Part shown: one piece after another, positions 1-64,000 of the stretch
Numbering within the stretch: the first letter of the stretch is position 1
How the letters are laid out: every line of letters starts with the position of its first letter
Assembly (NCBI RefSeq): GCF_024346995.1
Contig: NZ_AP024888.1
Coordinates: 434,001 to 498,000, forward strand
DNA: 64,000 bases
Direction: 5' to 3'
From: Vibrio palustris
GTDB lineage: Bacteria > Pseudomonadota > Gammaproteobacteria > Enterobacterales > Vibrionaceae
The notes under the pieces: model-generated
The model's input: only the letters and a program-made list of their open reading frames with translations
What the model was told of the DNA's origin: nothing
Databases searched by the model: none
Translations under genes and position numbers: made by a program

Positions 1-1075
1 TTTTCTGACGCCAATCGGCACGAGCTTTAGAAAAGTCGTAAAGATCAGAGACAACTTTAGCGATGGTTTCAGTCGGTTGCCATTCATCACAATGACCGGT
101 TTCAAGCCAATCAGACACATTCTCGTAAGCTAAGCGCGCGTGAGATTTCATGTTAGCGGCAAAAAAGCGAATGTCATCGCCAATCACTCCATCTGCACTG
201 ATCGATACGCTGCAGCATACGGTAGGGCGAATTTCATCTTCCATCAACGAACATAGCTCATCAGCTAAGTCTCGCGGTAACATTGGAATATTACGGCCTG
301 GGAGATAAATGGTAAAGCCACGTTCACGGGCAACCCTATCCATATTATCTTCTGGAGTAATATACGCCGTCGGATCCGCGATAGCGATGGTGAGATCAAA
401 ACTACCATCGTCGTTTTTCTTGGCGTAAAGGGCATCATCCATGTCTTTGGTTGAAGCGCCATCGATAGTCACAAACGGGATGTCAGTTAGATCTTCACGA
501 ACAAGATCCGCATCGTCTTTAAGTGACCATTCGTCAATGCCCATAGGCTCAGAATTCGGTAGATCATTTTTTGCTAATGTGACCCACCAAGGTGCAATCT
601 TATCATCCGCATCGGTGATTTTTTTTGAGATCTCGACAAAGAAGCCGTTATCGCCTTTCAGCGGGTGACGAATCAAATGCGCAACAACCCAATCGCCTTC
701 TTTAAAGTCAGCGTTATTCAAGTCTTTACTGGTACGCGCTTTCAGCGATTGTTTTTTTAATTGAGGATGATCGGGCACAACGTTCAACTTGTCTTTGAAC
801 ATTTTTACTCGACCAATGAAGCGCTCCAACGACGGCTCAAGCAATTCTTGTGGTTCTGCAACTTCTCGTTCTTTTTCAGTACGAACAATGGCCATGACTT
901 TATCGCCATGCAGACATTTTTTCATGTACGGAGGCGGAATAAAGAAACTATTTTTGCTGTCCACTTCTAGGAAGCCAAAGCCTTTATCCGTTGCTTTGAT
1001 CGTTCCTTCTTTTTTTGGAAGGTTTTCTTGAATGTCCTGCTTTAATTGGGCAAGCAATGGGTTGTCTTGAAACAT
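1..1075 (-). CDS. rnb: Exoribonuclease II (RNase II), 3' part cut by window edge
   Basis: Degrades single-stranded RNA 3'-to-5' in the cytoplasm. The reverse strand from an ATG at 1075 reads [16 protein letters not shown]..., the N-terminus of RNase II rather than RNase R. The cold-shock-like RNA-binding region comes first, with aromatic-rich GFGFLEV and [10 protein letters not shown]. The RNB catalytic domain follows, with the acidic motif [13 protein letters not shown] that binds the catalytic metal. About 358 of the roughly 640-670 residues expected are present; the rest lies beyond base 1. It is transcribed away from deaD, across a 1.1-kb gap, and both act in RNA turnover. Identification is secure; only the missing C-terminus is unseen. 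Confidence 0.95.
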
Positions 1076-2186
1076 TATTTACTCTTATTGGTTGGTCCTC
1101 TCCCTAGCAAAGGAGGAGGTATCCAAAAAAATCACTTAATAACCACTGCGGGTTAGTAAGAATAAACGTTGACTAGAATACATGTCTGGCTAATACACCA
1201 TGATTGAGCTTGAACCGCCACAGTACTTGGTGCATAAAACTGCGGCTAATATTACTAGTTAATCGAAGAAAAGTATATTGTTGGATTTGGCCTGTCAGAG
1301 CGCTATTGTCGGTGGCTTAGGCTAGGCGAAAGTGTCTCAAATGTAGAGGCGAAGAAAGGATGAGCACTACCGAAAAGTGATCAAATAAGCTAACCGTATA
1401 TTTATTGACCCGAATCAGTCTAAAACGCCGCTCACAGAATTGAACCTTGAAGATTAGTCGCTGAACAAATTGATCTTTTTATTTATGTTTTATCACTTCT
1501 ATACAAAATAGAAATCATAAAAAGTTTTTAATTCAATAGTAATCATAAGGTTAATTAATGAGCGAATCAGTAATCTTTGCTTTATCTACCTTTAAAGTAG
1601 TAAATAAAGTTAAACGATTAATTTTGTTTATTTTCTCATCAACGATCAATCACTTAATGAGTAGTGAATACGGAATAGGTGATATTTTGCGCGATAACAG
1701 TAACGGCTTGAAATTGACAGTGGCTATCAAATTTACTTACGAGTTTTAATTTTAAATAATTGATAATTATAGAATTAATTTTTAATGTCCCAGGGTTGTA
1801 TCGGTAGTGATAGGTACTTTTTATTTACAGGTGTGGTTACATGTTGAGCAAAAGGTGTAGAAAACTCACAATAAACCAGAAAAAAAGTTTATATCGTAGT
1901 ATAATGCATTTTCACGCTTTAACTGCCACGTTAAAGCAATAGGAGCGGCACGTTGAAATTCAAGATGTCAATATTTCATCATATAAATGAAATATTTGTG
2001 ATGGATTTCAATTTTTCCTAGCTTTTTTTATCTATTTAGTGAATAATCCGCTCCCCTATGTATGTCCCAAGTGGCTTGATGCGTTTTAATAACTATCCGC
2101 ATCTGAAAGGAATCAGCAATTTTTGGATTGGTTGGAAATGGTAAAGCTCATGGGACCTTGGTTTATTTTATTATTATGGGAATCCC
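1076..2186. other. 1.1-kb intergenic region between rnb and deaD
   Basis: No convincing gene is visible. One 63-codon open frame at 1558-1749 starts at an ATG without a clear Shine-Dalgarno site and its translation has no recognisable family, so I do not call it. The right third is AT-rich and carries a good -10 box at 1900-1905, giving deaD a leader of about 280 nt. An unannotated small RNA in this gap cannot be excluded by eye. Confidence 0.6.
1877..2186 (+). promoter_or_regulatory. Putative deaD promoter and long 5' leader
   Basis: TATAAT at 1900-1905 is a consensus -10 box; the -35 at the usual distance is weak. Transcription from here would leave an AT-rich leader of roughly 275-280 nt before the deaD start. 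Long structured leaders are typical of cold-inducible genes including deaD/csdA of enterobacteria, so a cold-responsive leader is a reasonable inference. I did not fold it. Confidence 0.45.
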
Positions 2187-4028
2187 ATGCAAGAGACCGT
2201 CATTCATTTTAGTGACTTAGCACTTAACAGTGCAATTTTATCAGCCCTAACAGATATGGGCTTTGAGAAACCAACACCAATTCAAGCAGCGTCAATTCCT
2301 GTTCTGATTGAAGGACGTGATGCGCTAGGTAAAGCGCAAACAGGTACAGGAAAAACAGCAGCATTCTCCCTTCCGTTGTTGAACAAAATTGATTTATCTC
2401 AGCGTAAACCACAAGCGATCCTTATGGCTCCAACTCGTGAGCTTGCGATTCAAGTAGCCGCTGAAGTTAAGAATTTAGGTCGTAACATCAAGGGCCTTAA
2501 AGTACTTGAAATTTACGGTGGTGCGTCTATCTCAGACCAAATCCGTGCTCTTAAATCGGGTGCGCACATCGTAGTTGGTACTCCTGGTCGTGTAAAAGAT
2601 TTGATCAACCGCGAACGCCTTCATCTTGATGAATGTCATACCTTCGTATTGGACGAAGCGGATGAGATGTTGAAGATGGGCTTCGTAGATGATGTAACTT
2701 GGATCATGGAAAAATCGCCAGAAACAGCGCAACGCGTATTGTTCTCTGCGACGATGCCTCCAATGGTGAAAACCATTGTTGACCGTTACTTACGTAACCC
2801 TGCTCGTATTGACGTTGCTGGTACTAACCAAACCGTTGATAAAGTAGAACAACAGTTCTGGGTAGTGAAAGGTGTTGAAAAAGACGAAGCAATGTCTCGT
2901 CTTTTAGAAACAGAAGATACTGATGCATCAATCGTCTTCGTACGTACTCGTCAAGATACAGAACGTCTAGCGGATTGGTTAAGTGCTCGTGGTTTCAAAG
3001 CCGCTGCACTGCATGGTGATATTCCTCAGTCCCTACGTGAGCGTACTGTTGATCATATCAAACGTGGTGTTATCGATATCTTAGTTGCAACAGACGTAGT
3101 AGCACGTGGTCTAGATGTTCCACGTATTACACATGTCTTCAACTACGACATTCCGTTTGATGTTGAATCTTACATTCACCGTATTGGTCGTACTGGCCGT
3201 GCTGGACGTAAGGGTAAAGCGATCCTATTGGTTCGTCCTAACCAAATCCGCATGTTACGTACTATCGAGCGTGTGACTCGTTCTTCTATGGAAGAAATTC
3301 AATTGCCACATCGTGATAAAGTTGCGGAATCGCGCTTGTCTAAATTGGCAGAAGAGTTAGAAGCAGAAAAAGAACATAAAGCACTAGAGAAATTCTCTGG
3401 CTTAATTGAGAAACTGCAAACAACGCTTGAAATCGACGCGGCAACGCTTGCTGCTATCTTGCTTAAACGCCAGCAAGGTAAACGTCCATTATTCTATGTT
3501 GGCGAAGACCCAATGTTAGAAGCCGTTGAACGTGATAAAAAACGCCGTAGTGAACGTCGCGATACTCGCGAAACTAACAATGTTGATTGGGAAACTTACC
3601 AATTACAAGTTGGTCGTGAACAAGGTGTTCAAGTGAAAGACATCGTTGGTGCACTTGCTAACGAGTTAGGTCTAACTAAAGGCTCTATTGGTGCGATTAA
3701 ACTTGCTCCAGAGCACACATTTGTTCAGTTACCTAAATCAATGTCGACAGAAACTGGTAATAAACTACGCAAACTTCGTATTCGTCAGAAAGAAGTGAAT
3801 GCGGTTGTTTCTGACTTTAACGATTTCCGTGAAAGCCGTGGTCGCCGTGATGGCGGTGGTGGTAATGGCGGTCGTCGTGACGGCGGTAACTCTCGTGGTA
3901 ACGGTAATGGCGGCCGTGGTGGTAATGGTCGTGGTAACGGTGAGCGTCGCTTCGATCGTAACCGTGGCGGAGACCATCGTGGTAACCACCGTGGTGAACG
4001 AGTAAATAAAACTCGCAGTGCTGATTAA
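2187..4028 (+). CDS. deaD: DEAD-box ATP-dependent RNA helicase DeaD/CsdA
   Basis: Unwinds RNA duplexes in ribosome assembly and mRNA decay, especially in the cold. The 613 residues show all DEAD-box motifs: Q motif around residues 26-33, AQTGTGKT at 50-57, DEAD at 156-159, SAT at 187-189 and HRIGRTGRAGR in the second RecA domain. A DbpA-type RNA-binding domain follows at about 480-555, then a low-complexity Gly/Arg/Asn-rich tail (about 557-613) expected to bind RNA without base specificity. The length is close to E. coli DeaD. The start ATG at 2187 is preceded only by a weak GGGAAT, so translation may depend on leader structure. A strong terminator follows directly. Confidence 0.97.
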   Translation: MQETVIHFSDLALNSAILSALTDMGFEKPTPIQAASIPVLIEGRDALGKAQTGTGKTAAFSLPLLNKIDLSQRKPQAILMAPTRELAIQVAAEVKNLGRNIKGLKVLEIYGGASISDQIRALKSGAHIVVGTPGRVKDLINRERLHLDECHTFVLDEADEMLKMGFVDDVTWIMEKSPETAQRVLFSATMPPMVKTIVDRYLRNPARIDVAGTNQTVDKVEQQFWVVKGVEKDEAMSRLLETEDTDASIVFVRTRQDTERLADWLSARGFKAAALHGDIPQSLRERTVDHIKRGVIDILVATDVVARGLDVPRITHVFNYDIPFDVESYIHRIGRTGRAGRKGKAILLVRPNQIRMLRTIERVTRSSMEEIQLPHRDKVAESRLSKLAEELEAEKEHKALEKFSGLIEKLQTTLEIDAATLAAILLKRQQGKRPLFYVGEDPMLEAVERDKKRRSERRDTRETNNVDWETYQLQVGREQGVQVKDIVGALANELGLTKGSIGAIKLAPEHTFVQLPKSMSTETGNKLRKLRIRQKEVNAVVSDFNDFRESRGRRDGGGGNGGRRDGGNSRGNGNGGRGGNGRGNGERRFDRNRGGDHRGNHRGERVNKTRSAD

Positions 4029-4045
4029 TCACGTTTAGTTGATGG

Positions 4046-4083
4046 TAAAAAACCCATGATGTTTACATCATGGGTTTTTTTTA
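4046..4083 (+). terminator. Rho-independent terminator after deaD
   Basis: A perfect inverted repeat with arms at 4051-4062 and 4065-4076 (AACCCATGATG and its complement) is followed by a run of T, 20 bases after the deaD stop. Upstream A residues make it potentially bidirectional. Confidence 0.9.
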
Positions 4084-4303
4084 TGTTTAAATTCAATCGG
4101 TCAGAATATTGCTACTTAAATTTTTCTCAGCTTATCTAAATGATGATTAGATCGGCAATTAATGAGAGAAATGATGAAATATCGTAGATTTAGCCGTAAA
4201 GGTTCCTTATGATGGGGTAAAGTAGGGCATATGGTGTGATTGGCCATAGTTAGGCGAGCAAGTCTACTCATGGCTGAGTGGAATGGATGAGGAAGCGTAG
4301 AAC

Positions 4304-5278
4304 GTGAAGCTACAGCAATTAAAATATCTAAAAGCAGTAAAAGATAATAATCTGAATATATCAGCAGCCTCAGAGTCTTTGTATACAACGCAGCCCGGCG
4401 TCAGCAAACAAATTTTGCTGTTTGAACAAGAAATGGGGGTGCGGGTATTTGAACGGCATGGTAAACACTTACAACGTGTCACTGATATCGGCGAGAAAAT
4501 CTTTTTAGAAGTAGAAAAAATGTTGATTTTAGAAGATAAAATCAAATCCTTAGCTTCAGAGTATGTTGACCCTGGTAAAGGCTCATTTAATATTTATACC
4601 ACTCATACTATCGCCAGCTATCTACTGCCTCACAGTGTGGCTGAGTTTACTAAACGTTACCCAAGTGTAAACTTTAACCTTTTCCCTACGATTCCGTCAG
4701 ATAGCCGTGGTGGTATTAGTAAAGGACATACCGACTTCTCAATTGTCGCACAAGTCGTTGCTCCAGATTCGGATTTGATTGTCTTGCCAGCATACTTGTG
4801 GCGCATGGGCATGGTTGTACATAAGGATCACCCATTAGCCGCTATTCGCCAACCAAGCGCCGAGCAAATTTCACAATATCCGCTCTTGTCTTATGAGCCA
4901 GGGGCTACGGGTCGTGAGTGCTTAGATAAAGCCATGCGTGAAGCCGGGTGTGAACCCAAATATTTCATGAGTGCGATGGATGCAGATGTGATTAAGCGTT
5001 ACGTCAATTTGAATTTTGGTGTTGGGATCATTTCGAATCTAGCAGCGACGGACATCAAAAACACAGACCTTGCTTACATCAATCTAGATCATCTGCTTGA
5101 CCCCTGTAAAGCGTGGATTTGTTTTAGCAAAGATGTGATCTTACATAATTATATGTATGACTTTTTGGGTTCTTTCTCGCCACATCTTACCAAGCAGTTA
5201 ATGGAGGAAGTGATCGCTAATAGTACGCCATCACGTATTAACGCTTTGTTCAAAGATATTGAGTTACCAGTTTATTAA
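4304..5278 (+). CDS. CysB-like LysR-family transcriptional regulator
   Basis: LysR-type DNA-binding regulator. The N-terminal winged helix-turn-helix (residues 1-60; MKLQQLKYLKAV, LYTTQPGVSKQI, FERHGKHL) and the exact 324-residue length match CysB/Cbl, which sense sulfur starvation through N-acetylserine or adenosine phosphosulfate. The effector-domain landmarks THT, SKGHTDFSI and DADVIKRYVNLNFGVGII are also CysB-like. However, many positions differ from Vibrio CysB as I remember it (for example KAVKDNNLNISAASESLYTTQPG). It may therefore be a second, divergent CysB-type regulator rather than CysB itself. No sulfur-assimilation gene adjoins it. A GTG/ATG choice is not in doubt: ATG 4304 follows GAAGCGTAGAACGTG. 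Family certain, specific role uncertain. Confidence 0.85.
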   Translation: MKLQQLKYLKAVKDNNLNISAASESLYTTQPGVSKQILLFEQEMGVRVFERHGKHLQRVTDIGEKIFLEVEKMLILEDKIKSLASEYVDPGKGSFNIYTTHTIASYLLPHSVAEFTKRYPSVNFNLFPTIPSDSRGGISKGHTDFSIVAQVVAPDSDLIVLPAYLWRMGMVVHKDHPLAAIRQPSAEQISQYPLLSYEPGATGRECLDKAMREAGCEPKYFMSAMDADVIKRYVNLNFGVGIISNLAATDIKNTDLAYINLDHLLDPCKAWICFSKDVILHNYMYDFLGSFSPHLTKQLMEEVIANSTPSRINALFKDIELPVY

Positions 5279-5333
5279 CAAGTGGTTGTGACACTTTATT
5301 ATTCAATACTAGCGCGACAATCGTTATGTTGCG

Positions 5334-5723
5334 CTAGGCTGGGTCATCGTTACCTAGATGATATTTTTCTATTAAACATCTTTTTAATAGATATTCGTGA
5401 ATGAACTCTGTCTTAAGTCCTTGAAGTTGCATACGTTGTTCTAGTGTGTTTAACATTTTCCGTGCTTGCTTGAGTTCTTCTGAGTGGCTATCGCTTTGAG
5501 CAACCAAATCGCATAAGGAGATGGCTTCTTTGCGCTGTTGCAGTTCTGGTGGTAAGTAGCCAGCATTTTTAAGTATGTGGTATCCCATACGTAATTCCTT
5601 TGGCACGTCGCGATCCTCATCGAGCATTAGGGGTTTTCCTTGCCCTGATAATCGCTCGAATACGCCATCTTCCACCGCTTCTTGGATACGTTGTTCTGCT
5701 ATTCTTTCAATTAATAAAGTCAT
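5334..5723 (-). CDS. DUF1992 (DnaJ-homologue C28 conserved domain) protein
   Basis: A 129-residue cytoplasmic protein of the DUF1992/DJC28_CD family (similar to E. coli YhdN). The hallmark is visible: AEQRIQEAVEDGVFERLSGQGKPL followed by ...PKELRMGYHILKNAGYLPPELQQRKE. Its function is unknown; the domain is also found in eukaryotic DNAJC28. I chose the ATG at 5723, not the in-frame ATG at 5741, because GGAGGAAG sits seven bases before it and overlaps the longer reading. It lies downstream of the nucleotidase gene, separated by a terminator, so it is probably transcribed alone. Confidence 0.85.
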   Translation of the reverse strand: MTLLIERIAEQRIQEAVEDGVFERLSGQGKPLMLDEDRDVPKELRMGYHILKNAGYLPPELQQRKEAISLCDLVAQSDSHSEELKQARKMLNTLEQRMQLQGLKTEFIHEYLLKRCLIEKYHLGNDDPA

Positions 5724-5780
5724 CGTACTTCCTCCGTGCATAAAATTTTAGGATAAGAGCGACTGGCATGTCGATAAATC

Positions 5781-5813
5781 ATAAAAAAAACCGCTAATTT
5801 AGCGGCTTTTTCT
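5781..5813 (-). terminator. Terminator after ushA (bidirectional form)
   Basis: Stem CCGCTA (5791-5796), loop of three, TAGCGG (5800-5805), with eight A on the left and T on the right. On the minus strand it gives a GC stem followed by a U run just after the ushA stop codon. Confidence 0.85.
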
Positions 5814-5826
5814 GACTATTGCTCGT

Positions 5827-7512
5827 TTAAGGAGCGCATCCATCAGTACTACTCGAATTGATGTAAACAATATGTGAGCTTGGGTCGTATTCAGTGACAT
5901 CAATTGCTGGGTGCTCTTTTAAGTAGTTATAGAGAACCACAGAATCGACATTACCTGTTGGTTGGTAATCCAATTGTGGATAACCATCACCGCCGTTGGC
6001 ATTATAATCAGGAACACTAAACGTGTATGTGTTACTCGGAGTATAACTCTTGCCGTCAATCTCACTGATCGCAACGGTTTTATTGATACAATCTACGGTC
6101 ATATCAATACCATCAAACTGAGCATATCCACCTGAATTTTGTTGAATGGTTGCAACATCAGAAAGATAGTCCTCGAGGTCGGTTCCCGTCATTGTTTTGA
6201 GCGCGACCTGGTTACCAAACGGTTGCACCGTTAAAACATCATTATAAGTAATATCGCCAGCTGCGATAGACGCCCGTAGCCCTCCACCGTTAACAATACC
6301 AAAATCGGCAATACCGTTAGATTGCGCTCTAGCAACGAGCACGCCTAAGTTAGTTTGTTTAAAGCGTACACTCGATCGTTCACCGTCGAGTAAACCATTA
6401 GTGCTCGAGAGTTTCTCGCTCAGTTTTTCTTCGCCTTGTTTTTGGAAATAATTGAGGCGGTCAAAAAGAACTGGATCTTCTTGGATATAGGCTTGGGCGA
6501 ACTCGTCGGTACGCTCCCCCTCGGTATCGAGCTTACGCATATTCACAGGAATCAAGGCGTAAGAGGCGAGGTGTAACTCATCATTGTAGTATTCAAAATC
6601 TGCGCGGCCAACGTATTTACCCCATTCGTATGCCTGCATGATCCAAGCGCCGTTTTGACGGTCAGGCATACAGTCGTCACCGGGTTTAAAGGCAGCGTAT
6701 TCTTTATCATTACTTCCTGGTTCCATACACACTGGGTTTTGGGAATGTCCGCCAATGATACCATCAAGCTCACCAGGTTCCATGTTACGCGCTAGGGTTA
6801 CATCACCAGGTGCATTCGCACCATGCATCGCATTGAGATAGTGACCCATATGAGTGACGGCGAACACGAGATCAGCACTATCATTATCATCGAGTTCTTG
6901 AATGACGGTTTTTAGCTCTGTGGTTGGATTGCGAAATTCTAACGATTCTGTGTATTTAGGATTGGCAATTTTTGCGGTGTCTTGAGTCGTTAAACCAACA
7001 ATTGCAATGTTCAATCCTTGTACTTTGAAAATCTTATAAGGGTCAAAATAGCGAGTATTGGTCGATTTATTATAAATATTTGCTGCTAACATGGGGAAAT
7101 TAGCCCAAGCGCGCTGTTTTTCTAAGATATCTAATGTGTTGTCGAATTCGTGATTCCCAACCGCCATCGCATCGTAGCCAATATCGCTCATGCCGATGAA
7201 ATCGGGTTCGGCATCGAGCAAGTCAGATTGTGGTACACCAGTATTAATATCACCGCCAGAAAAAACTAGGGTAGATCCACCATTGCTTGCGACTTCATCT
7301 CGAATACGGTTTATCAGAGTCTTACGTGCCGACATGCCGTACTCCTCATGGTCATTTTTCCAAAAGCGGCCATGGTTATCGTTGGTGTGCAAAATCGTAA
7401 ATTTAATACAAGATTCAGCTTGTTCACAGTCTATTGCTTGCTCTGTATCGGTATTACACCCGGAAAGTGATAATGCGAACGCGATGCCAAGCATTAGGCG
7501 ATTCAGTGTCAT
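5827..7512 (-). CDS. ushA: UshA/NutA-type 5'-nucleotidase lipoprotein
   Basis: Periplasmic nucleotide hydrolase that strips phosphate from extracellular 5'-nucleotides and can cleave nucleotide sugars or NAD. The 561 residues start with a lipoprotein signal peptide ending LSGC (Cys19). The metallophosphatase domain has TNDNHG (D45, H47), SGGDINTGVPQSD and GNHEFDN (119-125), then GGHSQNP. The C-terminal nucleotidase domain carries VNGGGLR and the substrate-binding NANGGDGYP. It is close to E. coli UshA throughout but membrane-anchored, like Vibrio NutA. ATG 7512 is preceded by AAAGGGAATT. The next genes upstream on the same strand are a nucleoside phosphorylase and pnuC, which suggests hydrolysis of nucleotides to nucleosides before import. 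A CRP-like site lies about 100 bases upstream. Confidence 0.93.
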   Translation of the reverse strand: MTLNRLMLGIAFALSLSGCNTDTEQAIDCEQAESCIKFTILHTNDNHGRFWKNDHEEYGMSARKTLINRIRDEVASNGGSTLVFSGGDINTGVPQSDLLDAEPDFIGMSDIGYDAMAVGNHEFDNTLDILEKQRAWANFPMLAANIYNKSTNTRYFDPYKIFKVQGLNIAIVGLTTQDTAKIANPKYTESLEFRNPTTELKTVIQELDDNDSADLVFAVTHMGHYLNAMHGANAPGDVTLARNMEPGELDGIIGGHSQNPVCMEPGSNDKEYAAFKPGDDCMPDRQNGAWIMQAYEWGKYVGRADFEYYNDELHLASYALIPVNMRKLDTEGERTDEFAQAYIQEDPVLFDRLNYFQKQGEEKLSEKLSSTNGLLDGERSSVRFKQTNLGVLVARAQSNGIADFGIVNGGGLRASIAAGDITYNDVLTVQPFGNQVALKTMTGTDLEDYLSDVATIQQNSGGYAQFDGIDMTVDCINKTVAISEIDGKSYTPSNTYTFSVPDYNANGGDGYPQLDYQPTGNVDSVVLYNYLKEHPAIDVTEYDPSSHIVYINSSSTDGCAP

Positions 7513-7607
7513 GGGAATTCCCTTTCTATGAAATAAGCGCTTAATTTAAACTAGATAAATGATGTTTTCTTGACATAAATTGACTTAAACTTACAAATGA
7601 ATGTTTA

Positions 7608-7623
7608 TGTGCATCAAATCACA
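7608..7623 (-). promoter_or_regulatory. Putative CRP-cAMP binding site upstream of ushA
   Basis: TGTGC-N6-TCACA at 7608-7623 matches the CRP consensus TGTGA-N6-TCACA except for one base. It is centred about 103 bases before the ushA start, in an AT-rich promoter region. Carbon-source control of nucleotide scavenging is plausible. The match is by eye only. Confidence 0.5.
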
Positions 7624-7686
7624 TTTTTTAAAACACCATCACGCTGAATTTCGTTGTCAATCGTCATTGTCTCCACCGTGACACAT

Positions 7687-8409
7687 TTATAGTGAGATAA
7701 GTGCTTCTAACGCCGCTTTAGCCGCCGTGCGTTCTCCATCCATCATGATGGTGTCAGCATCGGCATACTGTTGAATCCCTTCTTTTACATCGTGATCGTA
7801 GAGTACGACATTATTTAAAACCGATGCCGTTTGTACGCCGCGCAGACGTCCGACGGTTAATAACGCCGCTGTTTCCATGTCAGCTGCGAGTATCCCGTAT
7901 TGATTCCAGTAGTGGCTGACAGACAGTTCATCATCACGATAAAAGCTATCGTGAGAACGTACCACGCCGAAATGGCTCGGGCGGTCAAGGGTGTTAACAT
8001 AGTCTTCAATCCGAGTAAGTAAGCGAAAATCAGCATAGGCGGGGTAGACGTTATCGACATAGCTTTGTGAGCCCCCATCATCGCGAACTGCCCCTTCGGC
8101 AACGATTAATTCACCTAAGCCAATATTGGGTTGCATAGCGCCAGCTGAGCCTACGCGAATGATAGCTTGAGCACCGCAGTGAATCAGTTCTTCCAGCGCA
8201 ATCAGCGTGGAAGGTGCGCCGATTCCTGTGCTGCATAGGGTAATTAGCTTATTGCGATAGTTTCCTTGATAAATACGAAACTCTCTGTGCTCAGAGATTG
8301 GTTGTGCATCTTGCAGCATGGAAGCAATACGATTAACACGATCGGGTTCGCCGCATACAATGACTAAAGGAGAGACGGTATCGATAGCGATGTGTGGTTG
8401 TATGCTCAT
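7687..8409 (-). CDS. Nucleoside phosphorylase (uridine phosphorylase-like)
   Basis: Cytoplasmic enzyme of the PNP/UDP phosphorylase family, splitting a nucleoside with phosphate into base and ribose 1-phosphate. Family signatures are STGIGAPSTLIALEEL, IIRVGSAGAMQP (phosphate site) and ILAADMETAALLTV (ribose site). The segment SHYWNQYGILAADMETA aligns with the E. coli Udp region EWQAMGVMNYEMESA, so it is nearer to Udp than to DeoD. The ATG at 8409 overlaps the pnuC stop as ATGA (8406-8409) and has its own AAGGGG site. The longer in-frame start at 8463 would lie deep inside pnuC and is rejected. Translational coupling to pnuC suggests the imported ligand is the substrate: nicotinamide riboside or another nucleoside. 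Exact base specificity is not readable. Confidence 0.85.
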   Translation of the reverse strand: MSIQPHIAIDTVSPLVIVCGEPDRVNRIASMLQDAQPISEHREFRIYQGNYRNKLITLCSTGIGAPSTLIALEELIHCGAQAIIRVGSAGAMQPNIGLGELIVAEGAVRDDGGSQSYVDNVYPAYADFRLLTRIEDYVNTLDRPSHFGVVRSHDSFYRDDELSVSHYWNQYGILAADMETAALLTVGRLRGVQTASVLNNVVLYDHDVKEGIQQYADADTIMMDGERTAAKAALEALISL

Positions 8410-9137
8410 AAGGCGTCCCCTTGTGATGATTGTGATGTAGGCGAATTGGCCGTTTGGATCCATTCGCGTGTCCCATTCAAAGCGATAAACAATAAAATGA
8501 CGTATTCGATAGACAATGCATAGACACCTTGCGCCGCATAGACACCCACACTAATCACATTGACAATCACCCATAAAATCCAATTCTCAACATATTTACG
8601 TGTCATCAATAATTGTGCGACCACAGATAACACTGTCATGGTCGCATCCCAAAATGGAAACGCATCGAGTTGCAGTGTCGGCATATTGAGTTGTGCACCG
8701 AATAGATTCATTACGCTAACCGTTAAGGTGGCAAGTAGCGTAAAAAAGCCATCAATATATCGAGTCATTATAGCGATAGAGACAATGGCAACCAGTGCGA
8801 TGAGCAGTTGTTTTGTGCGGGGCATCCAACGTACGGATAAAGTATCACCGTTAGCGTCGGTTTTGGTCCATGCATACCAGCCATACAGGTTGGCAGCAAA
8901 GAAAAATACTTGCAGTAGCAGAATGCCATACAGTTGTATTTGGTAGAAAATAACCGCAAATAAGCTAACGTTGATGAGCCCAAAGAGATAATTGATGGTT
9001 TTTTCTTTACTGGCAAACCAAATACATAACAAACCAAATACGGTGCCAATGGCTTCAACCCATGACATGGCATAACCCTCGCCAAGCGGTATGTTGACGA
9101 GGGTATTATTAATATCAAAAAACTCAAAAATGTTCAT
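8406..9137 (-). CDS. pnuC: PnuC-family nicotinamide riboside transporter
   Basis: Inner-membrane facilitator of the PnuC family (SWEET-like fold), moving nicotinamide riboside inward; phosphorylation inside normally traps it. The 243 residues contain seven or eight hydrophobic helices and the family hallmarks SWVEAIGTVFGLLCIWFASKEK, NLYGWYAW and ENWILWVIVNVISVGVYAAQG. The ATG at 9137 has AAGGACC nine bases upstream; the in-frame ATG at 9158 lacks this. It is the first gene of a two-gene operon with the phosphorylase. Some PnuC relatives carry thiamine (PnuT) or riboflavin (PnuX) instead, but the nucleoside-phosphorylase partner and nearby nucleotidase favour a nucleoside. Confidence 0.88.
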   Translation of the reverse strand: MNIFEFFDINNTLVNIPLGEGYAMSWVEAIGTVFGLLCIWFASKEKTINYLFGLINVSLFAVIFYQIQLYGILLLQVFFFAANLYGWYAWTKTDANGDTLSVRWMPRTKQLLIALVAIVSIAIMTRYIDGFFTLLATLTVSVMNLFGAQLNMPTLQLDAFPFWDATMTVLSVVAQLLMTRKYVENWILWVIVNVISVGVYAAQGVYALSIEYVILLFIALNGTREWIQTANSPTSQSSQGDAL

Positions 9138-9357
9138 AGAGTGGTCCTTCACGCTCAATGTCTGCTTATTATGCTACCTGGTGATTATAACTGGCAAGTT
9201 GTTGTGTCTCAGTATGGTCAATAAATGCGATCAAAAGAAAGTGACTTGGTGATAATTAGCTCAGCTGATAAATTATGAGCTGATTAATCACGTCTAACGG
9301 TTTAAACTTACGCTAACTGTTTGTACACTTCGTGCAAAACCATAATGAGAGTAATTC

Positions 9358-9882
9358 ATGTCAGAATCAGATCAAGTAACCTTCAATGACGACGAAGAAA
9401 TTGAAATAGAAGCAGTGGGTGTGGAAGTATCAGAACAGCCCATTGAACTGTATAAAGTATTAAAACTTGCCGACGCTGTTAGTGGTGGTGGTGAAGCTAA
9501 ATTCGCGATTTCTGAAGGTTTTGTTGCGGTTAATGGCGAACTAGATACACGGAAACGTCGTAAGTTATATGATGGTGATCTGATTGAATTTAATCAAGAG
9601 TTTTACTTGGTGATTTGTGATGCGCCAGTGACTGATCCTGCGGTAAAAGAGAAGGAAAAAGAAAAAGCCAAAGCTTTGCAAAAAGCCGATCAAAAAGCGA
9701 AAAAGAGAGCAAAGCAGGAAGAGTTAAAACAACAAGCTCAAGCGGCGAAAAAACCAAAATCGGTAGAAGGGTTGTCTGCTAAAGCTGAACCAAGAGAAAA
9801 ACCAGTGACGCCGGCTAAAGAGAAAGAGATCAAAGAACAAGAACAACCCTCAACCGGTCGCAACTCAATCAAGTTTTTCTAA
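9358..9882 (+). CDS. S4-domain RNA-binding protein (YbcJ-like) with charged tail
   Basis: Probable cytoplasmic RNA-binding protein. Residues about 25-90 form an S4-like domain resembling E. coli YbcJ (LYKVLKLADAVSGGGEAKFAISEGFVAVNGELDTRKRRKLYDGDLIEF). YbcJ is only about 70 residues. This one has an acidic N-terminal extension (DDEEIEIEA) and an 80-residue Lys/Glu/Ala/Gln-rich tail, probably helical or disordered, ending in RNSIKFF. ATG 9358 follows GAGAGTAATTC. It is convergent with the 62-residue gene at 9971-10159, sharing the terminator between them. The natural RNA target is unknown; the domain call is good. Confidence 0.8.
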   Translation: MSESDQVTFNDDEEIEIEAVGVEVSEQPIELYKVLKLADAVSGGGEAKFAISEGFVAVNGELDTRKRRKLYDGDLIEFNQEFYLVICDAPVTDPAVKEKEKEKAKALQKADQKAKKRAKQEELKQQAQAAKKPKSVEGLSAKAEPREKPVTPAKEKEIKEQEQPSTGRNSIKFF

Positions 9883-9924
9883 TCGTTATGTATTGGCGAA
9901 CATAGCGTTGCAATATATTAAGCT

Positions 9925-9966
9925 AAAGAGAGAGGGGGAAGCCTAGCTTCCCCCTCTTATTTATTC
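9925..9966. terminator. Bidirectional terminator
   Basis: A 12-bp perfect stem (arms 9931-9942 and 9946-9957, AGAGGGGGAAGC) with a three-base loop lies between two convergent genes. A T-rich stretch follows on the plus strand. Confidence 0.85.
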
Positions 9967-9970
9967 TGTA

Positions 9971-10159
9971 TTAGTATTCGTCGTTATCAAGAAACATTCT
10001 CCCTTCTAACGCGTATGGATCGTCCTCGAATGGATGGGCTACATGGCCCCGTAAACGTTCTAACTTCTGCTCTAATTGAGCTGCAGTGTTAAAATCTCCT
10101 TCGGAACAAGCGACATAAATATCTTGCTCTAAACTATCAATGCGGTCATGAATATTCAT
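9971..10159 (-). CDS. Small UVR-motif-like protein, function unknown
   Basis: A 62-residue protein. Residues about 20-37 (SEGDFNTAAQLEQKLERLRG) look like the short helical UVR motif that mediates UvrB-UvrC contact and also occurs in other small proteins. The C-terminus is acidic (FEDDPYALEG..DNDEY). The start is supported by GAGGAG eight bases before ATG 10159. It shares a terminator with the convergent S4 gene. I do not know an experimentally characterised homologue. Confidence 0.6.
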   Translation of the reverse strand: MNIHDRIDSLEQDIYVACSEGDFNTAAQLEQKLERLRGHVAHPFEDDPYALEGRMFLDNDEY

Positions 10160-10265
10160 ATTACGCTCCTCTCATTGATCAGTAGTGGACTACGATATTG
10201 CTATCTTTTAAGAGTGTAGTAAATCGCACTCATTGATCAAATATAACGATGAATGGTAGCGCGAG

Positions 10266-10631
10266 TCAATGCAGAAAAGTCGGTGGTTTTACCGCTGCGA
10301 TCAATTTTATTGACTGTGGTTTGAAGACGAACATTACGAGTAAATGAATGATGACACAGAGCAGCGCGATACTAATTGGTAATCCAATTTCATAAAGCAT
10401 ATGACTGCTAATGATCGAAGCGAACACAATAATATTAATTACAAACGCAATATTAAGGCTACTACGGACAATTTTTTGGCCTATGGTTTCTTTCATCATG
10501 ACAGGTTCATGGCAGTGCTGACACGTTAATTGGTGTGACTGTGAATGCTGATGTAATTCATTTGAAGATAAAGAAAACTCTTGGTAGCACTGCTCGCAAA
10601 TCACAGTAATACGTTGAGATAAATAAGTCAT
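10266..10631 (-). CDS. Small membrane protein with N-terminal zinc-ribbon-like motif
   Basis: A 121-residue protein of unknown function. Two CxxC pairs near the N-terminus (CEQC and CQHC, about 24 residues apart, with intervening His) look like a zinc ribbon. Two hydrophobic helices follow (about residues 57-76 and 82-102), separated by only a few residues, then a short basic C-terminus. I chose ATG 10631 because GGAGACC precedes it; the in-frame ATG at 10664 has no such site and only adds MSAIPPLFGDH. It stands alone, with no operon partner. Confidence 0.65.
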   Translation of the reverse strand: MTYLSQRITVICEQCYQEFSLSSNELHQHSQSHQLTCQHCHEPVMMKETIGQKIVRSSLNIAFVINIIVFASIISSHMLYEIGLPISIALLCVIIHLLVMFVFKPQSIKLIAAVKPPTFLH

Positions 10632-10780
10632 GTGGTCTCCGAACAGGGGGGGAATAGCGCTCATTGTAGTGGTTAATCATGGATAAAAAATACTCACAAT
10701 GAGGTATATTACGAGTAATCGCTAAATAAGAGTCTTTATTCTAAAATAAAGTTATGATTTTTATAGTTTTTAACTAATAA

Positions 10781-10806
10781 AAAAGCCAGCAATTGCTGGC
10801 TTTTTT
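10781..10806 (-). terminator. Terminator after the ethanolamine-type permease gene
   Basis: Palindrome GCCAGCAATTGCTGGC (10785-10800), A-rich on the left and with six T on the right, 28 bases beyond the stop of the minus-strand permease gene. Confidence 0.85.
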
Positions 10807-10833
10807 CGCGACAAATTATTGCATTAAGTTGGT

Positions 10834-12198
10834 TTATTTTCCAGCCAATAAAACGTCCTGTTCGGCGTCATCGCGTTGTTGTTTCGTTAAGGTAAAGTAT
10901 AAGTATCCAATGCCCATTAGCACACAAAACAACGCAGCAATTTCGCGGTTAAACCATATCATTGCGATTAAACACAGCACAGCCAAGCCTAGTGCAATTG
11001 CAGGAACAACGGGATAGAAAGGAGCGCGGTAAGTACGTTGTAAGTTTGGTTCGCTTTTGCGCAGTTTGAATAGACTTAACATACTCATGATATACATGAC
11101 AATGGCACCAAATACAGCCAATGTGATCATCGCCGCGGTTAAGCCCATGCCTTGTAGTTCAACAATACCATCACTGTATATTGCAACGATACCGATCACA
11201 CCGCCCGCGATAGTTGCTCGATAAGGTGTATTAAAGCGCGAAAGCTTACTTAAGCTTTTCGGTAGATAGCCAGCGCGTGACAGTGCAAAAAATTGGCGAG
11301 AGTAACCTAAAATTATGCCGTGGAAGCTCGCAATTAAGCCAAATAAACCAATCCAAACTAACATATGTAACCAGTTAGAGTGCTCACCGACGACCATTTT
11401 CATCGCTTGTGGGAGTGGATCATTAATACCAGACAATTTACTCCAATCGCCTGAACCACCCGCAAAAATCATGACACCAAAGGCTAAAAATACCAACGTA
11501 ATAATGCCGGATAAATAGGCTTTGGGAATGGTACGTTTCGGATCTTTGGCTTCTTCTGCTGCCATGGCAGCACCTTCAATCGCAAGGAAGAACCAAATGG
11601 CAAATGGGATGGCGGCGAAGATAGCGGACATAGTACCAAAGCTAAAGTGATCACTGCCTGCCCAGCCGTTAGTGACAAAGTTCGTCATGCTAAAACCAGG
11701 AGCGACTACGCCCATAAATATGAGCAGCTCTCCAACGGCTAACACGGTGACACACAGTTCAAACATCGCCGCTAATTTAACGCCGAGAATGTTGAGTACC
11801 ATAAACACCAAATATGCACCGACGGCAGCTACCTTTGGATCGAGTTGTGGGTATTGCACATTCAGGTACGCACCAATCGCAAGAGCAATGGCGGGTGGGG
11901 CAAACACAAATTCAATTAAAGTCGCGAAGCCGGCAATCAAGCCACCGGTTTCTCCGTAGGCGCGGCGACTGTATGCAAATGGCCCACCAGCATGGGGAAT
12001 GGCGGTTGTCAGTTCAGTAAAGCTGAATATAAAGCAGGTATACATCAACGCGACAATAACGGTCGTAACAAGAAAGCCGAGCGTGCCTGAAACGCCCCAG
12101 CCATAACTCCATCCAAAATACTCGCCTGATATTACTAGACCGACGGCGATGCCCCACAGGGACAAGGTACCGAGTGATTTTTCTAACTTGGCTGTCAT
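10834..12198 (-). CDS. APC-family ethanolamine permease-like transporter
   Basis: A 454-residue inner-membrane amine/amino acid transporter of the APC superfamily with about 12 hydrophobic segments. The sequence resembles proteobacterial ethanolamine permeases (Eat): WGIAVGLVISGEYFGWSYGW near the N-terminus, FSFTELTTAIPHAGGPFAYSRRAYG, and FFLAIEGAAMAAEEAKDPKRTIPKAY. The G-x-G-like unwound helix 1 (VGLVISGEYFGW) fits substrate binding in this family. The ATG at 12198 follows GGAGAGA. Eat genes often sit beside eutBC (ethanolamine ammonia-lyase); none is nearby, so the substrate is inferred from family only. Confidence 0.82.
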   Translation of the reverse strand: MTAKLEKSLGTLSLWGIAVGLVISGEYFGWSYGWGVSGTLGFLVTTVIVALMYTCFIFSFTELTTAIPHAGGPFAYSRRAYGETGGLIAGFATLIEFVFAPPAIALAIGAYLNVQYPQLDPKVAAVGAYLVFMVLNILGVKLAAMFELCVTVLAVGELLIFMGVVAPGFSMTNFVTNGWAGSDHFSFGTMSAIFAAIPFAIWFFLAIEGAAMAAEEAKDPKRTIPKAYLSGIITLVFLAFGVMIFAGGSGDWSKLSGINDPLPQAMKMVVGEHSNWLHMLVWIGLFGLIASFHGIILGYSRQFFALSRAGYLPKSLSKLSRFNTPYRATIAGGVIGIVAIYSDGIVELQGMGLTAAMITLAVFGAIVMYIMSMLSLFKLRKSEPNLQRTYRAPFYPVVPAIALGLAVLCLIAMIWFNREIAALFCVLMGIGYLYFTLTKQQRDDAEQDVLLAGK

Positions 12199-12677
12199 AT
12201 CTCTCTCCTAAAAAACGATTGGCGTGACGCACATCCGTGTTTCACCTTGGGTAAGCAATCGAACTCACTAAGAACTTGCTATTACTAGACAGTAAGCGAA
12301 AGTCGTACCTACTTTGTGGAAGAGGAATAGTTTTAGTATAAAATATGGTTATCGCGATATTTGTTGATGGATGTAGCTAAATATAAACTTATTTATGGAA
12401 AAAAAAGAGAAAAAACATAGAGAGCTAACTGCGAAAGACGGGAAATAGTGTGACGATGAACCGTGATAGACCAGCATCGATACACCCGCGCACCGTTAAT
12501 GTGCACCGCTATACCATTGTTTTAGGTCGTATTTTGTGTGTATGAGAGGTGACGAGTTGATAGAAACGAGTTATCAGAACCCTTAACAAGAAGGGTTCTG
12601 ATTCGTATCATGATTTACCACAGAGAAAAGGTATTAAAAAGGACTGAGGTAGCATGCCGGCGTTTTGTATTGTGCTA
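12199..12677. other. Intergenic region upstream of the permease
   Basis: No gene seen. It holds the permease promoter region (AT-rich around 12330-12420) and, at 12574-12601, an 11-bp perfect inverted repeat listed separately. Confidence 0.5.
12574..12601 (-). terminator. Strong stem-loop, probable terminator of the kinase-like gene
   Basis: Arms TCAGAACCCTT (12574-12584) and its exact complement (12591-12601) with a six-base loop, about 80 bases beyond the stop of the minus-strand gene at 12678. No T run follows on either strand, so it may instead be an RNA-processing or pausing structure. Confidence 0.45.
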
Positions 12678-13253
12678 TTAGCGAATCATACGGCCAATAC
12701 GTCGAACTTTGCCACCAAACTCCACCAAGCTACGTTGCGTTTCAGACAACATTTGTGGTTGGTGTTCGGCAATAAGTCGATAAAGGTGATACAAAGAAAC
12801 TTTACGTGCGATACGCCAAATCGGACTCCATGAGCGACGACGCAATGTCGCACGTTCAAAATCTACCAAGCCAAGGGTTCCATCTTTATCAGCAACAATA
12901 TCGCGAATAGGCATAGAGTGACGAGCGACGCCTGCACTCAGCATTTTATTCACAATGTTTGTTAATGTTTTGATTTGTGCCGGTGACAAGGTACGAGCAG
13001 ATTCACCTGATAATCGCGACATACGAATCATGTGTTTTTCATCGTCTACACCATACAAGACCGGAATACCATCAATCCCTTGCAGTCGACTTAATGCTTC
13101 TTTTTCAATTGCATAACGTCTCGGGGTGCTGGATTTCGGTTTGAAAAATTTTGTGACGATGGTATCACCAATGTTTAACAACATTTTATTGGTTTCGTAT
13201 ACGCCATCGATAACGCATTTATCGATTGTTACTTGTGGATGTTGCATAGTCAT
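12678..13253 (-). CDS. Small protein-kinase-fold protein, catalytic loop unusual
   Basis: A 191-residue protein resembling small bacterial kinase-fold (RIO/WaaP/APH-like) proteins. Visible: an N-lobe lysine in IVTKFFKP, a glutamate in AIEKEALSRL, a hinge-like IRMSRLSGE, and a C-lobe GTLGLVDFERA that looks like the metal-binding DFE. The segment corresponding to the catalytic loop reads RHSMPIRDIVAD. Aligned to HGDLHPGNIL it would put Ser where the catalytic Asp is expected and Asp in place of Asn. It may be a pseudokinase or use another residue. Start ATG 13253 (or 13247, two codons later). No operon partner suggests a substrate. Confidence 0.6.
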   Translation of the reverse strand: MTMQHPQVTIDKCVIDGVYETNKMLLNIGDTIVTKFFKPKSSTPRRYAIEKEALSRLQGIDGIPVLYGVDDEKHMIRMSRLSGESARTLSPAQIKTLTNIVNKMLSAGVARHSMPIRDIVADKDGTLGLVDFERATLRRRSWSPIWRIARKVSLYHLYRLIAEHQPQMLSETQRSLVEFGGKVRRIGRMIR

Positions 13254-13598
13254 GAATAGCCTTATTTAAAAGTGTTTTTCATCCGAAAAGTTCAGTCCAA
13301 TAATGAGAACATAAACTATTTACCAAACAGTATGATGGCTTCACCATATAAATAGACAACGTTGTGTACACTGTAGAGAGTGGGATACATCACCACAATG
13401 TGATTCGCTTTATATCGAATTTGTAGGGAGGATATTACTCCTTTCGAGGTAATTGATCCATTCGTATACGTTTCTTTACAATCAAGTGAGATATCCTATC
13501 CGAATACCGTGGGTTTTAATGATAACTTGGTAAGCTAAACACGCAAAGCCAGAGCAGAAGGGCTCTGGCTTTGTCTGGCAACGTAAGATTAGGGTTAA
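13254..13598. other. Intergenic region between kinase-like gene and GH43 gene
   Basis: No gene seen. The left part holds the promoter region of the minus-strand kinase-like gene, and the right end holds the terminator of the GH43 gene at 13545-13572. Confidence 0.5.
13545..13572 (-). terminator. Terminator-like stem-loop after the GH43 gene
   Basis: AAAGCCAGAGC (13545-13555) pairs perfectly with 13562-13572 around a six-base loop. It lies 27 bases beyond the stop of the minus-strand glycosidase. The following U tract is weak. Confidence 0.65.
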
Positions 13599-15344
13599 TT
13601 AACGGGTAGAGCGTAAGTAAAAACGCTGGCAGTCGTTGTCGAGATCGTCATACAAGCCGATTGAAGTACCGTCACTCAATGCACAGTTACTTAAATCAAG
13701 CAATCGTCCGGTTGCTTTGTTAACGATACGGTAACCGCCCTCGACTCGAGGGTGAAGATACCAATGTGTTCCCGTTTGTTGGCATTGACCAAAGCGAGTC
13801 AGTGAGCCACTCGATTGCAAACATCTTGTTGGATGTACGCTGTTGGTGATCGTCACGGCACCATCTTGCTGAGGGGCCATTTGCCAGATTTGTTGTGGTG
13901 AATGGGTCCAGCTTTGTTGTTGGGTGCGTCCGTTCACAGCTGCGACTGCTTTACCACTGACGGCGCTGATAATGGCCACGTCATTAACAGGAGATAGGCT
14001 CCATTGTGTGCAGTCATTACCATTACAAGCATGAAAAAGACGATGATTGGCAACATCGGCAAAGCTCAGTAAGCCGTTATTATTTACTGAGACTTCCCAG
14101 CGCTGGCATGATTGGTTAGTCCAAGCAACAAAGGTTTGTTGTCCGGCACAGGCGTCTGATGTGAGGAAATTGCCTTGGTTATTGGTAATACGCACGGTGC
14201 GGTCAGGAAGCGTATCGAGATAGCCTAATGCCGAGTCGCGACGTTCGATTTGGTTATTACGCGTCACATGATGGCTAAAGCGCATGAGTGGGCTAGGCAA
14301 AATGACTTGCAGTGGGCCGTTTTCACCGGATGGTACGTTAAGAGCTTTACCTGTGGGCTCGGGGGACCCAAAATTTGGTGTACCATCTGCATTCCACCCA
14401 AATGCTTTCGCATGGAGTGAACGAGTATTACCACACCCTTGCCCAGGGTATTCATTACCGTGGTACGCAATCCAATTTTCGCTGCCATCGGGAGAGGTGA
14501 AGAAACCATTATGCCCAGGGCCATAAATCCCATTCGCTTGGGTTAATACGGGTTGTTCGTATTTGGTCCACGCTCGCGGATTCATTGGATCATTACCGGT
14601 CAGCTTTAATAATCCCAATTTATAGTCGTCGGTTTCACAGTAACTTGCCGAGTATACAATATAGACTTGGCCATTATGGATGAGAGGCTCTGGACCTTCA
14701 TTGACGTTACGCCCAATTCGCTCCCATGTGTAACTCGGGCGGCTGAGTAATGCTGGTTGCCCATCGATGGTCCAAGGATTGCGCATTTTGACAATATAAT
14801 TGCGTTGCTCGTCACCAAACCATTGGGAATACATTAGGTATAACTGGTCGTGAATGGTGATGTAGCTACCATCAATATTCCAAGTGTTAGGCATCGGTGA
14901 CCCTTTGTATTCATAAGGCCCCATCGGATCATCACCTGCGCTCTCTAAGACCGATAAGTGTTGATGATCTAGGTTTTCATCGTGGCCTGATGTATACATC
15001 ATATACCAGCGCCAGCCATTGGGACCTTTTAGACGATGAAATTCAAACGCCCAAAAACTGCAACAGCGATCTGGATTGGTGTCTGACCACACGGTAACGG
15101 GCTGTGCATCGGCCAGTCCTGCTAACGTCGGGGATTGTCGCATATCAAGTTGCGAGTTCCACGTTGTGGTTGCTGAGTAATAATTGCCATTAAAATAGGT
15201 GACCCAAGGGTCAGCACCATTCGCATAGACAGGGTTGGTAAAGGTTTGATTGTTGGCATGTGCCTGCCAAGTCAATAATACAAAAATACAGGTTGTGATC
15301 GTTTTTATCAGTGTCACGTAGCGAATGAATAAGTACTGAGGCAT
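13599..15344 (-). CDS. Secreted GH43-type glycosidase with ricin-like C-terminus
   Basis: Probable extracellular alpha-L-arabinofuranosidase or related arabinan/xylan-side-chain hydrolase. A signal peptide (residues 1-30, ending AHA) precedes a five-bladed propeller domain of glycoside hydrolase family 43. The three acidic residues expected are visible: Asp45 in NGADPWV, Asp160 in WNIDGSY and Glu218 in VNEGPEP. Residues about 390-581 contain repeated Q-x-W-type segments (QRWEV, QQIWQM, THWYL, QRFYL) typical of a ricin-like beta-trefoil/CBM13 sugar-binding module. ATG 15344 follows AGGAGAC. It stands alone; together with the pectinesterase at 39 kb it points to use of plant or algal wall polymers. 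Exact substrate is not decidable. Confidence 0.85.
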   Translation of the reverse strand: MPQYLFIRYVTLIKTITTCIFVLLTWQAHANNQTFTNPVYANGADPWVTYFNGNYYSATTTWNSQLDMRQSPTLAGLADAQPVTVWSDTNPDRCCSFWAFEFHRLKGPNGWRWYMMYTSGHDENLDHQHLSVLESAGDDPMGPYEYKGSPMPNTWNIDGSYITIHDQLYLMYSQWFGDEQRNYIVKMRNPWTIDGQPALLSRPSYTWERIGRNVNEGPEPLIHNGQVYIVYSASYCETDDYKLGLLKLTGNDPMNPRAWTKYEQPVLTQANGIYGPGHNGFFTSPDGSENWIAYHGNEYPGQGCGNTRSLHAKAFGWNADGTPNFGSPEPTGKALNVPSGENGPLQVILPSPLMRFSHHVTRNNQIERRDSALGYLDTLPDRTVRITNNQGNFLTSDACAGQQTFVAWTNQSCQRWEVSVNNNGLLSFADVANHRLFHACNGNDCTQWSLSPVNDVAIISAVSGKAVAAVNGRTQQQSWTHSPQQIWQMAPQQDGAVTITNSVHPTRCLQSSGSLTRFGQCQQTGTHWYLHPRVEGGYRIVNKATGRLLDLSNCALSDGTSIGLYDDLDNDCQRFYLRSTR

Positions 15345-15621
15345 AAAAGTCTCCTAATCAGGGTTCATCGAGCATGGATAACATTCACAGAGCCGCGAAT
15401 GTTGCCATTCAATACTAATCAATGTGCATACTTATTAATAACTCGATAATTAAGAAGTTAGAGAGCGGTGACGTAGCAATTACATATTTTGGAGTAAAGT
15501 CATAACTTCGCTTGCTTACTTTGACGGTATTACGCGGGAAACTCAGACAACAGTGCAGCGTATCTCGGCTAAGCGTGATAGCATAAATAGTCAATAATGA
15601 TTTAGATTAGAAAGGGATACC

Positions 15622-16506
15622 ATGCTTACCGCTTTTATTGCTGCCATTTTACCTGTGTTGATTATTGCGCTGGTCGGTACCTTCTTAAGTAAAAAGACTC
15701 AGTATTTAGACGATCCCAATCTGCCTAAGCTGATTGTCAATGTTGGTATGCCTGCACTGTTATTGCATTCTATGCTCGGTCAGCATCTTGATTTTATGGG
15801 CATGGGAAAGCTTGTGGTGGCCTCCGCATGTGCGTTAATGGCGATGGTGGCGGTGTCGCTGGTGGTTCTCAAGCTTATGAAGCTTCCCGCACGCTATTAT
15901 TTACCCGTTCTCGTGAATCCGAATACCGGTAATCTTGGTATACCTATTGCCTATGCCTTACTAGGAGAAAAAGGCTTAGCAGGAGCGGTGATCATCTCCT
16001 CAATTATTGAAATTAGCCACTTTACTTTGGGCATTGGTATGATGTCGGGCAGCTTCAATGCTCGTCGATTGCTTGCCAATCCACCAGTCATTTCTTTGCT
16101 TGTCGGCGCGGCTATCATGGCGCTCGATGTACCCGTTCTATCATTTATGCTAACGGTATTCGAGATGCTAGGCAGTATTACGGTACCGATTATGTTACTC
16201 ATGTTGGGGCGCTCACTCGCCCATATGAAAGTCCATGAGGCACGCTGGGGGCGGCTAGCATTCTTAGCGCTTTATCGCCCAATGATGGGCATGACGATGG
16301 CGTGGGGCGCCGCCACATTGATCGGGCTATCTCCTTTATATACCGCTAACCTTCTGATTGCGTTCTGCATGCCGGTCGCGGTGCTAAACTATATTTTTGC
16401 CACTCGCTATAGAGGGCCTGTCAATGACGTCGCAGGGTTGACATTTTTAACCTTACCGACGGCCTTGTGTGCACTGATTATCATTAAACTATTTGTACTT
16501 ACCTAA
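15622..16506 (+). CDS. AEC-family (auxin efflux carrier-like) transporter
   Basis: A 294-residue inner-membrane carrier of the bile/arsenite/riboflavin superfamily, AEC type, with about ten hydrophobic helices. Typical features are the N-terminal LPVLIIALVGTFLSKK, the first crossover VNVGMPALLLHSM, and the NPNTGNLGIPIAYALLGEKGLAGAVII segment with conserved Asn-Thr-Gly-Asn-Gly-Pro-like residues. Bacterial members export or import organic acids such as malate or malonate; the substrate here is unknown. ATG 15622 follows AAAGGGATACC. The next gene on the strand is 75 bases downstream and may be cotranscribed. Confidence 0.87.
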   Translation: MLTAFIAAILPVLIIALVGTFLSKKTQYLDDPNLPKLIVNVGMPALLLHSMLGQHLDFMGMGKLVVASACALMAMVAVSLVVLKLMKLPARYYLPVLVNPNTGNLGIPIAYALLGEKGLAGAVIISSIIEISHFTLGIGMMSGSFNARRLLANPPVISLLVGAAIMALDVPVLSFMLTVFEMLGSITVPIMLLMLGRSLAHMKVHEARWGRLAFLALYRPMMGMTMAWGAATLIGLSPLYTANLLIAFCMPVAVLNYIFATRYRGPVNDVAGLTFLTLPTALCALIIIKLFVLT

Positions 16507-16584
16507 TAAATTGCGCGTGTCGCAGGTGTAACCATTGGCGATAGTTTCGTTGTAACAACGTTATCATTATTAAAAAGGAAAGTG

Positions 16585-17088
16585 ATGAAGCATCCAGCCC
16601 GAACGTTTGCTCAGTATTATCACGGTGACCAGCAATATGGTTGTGATCCCTATGTATACCATTTAGATATGGTGGCGTTATTGTGTTTACCCTATGGGCA
16701 AGATGCGGTTACAGTTGCCTATCTCCATGATGTGATTGAGGATACAGACGCAACGTTAACTGTGATTGCCGAACAGTTTGGCGAGTATATTGCCGCTTGT
16801 GTCGCGATATTAACGGATGAACCCGGTGAAAATCGGGCGGTGAAAAAAGCGCGGACTTATCGAAAAATGGCGCAAGTTAGCGGTGTAACTGAGTTGGCGT
16901 TAGTCGTCAAAGCTGCGGATCGCTTAGCCAATCTTCGAATGTGTTCAGTGACGCAAGACAAAGACAAAATTGCGACGTATCAGCGTGAACATCCTCAATT
17001 TGTCACATCGGTTTACCGCCCATATTTATGCGACAAACTGTGGTATAGCATTGATCAGGCAATGGCTCGGTTACCTGTTGTGCAATGA
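16585..17088 (+). CDS. HD-domain hydrolase, SpoT/MESH1-like
   Basis: A 167-residue stand-alone metal-dependent phosphohydrolase-like protein. It carries the HD pattern of the RelA/SpoT hydrolase domain: H in YVYHLDMVALL, the HD pair in VAYLHDVIEDTDAT and a downstream KAADRLANLRM. This resembles small alarmone hydrolases such as MESH1, which remove pyrophosphate from ppGpp, but bacterial HD proteins of this size have varied nucleotide substrates. ATG 16585 is preferred over the GTG at 16582 because AAAAAGGAA gives better spacing. It lies downstream of the AEC gene. Confidence 0.78.
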   Translation: MKHPARTFAQYYHGDQQYGCDPYVYHLDMVALLCLPYGQDAVTVAYLHDVIEDTDATLTVIAEQFGEYIAACVAILTDEPGENRAVKKARTYRKMAQVSGVTELALVVKAADRLANLRMCSVTQDKDKIATYQREHPQFVTSVYRPYLCDKLWYSIDQAMARLPVVQ

Positions 17089-17334
17089 GTTGCGCCACTT
17101 ATCGTTACAGTTCTGGTGAATAAATCATCAAAACGTGGCGTTTTTATGAACGCAAAGAAATAATATCAACCTTGAAAAACATTAAGGGTCGCAAAATAAG
17201 CACTTAAACGGTAGACTTTGCAGCAACTTTATTCTCCTCCCCCTCAAGAGCGCTTGTACTGTTTACGTATGAATGTCGTCAAGTTGTTGTCTCTTGTTGG
17301 GCATGTGTACATCGAACAGGGTTGCTTTAACTCC

Positions 17335-18405
17335 ATGAATAACCGTCATGTAACCTCAAAATTTTGCCGTAATATCTTACTTGTTGGCTTGGCGAGTGCC
17401 GGCTTAACCGCTTGTAATCAGCCGCCTGAAATTCAAAAGATCGAAGGTTTTGCGCAAGGGACTAGCTACCATATTAGCTACTGGACATCGAAAGATGTTG
17501 ATAAAGAAACCATAGAAAAACAGTTTCAAACAAAACTGGATAGTATCGACAAAGAACTCTCCACTTATCGCGATGATTCATATATTTCGCGTTTTAACGA
17601 GAAAACGGATACGAACTGGCAGCCAGCGTCGAAAGATTTTATTCACTTAATTGACCTCGCGCGAGTGATCAATCGAGATACGCAAGGATGTTACGATCCA
17701 ACTGTGTCGCCGCTATTTCAGTTGTGGGGATTTCAAAAAGGCACGCTAGAAGTGCCAACCGCAGCGCAAATCAGTAAAGTGAAAAAGCAAATGGGCTTGG
17801 ATAAAATCCAAGTCGATCATACTGGCATGCGTGTGCGTAAAGTATTACCGCATGTGCAGCTTGATTTTTCATCGATGGGTGAAGGCTACACCATTAATAA
17901 ACTCAGTAAGATTTTGGAGTCAGATGGCATCCATAACTATTTAGTTGAGTTCGGTGGTGATATGAAGATTCGTGGTCATAAACCCAAAGGTCAAAAATGG
18001 CGTGTGGCGATTGAACGTCCGATTCCATTAGAAGACGGTGTTAAACCGTATAAAATCGTGACAATTAATGACGAGAAAGGGGTGACTCTGAACACGTCTG
18101 GCACATACCATCATTCGTTTGATAAAGATGGTAAAGAGTACGCGCATATTTTAGATCCACGCACCGGCACGCCAGTGACGCACGATCTGTCTTCGGCAAC
18201 CGTCTTCAGCGATGATCCAGAAATTGGAGATGCTTGGGCAACCGCAATGCTATGCTTAGGACCAAAAGTAGGTAAAGCCGTGGCATTACGTAAGAACTTA
18301 GAAGTGTTCTTTATTCGCGGTACCGACAAGGATGCGAAAAGCTTTTCAAGTGAAGCGTTGTCTAAATCTCAGCGTATAAGCTTTGATCAAGGTGAAGCAA
18401 AATAA
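17335..18405 (+). CDS. apbE: FAD:protein FMN transferase ApbE (lipoprotein)
   Basis: Attaches FMN covalently to Thr/Ser of flavoproteins such as NqrB/NqrC and RnfG/RnfD on the periplasmic side. The 356 residues start with a lipoprotein signal (NILLVGLASAGLTAC). Family landmarks follow: FAQGTSYHISYW, the Asp-rich region with STYRDDSYISRFN, DFSSMGEGYTINKL (compare the E. coli ApbE GEGY motif), VEFGGDMKIRG, and the FAD/Mg-binding YAHILDPRTG and DAWATAM. I chose ATG 17335, which directly precedes the signal peptide; the frame is open upstream to a TTG at 17218 but that would bury the signal. It is not next to an nqr or rnf operon here, so it could be a second copy. Confidence 0.9.
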   Translation: MNNRHVTSKFCRNILLVGLASAGLTACNQPPEIQKIEGFAQGTSYHISYWTSKDVDKETIEKQFQTKLDSIDKELSTYRDDSYISRFNEKTDTNWQPASKDFIHLIDLARVINRDTQGCYDPTVSPLFQLWGFQKGTLEVPTAAQISKVKKQMGLDKIQVDHTGMRVRKVLPHVQLDFSSMGEGYTINKLSKILESDGIHNYLVEFGGDMKIRGHKPKGQKWRVAIERPIPLEDGVKPYKIVTINDEKGVTLNTSGTYHHSFDKDGKEYAHILDPRTGTPVTHDLSSATVFSDDPEIGDAWATAMLCLGPKVGKAVALRKNLEVFFIRGTDKDAKSFSSEALSKSQRISFDQGEAK

Positions 18406-18476
18406 CTCCTTGATGCGCTCGTTAAATTACGATGTATATGTCGTGATAGATTGGTTTAGAGCCCATTAATGAAAGA

Positions 18477-18508
18477 AAAAGCCGCAGAGTAATGTCTGCG
18501 GTTTTTTT
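18477..18508 (+). terminator. Bidirectional terminator between apbE and zevB
   Basis: CCGCAGA (18482-18488) pairs with TCTGCGG (18495-18501), followed by seven T and preceded by a run of A. It lies between the ends of convergent genes. Confidence 0.85.
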
Positions 18509-18583
18509 ATGTCTCAACATCGTCAGATACTGCTCATCGGCTAAAATACCCGTTTGTCTCAGCGTTTAAATTAATGAAAAGAG

Positions 18584-19663
18584 TTAGTGAACATTAAAAA
18601 TTGGCGACACCCCAAAACCACTTTGATGAAACAACACATAGCTGACCAACATTAAAGTGACCCCAGACAATATACGTAAGGTAGGGGAGATCCACGGGAA
18701 ATGCTGCTGATCGTCTTTTAAGTAGCGTTGTACGAACTTACGTCCCGATACCGTCGCTAGGGCAATGGTTGAGGTCGTACACGCGGTTCCTACCGACATA
18801 ATGATTGCACTGAATACCCCAACCCAATATTGATGCGCTAAGTTCGCGAAAAATAGAACTAAAATAGCACCAGTACATGGACGAATCCCAATGCTCATAA
18901 TGATCGCTATGTATTCGCGAAGGCTTTTAGCACGGTTAATCTCGGTGGGAGTCGCGATATGCTTGTGTCCACAACTACAGCTACCATCATCGTGTTGGTG
19001 ATGATCGTCATGCTGGTGGTGATGTTCGTGATGCGAGTGCCCGTGGTGCGAATGGTCATGAGAATGGCTATGCTCATGTGCATGGCCGCGCCATTGTTTA
19101 TAAAAATAACGGGCGCCTTGATAAAAGATCACGGCGCCAATCAGTAGCACACCTAAATAGCTTAACGAGAAGATGTTCCCTACGAAGTGATTGACATGAC
19201 GCATGGTTTGGTTGAGAGCGAATAAAAAGATAGACACAACCCCGATAGCGACCAAGGCTTGCACAAAAGCAGAGACGACCGTAATCATTAATCCCATTTT
19301 GATTTTGGCAGGGTTGGTGGCGAGATAACTACTTACGATCAGCTTCCCGTGACCAGGACCTAGGGAGTGAAAAATACCGTAGAGAAAGCTTACTTCAATC
19401 AACGAATACATCGCTGAACTGTTTTGTACGGAATCGTAAATCAAGTCACTCAATTGATCGACAGAGGAGCGTTGCCACTGCACACTCATTATCATAATAT
19501 GCGGCCACATAATATAAATAAAGTGGATGAGAATCGCGAGGGTAGTAGTGACAACACCGATTGTCACCGCTCGACTAAGCGTTAAGTAGCGCTTCTTTTG
19601 TGGCAGCGTCATTGCGTCTATCGCAGTGTGTTCGTGTGAAGACGGTTCATGAGTGTGCGACAT
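18584..19663 (-). CDS. zevB: ZevB-like zinc/nickel/cobalt membrane transporter
   Basis: A 359-residue inner-membrane permease of the NicO/RcnA-type family. Hydrophobic segments are interrupted by a very His-rich cytoplasmic or periplasmic loop (about residues 193-235, HxH repeats then CSCGH), which should bind metal. The family motifs LYGIFHSLGPGHGKLIVSSYL and SIGIRPCTGAILVL are present. Paired 13 bases behind a DUF1007 periplasmic protein, it matches the Haemophilus ZevAB zinc-uptake pair rather than the efflux protein RcnA. ATG 19663 follows AAAGGGAT. Direction and metal are inferred from the partner gene. Confidence 0.83.
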   Translation of the reverse strand: MSHTHEPSSHEHTAIDAMTLPQKKRYLTLSRAVTIGVVTTTLAILIHFIYIMWPHIMIMSVQWQRSSVDQLSDLIYDSVQNSSAMYSLIEVSFLYGIFHSLGPGHGKLIVSSYLATNPAKIKMGLMITVVSAFVQALVAIGVVSIFLFALNQTMRHVNHFVGNIFSLSYLGVLLIGAVIFYQGARYFYKQWRGHAHEHSHSHDHSHHGHSHHEHHHQHDDHHQHDDGSCSCGHKHIATPTEINRAKSLREYIAIIMSIGIRPCTGAILVLFFANLAHQYWVGVFSAIIMSVGTACTTSTIALATVSGRKFVQRYLKDDQQHFPWISPTLRILSGVTLMLVSYVLFHQSGFGVSPIFNVH

Positions 19664-19676
19664 GTGGTGGATCCCT

Positions 19677-20351
19677 TTAATGGCAAGTCAAATTAAGTTG
19701 TTGAGTAAAAAGTTGTCCTAATGAGTTATCAGGGTCCGCATCGGCGGGTAAGTTCGTCGCATAAGCCACTTCTTTCGGCGTTGGGTTCGGCGCAATAATC
19801 TTATATTGGCAGTGTTTTGCCAATTGTGGTGATAGCTTAATGCTGTCGCGGCCTTTCCAAGACATATCAACATAATAAGTCGGATCAAAAATAAGAAATT
19901 TAAGCGGCTCGTTTATGAATGTGAAAGGTTTAGTGAGTGGTAAGTCGAATTTGAGCGTTGCTTTACCACGTTTGGTGGTTAACACGGCATTACGCGCCGT
20001 TTTATAGCGAATCGGTGTGGTTTTATGTTGATAAAAATACGTAAAGTAGTGGGTGCTCAGCATGTTTTTTATCATATTATCGGCTAGCTTTTGCAGCGTT
20101 TTTTTACGGTGTTCTTTCGACATATCTTCGCCATCAAATAGATACGCCGTTGTCATGGGGTCAAATTCCCATGTCATCGAAAATCCGGTAATGGCGTGAT
20201 CGTTGCCATTGATCTGCGTGACCATATCGACCCAAGAGTGCGGGTGCGCCTTGGCAAGAGTCGGCATCAATGCCAATAGCCCGATTAAAGTAAACCATGA
20301 ACGGTGAGAAACGACAGGCGTAAAAACACGCAGTGAGGACCAGTCAAACAA
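19677..20351 (-). CDS. zevA: ZevA-like DUF1007 periplasmic zinc-binding protein
   Basis: Periplasmic partner of ZevB, proposed to present zinc to the permease. The mature protein begins HPHSWVDM after a signal peptide ending LAKA, as is typical for DUF1007, and includes WEFDPMTTAYLFDGED. No ATG lies before the signal peptide. The frame is open to a TTG at 20390, but I prefer the TTG at 20351, which has AGAAGAG eight bases upstream and leaves room for a promoter and operator at 20390-20430. With zevB it forms a two-gene operon. Family call good, start codon uncertain. Confidence 0.8.
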   Translation of the reverse strand: MFDWSSLRVFTPVVSHRSWFTLIGLLALMPTLAKAHPHSWVDMVTQINGNDHAITGFSMTWEFDPMTTAYLFDGEDMSKEHRKKTLQKLADNMIKNMLSTHYFTYFYQHKTTPIRYKTARNAVLTTKRGKATLKFDLPLTKPFTFINEPLKFLIFDPTYYVDMSWKGRDSIKLSPQLAKHCQYKIIAPNPTPKEVAYATNLPADADPDNSLGQLFTQQLNLTCH

Positions 20352-20391
20352 TGCGATAACTCTTCTATAAAAGGGTAAGTACAGTCGCAAG

Positions 20392-20430
20392 GTTATAACA
20401 TATTTTATTGTAAATAACAGTCAGCACAAC
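20392..20430 (-). promoter_or_regulatory. Putative zevAB promoter with Zur-like site
   Basis: On the minus strand TTGTGC and TAAAAT are 16 bases apart, followed by ATGTTATAAC. GTTATAAC resembles one half of the Zur operator core TGTTATA-N2-TATAACA; the other half is poor. A zinc-responsive control would fit the genes. By eye only. Confidence 0.35.
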
Positions 20431-20544
20431 GTAATCTTAATTAGTGTGACAAGTGATAACTGTACCAAAATCACGGATGGGATCTGCATTGAAGCGGTTA
20501 CTGTCTATACTGATAAAAAGTTAGGTAATTCAACGAGGGATGTA

Positions 20545-20967
20545 ATGACAATGGAATGGCTTCCTGCCGAAGATAAACACTTTGCTCGCGTGCTGACGCG
20601 TACCAATATGACGCCGTATTATGATAAATATGGCATCCATTGGGATGATGAAATGTTTGACGAGTCATGGCTGCATTTTGACAATTTCGAAATCTATAAC
20701 AGTGGTCAACGTGTCGGTATTGTGCGCTTTAGTCATGACGACAACGCCGTGTATTTACGTGATTTGCAAATTGATGCGCACCATCAAAATAAAGGGGCAG
20801 GCGCGGCAACCATTCATTTTGCCAAACAGTATTGCCAGCAAGCGGCGAAAAGTGAGTTACGTTTGCGGGTGTTTTCTGATAACCCTGCGAAAGCATTATA
20901 TGAGCGGCTCGGCTTTGTGACCGTAGGCACTGACGATTCGTTAATTCGTATGGCAACGCCAGTGTAA
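20545..20967 (+). CDS. GNAT-family N-acetyltransferase
   Basis: A 140-residue single-domain acetyl-CoA-dependent acetyltransferase. The fold is recognised from VGIVRFSHDDNAVYLRDLQIDAHHQNKGAGAATIHFA, where QNKGAGAA is the acetyl-CoA pyrophosphate-binding loop (Q/RxxGxG/A), and from the C-terminal NPAKALYERLGFVTVG. ATG 20545 has GAGGGA upstream; the open frame extends further to 20446 but that stretch overlaps the divergent zev promoter. The substrate is unknown, and the neighbours do not suggest one. Confidence 0.85.
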   Translation: MTMEWLPAEDKHFARVLTRTNMTPYYDKYGIHWDDEMFDESWLHFDNFEIYNSGQRVGIVRFSHDDNAVYLRDLQIDAHHQNKGAGAATIHFAKQYCQQAAKSELRLRVFSDNPAKALYERLGFVTVGTDDSLIRMATPV

Positions 20968-20978
20968 CCTGTGAATGA

Positions 20979-21004
20979 AAAAGCCAGCACTGAGGCTGGC
21001 TTTA
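20979..21004. terminator. Bidirectional terminator
   Basis: AAGCCAGC (20981-20988) and GCTGGCTT (20995-21002) form a stem with a six-base loop between convergent genes. Confidence 0.75.
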
Positions 21005-21024
21005 CGCATTCTTATAGCAAGGCA

Positions 21025-21264
21025 TTATTCTTGCGCTGCTTTCACTCGAATCTTATTACTTTTGATGAGTGCCATGTTTAAAGCATTCATAGCTTTAGTG
21101 GCTTCGTCTTTATCTGGCATTTCAACAAAGCCAAAGCCTTTTGAGTGACCAGAGTTTGCATCTAAGACCAAGTTACAGTGGGTAACATTGCCGTATTCTG
21201 AAAACAGAACACGTAAATCATGCTCAGAGAGCGTGCGCGCTAAATTGCGAACAAGAAGTTTCAT
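21025..21264 (-). CDS. RRM-domain RNA-binding protein
   Basis: A 79-residue single RNA-recognition-motif protein. RNP2 is LLVRNLA at the start and RNP1 is KGFGFVEM at residues 42-49, with intact aromatic residues for base stacking. Such small RRM proteins are common in Vibrio and cyanobacteria and are often cold-induced. The start ATG 21264 has no strong Shine-Dalgarno (GAGTAA nearby only in part). It stands alone. Confidence 0.9.
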   Translation of the reverse strand: MKLLVRNLARTLSEHDLRVLFSEYGNVTHCNLVLDANSGHSKGFGFVEMPDKDEATKAMNALNMALIKSNKIRVKAAQE

Positions 21265-21535
21265 AGAAAACCGTTTAATGAGTAAATTACCCGCGCATTA
21301 TGTCACCTCACTTGTGGAAAAGCGACCGCTTATCTTATGGAATGTCGATTATCGACTCAGAGCCGAGCGTTTAACGCGATTTTTTCAGTTAGTGTGTCAC
21401 TCGACAAGGAAAAATGGAATGTGATATCGATTCACAATGAGTAGTTACTAATGTCTTTTTAGCTAAATAAGTTGAAACTAATATTACAAGTCAGTATTGT
21501 ACCGTTTTTTACTACTCTATGAGGGAGGTCTTCGG

Positions 21536-21829
21536 ATGGAAGATCTGCAAACCATGCGTGCTCAATCGAAAGAAGTCTCAGAATGGCTGCGTATTTTAGC
21601 TCACCCAGAGCGTTTAATGGTGGTGTATCAATTAACCTCAGGCGAGCAAGGCGTCGGTGAGTTACTCAAACACTCGGCATTAAGCCAATCGGCATTTTCT
21701 CAGCATCTGACCGTATTACGTAACAACCACATCATTCAAGCTCGCAAGCGTTCACAGCAAGTGTTTTATTCGTTAGCTGATAACCGAGTAACGGATGTCG
21801 TGAATACCTTAAAGCATGTGTTTCTATAA
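21536..21829 (+). CDS. ArsR/SmtB-family winged-helix regulator
   Basis: A 97-residue dimeric DNA-binding regulator. The winged helix is clear: LRILAHPERLMVVYQL, then GVGELLKHSALSQSAFSQHLTVLRNNHIIQARKRSQQVFYSLAD. No CxC metal-sensing motif is present in helix alpha3 (ELLKHSALSQ), and there are no Cys residues at all. It is therefore unlikely to be an arsenic or cadmium sensor; it is nearer to the BigR/YgaV/HlyU-like branch in layout, though the usual redox Cys pair is also absent. ATG 21536 follows GGGAGGTC. Its target is not evident from neighbours. Confidence 0.85.
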   Translation: MEDLQTMRAQSKEVSEWLRILAHPERLMVVYQLTSGEQGVGELLKHSALSQSAFSQHLTVLRNNHIIQARKRSQQVFYSLADNRVTDVVNTLKHVFL

Positions 21830-21930
21830 GCCCTGTCGGGGATGAGTGAGTATATCGAGCCTTGTTTGCCATACGTTATTTACGTGATGGCAAAGTCGTG
21901 AGCTCGGTATACTCATTTTGGATCACTGCG

Positions 21931-22839
21931 TTATTTCGATACATCGCCCGTTAACCGAGTCACGACAGGACAATGATCCGACAAGTGATACTTGAGTACA
22001 TCTTGACGGGTGAAATGCTGTTGCTCGGCGGAGCGCATAACAACATCACGGCTATGAATAATATGATCAACCAAGTGGCGATAGGTGACCGTTCGCGTTG
22101 GTAACGATGCTGAACGCGCAATACAACGAGACATGGTATAGCGGCTAGAAAGTATCGGTACAGGGGTGACATCCTGGGTAATACGCTTCCACAACCAATC
22201 GGTGGGGTACGCCAGTTGGTGATTGACATCCCCTAAAATGATATACGCTTGTTGTTGTAATACACGTTGTTGAATCCATTGATTAAGCGCAGCACCTTGC
22301 TGCTTAAGACGCCGACAACTGTGACTATTAGCATGATAAGCCGTGACACAGCCGGCTTTTAAATGTACCGACAGCAGGTGAATATCTTGTTTGGCCGTGT
22401 GCAACATAATATACGTGGCAAAGCGCAATTTACTGCGTGGCTGCTTAGGTAATAAATCCACATCTTGCGGATCGCTGACTGTTAGCCCTTTACGCACGGC
22501 AATGCCGGTATATTGATTCACCCCATTAAATTGGCGCGTTGCCGCATACTTTGCTTGGCGGCGGTCGGAAAAATACAGCTGGTATGTGGGCCCAACCACA
22601 CGTTGCAGCGCTTCAGGACTATCGACTTCTTGAAAGGCGAGTATATCTGGAGAGTGGCGCTTCAGCACCGCTCGCATCGCGGCGTAATCAGTCAGCGTAC
22701 GCGGTGTCGCCAACACAGAGGGAGAAAGGGTTAACCATTGCATGTTCCATGTCATAAGTGTCAACGGTTGTGCACAAACGGCTTGGCTGTATGCCATCGT
22801 TGCGAATATCAGCGCTAGCCAACGCCCCAATTTTCTCAT
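21931..22839 (-). CDS. Secreted endonuclease/exonuclease/phosphatase-fold protein
   Basis: A roughly 300-residue protein of the EEP superfamily (DNase I-like, exodeoxyribonuclease III-like). A signal peptide (MRKLGRWLALIFATMAYSQAVCA) indicates export. The core shows TWNMQWL (Asn), AFQEVDSPEAL (catalytic Glu), HLLSVHLKAGC, ILGDVNHQ (Asp-x-Asn) and a final YHLSDHCPVV (SDH), so the catalytic set is complete. Known relatives cleave nucleic acid, inositol phosphates or sphingomyelin; the substrate here is not readable. Start at ATG 22839, or four codons upstream at 22851. Confidence 0.8.
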   Translation of the reverse strand: MRKLGRWLALIFATMAYSQAVCAQPLTLMTWNMQWLTLSPSVLATPRTLTDYAAMRAVLKRHSPDILAFQEVDSPEALQRVVGPTYQLYFSDRRQAKYAATRQFNGVNQYTGIAVRKGLTVSDPQDVDLLPKQPRSKLRFATYIMLHTAKQDIHLLSVHLKAGCVTAYHANSHSCRRLKQQGAALNQWIQQRVLQQQAYIILGDVNHQLAYPTDWLWKRITQDVTPVPILSSRYTMSRCIARSASLPTRTVTYRHLVDHIIHSRDVVMRSAEQQHFTRQDVLKYHLSDHCPVVTRLTGDVSK

Positions 22840-22967
22840 AACAATTCTCATTATTTTTTTTATTGTGATGAGCGTAGCTATGGTGCGCTCGCTCGACAAA
22901 ATCATTCATCGTAAAATACGACGCACTTGCCATAATTGGTGATGCCTTGTACGTGTGGTGACGCTTT

Positions 22968-22981
22968 TTGATCTATATCAA
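22968..22981 (+). promoter_or_regulatory. FNR box upstream of nrdDG
   Basis: TTGATCTATATCAA is a perfect match to the FNR consensus TTGAT-N4-ATCAA. A -10-like TCTAAT at 23004-23009 puts the box centre near -41.5 of a start around 23016, the class II activator position. Anaerobic activation of the downstream anaerobic ribonucleotide reductase fits. Confidence 0.85.
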
Positions 22982-23092
22982 AACAGATTAAACCAGAGCC
23001 GCGTCTAATGTTTCCCTACATATAGTATCAAGAATGCCAAATATTACCACATCCTGTATTGGTTTATTGTCGCATTCTAAAAGGAGAACACA

Positions 23093-25213
23093 GTGGGACC
23101 AATAGTCATCAAGCGCGATGGATCACAAGCACCCTTTGATCCTGTCCGTATTCAAACCGCCGTTACCAGTGCTGCCCGTTGCCTGACCCCTGAACTAACT
23201 CACTACGCTGAGCTCGTGGCTCAGCGGATTACCGAGCAATGTGCCGCAAATGACCGTGTAGCAATTAGCGAGATTCAAACCAGAGTTGAAAATGAGTTAA
23301 TGCAGGGCCCATACAAAGTGCTGGCGCGTGCGTACATCGAATACCGCCACGACCGTGATGTCGCCCGTGAAAAGCAAAGTGCCTTGAACCGCGAAATCGA
23401 AGGCTTGATTGAAGAAAGTAACGCCGAGCTATTAAATGAAAACGCCAATAAAGATGGGAAGGTGATTCCCACACAACGTGATTTATTGGCAGGCATTGTT
23501 GCCAAGCATTATGCCAAAGCGCATATCCTTCCTCGTGACGTTGTCACGGCTCATGAGCGTGGCGAAATTCATTATCACGATTTGGATTATGCGCCGTTTT
23601 TCCCCATGTTTAACTGTATGTTGATCGACCTTAAAGGCATGCTGACCGGCGGTTTCAAAATGGGTAACGCGGAAATCGAAACGCCTAAGTCTATCTCTAC
23701 GGCAACGGCAGTGACCGCGCAGATCATCGCTCAAGTGGCCAGTCATATCTATGGCGGCACCACCATCAATGGTATTGACGAGATATTAGAACCCTATGTC
23801 AACGCCAGTTACCAAAAACATTTAAAAGTTGCCATTGAATGGGAGATTCCTCATCCGGAGCGTTTCGCCGCATCTCGCACTGAGAAAGAATGTTTTGATG
23901 CCTTCCAATCGTTGGAGTATGAAGTCAATACCTTGCATACCGCCAATGGGCAAACGCCGTTTGTCACGTTGGGCTTTGGGTTGGGCACTTCATGGTGTGC
24001 CCGTTTAATTCAGCAGTCGATTTTGAAAAATCGCATTGCTGGCTTAGGGAAAAATCGTAAAACCGCGGTATTCCCTAAGCTGGTTTTTGCCATTAAACCG
24101 GGGGTTAATCAAAGCCCTGGCGATGACAATTACGACATCAAGCAACTCGCACTAGAGTGTGCCAGCAAAAGAATGTACCCCGATATTCTCAATTATGACC
24201 GCGTGGTGGAGGTGACGGGCTCATTTAAAACCCCCATGGGTTGCCGCAGCTTTTTGAACCGTTATGAAGACAACGGTGAAGTGATCCACGATGGCCGCAA
24301 TAACTTGGGCGTGGTTAGTGTCAACTTGCCACACATTGCCCTGCAAGCCCAAGGTGACCGTACTCGATTCTACGCATTACTCGATGACACCTTAGTCACG
24401 GCGCGTCGCGCGCTCGACTCTCGTATTGCCCGGCTTGAAAACGTGAAAGCGCGTGTCGCACCTATTTTATATATGGAAGGTGCGTGTGGCGTGCGCTTAA
24501 ATGCCGATGATCCGATTGCCGAGATCTTCAAACATGGCCGCGCGTCTATTTCACTCGGCTACATTGGTGTACATGAAGTAATCAATGCGCTGTTTGGCAC
24601 CAAGACTCATGTATATGACGATGAAACTCTGCGCCAAGAGGGAATTCGCATGGTGCAACATTTACGCAACGCTGTGGATGCATGGAAACAAGAAACCGGT
24701 TATGCCTTCAGTTTGTACGCCACGCCAAGCGAGAACTTATGCAATCGGTTTTGCTCGCTCGATGCCAAAACCTTTGGTGTCGTGGAGGGGGTAACCGACA
24801 AAGGGTATTACACCAATAGCTTCCATTTGGATGTGGAAAAAGCGGCTAACCCGTACGACAAAATTGACTTTGAAATGCCGTATCCTGTTCTCTCGAATGG
24901 CGGCTTCATCTGCTATGGGGAATTTCCTAATATGCAGCGCAATATCGAAGCGTTGGAAAATGTTTGGGATTATAGTTACCGTAAAGTGCCTTATTACGGC
25001 ACCAATACTCCCATTGATGAGTGCTATGAATGCGGCTTTACTGGCGAGTTTACCTGTACCAGCAAAGGGTTTGTATGCCCGAAATGTGGTAATCATGATA
25101 CCGAGAAAGTCTCGGTGATCCGCCGCGTATGCGGTTATTTAGGCAGCCCAGATGCGCGGCCATTTAACCTTGGCAAGCAGCAAGAGGTTCAGCGCCGCGT
25201 GAAGCACTTATAA
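23093..25213 (+). CDS. nrdD: Anaerobic ribonucleoside-triphosphate reductase
   Basis: Reduces NTPs to dNTPs without oxygen, using a glycyl radical and formate. The 706 residues begin with an ATP-cone allosteric domain (IVIKRDGSQAPFDPVRI..., about 1-95). The C-terminus holds the four-Cys zinc site (CYECG...CPKCG) and the radical site RVCGYL with Gly681, the same number as in E. coli. The start is a GTG at 23093 preceded by AAAAGGAGAACACA. It is followed at once by nrdG, which makes the radical. Controlled by the FNR box upstream. Confidence 0.97.
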   Translation: MGPIVIKRDGSQAPFDPVRIQTAVTSAARCLTPELTHYAELVAQRITEQCAANDRVAISEIQTRVENELMQGPYKVLARAYIEYRHDRDVAREKQSALNREIEGLIEESNAELLNENANKDGKVIPTQRDLLAGIVAKHYAKAHILPRDVVTAHERGEIHYHDLDYAPFFPMFNCMLIDLKGMLTGGFKMGNAEIETPKSISTATAVTAQIIAQVASHIYGGTTINGIDEILEPYVNASYQKHLKVAIEWEIPHPERFAASRTEKECFDAFQSLEYEVNTLHTANGQTPFVTLGFGLGTSWCARLIQQSILKNRIAGLGKNRKTAVFPKLVFAIKPGVNQSPGDDNYDIKQLALECASKRMYPDILNYDRVVEVTGSFKTPMGCRSFLNRYEDNGEVIHDGRNNLGVVSVNLPHIALQAQGDRTRFYALLDDTLVTARRALDSRIARLENVKARVAPILYMEGACGVRLNADDPIAEIFKHGRASISLGYIGVHEVINALFGTKTHVYDDETLRQEGIRMVQHLRNAVDAWKQETGYAFSLYATPSENLCNRFCSLDAKTFGVVEGVTDKGYYTNSFHLDVEKAANPYDKIDFEMPYPVLSNGGFICYGEFPNMQRNIEALENVWDYSYRKVPYYGTNTPIDECYECGFTGEFTCTSKGFVCPKCGNHDTEKVSVIRRVCGYLGSPDARPFNLGKQQEVQRRVKHL

Positions 25214-25214
25214 T

Positions 25215-25691
25215 ATGAACTATCACCAATATCATCCCGTGGATGTGGTGAACGGCGAAGGTACACGTTGCACCCTGTTTGTCGCAGGGTGCGAACATCA
25301 CTGCAAAGGCTGTTATAACCAATCCACATGGCGAGTCGACTCGGGGCACTTATATACGCCGGCATTAGAAGAACGCATTATTGCCGATCTTTTGGATACG
25401 CGCATTCAACGGCGCGGCTTGTCGCTCTCTGGCGGCGATCCGCTGCATCCTGCCAATGTCACCGCGATTGAACATTTAGTCACTCGGGTTAAACGTGAAT
25501 GCCCAGATAAAGACATCTGGCTATGGACCGGATACACACTTGATCAATTGAGTGATTCCCAGCGCGCCATCACCAAGCACATTGATGTCCTCATTGATGG
25601 TAAATTTGAGCAAAGCCAATACGATCCAGAGTTACTGTGGCGTGGCAGTGCCAACCAAATCATCCACCGCTTTGATTTAAGTAAAAGCTAG
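25215..25691 (+). CDS. nrdG: Anaerobic ribonucleotide reductase activating protein
   Basis: Radical-SAM activase that generates the glycyl radical on NrdD. The 158 residues carry the iron-sulfur motif C26-x3-C30-x2-C33 (AGCEHHCKGCYNQ) and LSGGDPLHPANV, the SAM-binding GGDP. Its ATG lies one base after the nrdD stop, so the two are coupled. Typical length for NrdG. Confidence 0.96.
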   Translation: MNYHQYHPVDVVNGEGTRCTLFVAGCEHHCKGCYNQSTWRVDSGHLYTPALEERIIADLLDTRIQRRGLSLSGGDPLHPANVTAIEHLVTRVKRECPDKDIWLWTGYTLDQLSDSQRAITKHIDVLIDGKFEQSQYDPELLWRGSANQIIHRFDLSKS

Positions 25692-26270
25692 TAGGGTGTT
25701 GGCGAAAAGCGACTTAGTGTTATAACGCATCTATTACGCTCCCGAACACCCAGAGCACACACATTACTGATATGCGTCAACGGCTAGATTGCATTAATTC
25801 ACATGCTAACTTTGATCGACCTCAATAACCGGCTAATTTTCCGTAAGTTAGCGACGTTTTATTGAAAATACCGTAGGAGTATCATCAAGGATTTGGTATA
25901 AATATAAATGAAGTTGCTTATTGAGCTGAGGTGAGTCATCGACAGTAAAGCGAGCATTGGCCACGTATACGCATCTCGCTGCGAAGGTGATTGATAAAAG
26001 GGAGTATTTTGGCTGGTGGCTGGTAAGAAACTCTTTTATTATCAAAAAATAAGAATCGACAGTGTAGAAATAATGCGCTGTCGATAAATGACATAACGCG
26101 CCTGCTCATTTTTCCAATTTTGATTTTTGTAGATATAAGTAAAAATATATTATTATTCATAAGTTTAAAAGAGTTTTTGAGTGAATTTAAAAATGTGTAA
26201 ACGCGCATGCGCACTATTAAAATGTTAGCCTCTTGTGTGAGCCAAGATATATTAATCGAATGGAATAGTT
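25692..26270. other. AT-rich 579-bp gap at left edge of the defence region
   Basis: I see no supported gene. Minus-strand frames at 25848-26045 and 25936-26214 lack ribosome sites and family resemblance. An 8-bp inverted repeat (ATCGACAG, 26055-26062, and its complement 26078-26085) with a 15-base loop is present. Composition shifts to more AT from about 26100. This probably contains the junction of the accessory block; no clear attI, attC or tRNA end is visible. Confidence 0.45.
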
Positions 26271-27803
26271 ATGAAGTTTAAGGTTCTACCTGCTGGAAAC
26301 AGCTGTCCAATTGATAAGCCAAACTATGCTTATTTAGTGACAGATAACTGGGATGACTGGTTTGAATTTTCAACGATGTATACGTTGATTTATGTAGATG
26401 GCGATCTAAATAAAAATAGAATTGGCTCGATTAAAATCGGCCAATTTGATATGGAGAAAGATCAAAGAAGGCCCAAAATACCTAATAGCTTCAGTGAATT
26501 AGGCGATGACTTTTTCTCGGTCGGTCAAGATGATAGTTTTTACGACGAATTAAACAAGCTAGGCGAAGAAACAAGGTCTCAAATACTTTCCGCCCTCAAT
26601 GACATAGCTTTAGACGAAAACCTCTATGAGAAAGCAATTAAAGAGCGAGTTACAGGTACATCATTACTAAGGTCAGTAAGTCATACTTCAATCAAAGGAC
26701 AATATAGAAGGCTTGCTAAAGGAGGCGTTCGATTATCTGAATACTCTTTCTTATATGAATCACCGAAAATGAAAGGCACTGAAGGTAGAAGGCTCAACTT
26801 GGCTTTTGAGGTGACGCCAGAGAGCAATCCCCCAACAAATATACATGTCCTTATCGGTCGAAATGGTGTTGGGAAAACCCATTTGATTAATAACATGATC
26901 AGCTCTCTTATTGATGAAGAATCCCCCACTTCTAAAGTGGGTGAATTTTCATCTCCAGATGAGTTTGAAGGGGAGCTTTTTTCTAATGTTGTATCAGTTA
27001 CGTTTAGTGCATTTGATGAAACTGAGCCATTACCGGAGAAAAAGGATAAATCATCTGGAATTCAATTTTCCTATGTTGGCCTTAAAAGAGTAAAAAAAGG
27101 AAGCGAGAAAAACCTTCCCCCGAAAAGCCCAGTGATTCTTAAAAATGAATTTGTGAAAAGTATTTTGGCCTGCAAGGCAGGAAGCAAAATAGAACGTTGG
27201 AAAAGAGCAATAGAAAAGCTAGAGACTGACCCAGTCTTTGGCGATATTAACGTAGCATCTATTCTGAATAATGACGATGAAGATGATTTTAAAGATATTG
27301 CGGGAAGGTTATTCAAGAACCTGAGCTCTGGTCACAAAATTGTACTTCTTACTATAACAAGGCTTGTAGAAACAATCGAAGAAAGAAGTTTAGTTTTTTT
27401 GGACGAGCCAGAGGCTCATCTCCACCCACCTCTTTTATCTGCTTTTATTCGCTCTCTTTCAGATCTTTTAATAAATAGAAATGCAGTTTCAATAATAGCA
27501 ACTCATTCACCCGTGGTTCTTCAGGAGGTACCTAGAAGTTGTACATGGAAGCTTTGGAGAAGCGGTCATCTATCAAAAGTTGAAAGGCTTGAGACTGAAT
27601 CATTTGGAGAAAATGTAGGAATATTGACCAGAGAGGTTTTTGGATTAGAGCATACAGATTCTGGATTCCACAATTTACTAAACGATGCTGTTGATAAGTT
27701 TGACAGCTATGAGGCTGCAATAAATAGCTTTGATAGCCAATTGGGGTTGGAAGCAAAAGGTATCTTGCGTGCTTTATATGGTGTGAAGAGAACTAAGGCA
27801 TGA
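26271..27803 (+). CDS. ptuA: Septu-like defence ATPase (PtuA-type AAA protein)
   Basis: Probable sensor/ATPase subunit of a Septu-type anti-phage system. The 510 residues have an N-terminal region of about 190 residues without a clear family, then an ABC/SMC-like ATPase core: Walker A GRNGVGKT (196-203), signature LSSGHK (351-356), Walker B LVFLDEPE (374-381) and H-loop THSP (411-414). No nuclease domain is evident. The gene overlaps the next by ATGA at 27800-27803. The ATPase plus HNH pair is the Septu layout (PtuA-PtuB); known PtuA-PtuB proteins assemble into a complex in which PtuB cuts DNA. No reverse transcriptase precedes it, so it is not a retron. AT-rich compared with flanking genes by eye. 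Confidence 0.75.
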   Translation: MKFKVLPAGNSCPIDKPNYAYLVTDNWDDWFEFSTMYTLIYVDGDLNKNRIGSIKIGQFDMEKDQRRPKIPNSFSELGDDFFSVGQDDSFYDELNKLGEETRSQILSALNDIALDENLYEKAIKERVTGTSLLRSVSHTSIKGQYRRLAKGGVRLSEYSFLYESPKMKGTEGRRLNLAFEVTPESNPPTNIHVLIGRNGVGKTHLINNMISSLIDEESPTSKVGEFSSPDEFEGELFSNVVSVTFSAFDETEPLPEKKDKSSGIQFSYVGLKRVKKGSEKNLPPKSPVILKNEFVKSILACKAGSKIERWKRAIEKLETDPVFGDINVASILNNDDEDDFKDIAGRLFKNLSSGHKIVLLTITRLVETIEERSLVFLDEPEAHLHPPLLSAFIRSLSDLLINRNAVSIIATHSPVVLQEVPRSCTWKLWRSGHLSKVERLETESFGENVGILTREVFGLEHTDSGFHNLLNDAVDKFDSYEAAINSFDSQLGLEAKGILRALYGVKRTKA

Positions 27804-28639
27804 AAAAATTAACCCGACCAAATGATGACGCAGTAGTTGTCTTTGAGGCATGTATCGACCGTGTTCGAAATGCAGATCTCAAGCACCGATTACAATCTTG
27901 CTCAGTAGAAGTTGGTGAAGCATCAGCTGAATTTGACCAGAAAGCCTCTGTGGCAGAGTTACATACCATTGAGGCCAAAGAAAGTGTAGCGAATGTAGTT
28001 TCAGTTGATGAGATGAAAAAGGTCTACACAGATCGAATGGCTAAAAAATTAGCCCCAGGTAGAGTTTACTATGATAAATTAATGTCACTGCCCGAGCATG
28101 GAAGGTGTCCTCTATGTTCTCAACGAGTTGTGTCTACATTAGATCATCATTTACCTAAAGCTCATTATCCGTCTTTAGCTGTATCTCCATTAAATCTTAT
28201 TCCTGCTTGTCAGGATTGCAATAAAATCAAAAGTGAAGATATACCGCTAAATTCAGAGAAAGAAACACTACACCCATACTACGATGATGTGGAAGGTTTT
28301 TTATGGGTTAAAGCAAAATTAACAGAATCAGTCCCTGTTGTTGTGGAATTTTATGTCGAACCTCCTGATGATTGTGATGATGTATTAATAGAAAGACTCA
28401 AGCACCATTTTATCACTTTTGATTTAGCCGCCCTTTATTCTTCACATGCAGCCGAAGAGCTTGCAAATATAGAATTTATAGCAAGAAAAATATTCGAAGA
28501 TAGCGGTAGTATTGAATTAAGGGAGTATTTAAGTGATATGGCAGACAGTAGAAAACAGGTGAGCATAAATTCATGGCAGGCGGCTTTTTATACTTGTTTG
28601 TATGAAAGTAACTGGTTTTGCCAAAACAGATTTCAATAA
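27800..28639 (+). CDS. ptuB: Septu-like HNH nuclease (PtuB-type)
   Basis: Probable effector nuclease of the two-gene system. The 279 residues contain an HNH/McrA-like domain with zinc ligands CPLC (103-106) and CQDC (137-140), the catalytic DHH (115-117) and LNLIPACQDCNKIKS. The downstream LHPYYDD is, as I recall, common in Septu and retron-linked HNH proteins. It begins inside the ptuA stop (ATGA overlap), so the two subunits are made together. The N-terminal 95 residues and the C-terminal 130 have no family I recognise. The stop lies five bases before an attC-like palindrome. Confidence 0.75.
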   Translation: MKKLTRPNDDAVVVFEACIDRVRNADLKHRLQSCSVEVGEASAEFDQKASVAELHTIEAKESVANVVSVDEMKKVYTDRMAKKLAPGRVYYDKLMSLPEHGRCPLCSQRVVSTLDHHLPKAHYPSLAVSPLNLIPACQDCNKIKSEDIPLNSEKETLHPYYDDVEGFLWVKAKLTESVPVVVEFYVEPPDDCDDVLIERLKHHFITFDLAALYSSHAAEELANIEFIARKIFEDSGSIELREYLSDMADSRKQVSINSWQAAFYTCLYESNWFCQNRFQ

Positions 28640-28643
28640 AAAA

Positions 28644-28714
28644 GGCTAACAAGTTGCAGCACGCGGATAAATTACTCGCTGCGCTCCTAATTTACCGGTG
28701 AGCAAAGCGTTATG
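28644..28714 (+). repeat. attC-like palindromic site 1 (after the Septu pair)
   Basis: Begins with CTAAC and ends with GCGTTATG, like the R'' and R' core boxes of integron attC sites. Inside, TTGC/GCAA and CGG-A-TAAATTA (28663-28672) against TAATTTACCG (about 28688-28697) form an imperfect hairpin with an unpaired A, the type of bulge that orients attC folding. Length about 70 bp. It shares 55 bp at about 87% identity with site 2 at 32574. Confidence 0.7.
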
Positions 28715-28763
28715 TTTTTTTGGAATATCAGGAAGTCTGTTTCACTCGTTTTAAGGAAAAAGA

Positions 28764-30764
28764 ATGAAAATAAAAAGCGCCCGTATAAAAAACTACAGGC
28801 TTTTAAAAGATGTCTATCTAACTCTTGCTGACAGGACAACCCTCATTGTTGGGCGCAACAATGCGGGTAAGACTTCTTTTGCTGAAATATTTCGAAGTTT
28901 TCTAAGTCAGTCTGGAGCTAAAATTTGTTACGAAGATTTTAACCAGTCTTGTTTAGCCGGCTTTGAGGTGGCTTTAAATGCCTTTATGAACAACCACACA
29001 GATGAGGAAATTCGCCACCTAATACCAACGATTGAGTTGGAACTTCGAATCGACTATAAGGATGATGAGGACGATTTCGGAGCTTTAGGTGATTTCATAA
29101 TTGATCTTGACGATACATTATTCGAAACCTGTATATTAGTTTCCTATCAGTTGAAAGACGGAAAAGTTAAAGAATTTTTTCATAATTTGAATATAGAAAA
29201 TCGTAAAAAATACTTTTCAGATTTACGAAGCCTTATCAACCAGCATTTCGAACCAGCGATATATGCGATTGAACCGACTAATGCAGACAATAAAGTCAGA
29301 CTTGAGTTTTCAGCATTTAAGCGCTTGATATTGTCTGGTCTTATAAATGCTCAACGCGGCCTTGATGATGAAACACATAGTGAACGAGATGTTCTTGGTA
29401 AATCATTGGGAAACATATTTAAAAGTGCAAACAGTATTAGTGCGCCTGAGGAATTTAAAGCTAAGTCAGAAGAAATCAATAAAGTTGTAGAAGAACTGCA
29501 AGAAAAAGTCGATACCGATTTTCAGGAGAAAGTAAAATCGCTTTTGCCAACGCTGAATATATTTGGGTATCCCGGCCTGAAAGATCCAAACTTAAATGCT
29601 GCTACAGAGTTGAATGTAAAATCACTTCTGGAGAGCAACACCAGAGTGTTTTACGAAGGCGATGATCACTTTACTCTGCCTGAAACCTACAATGGTTTAG
29701 GTATCCGAAATTTGATTTTCATTCTCTTTCGGATTTATGAATACTTCAGAGAGTTTCAGTCGCAGTCCACTCCGCCGAAAGGACATTTGATTTTCATTGA
29801 AGAACCCGAAGCCCATCTACACCCGCAAATGCAGGAAGTATTTATACGGCAGCTTGAGGAAATAGTCGGAGAGTTTCAAAAACAACTTAATGACGGAAAA
29901 TTGTGGCCAGTTCAGTTTGTGGTCAGCACGCATTCTTCCCATATTGCCAATGAGGTAGATTTTAGCAAAGTGCGTTACTTTTTATCCAAGAGTGGAAAAG
30001 AGACTAAGGTCAAAGATCTAGGAGAAGCGTTTGGCAGCTATGAGGTTAAAGCGGACAAGGAGTTCTTGCAGAAGTATTTAACGCTGACTAAATGTGACCT
30101 ATATTTCGCGGATAGAGCAATTCTTATCGAAGGCGCGACTGAAAGAATTCTCCTGCCAGAGATGATCAAAAAAGTGGATGATACAAAACAGCGCGGTTTA
30201 CGCAGAAAGTATATGTCTGTGGTCGAGGTAGGCGGCGCATATGCTCATCATTTTTATAAATTCATTGATTTCCTTGAGCTTAAGACTCTGTTCATTACTG
30301 ATTTGGATTCCGTAAAGAAGACCAAGGGTAAGAAGAATACAACATACCCAGCTTCCTGTGTGAGTGAAGGTACACATTCAAGTAATGCAGGCCTCTCCAA
30401 TTGGTTTGGTATGGAAGGATACGCAAGTTTGGGTGATATTTACGCCAAAGCAGAAAAGTCCAAAGTTTCAGGATGCCGTAGAGTGGCATTTCAGGTCAAC
30501 GAGGATGAAAAAGCTATATGCGGGCGTAGTTTTGAAGATGCATTTATTTTGGCAAATACAAATCTGTTTGAATTACATGGTTTGGGAGGTGTAGAGCTAG
30601 AATATTCCGTTTTTGAAAGAGCTAAGAAAATTGGAAATGAAAGCAAGGCCAATTTTGCCATTGAGTATTCTATGGAAAAAACAGATTGGGCCGTGCCTAA
30701 ATACATTTGTGAAGGGTTGGAATGGCTGGATAGCGATGATGCAGTCAAGGCTGAGGAGGTTTAG
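28764..30764 (+). CDS. gajA: Gabija GajA, OLD-family ATPase/nuclease
   Basis: Nuclease subunit of a Gabija anti-phage system. N-terminal ABC-like ATPase: Walker A GRNNAGKT (30-37), Walker B HLIFIEEPEAH (341-351) and H-loop STHSSH (388-393), with a long helical insertion between. The C-terminal TOPRIM nuclease has the glutamate in LIEGATE (Glu456) and the DLDS motif (513-516). At 666 residues it is longer than the founding Bacillus GajA (about 580). ATG 28764 has AAGGAAAAAG upstream. Two bases separate its stop from gajB, a UvrD-like helicase, which is the diagnostic Gabija pair. It lies immediately after attC-like site 1. Confidence 0.88.
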   Translation: MKIKSARIKNYRLLKDVYLTLADRTTLIVGRNNAGKTSFAEIFRSFLSQSGAKICYEDFNQSCLAGFEVALNAFMNNHTDEEIRHLIPTIELELRIDYKDDEDDFGALGDFIIDLDDTLFETCILVSYQLKDGKVKEFFHNLNIENRKKYFSDLRSLINQHFEPAIYAIEPTNADNKVRLEFSAFKRLILSGLINAQRGLDDETHSERDVLGKSLGNIFKSANSISAPEEFKAKSEEINKVVEELQEKVDTDFQEKVKSLLPTLNIFGYPGLKDPNLNAATELNVKSLLESNTRVFYEGDDHFTLPETYNGLGIRNLIFILFRIYEYFREFQSQSTPPKGHLIFIEEPEAHLHPQMQEVFIRQLEEIVGEFQKQLNDGKLWPVQFVVSTHSSHIANEVDFSKVRYFLSKSGKETKVKDLGEAFGSYEVKADKEFLQKYLTLTKCDLYFADRAILIEGATERILLPEMIKKVDDTKQRGLRRKYMSVVEVGGAYAHHFYKFIDFLELKTLFITDLDSVKKTKGKKNTTYPASCVSEGTHSSNAGLSNWFGMEGYASLGDIYAKAEKSKVSGCRRVAFQVNEDEKAICGRSFEDAFILANTNLFELHGLGGVELEYSVFERAKKIGNESKANFAIEYSMEKTDWAVPKYICEGLEWLDSDDAVKAEEV

Positions 30765-30766
30765 CA

Positions 30767-32533
30767 ATGACAAAGATAAGCCCAGCAGAGCAGGCATCTA
30801 TCGAGGCGTTGGAGCAGCTCAGAAGCTGTATCAATAAACACCAGTGCTTCCGTTTGGAAGCTGGTGCAGGTGCAGGTAAAACCTATTCTTTGATTGAGTC
30901 GATTAGGTATCTGATATCCAGTCGTGCAGACGAATTTTTAGGTAATCGGCAGCGAATTGCTTGTATTACATACACAAACGTTGCAAAGAATGAAATAAAG
31001 GATAGAACGGATCATCACCCTGTTATTTTCGCAGATACAATTCACGCATTCTGCTGGAATATACTGCAACACTATCAGGTAAAGCTCCGAGAACACCTTT
31101 CTGATCTTGGTAAAAAATGGCAACAGCGAATTGATGAGTCAGGAGGCATTAATGACCAAAGGGTCAAGTATGATTTAGGGTTTCCGATGATTAATGAGCG
31201 AGAGATTAGCTTGCACCATGACGATGTAATTACATTGATGGCTTGTATGCTTGCCTACCCCAAATTTCAGAAGCTACTAAAAAGTAAATTCCCAATAGTG
31301 TTCATTGATGAATATCAGGATACCAATATTAAGCTTGCGGAAAGTATTGTCACCAATCTAATAAATAATGATTCAGGTGTAGTTATCGGTTTATTCGGTG
31401 ATCACTGGCAAAAAATCTATGGCTCCTCGGCTTGTGGTTTGATCTCTAGTGACAAAGGAAAAATAGTAGAAATCGGAAAGAGAGCAAACTTTCGATCAGA
31501 CAAAAATATAGTCAGATGTTTAAACAGAATGAGGCCAGACCTTCCGCAAGCTGAATCAGACCCAGACTCTGAAGGAGTGATAAAACTTTTCCATTCTAAT
31601 GATTGGGTGGGGATAAGACGAGATGGGAAAGGTGGTGGACACTGGAAGGACGATCTTCCAGAAGAGAATGTAAGAGAACATATAGAGAAAACGAAAGAAT
31701 TAATGTGTAGAGACGGATGGGATTTATCTCCTGACAAAACGAAAATTCTGTTCTTAACAAACAACCTTATTGCTAGTGAGCAGAGCTTTAAAAATCTTTC
31801 AAATTGTTTTCGCTATACAGATGACTATCTCAAAAAGAATGATAAATATATCCAGTTTTTCCTTGAGGTGATAGAGCCCACTGCACTTGCATACGAGCAA
31901 CAGCAATATGGTGAACTGTTACAAGTCAAAAAGAAAAACCAACCACAGTTGAAATGCCAAGCTGATAAAACAGAGTGGATGAATAATTTAGGGAAAGTAA
32001 TGCACGCAAGAGCCAATTCTACTATTGGCGATATGCTGGATATTTTGATGGAAACTAAGATGCCTAGACTTTCGTCTAAAATCGAAGAGGCAGAAGAACG
32101 ATATAAGCAGCTTATATCAAAGCCTAATGAAGAGCTGGAAGAGGATGAATCAAAATTTATTAATAAGTTAAATAAGTTACGCTCAGTAAAGTATTCAGAG
32201 GTCGTGAGTCTGAGTGATTATATCGATGAAAAGACACCATTTTCAACGCAGCACGGGGTGAAAGGAGCGGAGTTTGACAATGTACTTGTTGTTTGTGGTC
32301 GTGGCTGGAATCAATATAACTGGAACCAGATGTTAGAGTGGATGGATGAAAGCTATCCCAAAGATAAGCAAGACACATTCGAACGAAACCGCAACTTGTT
32401 TTACGTCAGCTGTTCGCGAGGCAAGCACAATCTATCTCTGCTGTTTACGCAGGAGCTGTCTGAAAAATCAATTGCGGAACTAGAGCGAATATTTGGTCAA
32501 GACAACGTGTTGGGTAATCCGTTTGGGGTTTAG
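30767..32533 (+). CDS. gajB: Gabija GajB, UvrD/Rep-type helicase
   Basis: Superfamily 1 helicase-like partner of GajA, thought to sense nucleic-acid ends and trigger the nuclease. The 588 residues carry Walker A GAGAGKT (33-39), CITYTNVAKNEI, Walker B DEYQDT (181-186), a motif III/IV region with IGLFGDHWQKIYG, and FSTQHGVKGAEFDNVLVV with the final FYVSCSRGKHNL. It is somewhat longer than the founding GajB (about 500). Its start is coupled to gajA (GAGG in the gajA end). Confidence 0.88.
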   Translation: MTKISPAEQASIEALEQLRSCINKHQCFRLEAGAGAGKTYSLIESIRYLISSRADEFLGNRQRIACITYTNVAKNEIKDRTDHHPVIFADTIHAFCWNILQHYQVKLREHLSDLGKKWQQRIDESGGINDQRVKYDLGFPMINEREISLHHDDVITLMACMLAYPKFQKLLKSKFPIVFIDEYQDTNIKLAESIVTNLINNDSGVVIGLFGDHWQKIYGSSACGLISSDKGKIVEIGKRANFRSDKNIVRCLNRMRPDLPQAESDPDSEGVIKLFHSNDWVGIRRDGKGGGHWKDDLPEENVREHIEKTKELMCRDGWDLSPDKTKILFLTNNLIASEQSFKNLSNCFRYTDDYLKKNDKYIQFFLEVIEPTALAYEQQQYGELLQVKKKNQPQLKCQADKTEWMNNLGKVMHARANSTIGDMLDILMETKMPRLSSKIEEAEERYKQLISKPNEELEEDESKFINKLNKLRSVKYSEVVSLSDYIDEKTPFSTQHGVKGAEFDNVLVVCGRGWNQYNWNQMLEWMDESYPKDKQDTFERNRNLFYVSCSRGKHNLSLLFTQELSEKSIAELERIFGQDNVLGNPFGV

Positions 32534-32947
32534 GCTCTCCTTGGGTTTCCTCGGTTCTATTGATTTAGACAAAACATAACATATTGCTGCACGCGGATAA
32601 ATTACTCGCTACGTTCCCAATTTTCCGGTGAGAAATAAACAAGGCACCCATACTATAAATAAGCCATGTTCTACGTGTCATTCTAGCATTTTATAGTGAT
32701 GTAATATTTGCATCGGTTAGTCTTTCTTAGTTTTAAACGATGAGTTGATGATTTTTATCGAAATTTACGTTACGCAAGTCTAGTAAAGTTCGACTAATAT
32801 TGTTTAGATAGCAAAAGCTTAACTAGTGAGTGGAGTGGCTAAGCCAATAGCTGTTGTGTTTTTGCTCCTTTTCGGCCCGCTTCGGTCTACACTTTGTGGT
32901 CGAATATGTTATCGGACTTTATAAACCTAGTTAAATGCGATATATAA
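32534..32947. other. Gap between gajB and the GNAT gene, holding attC-like site 2
   Basis: No gene seen. attC-like site 2 lies at 32574-32640. A further stretch (32850-32920) has a weak inverted TTCG...CGAA element and a short run similar to part of Vibrio cholerae repeats (GTTGTGTTT), too weak to call. Confidence 0.45.
32574..32640 (+). repeat. attC-like palindromic site 2 (after the Gabija pair)
   Basis: Close copy of site 1: from AACA (32578) to CCGGTGAG (32632) about 48 of 55 positions agree, including an identical stretch of over 20 bases across the left arm. The right end differs: AAATAAAC replaces the CAAAGCGTTATG core, so the recombination core looks lost or replaced. It lies 41 bases beyond the gajB stop. 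Confidence 0.65.
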
Positions 32948-33478
32948 ATGCAAGATGAAAGAATAAAATTGGTTCCACCTTCGTTGCATTATACGGATTC
33001 AATGTTTAAAGCGATTAACGCAAGCAAATCAGAATTATCAACGTTTTTACCGTGGGCTACGTCATTACTCTCAAAAGATGACTTGAAAGGTAATATACAA
33101 TGGGCTGCCAACAATTTTGAAAAATTCTCCGATGAATTTTGGTTTAATATTGTTGAGATAAATACTGAGGAATTTATTGGTGCGGTAGGTTTTCTTATTC
33201 GAGACATAGCCGTTCCTTATTACGAAATTGGTTATTGGTTAAGCACCAATCAAGTGGGTAAAGGGTATATTACCAGCGCGGTAAAATTGGTAGAGCGATA
33301 TGCTTTTTTAGAGCAAAGTGCTAAGAGAGTCGAGATTAAAATGGCCAGCTCTAACTCAAAAAGTCAGGCGGTTGCAACACCTTGTGGCTATCAATTTGAA
33401 GCTCGGTTAGCTAATGCTCGTCGCTTACCATCCGGTGAGTTAGACGATACTTTAATTTATGTAAAAACGGATTTATAA
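32948..33478 (+). CDS. RimJ/RimL-type GNAT acetyltransferase
   Basis: A 176-residue acetyltransferase of the GNAT RimJ/RimL group: an N-terminal IKLVPPSLHYTDSMFKAI, EFIGAVGFLIRDIAVPYYEIGYWLSTNQVGKGYITSAVKLV with the acetyl-CoA loop (Q-V-G-K-G-Y), and YQFEARLANARRLPSGELDDTLIY. Relatives acetylate protein N-termini or small molecules, including some antibiotics; the target is unknown. No good Shine-Dalgarno site precedes ATG 32948. The stop overlaps the start of a VCR-like palindrome, the usual position in an integron cassette, which suggests mobile origin. Confidence 0.85.
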   Translation: MQDERIKLVPPSLHYTDSMFKAINASKSELSTFLPWATSLLSKDDLKGNIQWAANNFEKFSDEFWFNIVEINTEEFIGAVGFLIRDIAVPYYEIGYWLSTNQVGKGYITSAVKLVERYAFLEQSAKRVEIKMASSNSKSQAVATPCGYQFEARLANARRLPSGELDDTLIYVKTDL

Positions 33479-33550
33479 CGAACGTGTATCAATTATGAGG
33501 ATACGGGAACACCGGATGAGTTGCTCCTCACTTGAGCGGGCGTTATATAT
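33475..33550 (+). repeat. attC/VCR-like palindromic site 3 (after the GNAT gene)
   Basis: Starts TATAACGAACG (33476) and ends GAGCGGGCGTTATA (33536-33549); TATAACG and CGTTATA are perfect complements. The two ends closely resemble the ends of Vibrio cholerae repeats (TAACAAACG ... GGCGGGCGTTA). Internally GAGGA and TCCTC can pair. Length about 75 bp. It begins at the stop codon of the GNAT gene. Sequence differs from sites 1 and 2. Confidence 0.65.
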
Positions 33551-33608
33551 AAATGTAATCGAAGAGTTGTCAATTAATTTATTAACATGATTATAAAGGA
33601 GATAGATA

Positions 33609-33776
33609 ATGTTAGAAATTTTACAATACGCGACAAGTGGTTTTTGGGTATTAATAGGCTCGACCATTTTCTCTTGCTCGGTTTTGGTAAGCATCGGTTG
33701 GGTTATCAATGCTATTTTGTTAGGTTTGAGAGGTGAAAAGTGTTCTCCCGGGGAAGTCTTAAGCAAACTATTTTAA
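33609..33776 (+). CDS. Small membrane protein of 55 residues
   Basis: A short gene not resembling anything I can name. ATG 33609 has an excellent AAAGGAG eight bases upstream, and a terminator follows its stop. The protein is MLEILQYATSGFWVLIGSTI followed by a hydrophobic stretch (about residues 12-42) and a short tail GEKCSPGEVLSKLF. A single long or two short membrane helices are likely. It is placed between VCR-like site 3 and the BCCT transporter gene, at the right edge of the accessory region. Confidence 0.7.
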   Translation: MLEILQYATSGFWVLIGSTIFSCSVLVSIGWVINAILLGLRGEKCSPGEVLSKLF

Positions 33777-34183
33777 TCTCGGTTTACTGGGTACTGTTTG
33801 AAGTTCAACTTATATAACGACGCCAAAAGGCGTCTTTTTTATTGCTTTGTTTCTTAAACGAGCGTGCTTCTATTTAATATCCTTGGTAACTGATTACTGC
33901 AATAGCGGTTGGTGTTGCGCTATTTGGCAACGCGCAACCTGTTGTCTTTTTGCAAAACGTCACCGAATTCAATCCATGTAAAACGTACTGATAACATACG
34001 TACACGATTAAATATTTGACCTTAATTAGTGTGTTTCTACCTATAATTTGTTGCAAATTAGTTAACTATACTGGTACTATCTAAAAAAATCGATTAGAGC
34101 ACTAATCAATTTTTGTGAAATTTACGGATTTTTTGCTTTTCCGTTTTTAAAAAGCACAGAGAACTCATTATTGAGGCAATACC
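33777..34183. other. Gap between the 55-residue gene and the BCCT transporter
   Basis: Contains the terminator at 33819-33840 and the BCCT promoter region. A TATAAT at 34042-34047 is a good -10 box, but the nearest TTGAC (34016) is too far upstream for a normal -35. No gene seen. Confidence 0.5.
33819..33840 (+). terminator. Terminator after the 55-residue gene
   Basis: GACGCC (33819-33824), loop AAAA, GGCGTC (33829-33834), then six T. Confidence 0.9.
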
Positions 34184-35770
34184 ATGGATGAAGCTTCGTT
34201 TAAGAAATACAGTATAGAAACAACCGATTATCAGGTGGGGCAGGACAACGTACAAAAATGGGGTTTTGACGTACACAACCCGGTCTTTGGTATCAGCGCA
34301 GGGCTTATTTTACTTTTTCTCGGGTCACTACTTTTTATTGATCCAAACGTCGCTAAAGAGGCGTTGAACTCGGTTAAAAACGGGATTATTGAACAGTTTG
34401 ATGGGCTATTTATGTGGTCTGCAAATTTCTTCGTAGTCTTTACTTTCGTCGTCATGTTATCTCCACTAGGTAAAATTCGTATTGGGGGTAAAGAGGCGGT
34501 CGCGGATCACTCTCGTGGCTCTTGGCTTTCTATGCTGTTTGCAGCTGGGATGGGGATTGGCCTGCTATTTTGGGGCGTCGCAGAACCGACGGCTTATTAT
34601 ACCGACTGGTGGGGAACACCTCTTAATGTGACGCCGCTAACGCCAGAAGCAAAATCGCTCGCGATGGGGGCAACAATATTTCACTGGGGTATCCATGGCT
34701 GGGCGATCTACGCGATTGTTGCTCTTGCGTTATCTTTTTTTGCATTCAATAAAGGTCTACCACTGTCTATTCGCTCGGTTTTCTATCCTATTTTTGGTGA
34801 TAGAGCTTGGGGATGGCTAGGTCATATTATTGATATTATGGCGGTACTGGCTACGTTATTTGGTTTGGCAACGTCGTTGGGATTAGGCGCTCAGCAAGCG
34901 ACAAGTGGCATTAATTATGTGTTTGGTACCGACGGTGATTTTGGTATGCAAATGGCGGTGATTGTCTTTGTTACGCTGATTGCGATCATTTCGGTTATCC
35001 GTGGGATAGATGGGGGCGTCAAGTTATTGAGTAATATCAATATGGTCTTCGCTTTTTTACTCCTCGTTTTTATTACTATTGTCAGCTTTGATATTGCGGT
35101 TGAATCTGTGCCTGCCACGTTCATGGCTTATATTGAAAACATTATTCCATTGAGTAATCCGCATGGACGAGAAGATGAAACATGGATGCACGGTTGGACA
35201 GTGTTCTACTGGGCATGGTGGATTTCATGGTCGCCATTTGTAGGGATGTTCATTGCGCGTGTGTCTAAAGGCCGTACGGTTCGTGAGTTCTTATTTTCAG
35301 TCGTGTTTGTTCCGACCCTGATGACGATTATTTGGATGGGTATCTTTGGCGGTATCGCCTTGGATCAAGTCGCTAATAAGATTGGCGATCTAGGTACGAA
35401 TGGATTGACCGATATTTCTGTCACCTTGTTCCAAGTATATGATCAACTGCCATTTGGGCACATTATTTCGGTCATTTCGATTGTTCTGATTTTGATTTTC
35501 TTTATTACATCGTCAGATTCAGGCTCGCTTGTTATCGATAGCATCACGGCCGGCGGTAAAATTGATGCGCCAATACCTCAGCGTATTTTCTGGGCGTCTG
35601 TCGAAGGTGCGATTGCTGCTATGATGTTGTGGGTTGGCGGTACAGAAGCGCTGCAAGCGTTGCAATCTGGCGTGGTGACGACGGCTCTGCCATTTACCTT
35701 TGTATTATTGTTAATGTGTTTTAGTTTAGTCAAAGGACTGAAAACCGAATTGCCACTTTATACTAAGTAA
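34184..35770 (+). CDS. BCCT-family betaine/choline/carnitine transporter
   Basis: A 528-residue inner-membrane secondary transporter for quaternary-ammonium osmolytes such as glycine betaine. Twelve hydrophobic helices are visible. The family signatures are GMGIGLLFWGVAEP (helix 3, substrate/Na site) and WTVFYWAWWISWSPFVGMFIARVSKGRT (helix 8, Trp box). TSSDSGSL in helix 10 is also typical. The short C-terminal tail (KTELPLYTK) lacks the long osmosensing extension of BetP. ATG 34184 follows GAGGCAATACC. Several BCCT copies per genome are normal in Vibrio; no uptake or synthesis partner adjoins it. Osmotic control is expected but not visible. Confidence 0.92.
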   Translation: MDEASFKKYSIETTDYQVGQDNVQKWGFDVHNPVFGISAGLILLFLGSLLFIDPNVAKEALNSVKNGIIEQFDGLFMWSANFFVVFTFVVMLSPLGKIRIGGKEAVADHSRGSWLSMLFAAGMGIGLLFWGVAEPTAYYTDWWGTPLNVTPLTPEAKSLAMGATIFHWGIHGWAIYAIVALALSFFAFNKGLPLSIRSVFYPIFGDRAWGWLGHIIDIMAVLATLFGLATSLGLGAQQATSGINYVFGTDGDFGMQMAVIVFVTLIAIISVIRGIDGGVKLLSNINMVFAFLLLVFITIVSFDIAVESVPATFMAYIENIIPLSNPHGREDETWMHGWTVFYWAWWISWSPFVGMFIARVSKGRTVREFLFSVVFVPTLMTIIWMGIFGGIALDQVANKIGDLGTNGLTDISVTLFQVYDQLPFGHIISVISIVLILIFFITSSDSGSLVIDSITAGGKIDAPIPQRIFWASVEGAIAAMMLWVGGTEALQALQSGVVTTALPFTFVLLLMCFSLVKGLKTELPLYTK

Positions 35771-35792
35771 AGAACGAACCGAGTTACATTTT

Positions 35793-35822
35793 GAAAAGAC
35801 CAGCTAATGCTGGTCTTTTTTC
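35793..35822 (+). terminator. Terminator after the BCCT gene
   Basis: AAAAGACCAGC (35794-35804), loop TAAT, GCTGGTCTTTT (35809-35819), then T. Confidence 0.9.
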
Positions 35823-35979
35823 ATTAGGTAATCAGTGAATCACTGAGCGTATGATAAAGCGCACTGTGCAGCGCCACCGTTATCAATGTGCCCTTTTATT
35901 ACTGTCTACAAGTGATTACTGTCTAAAAAAATAGCATCTGTTATCAGACGCTATTACATAGGGGAGAGCTCAACGATGC

Positions 35980-36351
35980 TTAAGCAAAGCGGTTTTCGAG
36001 GTAGCTGATGATTTCAGATGATTCATACATCCATTCAACTTGGCCATTTTCTTCAATACGTAGGCATGGCACTTTGATTCTGCCGCCTCCTTCCAGTAAC
36101 TCTTGGCGATGCTTGGAGCCTACTGAGGCATTACGTTTTTCAATCGGTAAATTGAGTTTATACATGGCTCGACGAGTTTTAGTACAAAACGGACACGCCG
36201 AAAATTGATATAAAGAGAACTTGGTCAGCTCTTGATTAATTGCTTTTTGCTTTTCTGGAGCGCGCTTTTTTTTCGTGCCACGGGTAATGAGATCAACCGC
36301 GATGATCAGATAGCCTAGTAAGTTGCGGATGAAATTTATCAATATTTTCAT
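35980..36351 (-). CDS. Membrane-anchored glutaredoxin/GST-N-like protein
   Basis: A 123-residue protein with an N-terminal hydrophobic anchor (about residues 3-22), a basic linker (TRGTKKKRAPEKQK) and a thioredoxin-fold domain. The redox motif is CPFC in YQFSACPFCTKTRRAMYKL. The substrate-binding cis-Pro is in KVPCLRI, and YESSEIISYLENRF closes the fold, as in glutaredoxins and GST N-terminal domains. ATG 36351 is chosen over 36384 because the upstream ATG follows CCCCC, which has no ribosome-binding potential. Function: thiol-disulfide exchange near the membrane, inferred. Confidence 0.8.
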   Translation of the reverse strand: MKILINFIRNLLGYLIIAVDLITRGTKKKRAPEKQKAINQELTKFSLYQFSACPFCTKTRRAMYKLNLPIEKRNASVGSKHRQELLEGGGRIKVPCLRIEENGQVEWMYESSEIISYLENRFA

Positions 36352-36812
36352 GTAGATGCTCGCTTGTTCTCGTATAAAGTACATGGGGGAATGTCAAACT
36401 ATGGTCATTCTAACGATAAAAAGCGCATGATTTAAGAGGGAAGCGAACGTATTTTTCGATTTTACTCTCGTAGGTTTGACGATTTGGTTTATTTTGGCGT
36501 GGTAGTGGCGATCAACGAGTCGGTACTCAAGAGTAACCGTGAGTACTGAGCCTTTAAACATCGATGGGTTGTTTGTATTTTTCGTCAAGGCGCATGTTAT
36601 TTTTTAATGTATCAAAGCCATCAATTAGGGAAAACGCTTAAAATTTTATTATTTACTCAAATATTAATTATTTATTGATGTAAAGTCACAAATTTAATTC
36701 GTGCTAAAACATCATCATAGATTATCAAATGATTTTAGATAGAATACTCTGCTCAATATGATTTGATTAAATTATTAGTCAAATCATTTTTTTAACTAAA
36801 GAGAATGATTCT
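36352..36812. other. Gap upstream of the M6 protease gene
   Basis: No supported gene. The right half is very AT-rich (36640-36800) and should hold the protease promoter. A minus-strand open frame at 36394-36588 is not supported. Confidence 0.5.
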
Positions 36813-38747
36813 ATGAGAAAAATGACTCTGGCAACATTATTGTTGCTTTCTTTTAGCAGTGGCAGTGCGTATTCCGCCATCCCTTACCATGGTAAGCATA
36901 TAGAATATAAGCAGCCAAATGGTGAGGTTATTACGCTCGTTTTAGAGGGTAACGATTATTATGCTGAGCAACGGACGTTAGCAGGACGTTTAGTTATATA
37001 TGATAAAGATTTAGAAGGCATGGCGTACGCTAAAGTTTCCAGTGATGGAAAGTCTCTTGTTTCGACACATGAATTAGCGTCACAAAAGCCAAAAAAACAG
37101 GGGATATTGAGCGCCTCAAAATTAGTGACGCAGCCACAGAAAGGGTTAACTAATAAAGCCAAGCAAAGTATTATTCGTAAAAATCGCGACGCACTATTAA
37201 AAATTAAAGATCCTAATGATTACTTACGCAGTTCGTTAAGTGTCCAGAAAAAAAACAGTACGCTATCTGGTGAAGTTAAAGGTCTAACGGTATTGATTAA
37301 CTTTCCTGATGAAAAAAGCGCGATTGATCGCTCGCAAATTAATCGCTTTTTAAATGATTTAAATTATAAAGAGTTTGGTAATTTTCAATCGATTCGTGGC
37401 TATTTTAAATCTGTTTCTGGCGGTAAGCTTGATTATACCAACACCGTTACTACGTATTATACCGCTAAGCATAATAAAGCCTATTATACCGACCCAAATG
37501 TCGCATTCACCGTGCGTACGCAAGAGCTTATCCACGAAGCGCTTGATTGGTTAGAATATCAACAAGGCTTCGATTTTTCGACGTTGACGACTAATAATAA
37601 TGGCCTAATTAAAGGCTTAAATTTCATGTATGCGGGGGAAAGTGATGGCGCATGGTCACAAGGCTTATGGCCACACATGGGCGGATTGAGTCCACGTTTT
37701 TGTGCCGATGGTGTGTGCACCGATCGTTATCAAATAACAAACATTGCTCAAAGCTTATCAATTGGTACGTTTGCTCATGAATCGGGTCACTTAATTGCAG
37801 ATTGGCCTGATTTATACGATTATGATGGCAGTTCGCAAGGCTCTGTTGCTAGCTACGGTATTATGGGATATGGCGGTGTTGGCTATCGTTCTAAGTATCA
37901 TCCCACCCCGCCAGTGGCGCCATTACGTGACCTAGTCGGGTGGGAGCAGACGACAGAACTCAACCCTGCTGTAAATGCCAACGCGCCCACCGGTGAAATT
38001 ATAAGTCAATCTGGCGCTAATCAAGCGTATAAATGGAGCAATCCTAACAACGCGGCCGAATCATTTTATATTGAAGCTATCCATCGTAGCGGACAAAATA
38101 GCGAGCAACCTGGTTCAGGGTTGGCTATTTTTCATGTGGATGAAAACGGCGATCGAGACAACGAATGGCATCCTTACATTCAAATGGAGCATGCTGATGG
38201 TAATCGAGACCCTGAAAATAATGTCAATCAGGGAGATGCCAACGATGTTTACAAAGAATATGGTGAATTTACTGCGACACTGCCTAACGCATTAACATCT
38301 AAAGGGACGAACTCTTTATGGTGGAGTGGTCAGAAATCAGGTTTAAATATTAGTCAAGTCTCGCAACCGGCGCAATCAATAAGCTTTGTTTCTTCCCCTA
38401 ATCAAGCGCCGAGCCAAGGTGGTAATGATAATACTGATGATCGGGTTATTGGTACTTATACGGGCAGTATTAACCAAGGCCAGAGTATTATTGAACCCAA
38501 CGGCAGCTACTTTGAATTTAACGGCCAGACTGTGTTTGCAGGCTTAAACTCGACAGCTAATACCGACTTAGGACTGTTCCTATATCAATTAGTCAATAAC
38601 CAATGGACATTAGTCGCGTCTGCACGAAACAATAACTCACAACCAGAAACCATTAGTTATTCAGGTGGTAAAGGATATTATTACGTGGTTATTTCGTCTT
38701 ATTCTGGAACGGCCGATTACAATCTGACGATTGCGAAGCAGCAATAA
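36813..38747 (+). CDS. Secreted M6-family zinc metalloprotease
   Basis: An extracellular protease of family M6 (immune inhibitor A-like). The 644 residues start with a signal peptide (to about residue 21, SAYSA) and a propeptide. The catalytic zinc site is FAHESGHLIADWPDLYD (His322, Glu323, His326), with the Met-turn-like YGIMGYGG downstream. The C-terminal 105 residues (VIGTYTGSINQGQSI...YNLTIAKQQ) look like a PPC (pre-peptidase C-terminal) domain, often removed on secretion. Relatives include V. cholerae PrtV. It ends at a terminator and is transcribed alone. Long AT-rich promoter region upstream. Confidence 0.9.
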   Translation: MRKMTLATLLLLSFSSGSAYSAIPYHGKHIEYKQPNGEVITLVLEGNDYYAEQRTLAGRLVIYDKDLEGMAYAKVSSDGKSLVSTHELASQKPKKQGILSASKLVTQPQKGLTNKAKQSIIRKNRDALLKIKDPNDYLRSSLSVQKKNSTLSGEVKGLTVLINFPDEKSAIDRSQINRFLNDLNYKEFGNFQSIRGYFKSVSGGKLDYTNTVTTYYTAKHNKAYYTDPNVAFTVRTQELIHEALDWLEYQQGFDFSTLTTNNNGLIKGLNFMYAGESDGAWSQGLWPHMGGLSPRFCADGVCTDRYQITNIAQSLSIGTFAHESGHLIADWPDLYDYDGSSQGSVASYGIMGYGGVGYRSKYHPTPPVAPLRDLVGWEQTTELNPAVNANAPTGEIISQSGANQAYKWSNPNNAAESFYIEAIHRSGQNSEQPGSGLAIFHVDENGDRDNEWHPYIQMEHADGNRDPENNVNQGDANDVYKEYGEFTATLPNALTSKGTNSLWWSGQKSGLNISQVSQPAQSISFVSSPNQAPSQGGNDNTDDRVIGTYTGSINQGQSIIEPNGSYFEFNGQTVFAGLNSTANTDLGLFLYQLVNNQWTLVASARNNNSQPETISYSGGKGYYYVVISSYSGTADYNLTIAKQQ

Positions 38748-39094
38748 TTCAAGGTAAGAGTCCGTAATCAAATGTTACGGACTCTTTATTGAATACTTAT
38801 TATTCAATGGTGACTATTAAACCTTTTTATTATTATGGTTAATGGGGGCTAAGGTTACCATTGGCTAAATATTATTCGAAAACAATAGCCTTATTTAAAC
38901 TGGGCATATTAAATGTTCTTCATGCAACTCGTGAAGCATGATTAGATAATGCGTTGATGATGAATGTTTATAATAAAAATTTAATTTATGGGAAATTTAC
39001 ATTTCTGGAACAAAGTTAATAGTTTAGTTCTATATGGTAGGAAAACATAATAGGCTTAGCTAAACTGAGTTTTTAACTAAACGGAATGAACGAT
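38748..39094. other. Gap between M6 protease and pectinesterase
   Basis: Contains the terminator at 38756-38790 and AT-rich promoter sequence of the pectinesterase gene. No gene seen. Confidence 0.5.
38756..38790 (+). terminator. Terminator after the M6 protease gene
   Basis: AAGAGTCCGTAA (38756-38767) pairs perfectly with 38775-38786 around a seven-base loop, followed by a weak T tract. Confidence 0.8.
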
Positions 39095-40654
39095 ATGCGT
39101 GACAAAAATTTAAAACGGACTTTTATATATACAATGTCTTTACTTGGAGCTGGGTTAAGTTTGACGGTTAATGCCGCCGATATTAATACCACTCAGCAGC
39201 AACCGTCTAATTTATCAACATCTACAGCGACGTATGGTTTTACAACACAATTAACGCCGAAACCTAATAGTTTTCCTGTTCCAGAAGATACTCAACTAAA
39301 AATGGTGTTTGATTCGCCACCAACTCTAGGGCATGGTTCGATTCGTATTATACGTAGCCGAGACAACGTAGAAGTAGATAAAATATCATTAACTGATGAA
39401 GTGGATTCCTTGGGGATAGACCCTTATCGAACGATTAAGACTAACCCCGTTCGTATTGACGGTAAAACGGTACGAATTTCTTTGCATGCTCATAAACTTG
39501 ACTTAGGTGAAAGCTATTATGTGGTTATTCCTGAGAGTAGTTTCTTAAATGCGAATTTGGCTGGTCAAGCCTTTAAAGGGATCGGTAAGGAAAGCGGTTG
39601 GTCTTTTACCACGCGCTTAACAGAACCTGAGGTGAATAAGGAAAAATATATCGTTGGCAAACAAGGCGCTGATGTTGATTTCCGTACCGTACAAGGGGCT
39701 CTCGATTTTGTCATGGAAAATGTGTCCGTTAATGATCCTGTAACGGTGTATATTAAAAACGGTATTTACGAAGAGCCGCTTTACTTAAGAAGTAAAAACA
39801 ACTTGACGATTCAAGGTGAAAGTAAAGATAACACGGTTATTCGTTATACCAATAATGAGCAAATGAACATTGGCCCTTCCGGACGTTCGGTATTTTTAAT
39901 TGAAAATTCCGATTTATTAACCTTAAAGAGCCTTTCGTTAATCAATACAACGTTGATTGGTAATGGCGGACAAGCAGAAGCATTGTACTATAACAGTAAT
40001 AATGGTCGTCTTATCGCGAGAAACGCCAATTTTATTAGTGAACAAGATACATTAAACCTCAAAGGATGGACGTGGTTTTATAATACGCTAGTGGCGGGGA
40101 ATGTTGATTATATTTGGGGATATCCTAAAGCGTCGGTGTTTGAAAATAGCGAAATTAGAACGATTGGAGATTCTCGTGGATATACGGGAGGCGGTTATAT
40201 TTTGCAAGCCCGTGTAAGAAATGAAAATGATCCAGGGTTTATTTTTCTAAACTCCAAATTAACCCGTGGTGAAGGGCCTTTAAATCATCCTGTTCCTGAT
40301 CGTAAATTCTATCTGGCACGTAGTGGTGGCTGTAACGGTTGTTACGATAATATTGTATTTGTGAATACTAAAATGGATGAGCATATTCGCGACGTTGGCT
40401 GGGCTAACGCGGTATTGCCAACGCCAAAAGTTGCGACTCCTTATCAAGGCTGGAGAGAATTTAATACCATGGATCTGGACGGTAATAAAATCGATTTACT
40501 TGAGCGTTTACCGACTCACGCCACTCAGTTAACGCAAGAAGAAGTCGTGAACAATTACTGTTCTCGTCAGCAAATTTTCTCAGGTTACAATGATGGAATG
40601 GGCTGGGATCCAATGCCAGGCAACACCGCCAATTGTGAAAATGCCTATCACTAA
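39095..40654 (+). CDS. Secreted pectinesterase (carbohydrate esterase family 8)
   Basis: Removes methyl esters from pectin outside the cell. The signal peptide (ends about VNAADI) is followed by an Ig-like N-terminal region (about 35-180), then the right-handed beta-helix: FRTVQGALDFV, TIQGESKDNTVI, GQAEALYYNSNN, and the catalytic aspartates in EQDTLNL (Asp318) and NVDYIWG (Asp338). FYLARSGG occupies the usual LGRPW-type position. Its size and layout resemble YbhC-type pectinesterases. ATG 39095 has ACGGA upstream; the in-frame ATG at 39086 would leave no spacing. No pectate lyase is adjacent. Confidence 0.88.
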   Translation: MRDKNLKRTFIYTMSLLGAGLSLTVNAADINTTQQQPSNLSTSTATYGFTTQLTPKPNSFPVPEDTQLKMVFDSPPTLGHGSIRIIRSRDNVEVDKISLTDEVDSLGIDPYRTIKTNPVRIDGKTVRISLHAHKLDLGESYYVVIPESSFLNANLAGQAFKGIGKESGWSFTTRLTEPEVNKEKYIVGKQGADVDFRTVQGALDFVMENVSVNDPVTVYIKNGIYEEPLYLRSKNNLTIQGESKDNTVIRYTNNEQMNIGPSGRSVFLIENSDLLTLKSLSLINTTLIGNGGQAEALYYNSNNGRLIARNANFISEQDTLNLKGWTWFYNTLVAGNVDYIWGYPKASVFENSEIRTIGDSRGYTGGGYILQARVRNENDPGFIFLNSKLTRGEGPLNHPVPDRKFYLARSGGCNGCYDNIVFVNTKMDEHIRDVGWANAVLPTPKVATPYQGWREFNTMDLDGNKIDLLERLPTHATQLTQEEVVNNYCSRQQIFSGYNDGMGWDPMPGNTANCENAYH

Positions 40655-40711
40655 TGTGCGATAACAGTGTGATTAGCACAATAGGTGTCTAGTCTTAACG
40701 TAAATGTCGAT

Positions 40712-40747
40712 GAGGACACACGCTATATTTAGTGTGTGTCTTTTTTT
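40712..40747 (+). terminator. Terminator after the pectinesterase gene
   Basis: GACACACGCT (40715-40724) and AGTGTGTGTC (40731-40740) pair with one mismatch or GU around a six-base loop, followed by seven T. Confidence 0.85.
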
Positions 40748-40773
40748 GTTTCTCTTTTGTCGCCCAAGCTTAC

Positions 40774-41211
40774 CTAAAATCCCCGTTTTTTCCAAAATTG
40801 GTCGGCATCGTTGGCCACGACTTTAAAATCTTTCTCGGCAATCACTTTGCCTGCAATTTCCATTTCCATATGCCACGTTCCTAAGTTGCTTTCTAGGCCG
40901 TTAATCGGGCATTGTAGTTGAATGGTATCCCCCAAGTAGAAATTCCAATCGTTACTACGTACATACACTTCGCCATCAAATGGCTCTAGCACTTGGCCTT
41001 TTTTGTTGAGTACACCTGGGTGCTGGATAGAAAACTTGAGCAATTGGCCTTTGGCTTTTTTGATATTGACAGTAAAGCCAAATTCGACATCTTCACTCGC
41101 AGGGATGACCTGAGTAAACTCGCGAACTTTAGGGAGTTCTTTGGATTTTTCATCCCAGTGAGAATAGATGCCGTAGGAAGAAATTTTGATGACTGGGGTT
41201 CGTTTTGCCAC
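40774..41211 (-). CDS. DUF3859-domain protein
   Basis: A 145-residue protein of unknown function, DUF3859 type as I recall it: SYGIYSHWDEKSKELPKVREFTQVIPASEDVEFGF, then EVYVRSNDWNFYLGDTIQL and GTWHMEMEIAGKVIAEKDFKVV. It looks like an Ig-like all-beta fold without signal peptide. The only ATG in frame (41373) would add 54 residues of unlikely sequence. I prefer the GTG at 41211 (VAKRTPVIKISSYGIY), which matches the usual start of the family. No operon partner. Confidence 0.7.
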   Translation of the reverse strand: MAKRTPVIKISSYGIYSHWDEKSKELPKVREFTQVIPASEDVEFGFTVNIKKAKGQLLKFSIQHPGVLNKKGQVLEPFDGEVYVRSNDWNFYLGDTIQLQCPINGLESNLGTWHMEMEIAGKVIAEKDFKVVANDADQFWKKRGF

Positions 41212-41503
41212 GCCTAGGTACTCGTTGATTGATGATACTGGGATTCTACGTAAATCAAGATGTCGCTTCAAATTAAATGGCGGATGTGTGTAGGTGGGTT
41301 GGCTTTTTTTATAAAAAAATAACTGTATTATTAATATTTTGGGAGTGGGGAGGGAATACACACCGAGTAACAAATCCTAACCATATCGTCATCTTTTATC
41401 AGTAACTTTGTAGTATTATGGCAAACTGGATTGGGAATATTATTGATTAGCGATACAGTATACCGATACTCAATCGCGACGAAAAAGAAGGAATAAAAGG
41501 GTA

Positions 41504-42109
41504 GTGATAGACAAAGTGATTCATGATTTTCTTATTATATGGGCAACGGTGGATCCCATTGGCACTATGGCACTTTTTGCCGGGCTTACCGCAAGTTATA
41601 CCGCGCAAGAGCGTAGAAAAACGGCCTATAAAACGATCCTGTATGCCGTACTTATTTTAATTGGTGCCATTGTTATTGGGCAATTATTGTTAGGTGCGAT
41701 GGGGATTAGCTTGATCTCGTTTCAGGTTGCGGGTGGTGTGATTTTATTTTTATTTGGCTTACAGATGATCTTTGCAGATGGAAAAAAAGATGCAACGGGC
41801 GAACCTATGCATGATATTGCGATTTTTCCGTTAGCGGTTCCAGCGACTGCATCGCCGGGTGCTATTTTAGCGGTGATCCTAATTACCGATAATAATATTT
41901 ATACTATTCAAGAACAGATGGTGACGTCTCTTACTATGTTGTCGGTGCTTGCCCTCACGTTAGTGCTGTTGCTTTTATCTGGCGGTATTATCCGCATTAT
42001 TGGTAACGGAGGAGCCTCTTTACTGACTCGCATTATGGGGATGATACTCGCGGCGTTATCGGTCGAATTTATTATGGAAGCGCTCGGTATTGAGAAATGG
42101 GTAGGGTAA
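41504..42109 (+). CDS. MarC-family integral membrane protein
   Basis: A 201-residue inner-membrane protein with six hydrophobic helices. The family signature is IWATVDPIGTMALFAGLTASY, then FQVAGGVILFLFGLQMIF and IAIFPLAVPATASPGAILAVI. MarC proteins were once linked to multiple antibiotic resistance, but that role was not upheld and function is unknown. The start is a GTG at 41504 with AAAAGGGTA upstream. Alone on its strand, with the oxidoreductase gene 95 bases downstream. Confidence 0.9.
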   Translation: MIDKVIHDFLIIWATVDPIGTMALFAGLTASYTAQERRKTAYKTILYAVLILIGAIVIGQLLLGAMGISLISFQVAGGVILFLFGLQMIFADGKKDATGEPMHDIAIFPLAVPATASPGAILAVILITDNNIYTIQEQMVTSLTMLSVLALTLVLLLLSGGIIRIIGNGGASLLTRIMGMILAALSVEFIMEALGIEKWVG

Positions 42110-42204
42110 AGAATCGCCAGTTTGCAATAGGGTGACTCTGTACGATGACTCAATAAAGACGTAAGCATGTCTGCACGAGAAACAGAACAAGATAAGGAAT
42201 ATTT

Positions 42205-43206
42205 ATGGATAAACGAGTGGTTCGCTGGGGAGTCGTGGGAGTAGGTAAAATCGCACATCGCTTGGTTGATGATTTGGTTAAGCACAGCCCTAATGGGATG
42301 TTTTACGGCGCTGCGGCACGAAACCCAGAGCGAGCGAAGGCGTTCGTGGAACAATTCAATGGGCAAGTAAGTTACGCTTCTTATCAAGAATTAGTGCAAG
42401 ATGCCAATATTGATGTGGTCTACATTGCTACGATTAACTCGGCGCATAAAGCGCTGATTGAGCTTTGTCTCAAGCATGGTAAGCACGTTTTAGTCGAAAA
42501 GCCGGCATTAACTAATGTCGCTGATTGGGATGAGATGACATCGCTTGCTAAGCAAAAAGGGGTACTATTAGTTGAAGCGATGAAGACGCTAACGTTTCCA
42601 GCTTATCGTGCGTTACGCCAGTTTATTCAAGATAATCAACTCGTCATTGAGCATATTGACGCTGCATTTGGTGGCGCACTACCGTTTGATCCTAATAATC
42701 GTGTGTTTGATGGTAGCTTGTGTGGTGGAGCGTCGCTTGATGTCGGATTTTATCCATTATGGCTCTATGCTGATTTATGTGAATGCCTCGATCAACCGCT
42801 CGGTGAATTAACCACGGAGTTTATTCAAGATAATGTCCATTCCTCAGTCGATGAAACGGCGATTTATCACTTCTCCGGTGCGGTCAGTGGCAAGATTAGC
42901 GCATCTATTACACGAGATTTATCCAAAATAGCGACGTTAACCGGCCCAGAGTTAACGATTACGATTGCCGAGAAGTGGTGGAACCCGAAGAGCATTATGA
43001 TTACTTACCGCGGAGAATCTCATCATATTGATACATCTCCTCGTGGTGGTGGCTTTGAGCATGAAATCGCGCACATGAATGATTTAATTCAGCAGCAAGC
43101 CATCTGCTCAGAGGTGATTAAACTAAGTGTTGGCCGCAAAGTGATTGAATGTGTAGAAGCTGGGCTTATTGCTAATGGTTTCACGCATCTTACCCAGATT
43201 AGCTAA
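42205..43206 (+). CDS. Gfo/Idh/MocA-family NAD(P)-dependent oxidoreductase
   Basis: A 333-residue dehydrogenase with an N-terminal Rossmann fold (RWGVVGVGKIAHRLVDDL, G-x-G-x-x-A) and the EKPALTN motif (H-x-L-V-E-K-P) holding the catalytic Lys. The C-terminal alpha/beta domain includes GGASLDVGFYPLWL, where Asp and Tyr/His positions complete the site. It resembles dimeric dihydrodiol/D-xylose dehydrogenase-like members and many of unknown sugar substrate. ATG 42205 follows AAGGAATATTT. The aminotransferase gene is 156 bases downstream and need not be cotranscribed. Confidence 0.87.
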   Translation: MDKRVVRWGVVGVGKIAHRLVDDLVKHSPNGMFYGAAARNPERAKAFVEQFNGQVSYASYQELVQDANIDVVYIATINSAHKALIELCLKHGKHVLVEKPALTNVADWDEMTSLAKQKGVLLVEAMKTLTFPAYRALRQFIQDNQLVIEHIDAAFGGALPFDPNNRVFDGSLCGGASLDVGFYPLWLYADLCECLDQPLGELTTEFIQDNVHSSVDETAIYHFSGAVSGKISASITRDLSKIATLTGPELTITIAEKWWNPKSIMITYRGESHHIDTSPRGGGFEHEIAHMNDLIQQQAICSEVIKLSVGRKVIECVEAGLIANGFTHLTQIS

Positions 43207-43362
43207 ATCCCCCTTACCTGTGTTTAATTACCACGTATAAGTGGTGAAAGCTTAAGCATGAAGTATCATGTGGTGAATAAATAAGGGAAAATTCAGTTTG
43301 GCTTTTGTCCAAGCAGTGATAAATTACCGTCTATTATCCGTAACACAAGGCAGTGACCAACT

Positions 43363-44544
43363 ATGTTTTCCCATTTACCCGCACCGGTACTCGATACCAT
43401 TATTTCTTTATCCGCCGCATATCAAGAGGATACTCGTTCACAGAAAGTGGATCTCGGGATTGGCGTGTATAAAAATAGCCAAGGTCACACACCAATAATG
43501 CAGGCGATTAGTGCTGCACAAACTCGTGTTACTGCCGCGCAAACCACCAAAGCGTACGTGGGTATTGCTGGCTGTGAACATTTTAATCAAAGTATGACGG
43601 ACCTCGTATTGGCGGATACGTCTGCACACTCACGAGTGGCAACAATTCAAACTCCCGGTGCAAGTGGCGGTTTGCGTATGTTCGCAGATCTTATTAAATT
43701 TGCGCAGCCTGAGAGCACGATTTGGCTCTCAAATCCGAGTTATGTTAACCATGCGCCAATAATGGAAGCAGCAGGGTTGGATGTGAAGTACTACGCTTAC
43801 TTTAATCCTGAAACAAAAACAGTCGATAAAGAAGCGTTGCTAACCGATTTAGCGCAAGCGGGTCCTAAAGATGTCGTATTGCTACATGGCTGCTGTCATA
43901 ACCCAACGGGGGCTGACATGGATTTTGCTACTTGGCAAGCCGTGACGGCGTTAGCACAGCAGCAAGGTTTCACACCGTTTGTGGATGCCGCTTATTTAGG
44001 TTTTGGTGACAGCTTTGCACAAGATAGTGCAGGACTTCGCTATATGGCCGATCACGTAGACGAAATGATGCTAACTGTATCATGCTCTAAAAACTTCGGT
44101 TTATATCGAGAGCGTACAGGCGCGGCAATGGTGATTGCGAAAACCTCACAAGAAGCGGCCAATGCCAAAGGGAAGCTGTTGAATTTAGCGCGTTCTTCTT
44201 ACACAATGCCGCCAGACCATGGTGCGGCACTTGTCAGGACTGTGTTACAGGACGATGAACTCAAGGCAAGCTGGATGACAGAGCTGAGTGAAATGCAGCA
44301 TCGTTTGTTAAGCCTTCGTCAAAGTTTGTGTAAAGAGTTGAGAAATAAACTGGATACTTCACAATTCGACTTTATCGAGCAACACAAGGGCATGTTCTCG
44401 GTGTTAGGGTTAACCCCTGAACAGATGACACGCTTAAGGGAAGAGTTCGCGATTTACGGTGTGACTGATGGTCGTATCAACATTGCTGGGCTTACAGAAG
44501 ACGCCATCCCTTACGTTGCCGATTCGATTACGAAAGTGTGTTAA
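43363..44544 (+). CDS. Class I aromatic/aspartate aminotransferase
   Basis: PLP-dependent transaminase of the AspC/TyrB type, 393 residues. Visible landmarks: VDLGIGVYKNSQGHTPIM at the N-terminus, YVGIAGCEHFN, the substrate region LLHGCCHNPTGADM, FVDAAYLGFGD and the PLP lysine in SCSKNFGLYRERTGAA. Arg in the C-terminal GRINIAGL binds the substrate carboxylate. It could use aspartate, tyrosine or phenylalanine; the sequence does not decide by eye. Start ATG 43363 with AAGGCAG upstream. The small lipoprotein gene follows 27 bases later. Confidence 0.88.
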   Translation: MFSHLPAPVLDTIISLSAAYQEDTRSQKVDLGIGVYKNSQGHTPIMQAISAAQTRVTAAQTTKAYVGIAGCEHFNQSMTDLVLADTSAHSRVATIQTPGASGGLRMFADLIKFAQPESTIWLSNPSYVNHAPIMEAAGLDVKYYAYFNPETKTVDKEALLTDLAQAGPKDVVLLHGCCHNPTGADMDFATWQAVTALAQQQGFTPFVDAAYLGFGDSFAQDSAGLRYMADHVDEMMLTVSCSKNFGLYRERTGAAMVIAKTSQEAANAKGKLLNLARSSYTMPPDHGAALVRTVLQDDELKASWMTELSEMQHRLLSLRQSLCKELRNKLDTSQFDFIEQHKGMFSVLGLTPEQMTRLREEFAIYGVTDGRINIAGLTEDAIPYVADSITKVC

Positions 44545-44571
44545 GTCTTAACCGTCTAATTAGGTGAATGA

Positions 44572-45312
44572 ATGAAACAACAATGGAAAATCTTAGTACC
44601 TCTGATGTTGAGCGGCGGGCTAATGGCATGTACGACCACAGCAACGCAATCTCCAGATACAGATGCGCCAACGAAAAAAGAAAGCTCTGTAGAGAAAGAT
44701 AAAGCCACAACGCCAAGTGCGAAAAAGGATGTGGTAGAGCGTAAAAAGGAAAAGGACTCTGTTGTTAAGAACGAACAACCTAAACAAAAAGTCGTGAGTA
44801 AGCCGAAAATAGTACGACCGAAAGTAGAAGGTAAAAAATTGAGTGATGGGAAACTTATTCTCGGCTCAAAAGAATGGATTCATTTACCAGGTTTAAAAGA
44901 AAATCTTGATAGTCGTGTCGATACAGGGGCTACCACGTCTTCTTTGAGTGCGGTCGATGTAACGCCGTTTGAGCGTGATGGCAAAGACTGGGTCAAATTT
45001 AAAGTTGAGCACAATGGGATAAAAAGTGAAGAAGTGAGCATGCCAGTAGCTCGCTGGGTACGTATTAAACAGGCAAACACCGAGAAAGGTGAGCGCCGTG
45101 CGGTAGTGAATATGTGGGTTGAAATCGGGGATTTGAAAGAAAAAACCGACTTCACATTAGCTGACCGTACTCATCTATCGTATCCATTGCTATTAGGTCG
45201 TAGTTTCTTCAAAGATGTCGCTGTTGTCGATGTCGGCCGTACTTATGTGCAAGGTAAAAACTTAGAGCATGACGGCAAAAAAGATGACGATAAAAAGATG
45301 AAAACGGAATAG
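44572..45312 (+). CDS. Retropepsin-like (RimB/Zn_protease family) lipoprotein
   Basis: A 246-residue lipoprotein (signal ending LMAC, Cys20) with a Lys/Glu-rich linker (about 30-92) and a C-terminal domain of the family often called ATP-dependent zinc protease. The domain has a pepsin-like active site, RVDTGATTSSLSA (Asp117-Thr-Gly), and a second hydrophobic-Gly strand LLLGRSFF. Related RimB proteins process poly-glutamate tails on ribosomal protein S6, but this one is exported, so its substrate must lie in the envelope. AGGTGA precedes ATG 44572. A terminator follows. Confidence 0.82.
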   Translation: MKQQWKILVPLMLSGGLMACTTTATQSPDTDAPTKKESSVEKDKATTPSAKKDVVERKKEKDSVVKNEQPKQKVVSKPKIVRPKVEGKKLSDGKLILGSKEWIHLPGLKENLDSRVDTGATTSSLSAVDVTPFERDGKDWVKFKVEHNGIKSEEVSMPVARWVRIKQANTEKGERRAVVNMWVEIGDLKEKTDFTLADRTHLSYPLLLGRSFFKDVAVVDVGRTYVQGKNLEHDGKKDDDKKMKTE

Positions 45313-45650
45313 TGTGTTTTTCATTTTAAAATAGGTTAGCTAATAAAAACCAGCGCTGTCGCTGGTTTTTTTTGTCTATAGAACGCATCATCGATCCAGA
45401 TATATCAAGTATGGCGTTATGCGCATGCAATACGACGTTGCCACATTCGACGCGTCCTACGTATGTGAATCCACAAACAGACTTCGATTATTGATACAAA
45501 GGTTCACCGGCGACAATATTCAACCACACCATAAAACTACTCGATGGTGTTATAGGGGATGGGGAGGCTGAGTGATATTATAGCTGTGTACTATCTACAC
45601 CAACAGCGAATCATCATTCCCATTATTTCGTCATAATTAAGGTGAAACTT
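45313..45650. other. Gap with terminator, before the small exported protein
   Basis: Contains the terminator at 45344-45374 and the promoter region of the next gene, with no further gene seen. Confidence 0.5.
45344..45374 (+). terminator. Terminator after the retropepsin-like lipoprotein gene
   Basis: AAAACCAGCG, loop CTGT, CGCTGGTTTT followed by more T; stem centred at about 45358. Confidence 0.9.
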
Positions 45651-46037
45651 ATGAAAGCTCCGTCATTTGCTCCGTTACTTTTGGGTCTATCATTTATTCT
45701 ATCTGCGAGCAATGCATCGGCAAATACGGATGCTATCAATAACGTACACGACCAAAAATCAGTTTGTTTGAACGTAAGCTGTGAAGTCGGTGAGCTTTTT
45801 ATTTACGATGTAGCAACAATAAAAAGCGACCTTGCACAGGTGTTCTCTGATGATACCAGCAAGCCTAAATCGTTTGAGCCTTCTGGCGGGCAATTAGTGA
45901 ATCAAGACTATTATAATATGGCGACGTTAAAAGCCTCGTTTAACAATGATGATAGCAAAGAGTTGTCTAATTCTTATATGGCAACCATTGATATTGAAGC
46001 AAAAGCGTTGTTTTTGACGGTAAACCTCATTATCTAA
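45651..46037 (+). CDS. Small exported protein of unknown function
   Basis: A 128-residue protein with a signal peptide (residues 1-25, ending ASA) and a short mature part containing two Cys (VCLNVSC) that could form a disulfide. No family recognised. I chose ATG 45651 with AAGGTG upstream; GTG 45642 is in frame but overlaps that site. Transcribed alone, with a terminator after it. Confidence 0.65.
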   Translation: MKAPSFAPLLLGLSFILSASNASANTDAINNVHDQKSVCLNVSCEVGELFIYDVATIKSDLAQVFSDDTSKPKSFEPSGGQLVNQDYYNMATLKASFNNDDSKELSNSYMATIDIEAKALFLTVNLII

Positions 46038-46069
46038 ACATTATCGCTGCTGTTGATGGTATTTGTGTA

Positions 46070-46101
46070 GACTCCAGACTTTATCGGTTCTGGAGTTTTT
46101 T
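46070..46101 (+). terminator. Terminator after the small exported protein
   Basis: ACTCCAGA (46071-46078) pairs with TCTGGAGT (46089-46096) around a ten-base loop, then T run. Confidence 0.85.
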
Positions 46102-46365
46102 GATCGTGCCTCTCTCGGTATTATCCACTGTCTTTATCGTCATTTGAGTTTGCCACTCTCTTCGCTGGAGAAGTCAGGCTATTTAGGTTAATGACGTCTG
46201 ATTTAAATAGCGGTCGCTTATTAAACTTAACCTAACCGATGACTCCGTAACTAAGGGGATATCATTTTCGGTCCGGTGGTTTTTTTATTTCAGAGGGGGA
46301 GTAATAGAAAAACAAGAGTGACAGTGTTAACGCAAAAGGTCAGACAATTAGCATACCGCCAGCGA

Positions 46366-46397
46366 TAAAAAAACCGATGCCGTAGCATCGGTTTTTT
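46366..46397 (-). terminator. Terminator of the fruBKA operon
   Basis: AAACCGATGC (46371-46380), loop CGTA, GCATCGGTTT (46385-46394) with A and T runs outside, about 67 bases beyond the fruA stop. Confidence 0.9.
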
Positions 46398-46463
46398 AGC
46401 GTCAGCGAATGAAACAATCCCATCCGTTTAGACAAATATCGATTGTTTCTTGTCGATTACTGC

Positions 46464-48218
46464 CTATAGTAAGTTACTTTCGACTTTTGGTACTGGCTTA
46501 ATTGCTGAGTAGATAGTCGCAGTGACTACCGTACCAATCACAATCGCTAGAAGGTATAGCAGTGCATGTGAAATCGCACCAGGGATCAACAGTACAAATA
46601 GACCACCATGTGGCGCCATAAGTTTGATGTTGAAGTACATAGAAAGCGCACCAGTAATCGCACCACCAATCATACAAGATGGAATCACACGCACTGGATC
46701 TTTCGCTGCGAATGGAATCGCACCTTCAGAGATGAAGCATAAACCAAGAACAAAGGCTGCTTTACCACCTTCACGTTCTGCTGCAACAAATTTACGGCGT
46801 GCCACAAATGTTGCTAGACCCATCGCTAGTGGTGGAACCATACCCGCAGCCATGATTGCCGCCATTGGTAAGTATTGTTGTGAAGCGAGTAGACCAACAC
46901 CAAACGTGTAAGCGGCTTTGTTAACAGGACCGCCCAAGTCGAAACACATCATCGCGCCAAGGATAATACCCAGTACGACTGCGTTTGCTTCACCCATTGT
47001 GTTAAGGAAGTCGGTCATTGCAGTCATAATTGCCGCAACTGGTGTACCAACCACGTAAATCATCACCAAACCGGTAAATAAACTCGCCACGAATGGAATA
47101 ATCAAAATTGGCTTTAATGATTCCATTGAGGTTGGAATCGGCAATTTATCAGCAATCAGTTTCGCAGAATAACCTGCAATGAAACCGGCTAAAATACCAC
47201 CAAGGAAACCCGCCCCCAGCGTACTTGCGAGCATACCACCAATCAGACCCGGAGCGAGACCAGGGCGATCCGCAATCGAGAAGGCAATAAAGCCAGCTAA
47301 AACAGGAATCATCAGTTTGAAGGCTGCGCCGCCACCAATATTCATTAATGCGGCAGGCAATGTACCTTCTTGTTCAAACGCTTTGATACCAAACACGAAA
47401 GACAGGGCGATTAATAAACCACCGGCTACCACAACTGGCAGCATGTGCGACACACCTGTCATAAGGTGTTTGTAAACGCCTTTTTTCTCTTCTGTTTGGC
47501 TGCTTTCTTCATTAGAAGCCGCACCAGTTTGTTGGTAAACCGTTGCAGTAGCAAATGCGTTATTGATTTCTTGCTCGGTTTTTTTCAATGCCGCGCCAGT
47601 GCTGGTACGGTACATTTTTTTGCCGACGAAACGGTCAAGCGCAACATCGATATCACAGGCAATGATAACCACATCCGCTTGTGAAATTTGCTCTGAAGTC
47701 AGTTGGTTTTTCGCACCAACCGAGCCGCGTGTTTCCACGTGGATTTCGTGACCTAGGCGTTTTGCTTCTTCGGTTAACGCGTCGGCTGCCATAAAGGTGT
47801 GTGCAACACCCGTTGGACAAGCGGTAATCGCGACAATTTTCTTCGCGCCGGTTGCGTCCGCTGCTGGAGCCGCTGTTGGCGCACTTGCTGTCGTCACGTT
47901 ATCTTGCGTCAGCTCTTGTGCTTGTTCTGTGGCGGTTTTTAAATACGCCGCCGCATCAGCCATGCAAGCTGAGATGTCGCTTTGATAGACTTTTTTACCA
48001 ACGAAACGTGATGTATCTATGTCAGTATTGGCAGCAATAACTACCACATCTGCTCCATCAATATCCGCTTGTGATAGAGGCGTCGCGTCAATCACTGAAC
48101 TTTGGCATTCCACTTTCGCAGTCCAGTTGAGAGATTGAGCAGCTTGCTCTAGCAAGCCAGCGGCTATGATGCTGTTCGCCACGCCACTTGGGCAGGCTGT
48201 AATAATGGCAATATTCAT
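46464..48218 (-). CDS. fruA: PTS fructose transporter subunit IIBC
   Basis: Imports fructose and phosphorylates it to fructose 1-phosphate. The 584 residues hold two IIB domains in tandem: a first at about 1-100 (NIAIITACPSGVANSIIAAGLLEQAA) and a second at about 128-225 (KIVAITACPTGVAHTFMAADAL), each with the ACP-S/T-G phosphocysteine loop. The IIC membrane domain follows, with about eight to ten helices (FGIKAF.., PGLAPGLIGGMLA, GGPVNKAAYTFG). The first IIB copy is the non-catalytic B' of the enteric FruA layout. Third gene of fruBKA, 15 bases after fruK. Confidence 0.95.
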   Translation of the reverse strand: MNIAIITACPSGVANSIIAAGLLEQAAQSLNWTAKVECQSSVIDATPLSQADIDGADVVVIAANTDIDTSRFVGKKVYQSDISACMADAAAYLKTATEQAQELTQDNVTTASAPTAAPAADATGAKKIVAITACPTGVAHTFMAADALTEEAKRLGHEIHVETRGSVGAKNQLTSEQISQADVVIIACDIDVALDRFVGKKMYRTSTGAALKKTEQEINNAFATATVYQQTGAASNEESSQTEEKKGVYKHLMTGVSHMLPVVVAGGLLIALSFVFGIKAFEQEGTLPAALMNIGGGAAFKLMIPVLAGFIAFSIADRPGLAPGLIGGMLASTLGAGFLGGILAGFIAGYSAKLIADKLPIPTSMESLKPILIIPFVASLFTGLVMIYVVGTPVAAIMTAMTDFLNTMGEANAVVLGIILGAMMCFDLGGPVNKAAYTFGVGLLASQQYLPMAAIMAAGMVPPLAMGLATFVARRKFVAAEREGGKAAFVLGLCFISEGAIPFAAKDPVRVIPSCMIGGAITGALSMYFNIKLMAPHGGLFVLLIPGAISHALLYLLAIVIGTVVTATIYSAIKPVPKVESNLL

Positions 48219-48233
48219 AGTGATGACCTTGTC

Positions 48234-49184
48234 TTATTCAGTAAGTGCACTTACTGGTTTTAATTGGATTTTTTCTTGTAGGGTGTTTAATGCTTGTGCG
48301 TCATCTATACCAACGCCCACTTGGGACACGGCAAGCGCAGACAGCGCAGTTGCAAAACAAATCAGCTCTGATTTTTCCATGGCTTGCATATGCCCCCAAC
48401 ACATACCCGCTACGAGCGTATCACCGGCACCAACGGTACTGACGACATTCATACGAGGCGGTTGTGCGTGTAACCATTCGCCTTGGTTAAACCACATGGT
48501 GCCATTAGCGCCCATGGAGACAACAATATTCTCAATGCCTTTATCAGCGAGTTCTTCTGCTGCGACTCGACATTCAGCGGGCGTATGCAGCTCACGGCCA
48601 ACAAATTGCGCCAGTTCTTCATCGTTTGGTTTAATTAACCATGGATGCGCATCTAGTCCTTGCGCTAACGCTGCACGACTACTATCAAACAGAACTTTTT
48701 TGCCCATTTGATGCAGTTTCTCAATCCATTGCGCGCATTGCTCTGCAGAAACCCCGGCAGGCAGGCTGCCAGCCATCACGAAGAAATCGTGATCCTCAGC
48801 TAAGCGCATCAATGTCTCTTCAAAGGCGGCAATCGCTTGTGCATTGACATGAATCCCAGGGAAGTTGATATCGCTGACTTCCCCGCTGGCTTCAACCAAT
48901 TTAACATTGATACGCGTTGAACCAGCAATACGGACAAACTCGTCTTGTGCGCCCATGTCTTTAAACAGCTGTGCGAACATTTCTTGGTTATCGGCACCAA
49001 GAAAGCCTGTAACGGTTACATCTGCACCTAAGTCACTGAGTACTTTAGCTACATTCACACCTTTACCGGCGGCATGAAGATCGCTGTCTTTGACTAAGCT
49101 TACCGAGCCGACATTGACGGTATCAAGGTTACCGGTCAAGTCTAATGCTGGGTTTAGCGTAATCGTGACTACTTTTTTCGTCAT
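48234..49184 (-). CDS. fruK: 1-phosphofructokinase
   Basis: Phosphorylates fructose 1-phosphate to fructose 1,6-bisphosphate. The 316 residues are a PfkB/ribokinase-family sugar kinase. Evident are the N-terminal VTITLNPALDLT, the substrate loop HAAGKGVNVAKVLSDLGADVTVTGFLG, and the C-terminal STVGAGDTLVAGM with the catalytic Asp. It lies between fruB and fruA, 9 bases from fruB. AAGGAGATCTC upstream of ATG 49184. Confidence 0.95.
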   Translation of the reverse strand: MTKKVVTITLNPALDLTGNLDTVNVGSVSLVKDSDLHAAGKGVNVAKVLSDLGADVTVTGFLGADNQEMFAQLFKDMGAQDEFVRIAGSTRINVKLVEASGEVSDINFPGIHVNAQAIAAFEETLMRLAEDHDFFVMAGSLPAGVSAEQCAQWIEKLHQMGKKVLFDSSRAALAQGLDAHPWLIKPNDEELAQFVGRELHTPAECRVAAEELADKGIENIVVSMGANGTMWFNQGEWLHAQPPRMNVVSTVGAGDTLVAGMCWGHMQAMEKSELICFATALSALAVSQVGVGIDDAQALNTLQEKIQLKPVSALTE

Positions 49185-49193
49185 GAGATCTCC

Positions 49194-50327
49194 TTAACTC
49201 TCGCCTAGGCCAGATTCGATCGCGGCGCCGATAGCGGCTAATGCTTCAGCGGCATCGGCACCTTCAGCGGTAAATTGCAGCTGGTGACCTTTTTTGACGC
49301 CTAATGCGATAACCTTCATTAAGCTCTTCGCATTTACCGAGCGGCCATCACCGTCTAGGTTGACTACTTTGATGGTTGATTCGAATTTTTTCGCTTCGGC
49401 AACCAACATCGCGCCAGGGCGAGCATGTAACCCGTGACCGTTTTTAATCACGAAGATTTGCGTATTATCGTCTCCTGACTCGGCGGAAACTTCTTCGCCA
49501 TTGAGTAGTGCGACAACGCTTTGCGCCGAATCGGCACTCACTAAGTCTGCTTGTTGCTGTTTAAACACTAAGCTTGAAATGTTCGCCATCAAGCCTTGGT
49601 GTGCACTGTTACAACCTGCTACTGCGATCAATGCTTTAACTGCTTGCCCATCAATTTGACAATCTGCATTGGTAGACACGAAAGAAAGGCCTGTACGGGT
49701 AACCCCTTTATTGCTACTGACTAACCAAAGGCCATTGCCAAGTGATGTTGGTGCTTTGGTCACAAGGTCAGCAACGAAGTCAGCGTTTGCATTGCCTTTG
49801 TTTTTCAATAGACCACCAGCAACCGCGCTCAATTGGACGATATCGTTGGCTGGAAATTGTACTTGTACAAGCGAAGCATCGAGGTCGGCTTCAAATTGTA
49901 CGTCACCATTGAGAATGGCGATGATATCTTTTTCAGTTTTAGCTGCTTTTAAGCTTTCTTCCACGCCATCTGAAGCAAGAACTTTGGTCAGTTGCTTCAA
50001 AATGCCGAGGTGCTCATCAGATTTAGCGGCGATACCGATCGCAACATAAACGGTGTTCCCATCTGCCCAATCAACCCCTGCAGGGAAGTGGTGGATAGCA
50101 ACGCCTGTACTATGAACAAGGTCACGTGTGTCCGTCGTTCCATGTGGAATAGCGATGCCATTACCAAGAAACGTGGAATTCTGACCTTCCCGGTTCAACA
50201 TTCCTTCTACATAACCGTCTGCGACGTAACCATTATCAGTTAGGTCGGCAGCGATCGCTCGAATCGCGTCAAGCTTGTCGTTCTGTGCTTGACCCAGTTT
50301 GATATCTTGCGTAGTAAGTTGCAGCAT
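49194..50327 (-). CDS. fruB: Fructose PTS diphosphoryl transfer protein (IIA-FPr)
   Basis: Passes phosphate from enzyme I to FruA. The 377 residues have an N-terminal EIIA-Man/Fru-type domain with phosphohistidine His62 in NGIAIPHGTTD, a central linker domain, and a C-terminal HPr-like (FPr) domain with His301 in NGHGLHARPGAML. I chose ATG 50327, preceded by AAAGGGGC; the longer frame to 50489 runs into the operator region. First gene of the fru operon, reading away from cra. Confidence 0.94.
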   Translation of the reverse strand: MLQLTTQDIKLGQAQNDKLDAIRAIAADLTDNGYVADGYVEGMLNREGQNSTFLGNGIAIPHGTTDTRDLVHSTGVAIHHFPAGVDWADGNTVYVAIGIAAKSDEHLGILKQLTKVLASDGVEESLKAAKTEKDIIAILNGDVQFEADLDASLVQVQFPANDIVQLSAVAGGLLKNKGNANADFVADLVTKAPTSLGNGLWLVSSNKGVTRTGLSFVSTNADCQIDGQAVKALIAVAGCNSAHQGLMANISSLVFKQQQADLVSADSAQSVVALLNGEEVSAESGDDNTQIFVIKNGHGLHARPGAMLVAEAKKFESTIKVVNLDGDGRSVNAKSLMKVIALGVKKGHQLQFTAEGADAAEALAAIGAAIESGLGES

Positions 50328-50417
50328 GTTTGCCCCTTTATATAGCCTTACGGCTTCATTGTTGTCACCACATTTCTTTGCTGTGGTATTTCGTTTGTGC
50401 TTTAGTGTCTGAACAAG

Positions 50418-50431
50418 CTGAATCGGTTCAG
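50418..50431. promoter_or_regulatory. Cra operator upstream of fruB
   Basis: CTGAATCGGTTCAG is close to a perfect palindrome matching the Cra/FruR consensus TGAATCGNTTCA. It lies about 90 bases before the fruB start. Confidence 0.85.
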
Positions 50432-50563
50432 TAAAGCAGTCAAAAAATTCAGCGAAACCACTTTTTGTCAAAAATCGTTGGTGTTTCACAGAATCAAAAA
50501 TAGTCTATAAAACTCAATAGGTCGATTATATTATGGCTTGGCTGAACACTTTAGCATGCTATA

Positions 50564-50577
50564 CTGAATCGATTCAG
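50564..50577. promoter_or_regulatory. Cra operator overlapping the cra promoter
   Basis: CTGAATCGATTCAG is a perfect 14-bp palindrome of the Cra consensus, starting inside the cra -10. Suggests autoregulation by Cra. A weaker GCTGAACACTTTAGC at 50541-50555 may be a further half-conserved site. Confidence 0.85.
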
Positions 50578-50668
50578 CAAGGAATGCAACTGCAAAAAGT
50601 AAGAGGTCGTGATTTCTATGATCCGACGCACATTGACAGTAAAAGAGCTCAAAAACGAGACCAAAACT

Positions 50669-51655
50669 ATGACCTTAGATAAGATCGCCAAGTTGGCAGG
50701 CGTATCGAAAACAACGGCGAGTTATGTCATTAATGGCAAAGCGCAGAAATATCGAATCAGTGAAAAAACGCAAAAAAAAGTGTTAGATATTGTGGCCCAG
50801 CACAACTATCGACCTGATCATGCCGCGTCCGCACTGCGTGCCGGCAGTAGCCGTTCTTTTGGTTTGATTATTCCAGATTTAGAAAACACCAGTTACGCTA
50901 AATTGGCAAAATTACTTGAACAGAACTCTCGTCAAGCCGGTTATCAAATACTCATTGCGTGTTCGGATGATAACCCCGATACCGAGAAAGAAGTCGCGAG
51001 CACGTTAATTAGTCGGCGTATTGAGGCTTTATTTGTCGCGAGTACGATGCCCAATGCCAGCCACTTTTATCAAAACTTACAAGCAATGGGGACACCAGTG
51101 ATCGCCATTGACCGTCCCTTAGATGATGAGTATTTTGCCTGTGTCATCAGTGAAGATTTCAATTCCGCGTTAGAATTGACACGCTCAGTCCTCGACAACA
51201 GTGTTCGTAGCATCGGTTTGATTGGCGCATTGCCAGAATTGAGCGTATCGCAAGAACGTCAGTTGGGATTTGAAGATGCGATTGAACCTTATGGATTAGT
51301 CCCTTTATTAGGGTACGGAGAGCACTTTCATCGTAATGATGCGCGTACGGTATTTACCCGTTGGGTGGATGCGGGCTGTGTTCCAGATGCGGTGGTAGCG
51401 ACGTCTTATACCTTGCTAGAAGGGATTTTAGATGTGCTGTTAGAGTATCCAGATTTAATGCAGCGTATTCGTTTGGCGACTTTTGGTGATAATCGCTTAT
51501 TAAATTTTTTACCAACTAAAATTAATTCGATGCCGCAACAATTTGAATTAATTGCCGATAGCGCTCTAGAGTTGGCGCTTAATGCGTCGGCGAAACGTTG
51601 TCAGCCGGGGATTGAATTTGTGCCTCGTAAGCTCAAAATGCGCTCTAATGCGTGA
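50669..51655 (+). CDS. cra: LacI-family catabolite repressor/activator Cra (FruR)
   Basis: Responds to fructose 1-phosphate and controls fru and central carbon genes. The 328 residues begin MTLDKIAKLAGVSKTTASYVINGKAQKYR, the Cra helix-turn-helix including its distinctive Y-V-I-N-G-K-A; a periplasmic-binding-like effector domain follows (SFGLIIPDLENTSYAKL onward). The frame is open to 50609, but only the ATG at 50669 gives the conserved Cra N-terminus. Divergent from fruBKA. In V. cholerae I recall FruR acting as an activator of fru rather than a repressor. Confidence 0.94.
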   Translation: MTLDKIAKLAGVSKTTASYVINGKAQKYRISEKTQKKVLDIVAQHNYRPDHAASALRAGSSRSFGLIIPDLENTSYAKLAKLLEQNSRQAGYQILIACSDDNPDTEKEVASTLISRRIEALFVASTMPNASHFYQNLQAMGTPVIAIDRPLDDEYFACVISEDFNSALELTRSVLDNSVRSIGLIGALPELSVSQERQLGFEDAIEPYGLVPLLGYGEHFHRNDARTVFTRWVDAGCVPDAVVATSYTLLEGILDVLLEYPDLMQRIRLATFGDNRLLNFLPTKINSMPQQFELIADSALELALNASAKRCQPGIEFVPRKLKMRSNA

Positions 51656-51778
51656 GCCTGTTGGGGGCTGAGTTAACTCACGAGCAAATTGTCGGCAAAT
51701 TGCTCGTATGGCTGTCGCAGCTAAGAAAGGACTTAGGTATACTGAGTCCATCTCTTTGCGCATAACGACAGGACATCA

Positions 51779-52921
51779 ATGAAGTTTTTGCATACCTCCG
51801 ATTGGCACCTTGGCCGTCAATTTCACAATGTATCGTTGCTCGATGATCAGGCCGCCATTTTAAATCAAATCGTTCAATATATTGCCGATAACCCCGTTGA
51901 TGCCTTAATCATTGCGGGTGATATTTACGATCGTTCAGTTCCACCTGCCAATGCCATTGAATTACTCGATCAGATATTGACGACCTTATGCGAAGATATG
52001 AACGTCCCCGTGATTATGATTCCAGGCAATCACGATGGGGCTGCTCGGTTAGCATTTGGCGCCCGTCATATGCGTAATGCGGGTTTGCACATTATTGCCA
52101 ATTTTGAGCAGATGCTCGAACCGGTCGTGTTATCGTCAGAGGACGCTGGCGAAGTGGCATTTTACGGTATGCCATATCATGATCCTGAAGTGGTGCGTCA
52201 CGCTTATCAAGTGTCGCTCAGTAGCCATGATGAAGCGCACCAGTTATTGTGCGAAAAAATTACCGCTACCTTCAATCCGAATCAACATCATGTATTAATT
52301 AGTCACTGTTTTGTGGATGGTGCGATGGAATCAGATTCTGAGCGTCCACTGTCAATTGGAGGATCAGATCGGGTTAATCATGAACATTTTATGCCATTTG
52401 ATTATGTGGCGTTAGGCCATCTTCATCAGCCACAGAAAAAAGGCTGTGATTACATTCGTTATTCGGGCTCGCTGATGAAATACAGCTTTTCCGAGCAGCA
52501 TCAGAACAAAGGCATGACATTGGTCTGTTTTGATAAGCAAGGGTTTGCGGGAAGTGAATCGATCCCTTTAGTGTCTCCTCACGACATGCGCATTATCGAA
52601 GGAGAGCTACACACTATTATTGCCAATGCTGCGCACGACCCCCAACCGAATGATTATTTATTGGTGAGATTGACGGATCAGCACGCGATTTTAGATCCGA
52701 TGGAAAAACTGCGTCAGGTATATCCGAATGTGCTGCATATTGAAAAGCCGGGCATGTTAATAGGTGTCGACCAACCGGTCACTAGCCAGCGTTTAAAGCG
52801 CAGTGAAGTCGATATGTTTGCAGATTTTTTTAATGAAGCGCAGCAAGCCAATCTGACTAGCGCGCAAGCCGAGGCGATTGCCGCTGTCGTGCATGAATTA
52901 AAGCAAGGAGACAGCGAATAA
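51779..52921 (+). CDS. sbcD: Exonuclease subunit SbcD
   Basis: Mre11-like nuclease that, with SbcC, cleaves hairpins and DNA ends. The 380 residues contain the metallophosphoesterase motifs HTSDWHLGRQF, IAGDIYDRSVPP, PGNHDG, LISHCF and LGHLHQPQ (metal-binding His and Asp all present). Its stop is immediately followed by the sbcC start. No terminator between. Normal length for SbcD. Confidence 0.95.
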   Translation: MKFLHTSDWHLGRQFHNVSLLDDQAAILNQIVQYIADNPVDALIIAGDIYDRSVPPANAIELLDQILTTLCEDMNVPVIMIPGNHDGAARLAFGARHMRNAGLHIIANFEQMLEPVVLSSEDAGEVAFYGMPYHDPEVVRHAYQVSLSSHDEAHQLLCEKITATFNPNQHHVLISHCFVDGAMESDSERPLSIGGSDRVNHEHFMPFDYVALGHLHQPQKKGCDYIRYSGSLMKYSFSEQHQNKGMTLVCFDKQGFAGSESIPLVSPHDMRIIEGELHTIIANAAHDPQPNDYLLVRLTDQHAILDPMEKLRQVYPNVLHIEKPGMLIGVDQPVTSQRLKRSEVDMFADFFNEAQQANLTSAQAEAIAAVVHELKQGDSE

Positions 52922-55900
52922 ATGCGTCCTATTTCTCTGACATTGCAAGCCTTTGGGCCATTTGCCGATCAGCAAACGATTGAGTTTGATCGCTTTGGCG
53001 CCGCGCCATTATTTTTGATCAATGGAGCAACGGGAGCGGGTAAAAGTTCGATTTTAGATGCCATATGTTACGCCCTTTATGGCGAAACCACGGGAAGTGA
53101 ACGCACGGGCGATCAAATGCGTTGTGACTATGCCGATCCTAACCTATTGACGTTTGTCCGTTTTGCCTTCGCTCTGGGGGATAAGCAGTATGAAGTTGAG
53201 CGCTACCCAGAGCAACAGGTACCGAAAAAACGCGGCGAAGGATTTACACGTAAAACTCATAGCGCCACGTTAATTCGTCGTGTTGAGGAAGAACAAACAC
53301 TGCTCGCGAATAAACCGACACCTGTGCGCAAAGCCGTGGAAGAGCTGCTGGGTTTAGAGGTCAATCAATTTCGTCAGGTGATGGTGATCCCACAAGGAAA
53401 ATTTAGAGAGCTGCTTATTGCCAACTCTAAAGATCGTGAAGCTATTTTTGGTCAGCTTTTTCAAACGCATATTTATACACAAATTGAGCGCGCTTTATTT
53501 GAACGGGCCGCGGGGATACGCAAAGAAAAAGACGAATTTGATAATCAAATAAAAGGGGCGCTGAATGTCGCAGCGCTGGAGAACGAAGGGGAACTGGATA
53601 ACGCCATCGCTGAATTGACGCCACGATTAGCGCAGAGTCAAGAAGCCTACAAAACGTCACAACAGCGGCGAGATAATGCCAAACAAGCTTTGCTTGATGC
53701 GCAGCAATTAGTTAAACAGTTCAACCAGTTAGCAACGCTTAAACAGGCGTTACATCAATTAAACACGCAACAAACGAGTATCGATGCTAAGCGTCAACAG
53801 ATCAAAAATGCCGAGCAAGCCGCACAGTTGGATGTCGCATATTCTCAATATAAAGATGCGCAAACTCAAACGGTGCACAGTCAGCAGCAGCAGACGAACG
53901 CTCAGCAAGCCGTCAACGATGCCACCCAGGCGCTGACACAAGCGCAAACCGAGTACGATGAGGTGCAAGCGCAGCAAACGGCGTTGCCCACGTTAACGCA
54001 AGAGCATTATGATTTGCAGAGTATGGAAAATAATGTTCGGCAACTCCAAACGCAGCAACAGGCATTGAGTCAAGCCCAGCAGACGTTGCAGCGTACTCAA
54101 CACAAACGTCAAGACATCGAACGTGCTATAGCAAATACTGAGCAGCAATTGGTGCAACAACGTCAGCAATGGGAGCAGGCTGCGCAGCAACGTGCCGGCT
54201 TAGAAGGGCAGAAACTCGCATTGACACAGTGTGTCGAGTTGATCAATAAACGACTGAATGAAAGTAAGTTATTGCGCCAATGTAGTGAAAAGCAGCAGGC
54301 AATGCAGGCATGTAATAACGACTATAACGCGGCAAAACAAACGAGCCTCTCGGCAGCTCGTTATGCCGATGAGCTTGAATTGAAGTGGCATCAGAATCAA
54401 GCAGCTATTTTAGCTGCTCGTTTACAACCCAATCAAGCTTGTCCAGTGTGTGGTAGCCATGAGCATCCTCATCCTGCGCAAAGTAATAGTGACACTGTCA
54501 CTAAAGAGCAGGTGCAAAGCGCACGACAACAGCAAAGCCGCGGTCATCAGCAAGAATTGTCGGCAGCGACTGCGTATCAGCAAGCGAGCGCGGATTTGCA
54601 TTTTGTGCAGCAACAACTGAGTGAATTGCAGGAAGACTTAGCACAGCAAGCCAGTTTAGATGAGTTGCAGCAGCAGCGCCAAGATTTGCAGTCCACGATT
54701 CAAGAGCGAGAAGCCATCAATCTTGAACGTTTTGCTGAGCAAATACGTCAAACAGAGCATCGTCTTACCCAGCATAAACAGCAAGCCGAGCAATTGCATG
54801 ATGAAACAGATAAAGCTCAGCAATATTATACTCAGTTAGAAACGGAGGTGAATCGATTACAAGCATCGTTACACCCCGATTGGAATACACTTGATAAAGT
54901 GCTGGCACGTAAGCAAAGTGTTGAGCAGCAAATGAAAGCGTTAACCACGCAGCTGCAAAATGCTGAGCAGCGTTTAAATCAAGCGCGCTCGGCGGCCGCC
55001 GCAGCGAATGCGTTTGCCGAGTCGGCCGCTAAACAACTAGAACAATGGCAGCAATCGCTTGAGACAATGCATGAGGCATGGCTAAGAGCACTGCAACAAA
55101 GTCCATTCACCGATGAGGCTGCCTACCAGCAGGCGCGTTTGTCTCATGATACCCGAACAGCACTTAACCAAGATGTTCACGCATTTGATGAGCAATTAGC
55201 CCGATTAACTGGTCAGTTAGAAAGCTTGCAGGCTCAGCTTGCCGAGCACACCATTCCCGATATTGTACCACTTGAAGCGACGCTTGAGGCTTGTCAAACA
55301 GAGGTCACTTCTGCCTTTAATCAAGTCACTGAGCTTGCTTCACGCATGGATAATTTACGTCAAGTCAAAGCGAAATTGGTGGACTTGTATGCGCGCAATC
55401 AAGCGTTAGAAGCCAAATATCAGGTGTATGGTACGTTAAGTGATATTGCGAACGGCCGCACTGGAGCGAAAGTCAGCTTACACCGCTTTGTACTAGGGGT
55501 CTTGCTCGATGATGTGTTGATTCAAGCGTCGCAGCGCCTACAAATCATGAGTCGTGGCCGCTATTTATTGAAGCGTAAACAAGAACGAGCGAAAGGTAAT
55601 GCCGGCTCAGGGTTAGATTTGATGGTAGAAGATGGCTATACCGGGAAATGGCGTGATGTGGCGACGTTATCAGGGGGCGAGTCATTTATGGCAGCGCTAT
55701 CGTTAGCATTAGGTGTCTCGGATGTTGTACAATCATACAGTGGTGGTGTCCGTCTCGACACGCTATTTATTGATGAAGGGTTTGGCAGCCTTGATCCGGA
55801 ATCGCTCGATTTGGCCATTCAAACCTTAGTGGATTTACAGCAAGGCGGGCGAACCATTGGGATCATTTCGCATGTTAGTGAACTTAAAGAACAAATTGCG

Positions 55901-55957
55901 CTGAGATTAGATATTCAAGCGTCCCGTTTGGGGAGTCACATTCAGCTGGTGTCTTAG
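52922..55957 (+). CDS. sbcC: Exonuclease subunit SbcC
   Basis: Rad50-like ATPase partner of SbcD. Walker A INGATGAGKSS (33-43) lies at the N-terminus; a very long Gln/Ala-rich coiled coil (about 200-830) follows with the zinc hook CPVC at 507-510 near its apex. The C-terminal lobe has ATLSGGESFMAALSLALG (signature), LFIDEGFGSLD (Walker B) and ISHVSEL. Length 1,011 is normal. Adjacent to sbcD with no gap. The repetitive Gln codons create many spurious opposite-strand frames. Confidence 0.95.
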   Translation: MRPISLTLQAFGPFADQQTIEFDRFGAAPLFLINGATGAGKSSILDAICYALYGETTGSERTGDQMRCDYADPNLLTFVRFAFALGDKQYEVERYPEQQVPKKRGEGFTRKTHSATLIRRVEEEQTLLANKPTPVRKAVEELLGLEVNQFRQVMVIPQGKFRELLIANSKDREAIFGQLFQTHIYTQIERALFERAAGIRKEKDEFDNQIKGALNVAALENEGELDNAIAELTPRLAQSQEAYKTSQQRRDNAKQALLDAQQLVKQFNQLATLKQALHQLNTQQTSIDAKRQQIKNAEQAAQLDVAYSQYKDAQTQTVHSQQQQTNAQQAVNDATQALTQAQTEYDEVQAQQTALPTLTQEHYDLQSMENNVRQLQTQQQALSQAQQTLQRTQHKRQDIERAIANTEQQLVQQRQQWEQAAQQRAGLEGQKLALTQCVELINKRLNESKLLRQCSEKQQAMQACNNDYNAAKQTSLSAARYADELELKWHQNQAAILAARLQPNQACPVCGSHEHPHPAQSNSDTVTKEQVQSARQQQSRGHQQELSAATAYQQASADLHFVQQQLSELQEDLAQQASLDELQQQRQDLQSTIQEREAINLERFAEQIRQTEHRLTQHKQQAEQLHDETDKAQQYYTQLETEVNRLQASLHPDWNTLDKVLARKQSVEQQMKALTTQLQNAEQRLNQARSAAAAANAFAESAAKQLEQWQQSLETMHEAWLRALQQSPFTDEAAYQQARLSHDTRTALNQDVHAFDEQLARLTGQLESLQAQLAEHTIPDIVPLEATLEACQTEVTSAFNQVTELASRMDNLRQVKAKLVDLYARNQALEAKYQVYGTLSDIANGRTGAKVSLHRFVLGVLLDDVLIQASQRLQIMSRGRYLLKRKQERAKGNAGSGLDLMVEDGYTGKWRDVATLSGGESFMAALSLALGVSDVVQSYSGGVRLDTLFIDEGFGSLDPESLDLAIQTLVDLQQGGRTIGIISHVSELKEQIALRLDIQASRLGSHIQLVS

Positions 55958-56011
55958 TCCGTTTTCATCGTCTTGCTTAAAGACAACCTAAGATGAAATA
56001 ACAGGGTGCAA

Positions 56012-56046
56012 AACAAAACAGGGAGCCGCTCACTCCCTGTTTTTAT
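56012..56046. terminator. Bidirectional terminator between sbcC and tonB
   Basis: AAAACAGGGAG and CTCCCTGTTTT around loop CCGCTCA, stem 56015-56043, between convergent genes. Confidence 0.85.
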
Positions 56047-56055
56047 GTATATCGC

Positions 56056-56967
56056 TTAGTGAATGCGATAGTCAATATCCATGCGGTAACGACGATTTTT
56101 CCAATGTACGTCACTGGGAGGTGTAGGGAAGGGCTCTGCTTGTTTCAATAGGCGAAGCGCGGCTTTATCAAAGGCGCGTACGTGCGCGCTTTTCTTAATG
56201 GTATAGTCAAGTACGTGACCTTGTCTATCGAGCACAAATTGCAGTGTAACCGTGCCACGTTTCCGACGAGGATTTAAAACGCGTGGCGTCTTTTTATGTT
56301 TGAGCAAATGTTGACGTACTGCAAAATCAAACCGATTGCTATTACTGGCACTGGCGGCTTGGTCACCGGTTCCCGTTTCTTGGACGCGTGGCTTATTTTG
56401 GCTTGAGCCATTTTTTCCTGCTTTTCCTGCTGTTTGTGCTTGCGAAGCCTCTTGTGGTCGTTTCTTTGGCGTACTTTTAACGGGCTTTTTGACCACCTTT
56501 TCAGCTTGGGGTTGTTTTTTCGCTCGTTTCCGCACTGGCTTTGCTTGTTGCTTTTTAGGCGGAGTTTTAGTTGACTCTGCTGTCTTGGCCGGGGTGATTG
56601 GTGTTTTTTCTCGCTTAGGTTCTGTCTTGACTGGTTTGGGTTTTGGTGTGGTTTTTTGCTTAGTCGGGACAGAGTCAGCGGTCTTAGAAACCACTTGTTT
56701 TGTTTGAGCAACGACCTGTTTTTTCACCGGTGGTGTATCCCTAGGTGCCGGTGTTTCTGAAGACAGGTTTGCATTCTGCGGTGTTTGCTGTGCTTGCGCA
56801 ACGGCTCCGGCAATCGCTGATTGCATCCCTACGCTAATGGCAAAATGATCTTTGTCTAGAGCCATAACTTGTTGTGGCTCTGGCACACTCCATAGCATCC
56901 AAATAGCGCCGTGCAGAATACTAGACGCAATGACACAAAGAGTGAGTCGTAATGAAGGCGCAAACAT
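56056..56967 (-). CDS. tonB: TonB energy-transducing protein
   Basis: Spans the periplasm and transfers proton-motive energy to the outer-membrane receptor. The 303 residues have an N-terminal membrane helix (about 7-29), a long Pro/Lys/Thr-rich spacer (about 70-195) and a C-terminal TonB domain (RGTVTLQFVLDRQGHVLDYTIKKSAHVRAFDKAALRLLKQAEPFPTPPSD). The last gene of a four-gene minus-strand run M16 protease-exbB-exbD-tonB. ATG 56967 is four bases from the exbD stop. Confidence 0.9.
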   Translation of the reverse strand: MFAPSLRLTLCVIASSILHGAIWMLWSVPEPQQVMALDKDHFAISVGMQSAIAGAVAQAQQTPQNANLSSETPAPRDTPPVKKQVVAQTKQVVSKTADSVPTKQKTTPKPKPVKTEPKREKTPITPAKTAESTKTPPKKQQAKPVRKRAKKQPQAEKVVKKPVKSTPKKRPQEASQAQTAGKAGKNGSSQNKPRVQETGTGDQAASASNSNRFDFAVRQHLLKHKKTPRVLNPRRKRGTVTLQFVLDRQGHVLDYTIKKSAHVRAFDKAALRLLKQAEPFPTPPSDVHWKNRRYRMDIDYRIH

Positions 56968-56971
56968 ATGT

Positions 56972-57403
56972 TTATCGATTTCCTGGTCGGTCTAATGCAA
57001 TGTGAGTGACATCAAGGCCGACAGATTTAATGGCGGAAAATAACCTAACAATGCGCTCCATAGGGACTTTGCGGTCGCTATGGACCACGACACTTAATCC
57101 CGTGGGTTGTGCGTCTTTTTTTGTTCGCAGCTGTTGTATTAACGTGTTGCGATCAGCAAGCGGTTGACCATCTAAGTACCAATGATCATCGTCAACCAAT
57201 AGTGCGATATTAATCACCGTATGCTCAACAGTGTGAACCGCGGGCTGCTCTGAGGCTTTCGGGAGGTCCACTTTCATCGAAGTCATTGGGACGTTGATCA
57301 TCAGCATCATAAACGCAATGAGAACAAAAATGACATCAATCATCGCCGTCATACCATCATTGGTGGTCGGCTCGTCATCCTCTAATTCATTAATATCAAT
57401 CAT
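56972..57403 (-). CDS. exbD: ExbD/TolR-family biopolymer transporter
   Basis: A 143-residue inner-membrane component with one N-terminal helix (TAMIDVIFVLIAFMMLMI) holding the essential Asp, and a periplasmic domain (VDLPKASEQ..., SVVVHSDRKVPMERIVRLFSAIKSVG). Overlaps exbB by eight bases. Confidence 0.92.
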   Translation of the reverse strand: MIDINELEDDEPTTNDGMTAMIDVIFVLIAFMMLMINVPMTSMKVDLPKASEQPAVHTVEHTVINIALLVDDDHWYLDGQPLADRNTLIQQLRTKKDAQPTGLSVVVHSDRKVPMERIVRLFSAIKSVGLDVTHIALDRPGNR

Positions 57404-58013
57404 GGTGCGACTCTTCCAATTGAATGCAATGGGAGAAGTGATTTAATACATCAGCAGCCTCTGCTAAGTGGCGACGAATACGTGAACGCAACAAAGCGTG
57501 AAACATCACACAGATAACCGCGATAATCATACCGACGGCTGTGGTCGACAACGCTTGCCATAATCCATCGGCAACTATCGAAGGCTCAACCGGCCCTTTA
57601 CTCAGTCCAATATCTCGAAATGAACGCATCAAGCCGATAATCGTGCCTAATAACCCTAACATTGGGGCTAAAGAGGCAATGGTCGTCAGCCCTGATAAAC
57701 GGCGGCGCAGTTGGTTAGAATAGCGTACGAGCATTATCTTAATGGCTTCATCACGCACCTCTTTATTACTGTGACGATGTTCAATCAGCTCAGCGACCAC
57801 ATAACGGTAGCCAGTATTGGCTTGTTGTAAAATATCGAGGGCGTCGGCCAGCTTATGCTTATGTAGCGCATCAAAAATGGCTTGATTGGCGGTCTTGCCT
57901 AAGCCACGTTTGCCGATGATGAAGGCAAAGCGATCGAAAATAAGGGCGATGGCAATGACTGAGCTCAACGCCAGTGGTACTCCGGTGAGTATTACCCAGA
58001 TATCATCCTGCAT
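57396..58013 (-). CDS. exbB: ExbB/TolQ/MotA-family proton channel
   Basis: A 205-residue inner-membrane protein with three hydrophobic helices (residues about 8-30, 105-130 and 150-175) and the family core LTTIASLAPMLGLLGTIIGLMRSFRDIG. With ExbD it forms the proton-driven motor for TonB. AAGGACG precedes ATG 58013. It lies 75 bases after the M16 protease gene on the same strand. Confidence 0.92.
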   Translation of the reverse strand: MQDDIWVILTGVPLALSSVIAIALIFDRFAFIIGKRGLGKTANQAIFDALHKHKLADALDILQQANTGYRYVVAELIEHRHSNKEVRDEAIKIMLVRYSNQLRRRLSGLTTIASLAPMLGLLGTIIGLMRSFRDIGLSKGPVEPSIVADGLWQALSTTAVGMIIAVICVMFHALLRSRIRRHLAEAADVLNHFSHCIQLEESHHD

Positions 58014-58088
58014 AAATAACGTCCTTAACGGTGGTGTCGAATGGTTTTATTGAATATTCAAATACGCTCAGGCGATTGTGGACTAACA

Positions 58089-60884
58089 TCAATGCGAGTG
58101 CTCCGTATGCGGTAAGCGAATGACGATTGCTTCATTTTTAAACGGCAATAATGATTCAACAAGGTGATTGAGCGTGTCTAACGTCACGGATTGTTCTAAC
58201 ATCGGTAATGACGTTAAGTAATGCGGTGTCTGATAACGTTGATAACTCAACGCAAGACGACGTAATAAGGTTGGCGGGTTCGCCATTTTTACCGCTTCAT
58301 TCTTGGCAATGGTATGACGAAGACGCGGTAAATTCTCGTGTGGTAGTTGTTTGGCGAATTGTGCCATGACACGGTGATAGGCATCGATCATTTCTTCAAC
58401 GCGCTCTGGTGCGGTCGTCAATGTAATACTAGAGCGTACGCGATCATCCTTATCTAAACTCAACTCGTAGCGTGTGCTATAAATGCCACCAAGTCGAATA
58501 CGTAGTTCATTCTTCAGTGCTTTTTTGATCATAGGGTTAAGCGTTGATAGTACAAAGCTCTTTTCAGGGGTCCACACCATTGGCGCGTCACTTTTGATGG
58601 TTACGGTCGCCATATCATTAGAATAGGTTTTCTGAGTTAAGCGATGTTGACCTGCTGGAAGAGAGAGCGAGCGTGGTACTAAGGTGTCCTGACGCTGGAT
58701 GCTCGCTAATGCCGGTAACACGATAGTTTTGATACGTTGCTCCGGTATATCTCCGACAATGAATAGATTAACTGGTTGCTGCTGAAGTTCGTTCGCCGTT
58801 TGTTTAAATGTTGCTAATGGTGTTTGTTTTAGAGCCTGCGGCGTGATACGAGTGTCCGCTGGGATACCGAGCAGACGATCCCGCTCTTGTTGCTGCTTAG
58901 AGGGTTGTGTCGACTCTTTGAGTAGCGCGGCTTTCATTGCTTTAACGCTATGCAAGTCAAATTGCCACTGAGTTTGCTGGCTATGGTAGATTTGCATCAG
59001 TTGCGTCAAATCTTGTGGGTGGATGGTGGCGGAACCATCAAGGGTTTGGGCATTTTGGCTCCAGTGCCATTGTACGCCTTGCTCGTGCTGAAAACGTCGT
59101 ACGTCTTTATTGGACGCAAAAGCCAAATCCGATTGCGCCCAGATTTGATGTGCTACCTGCGATAACCAAATTGGTTGTTGCATATTTTGGTAGCCAGCGT
59201 TTGATAGCGCTTTAACATAGACCATATTACGTGGTGTCGCTTGCTTTAACCATGTGACAGTGTCACCGTTATTGAGTTGCCAACGGGTAATAGTGTGTTG
59301 GTAGTGACGTGCCTGACTTACTATATGGGCGGGTGGCTTTGGCAGGGCAGGCCAGTCGATATTCACATCAGGCTGAGATTTTTTTTGCTGATATTGTGAA
59401 TATTTAGGTTGAGCCGCCGCGAATACTTGATTAGCAAATGTAGCTTGTAGGTGTTTGACCTGTTGCGGCGTCGGCAGCGTTCTTTCTTCGCCACCAGGGA
59501 TTTGATAATAGAGAAATTGATCTTTTGCCGACAGTAATTCACGTAAACGTTGGTTTAATTGTTCAACCGTCATGGCATCAATCCAGCGTAATAGACGTTG
59601 AGATTTTTGTGCGTAATCTTGTTCCACGCTTCCTTGTAAAATCGCAGATGTGATTTTGTCATCCCATTTGGCATAGTCGCGCTTCGCAATAAGGCGTTGA
59701 TTACGTTTTATCACGTTACGAACTTTGTGTTTGAGGGTATTAAGCTGTTGCTGTGTTATGCCATTTTGCTTAAGCCGTTCTATTTCTTGTAATACAACGT
59801 GCAACCCCTGCTTATGTTGAGAAGTCTTGGTATACAGAGCGAACAGTATCCGATTATTGGTAGGCGATTTTAAGCGTAAATGTACAGACAAGTTATTGTT
59901 GTCAGATGGTTTATGCTCAGAAGTTTCATGACTATAAAATGTTTGGCTGCTTCCTCGTAGCAAAGGAGGTAGGAGTTTACGTAAAAAGTAATGTTGTAAA
60001 CGTTGTAATTCGCCCGCTTGGGTATTTTTTGCCAGTAACGCACTGCGCAATCCAAAGACGACGGCAGAGGTACTGCCTTGTTCATCTTGCACCTGACCAA
60101 TTTTTAAATGGTCGTACAAAGGCAGTTCGACATAAGACCGTTCAGGTACAGGTTTAGCGGGCTGACGAGCAAAATGTTCTTGTAGAGCTTTGGTAAAGAC
60201 CTGAGGGTCAATAGCGCCACTGGCCACAATTGTCATGTTTTCTGGTACGTAAAAACGGTGATAAAAGGCGCGAATTTGCTTAGCTGTAATCGCATTGATA
60301 TCTGTGGTATCGCCGATTGTCGGTCTGTCCACATAGCGCGAACCATTGCGTACGATACGTTTCTTCTCTTCACTAATGCGGCGGCCAACACTGTCCGTTA
60401 AACGCTTTTCTTGTAAGATCACCTGTCGTTCAACTGCCCATTCTTTACTTAAAATGCGCGCACTGAACGCCATATCACTTAACAAAGCAATGGATTGATT
60501 GAGATCGAGTGAATCATCGGGTCGTGTTCGAATCATAAATTGGGTATCGGTTTGCCGCGTATGGGCATTAACTTGTTTTCCCGTTTCCCAGCCAATGGTA
60601 TCTAGATAGTGATGAATGTCGGATTGGTGTTGGCGGTTAGCACGAAACACCATGTGTTCGACAATATGTGCGAGACCCTTTTGACCAGCGGGATCGTCCA
60701 CTGAGCCGACATTAATGATTAATCGTAAGTTAAATGGATCACTGGATTTTGGACTCGGGTAGAACACATACTTAAGGCCATTATCTAGTTGGCCATGGTG
60801 AACTTTAGGGCTCCATTCTAATGGAGTGGCGTTGGTCAAATGACAAAAAGCCATTAACGCGATGACAAGCGTAAAGCAGCGCAT
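58089..60884 (-). CDS. PqqL/FusC-type periplasmic M16 zinc peptidase
   Basis: A 931-residue insulinase-family protease, the same length as E. coli PqqL. A signal peptide (1-20, LTNAT) is followed by the inverted zinc motif HIVEH (His73, Glu76, His77) and a further Glu in the usual downstream region; the second half is a degenerate M16 domain. In the Fus system of Pectobacterium, FusC cuts imported ferredoxin in the periplasm to free iron. Here it is divergent from a TonB receptor and in operon with exbB-exbD-tonB, with a Fur box upstream, so a role in protein-borne iron acquisition is likely. Confidence 0.85.
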   Translation of the reverse strand: MRCFTLVIALMAFCHLTNATPLEWSPKVHHGQLDNGLKYVFYPSPKSSDPFNLRLIINVGSVDDPAGQKGLAHIVEHMVFRANRQHQSDIHHYLDTIGWETGKQVNAHTRQTDTQFMIRTRPDDSLDLNQSIALLSDMAFSARILSKEWAVERQVILQEKRLTDSVGRRISEEKKRIVRNGSRYVDRPTIGDTTDINAITAKQIRAFYHRFYVPENMTIVASGAIDPQVFTKALQEHFARQPAKPVPERSYVELPLYDHLKIGQVQDEQGSTSAVVFGLRSALLAKNTQAGELQRLQHYFLRKLLPPLLRGSSQTFYSHETSEHKPSDNNNLSVHLRLKSPTNNRILFALYTKTSQHKQGLHVVLQEIERLKQNGITQQQLNTLKHKVRNVIKRNQRLIAKRDYAKWDDKITSAILQGSVEQDYAQKSQRLLRWIDAMTVEQLNQRLRELLSAKDQFLYYQIPGGEERTLPTPQQVKHLQATFANQVFAAAQPKYSQYQQKKSQPDVNIDWPALPKPPAHIVSQARHYQHTITRWQLNNGDTVTWLKQATPRNMVYVKALSNAGYQNMQQPIWLSQVAHQIWAQSDLAFASNKDVRRFQHEQGVQWHWSQNAQTLDGSATIHPQDLTQLMQIYHSQQTQWQFDLHSVKAMKAALLKESTQPSKQQQERDRLLGIPADTRITPQALKQTPLATFKQTANELQQQPVNLFIVGDIPEQRIKTIVLPALASIQRQDTLVPRSLSLPAGQHRLTQKTYSNDMATVTIKSDAPMVWTPEKSFVLSTLNPMIKKALKNELRIRLGGIYSTRYELSLDKDDRVRSSITLTTAPERVEEMIDAYHRVMAQFAKQLPHENLPRLRHTIAKNEAVKMANPPTLLRRLALSYQRYQTPHYLTSLPMLEQSVTLDTLNHLVESLLPFKNEAIVIRLPHTEHSH

Positions 60885-60923
60885 AAACTTCTCTGTATAG
60901 CGACAAATATTAAAAATTTAATA

Positions 60924-60946
60924 CTAATGATAACAGTTATCATTAG
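60924..60946. promoter_or_regulatory. Fur box between the M16 protease and TonB receptor genes
   Basis: A perfect 23-bp palindrome with central A; its core TGATAAC-A-GTTATCA fits the 7-1-7 Fur consensus TGATAAT-N-ATTATCA with one change per arm. It lies 40 bases from the protease start and 78 from the receptor start, so it should repress both divergent units when iron is plentiful. Confidence 0.9.
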
Positions 60947-61023
60947 CACTTGTATTGGTGGGTAATACTAATGTATTATTTTGGCAAATACAAAATATTT
61001 TTTTAATTGCAGTAGGTTATATA

Positions 61024-63486
61024 ATGAAAGTCACTTATCTAGCGGCTTTGATGATGGCTAGTGCACCAATGAGTTATGCGGCTGAAGATGTCGTGGATCT
61101 TGGTGATATGGAAATCGTTGAAGAAGGTCAAGCTCACAATTCCGCTAAATCTGCCCCTTTATACGAAAGCTATGATCCTATTGATTCAGGTTTAGGCGTA
61201 ATCAGCGAAGAAAGTATTAACAATAGTCGTACTGGTGGTACGGATACGACAGAATTACTGCGTCGTATGCCGGGCGTACAATTGGATAAGTCGTCGCAGC
61301 AAGCCGCGAGTAAACGCGATATCCAATCGATTCGACCAAAAGATTTCACGATTTCAGGTGGGCCCATCTATGGGAACAATGTACAAATTGATGGAATTTC
61401 TATGAATTCGTTGCACGATGTCTATCAACCGAATGCTGATAACGATGCTAATGGCATTTATGGGCAAACCAGCCAAACCTTGTATGTCAATCCTGATTTA
61501 CTTGGTTCGGTTGAAGTCTATGATTCTAATATCTCGGCGCGTTACGGTGAATTCAGTGGTGGGGTGGTCAATTACGAAGTTCGTAAGCCCAAACGTGAAT
61601 TTAGTTTTAAATTCAGTACAGAATTTCAAAACGATAGTATGGTGCGCTATCACAAACCTGACTTTGACGACCCAGAAGATGCAGAGGAGTTAGACGATCC
61701 GGCGAATTTTAGTAAGTCTAATTCATCGGTGACTTTTGATATTCCATTGACCGATAAGCTGTACACATTATTTGGTTATTCTTATTCCGAATCGACAGTG
61801 GAATACGAAAAAGACGCAATATATGGCGGCAAGTCCTATGACAATGGCGATACTAACCAAAACTTCCTTCTTAAGGCAGAGTATCTTTACCGTGATAATT
61901 TAACGTTTGAAGGGCAAATTCTTTATAGTCCGTACGAAAGTGAACGAGATTTACCTGCACGTCGCAATGATCATATGGAGAGTGATTCATCCGGATTACA
62001 GATGTATGTGAAAGCGTCTGGCTATAAAGGCGCGACCGACTGGATGTCGAAACTCGCCTATACTAATAATGATTCAAGTCGAGATTGGGCCGTACCTTTG
62101 GTACGGATGCGGGGTAAATACTTGGATTGGTGTGGTACGACTAGGAACTGTTTTACAGGCGGGCTTGGCGATCTGGATCAAACTCAAGATGAATATTCTT
62201 GGGATACCGAGTTTTCGACCCATTTGACCTCTGGTTTGCTGAACTATGGATCAAACGTGACGTATACACAAGTGAGTAAAGCTCGTGGGCAAGAGGCGAA
62301 TTATTATTACCTTGATAAAGGCGCAGAAACAGACAGTTTTAATTGTGAAGCTGGCGATCCATCGTGTGTTCCGACGAGCGCGACACGAAGAAAAGTCACC
62401 CATCCTGCTTATGATGTTGATATCGATTTCTATAAATATGCACTGTGGGCGGAATATCTAAGACAGATTGGCTCGGTTGAGATACGTGCTGGGTTGCGCT
62501 ACTCCTACAATAATTACTTTGAAAACCATAACATTGCGCCGCGTTTAAGCGCCGATTGGGAGTTTTTAGACGACACTTATCTCACTCTTGGGGCGAATCG
62601 TTATTACTCAAAATCAGGGTTTAGCTATGCGATTCGTGAGCAAATACCGTACAGTAGCTGTACTGAACGTGAATTAAAAAATGGCAGTGATGGCTCCTAT
62701 GGCGGACGCCCAGGTCCTTGGTCTGATACGTGTAAGAGCGGTCGAAGTCAGGATTATTATTCTGCCGATATTAATACGCCATATAGTGATGAAGTATCAG
62801 CGGCGATTACCGTGCCCACGTTCTTAGATGGACAATTCCGCGTGAAAACGGTTTATCGCCAAAACCGTGACCAATTGGCAAGCAGTGATCTGCACAAAGA
62901 CACGAAGCCGTACTACTATACTCTGACCAATGACGGTAAGACCGATTATTATGAGTATTCTGTAGAGTGGCAGGGAGCGTATGATAATCACGCCTTTTCT
63001 GCTAATGTCACGTGGTCGAAAACGAAAACATTTGGTTACAGCACGTATTTAGCATCTCAAGATAACGTGGATGACGTTGTTTACTATCACGGAAAGACGA
63101 TATCTAGGAGTGAGCTCTTCTCCATGAGTTCTCGTGATAACTTTGCCGCGCCAATAAAAGCGACTGTCGCATGGAATGCAAGGTGGTTAAATGGTGATTT
63201 ACATACAGGGGCTCAGCTTCACTATTTAGGTAAGTATGAAAGTTTGTCTGATACAGGAGACAATTACGAAGACGCAGGTGGGAGTCGCTACGATATCTAC
63301 GATGAAGTAGAGGATAAAGCCTTAACCACGATTTATCTTAATGCGTCGTATCGAGTGTTTAAAAAAGACAATCATCAAGCCCTTGTGACGTTGCGTATCG
63401 ATAACCTGCTGGATGAAACCACGGGGATCAGCTCCGACTATCAAATGGGTAGGGCGTACTGGCTTGGTTTTAGTTACGAGATGTAG
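61024..63486 (+). CDS. TonB-dependent outer-membrane receptor (Fus-like candidate)
   Basis: A receptor of 820 residues. The signal peptide (MKVTYLAALMMASAPMSYA) precedes a TonB-box-like region (VVDLGDMEIV) and a plug (GVISEESINNSRTGGTDTTELLRRMPGVQLDK, then VQIDGISMNSLHD, SVEVYDSNISARYGEFSGGVVNYEVRKPK). The rest is a predicted 22-strand beta-barrel, ending RAYWLGFSYEM with a terminal aromatic-type Met. Four Cys in pairs (WCGTTRNCF; FNCEAGDPSC) may lock extracellular loops. Paired divergently with the PqqL-like protease, as in the Fus/YddB families. The first ATG after TTG 60955 is used; the ligand is not known. Confidence 0.87.
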   Translation: MKVTYLAALMMASAPMSYAAEDVVDLGDMEIVEEGQAHNSAKSAPLYESYDPIDSGLGVISEESINNSRTGGTDTTELLRRMPGVQLDKSSQQAASKRDIQSIRPKDFTISGGPIYGNNVQIDGISMNSLHDVYQPNADNDANGIYGQTSQTLYVNPDLLGSVEVYDSNISARYGEFSGGVVNYEVRKPKREFSFKFSTEFQNDSMVRYHKPDFDDPEDAEELDDPANFSKSNSSVTFDIPLTDKLYTLFGYSYSESTVEYEKDAIYGGKSYDNGDTNQNFLLKAEYLYRDNLTFEGQILYSPYESERDLPARRNDHMESDSSGLQMYVKASGYKGATDWMSKLAYTNNDSSRDWAVPLVRMRGKYLDWCGTTRNCFTGGLGDLDQTQDEYSWDTEFSTHLTSGLLNYGSNVTYTQVSKARGQEANYYYLDKGAETDSFNCEAGDPSCVPTSATRRKVTHPAYDVDIDFYKYALWAEYLRQIGSVEIRAGLRYSYNNYFENHNIAPRLSADWEFLDDTYLTLGANRYYSKSGFSYAIREQIPYSSCTERELKNGSDGSYGGRPGPWSDTCKSGRSQDYYSADINTPYSDEVSAAITVPTFLDGQFRVKTVYRQNRDQLASSDLHKDTKPYYYTLTNDGKTDYYEYSVEWQGAYDNHAFSANVTWSKTKTFGYSTYLASQDNVDDVVYYHGKTISRSELFSMSSRDNFAAPIKATVAWNARWLNGDLHTGAQLHYLGKYESLSDTGDNYEDAGGSRYDIYDEVEDKALTTIYLNASYRVFKKDNHQALVTLRIDNLLDETTGISSDYQMGRAYWLGFSYEM

Positions 63487-63506
63487 CAGTAAAGGTCATT
63501 CTGAGC

Positions 63507-63534
63507 TAAAAAACCGCCGAAAGGCGGTTTTTTA
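63507..63534. terminator. Bidirectional terminator
   Basis: AAACCGCC (63511-63518), loop GAAA, GGCGGTTT (63523-63530), with A and T outside; 25 bases after the receptor gene. Confidence 0.9.
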
Positions 63535-63595
63535 GGTAATCAAGGTTGTGAATATAAGGAGAAAGGGGACATGCAGCCCAGAGTTACAGGGTGAT

Positions 63596-64000
63596 TTACT
63601 GTGTTTCTCTTTCCGCATTTGGCGCGTTCGTCACAGCCGGGATTTTTTGCGTTAACGCAAAATCTTGTTGCTGCAGTTTGTCTTTTTTCAAGGTGCGGCG
63701 TAGCAGTTGACTGTATATCGGTTGGCCGCCTAGCATCTGCGCAAAGATAACCGCGCCCAAACTGGTAATAATTAACGGCAAAATAAGGTAGTAATTGTTG
63801 GTCATTTCAATCACGAGTAAGATACCTGTGACAGGTGCGCGAACGGTTGCGGCAAATAATGCGCCCATACCTGCAATGGCGAACATCCCAGGTTCAATGT
63901 CCATTTCAGGAAACATATTGTGTACAATGAGTCCAAAGGCATAACCAAATAATGTGCCGAGTGCAAGCATTGGAGCGAAGATACCCCCTGGTGCGCCTGA
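63596..64000 (-). CDS. clcA: H+/Cl- exchange transporter ClcA, C-terminal part
   Basis: The final 134 residues of a CLC-family chloride/proton antiporter, cut by the right edge. It shows the selectivity-filter motif GGIFAPML at the very end of the window, then [61 protein letters not shown]. This Gln-Pro-Ile-Tyr segment holds the conserved Tyr that coordinates chloride. The gene continues beyond 64000. In enteric bacteria ClcA supports extreme acid resistance. Confidence 0.92.

Follow-up and report, generated by a model that had tools for sequence, protein, structure and literature searches.

The window analysed here, a stretch of 64,000 nucleotides from Vibrio palustris (C2:434001-498000), belongs to a genome of two contigs, 2.65 and 1.08 Mb in length, with a completeness of 100. 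It contains two pairs of genes that lie head to tail on the forward strand (Table 1), with nrdDG, the anaerobic ribonucleotide reductase gene and its radical-SAM partner, as left neighbours and a GNAT gene and a BCCT transporter gene as right neighbours (all assigned with Pfam). The second pair is a Gabija system, in which GajA, with its ATPase and TOPRIM domains, adjoins the UvrD-like GajB. In the first pair, the ATPase gene scores 697 bits with the PADLOC profile PDC-M01A against 633.7 bits with the PtuA profile, and the best 25 of the 49 PADLOC matches of the HNH partner are all to PDC-M01B. Since PDC-M01A and PDC-M01B come first, with PtuA only second for the ATPase, 'Septu-type' is the safe name for this pair. 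Full-length profile matches thus bear out an earlier note on this DNA, which had described two complete two-gene systems in tandem; its name Gabija stands, while what it had called Septu is Septu-type rather than proven Septu. Both systems are predicted, on the strength of their sequences, to act in defence.

Table 1. Features of the locus and further copies of the attI core (window positions unless marked C1 or C2, the two chromosomes).
Feature	Position	Strand	Remarks
Repeated module: intI-like remnant, spacer, attI	25877..26227	+	relatives elsewhere in genome
Remnant like intI start (pseudogene)	25960..26001	-	41 bp at 80% to intI start at L019:2991-3031
attI core	26200..26227	+	crossover between G 26224 and T 26225
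Gene cassette 1	26225..28709	+	2485 bp; starts TTAGCC
PtuA-like AAA ATPase	26271..27803	+	PADLOC best PDC-M01A, PtuA second
HNH endonuclease partner	27800..28639	+	PADLOC PDC-M01B
Putative attC1, intact	28644..28715	+	R'' 28644-28650, R' 28709-28715
Gene cassette 2	28710..32633	+	about 3.9 kb; 3' end of attC lost
GajA	28764..30764	+	PADLOC PDLC00063, 901.7 bits; AAA_15 and OLD-like TOPRIM domains
GajB	30767..32533	+	PADLOC PDLC00113, 843.9 bits; UvrD domains
Putative attC2, truncated	32574..32633	+	R'', L'', loop and L' kept; R' missing
Insertion-sequence family end remnant	32634..32727	+	motif ACAAGRCACCCATACTAT
Further attI copies, C2	172931, 177624, 287629, 294533, 387908, 666373-, 668493-, 675250-, 679205-, 884035-		
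Further attI copies, C1	925247, 937120, 1705712-		

attC sites and cassette borders

Each pair of genes is followed by a palindrome, and the two palindromes agree at 51 of 59 positions in an ungapped comparison (28647-28705 against 32577-32635), whereas the next-best 59-mer of the window, on either strand, reaches 31 matches of 59, which confirms the kinship first noticed from the letters alone. That both systems end in such a palindrome holds fully for the first, which is intact, and partly for the second, which is truncated: the similarity stops at 32635 and there is no GTT. The bottom strand of attC1 folds into an R box, a spacer, an L box with extrahelical bases and a loop, with both R''/R' and L''/L' pairing, while attC2 lacks the R''/R' pairing. 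As a proof of attC identity the fold z-score fails, neither site being lower in energy than chance when compared with shuffled sequences (z-scores of -0.80 for attC1 and -0.31 for attC2), and the case for attC therefore rests on covariation, borders and homology.

Covariation was assessed in an alignment of 25 sequences, comprising both window sites and 23 attC relatives, with seven of 30 relatives left out as duplicate, truncated or badly aligned. Two-sided changes occur in 10 of 24 pairs, compared with 4.6 in shuffles, and 85.6% of the cells are paired, compared with 80.7% in shuffles that do not keep the relatedness of the sequences (0 of 500 reach the observed value); when the register is slid, the paired share falls to 34-41%. 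The identification of the palindromes with attC is also supported by homology: over 65 bp, attC1 shares 89% identity with the site that follows estX in a class 1 integron. A query with cassette 1 finds 636 plasmid records, of which 629 match at 80-90% identity, and the 13 matches listed in this band all fall on the attC1 stretch. The Klebsiella plasmid NZ_CP027162.1 shows the order intI1, estX, attC1-like site, HAD hydrolase, aadA2 and cmlA1; in a Vibrio alginolyticus plasmid the attC1 stretch lies between unannotated DNA and a hypothetical gene, with no integron annotated around it. Judging from these comparisons of sequence, we take the first palindrome to be an attC site and the second to be an attC whose R' end was lost where the insertion-sequence end begins.

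Ordinary dispersed repeats, such as terminators or REP-like sequences that happened to trail both operons, could likewise be 86% alike and give weak fold z-scores. However, in place of the wide scatter expected of such repeats, the genome holds only four clear copies by similarity (the two window sites, C2:236497 and C1:942017), attC1 resembles the attC behind estX, a related unit in another genome (G137, below) is cut at G|TT, and the starts of the cassettes are complementary to sequence within the same cassettes, so that this explanation is extremely improbable. In the genus, 23 of the 227 genomes, counting the present one, hold relatives of the attC sites at an E-value of 1e-4.

The borders of the two units can be placed to the base at their starts. 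Cassette 1 starts G|TTAGCC (26224|26225), complementary to its own R'' GGCTAAC at 28644, and cassette 2 starts G|TTATGTTTT (28709|28710), complementary to AAAACATAAC at 32571-32580, which leads into attC2. In both cassettes the start is thus the reverse complement of the cassette's own R'', which characterises cassettes inserted in circular form. The unit sizes, first given as 2.4 and 4 kb, are hereby refined to 2485 bp and about 3.9 kb, and the proposed structure of gene plus attC, typical of integron cassettes, is supported by the identity of attC1, the G|TT borders and homologous cassettes elsewhere.

The homologous cassettes concern the Gabija unit. In G137, another species of the same genus, a unit 91% identical to it (L345:6322-10186; G137:C1:1512321-1516185) corresponds to window positions 28709-32579, that is, from the crossover G to the inside of R'', with flanks that differ from those of the window. 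It lies on chromosome 1 and adjoins an inorganic-pyrophosphatase-like gene, as read from translations. On its left side (..AACTG|TTATG) neither attC nor attI is recognised, so that the G137 unit looks like a natural insertion at a non-integron, attG-type site; as a candidate of this kind it is best read in this way. In Billgrantia desiderata, gajAB (GajA 82%) lies between an attC 90% identical to attC1 and an attC-like site of its own, which is followed by a GNAT-like gene, a site, an open reading frame and a further site; this makes four attC-like sites in all, those other than the attC1-like one being based on a noisy palindrome scanner and the fold of one site. No intI was found in the 18 kb around them with the IntI probe.

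At a threshold of 1e-150, GajA occurs in three of the 227 genomes of the genus, the present one included, and the relative in G047 (71%) has no borders of the cassette-2 kind; an attC1-like site is found in one of 80 GajA relatives, the stretch behind gajB being readable by eye in eight of the first 10 alone. PtuA relatives occur at 1e-60 in 10 of 227 genomes, again including the present one, and of the nine others one, that of G130 (46%), is followed within 1.5 kb by a convincing attC, which is of VCR type; the two nearest (73%) have none within that distance. No unit equal to cassette 1 was found elsewhere, and the plasmid collection gave no match to the Gabija unit, the attI module described below or the right flank. 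Among 227 species, the best match over the nrdG region is 76% and no relative shows the window site empty; around nrdDG in the five nearest relatives, none of the nine other window proteins tested was found. Comparison of species at the GTT, a check of the kind that the earlier note had proposed, favours separate cassettes for cassette 2, cut at G|TT in G137 and Billgrantia, and yields neither an empty site nor an equal Septu-type unit.

An attI site, its copies and the missing integrase

Directly ahead of cassette 1 lies the motif AACGCGCATGCGCACTATTAAAATG|TTA, and the array therefore reads attI, cassette, cassette. Close relatives of this motif in G047 and G150 are found some 275 bp upstream of an intact full-length intI, in divergent orientation (open over 319 aa in G150, over the family cut-off in G047). 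The window motif thus qualifies as attI, a site beside and divergent from intI with crossover at GTT, by homology to these two genomes, the window itself holding an intI-like remnant only. This remnant is short and weak (14 residues at 79% to the IntI probe), and from position alone it may extend to about 25877. The module that contains it is 92% identical over 126 bp, and 79% over 234 bp, to C2:666373-666813. The earlier note was right that no integrase gene lies in the window, and had missed both the attI core and the intI-like start remnant.

The finding of attI bears on whether the window cassettes could instead have been inserted ectopically, at a non-integron site of the attG type. Insertion at such genomic sites has been described (accessible part of PMC12901181), and the G137 Gabija unit has no recognised attC or attI beside its start; the window cassette, however, directly follows an attI copy, which makes ectopic insertion here very unlikely.

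A search of the genome for intI yields fragments only. Of seven integrase-family matches none is over the cut-off: two are intI fragments on C1 (C1:936352 and C1:924902), two split pairs with frames of 305 and 319 aa are read as XerC/XerD-type recombinases, and the seventh is a weak fragment. Among 61 genomes searched, 35 have an integrase over the cut-off. Chromosome 1 carries a cassette array with a truncated intI at about 925-947 kb (delineated from open reading frames and the sites of the noisy scanner), and a complete integron, with intact intI, is found nowhere in the genome. The window array is therefore probably immobile today, and the suggestion that whole defence systems are moving as cassettes holds in the past tense, as no intact IntI was found and attC2 is without R'.

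The 24-base attI core is repeated. Allowing up to two mismatches, there are 14 near-identical copies in the genome, three on C1 and 11 on C2, with no occurrence of the reversed core as a control; a short partial motif at C1:938546 was left out of the 14-copy counts of self-complementarity and insertion-sequence ends given here. The thirteen further copies lie on loci L019, L147 and L198-L203, and the DNA behind each differs. All 14 are alike over about 150-490 bp upstream, share the sequence up to GTTA (GTTG once) and diverge thereafter. The next nine bases find a matching R'' (at least eight matches within 4 kb) in nine of 14 copies, or eight of the thirteen outside the window, compared with 12 of 182 mismatched pairings; the remaining five have no R'' match of eight or more. 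Elsewhere the core occurs five times in G047, five in G074, twice in G061 and once each in eight genomes, being absent from 215 of 227. Ten of 19 distinct attI sites in these other genomes pass the same comparison within 1.4 kb, the mismatched control covering only the 14 of the present genome; the share is five of five in G047 and one of five in G074.

Four G047 copies (L331, L333, L334 and L335) are dispersed and share a module of 384 bp whose left end, TGCCCCAAA, is fixed in all four; they show no matching right end and no trace of intI within 1.2 kb. The fifth, beside the intact intI, has only about 149 bp in common with them. It thus seems that attI, with some upstream DNA, was multiplied more than once in the genus. 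That attI is itself mobile in the genus, as a module of about 150-490 bp that stops at the crossover and has spread over both chromosomes, is a proposition for which we consider the chances evenly balanced. If true, about 14 docking sites would exist here and five in G047, all of the latter open to service in trans by a single intact IntI, and whole defence modules would be gained at many dispersed, possibly promoter-proximal sites rather than in one array. Standard tools would then miss single-cassette units: the default CALIN threshold of IntegronFinder is two attC (accessible part of PMC12444791), so that units with a single attC would go unlisted.

Defence accounts for part, not all, of the cargo of such units, as three of 10 proteins submitted to PADLOC (nine from attI units, one from a solo attC locus) match defence families, either established or candidate: a kinase, a DUF2971 protein of PDC-S31 and the SNF2/restriction-like protein of the solo attC locus. 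At this last locus (L021:6696-8573; C2:234695-236572), an intact attC of the same type as the window sites lies behind a 600 aa SNF2/restriction-like gene, and the 19 kb of the locus contain no attI core (up to two mismatches). Two further observations concern L019. In the chromosome 1 array, two near-identical kinase-like cassettes with VCR-type attC sites (L019:8450-9081 and 17384-18015) are separated by about 9 kb. The attC of the first cassette behind C1:925247 has R'' AAACCTAAC, then other sequence, and a transposase gene (L019:3970-5061), which we take to be of the IS110 type, starts just past the point where this attC should continue.

Insertion-sequence ends and the history of the array

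The right border of the array, at 32634, coincides with the remnant of an insertion-sequence family end that is 81-84% identical over 82-98 bp to two other places and 70% identical over 125 bp to the end of a 1.28 kb element at L201:455-1736. This element and a second one at L201:4145-5424 are 97.6% identical, have the ends TTAACAAGACACCC and lie among attI-cassette units; their protein matches models of REP-associated tyrosine transposases and Y1 transposases below the cut-offs. Two sets of ends were counted in the genome. Of the 14 attI copies, five have one of the 38 ends with up to three mismatches within 600 bp upstream, and 10 have one within 7 kb downstream (0.17 and 1.24 for random positions); for the 13 ends with up to one mismatch the numbers are three and six (0.08 and 0.51). 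The association is partly built in because the motif was found by looking at these flanks. One of the 38 ends lies inside the HNH gene, probably by chance. By eye, two more right junctions fall inside attC-like sequence (C2:673706 and C2:677395). The family of the 1.28 kb element may thus insert in or near attC sites and carry attI-cassette blocks along, and since its ends border several units, transposition of whole units would be the likeliest means of spread in this genome. No such ends occur within 1.5 kb of the G047 attI copies, and another route of spread therefore exists there.

These ends raise the possibility that the array was assembled elsewhere and that the attI module and both cassettes arrived as one block by transposition, composite or one-ended. 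The end at the right border, the enrichment of ends near attI copies over random positions and the presence of two near-identical elements with a transposase-like gene all point in this direction; against it, no such end (up to four mismatches) is present at the left border of the window unit, the association is in part built in and one end is probably fortuitous. We regard arrival as a block as quite possible, if somewhat short of probable. This reading bears on how the two units reached the site and leaves their nature as cassettes untouched.

From the attI, the borders and the attC sites observed, with homologous Gabija cassettes elsewhere and no intact intI detected, it follows that the stretch 25877-32727 is very probably a decayed mini-integron, made of an intI-start remnant, attI and, in tandem, cassettes of 2.5 and about 3.9 kb that each hold a complete anti-phage system of two genes. 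The circular cassettes would have been inserted at attI by an integron integrase that the locus no longer has and that may have worked in trans from a different integron of the same genome. As new cassettes enter at attI, the Gabija cassette would have entered first and the Septu-type cassette second, and both are probably transcribed from the attI side. Later, an insertion sequence would have joined the array inside attC2 and removed its R' end. Copies of the attI-bearing module have come to lie at about 14 places over the two chromosomes, the majority with a recognisable cassette behind them.

The locus points to cassettes as a means by which large defence modules may travel: the Gabija borders, exact to the base in two species of the genus, together with a canonical array in a member of another family, indicate that a two-gene defence system of 3.9 kb travels as an integron cassette. 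Newness in kind is modest, and the surprising part is the multiplied attI, a site normally thought to occur once per integron that can evidently multiply through a genome with cassettes at many of its copies. No description of multiple, orphan, secondary or duplicated attI was found in the titles and abstracts of a collection that lacks most subscription papers, which is weak evidence of absence; nor did titles and abstracts on integrons with Gabija and Septu describe the two-cassette case. Two questions become testable, namely whether one IntI loads distant attI copies and whether dispersed cassettes in first position give expressed, selectable immunity.

Comparison with known integrons

Sedentary chromosomal integrons are known to carry anti-phage cassettes (Darracq 2025 and Getz 2025, as cited in the accessible part of PMC12409362; the work of Darracq 2025 is also mentioned in that of PMC13064858). 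The former source states, citing Darracq 2025, that defence systems found in integrons are streamlined and small, larger ones with more than two genes being absent; cassette 2 is larger than the streamlined cargo described so far. As far as these accessible parts go, the window resembles sedentary chromosomal integrons in having defence genes in cassettes with attC, in the manner of Vibrio-type integrons, and differs from them in holding two successive systems of two genes each (2.5 and about 3.9 kb), in the lack of an intact intI and in the position of attI away from the main array. With CALIN elements it shares cassettes without an intact intI nearby, but unlike them it has an attI. Its attC1 is like the estX attC of class 1 integrons (the 89% over 65 bp given above), whereas the cargo differs and the plasmid integron carries intI1.

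Integron mobilization units and MITE-bounded integrons are integron pieces bordered by transposable-element ends. The use of such ends as borders is common to them and to the locus described here; compared with both, intact intI is lacking here, the ends belong to a REP-transposase-like family, and many chromosomal units of this kind are present in one genome.
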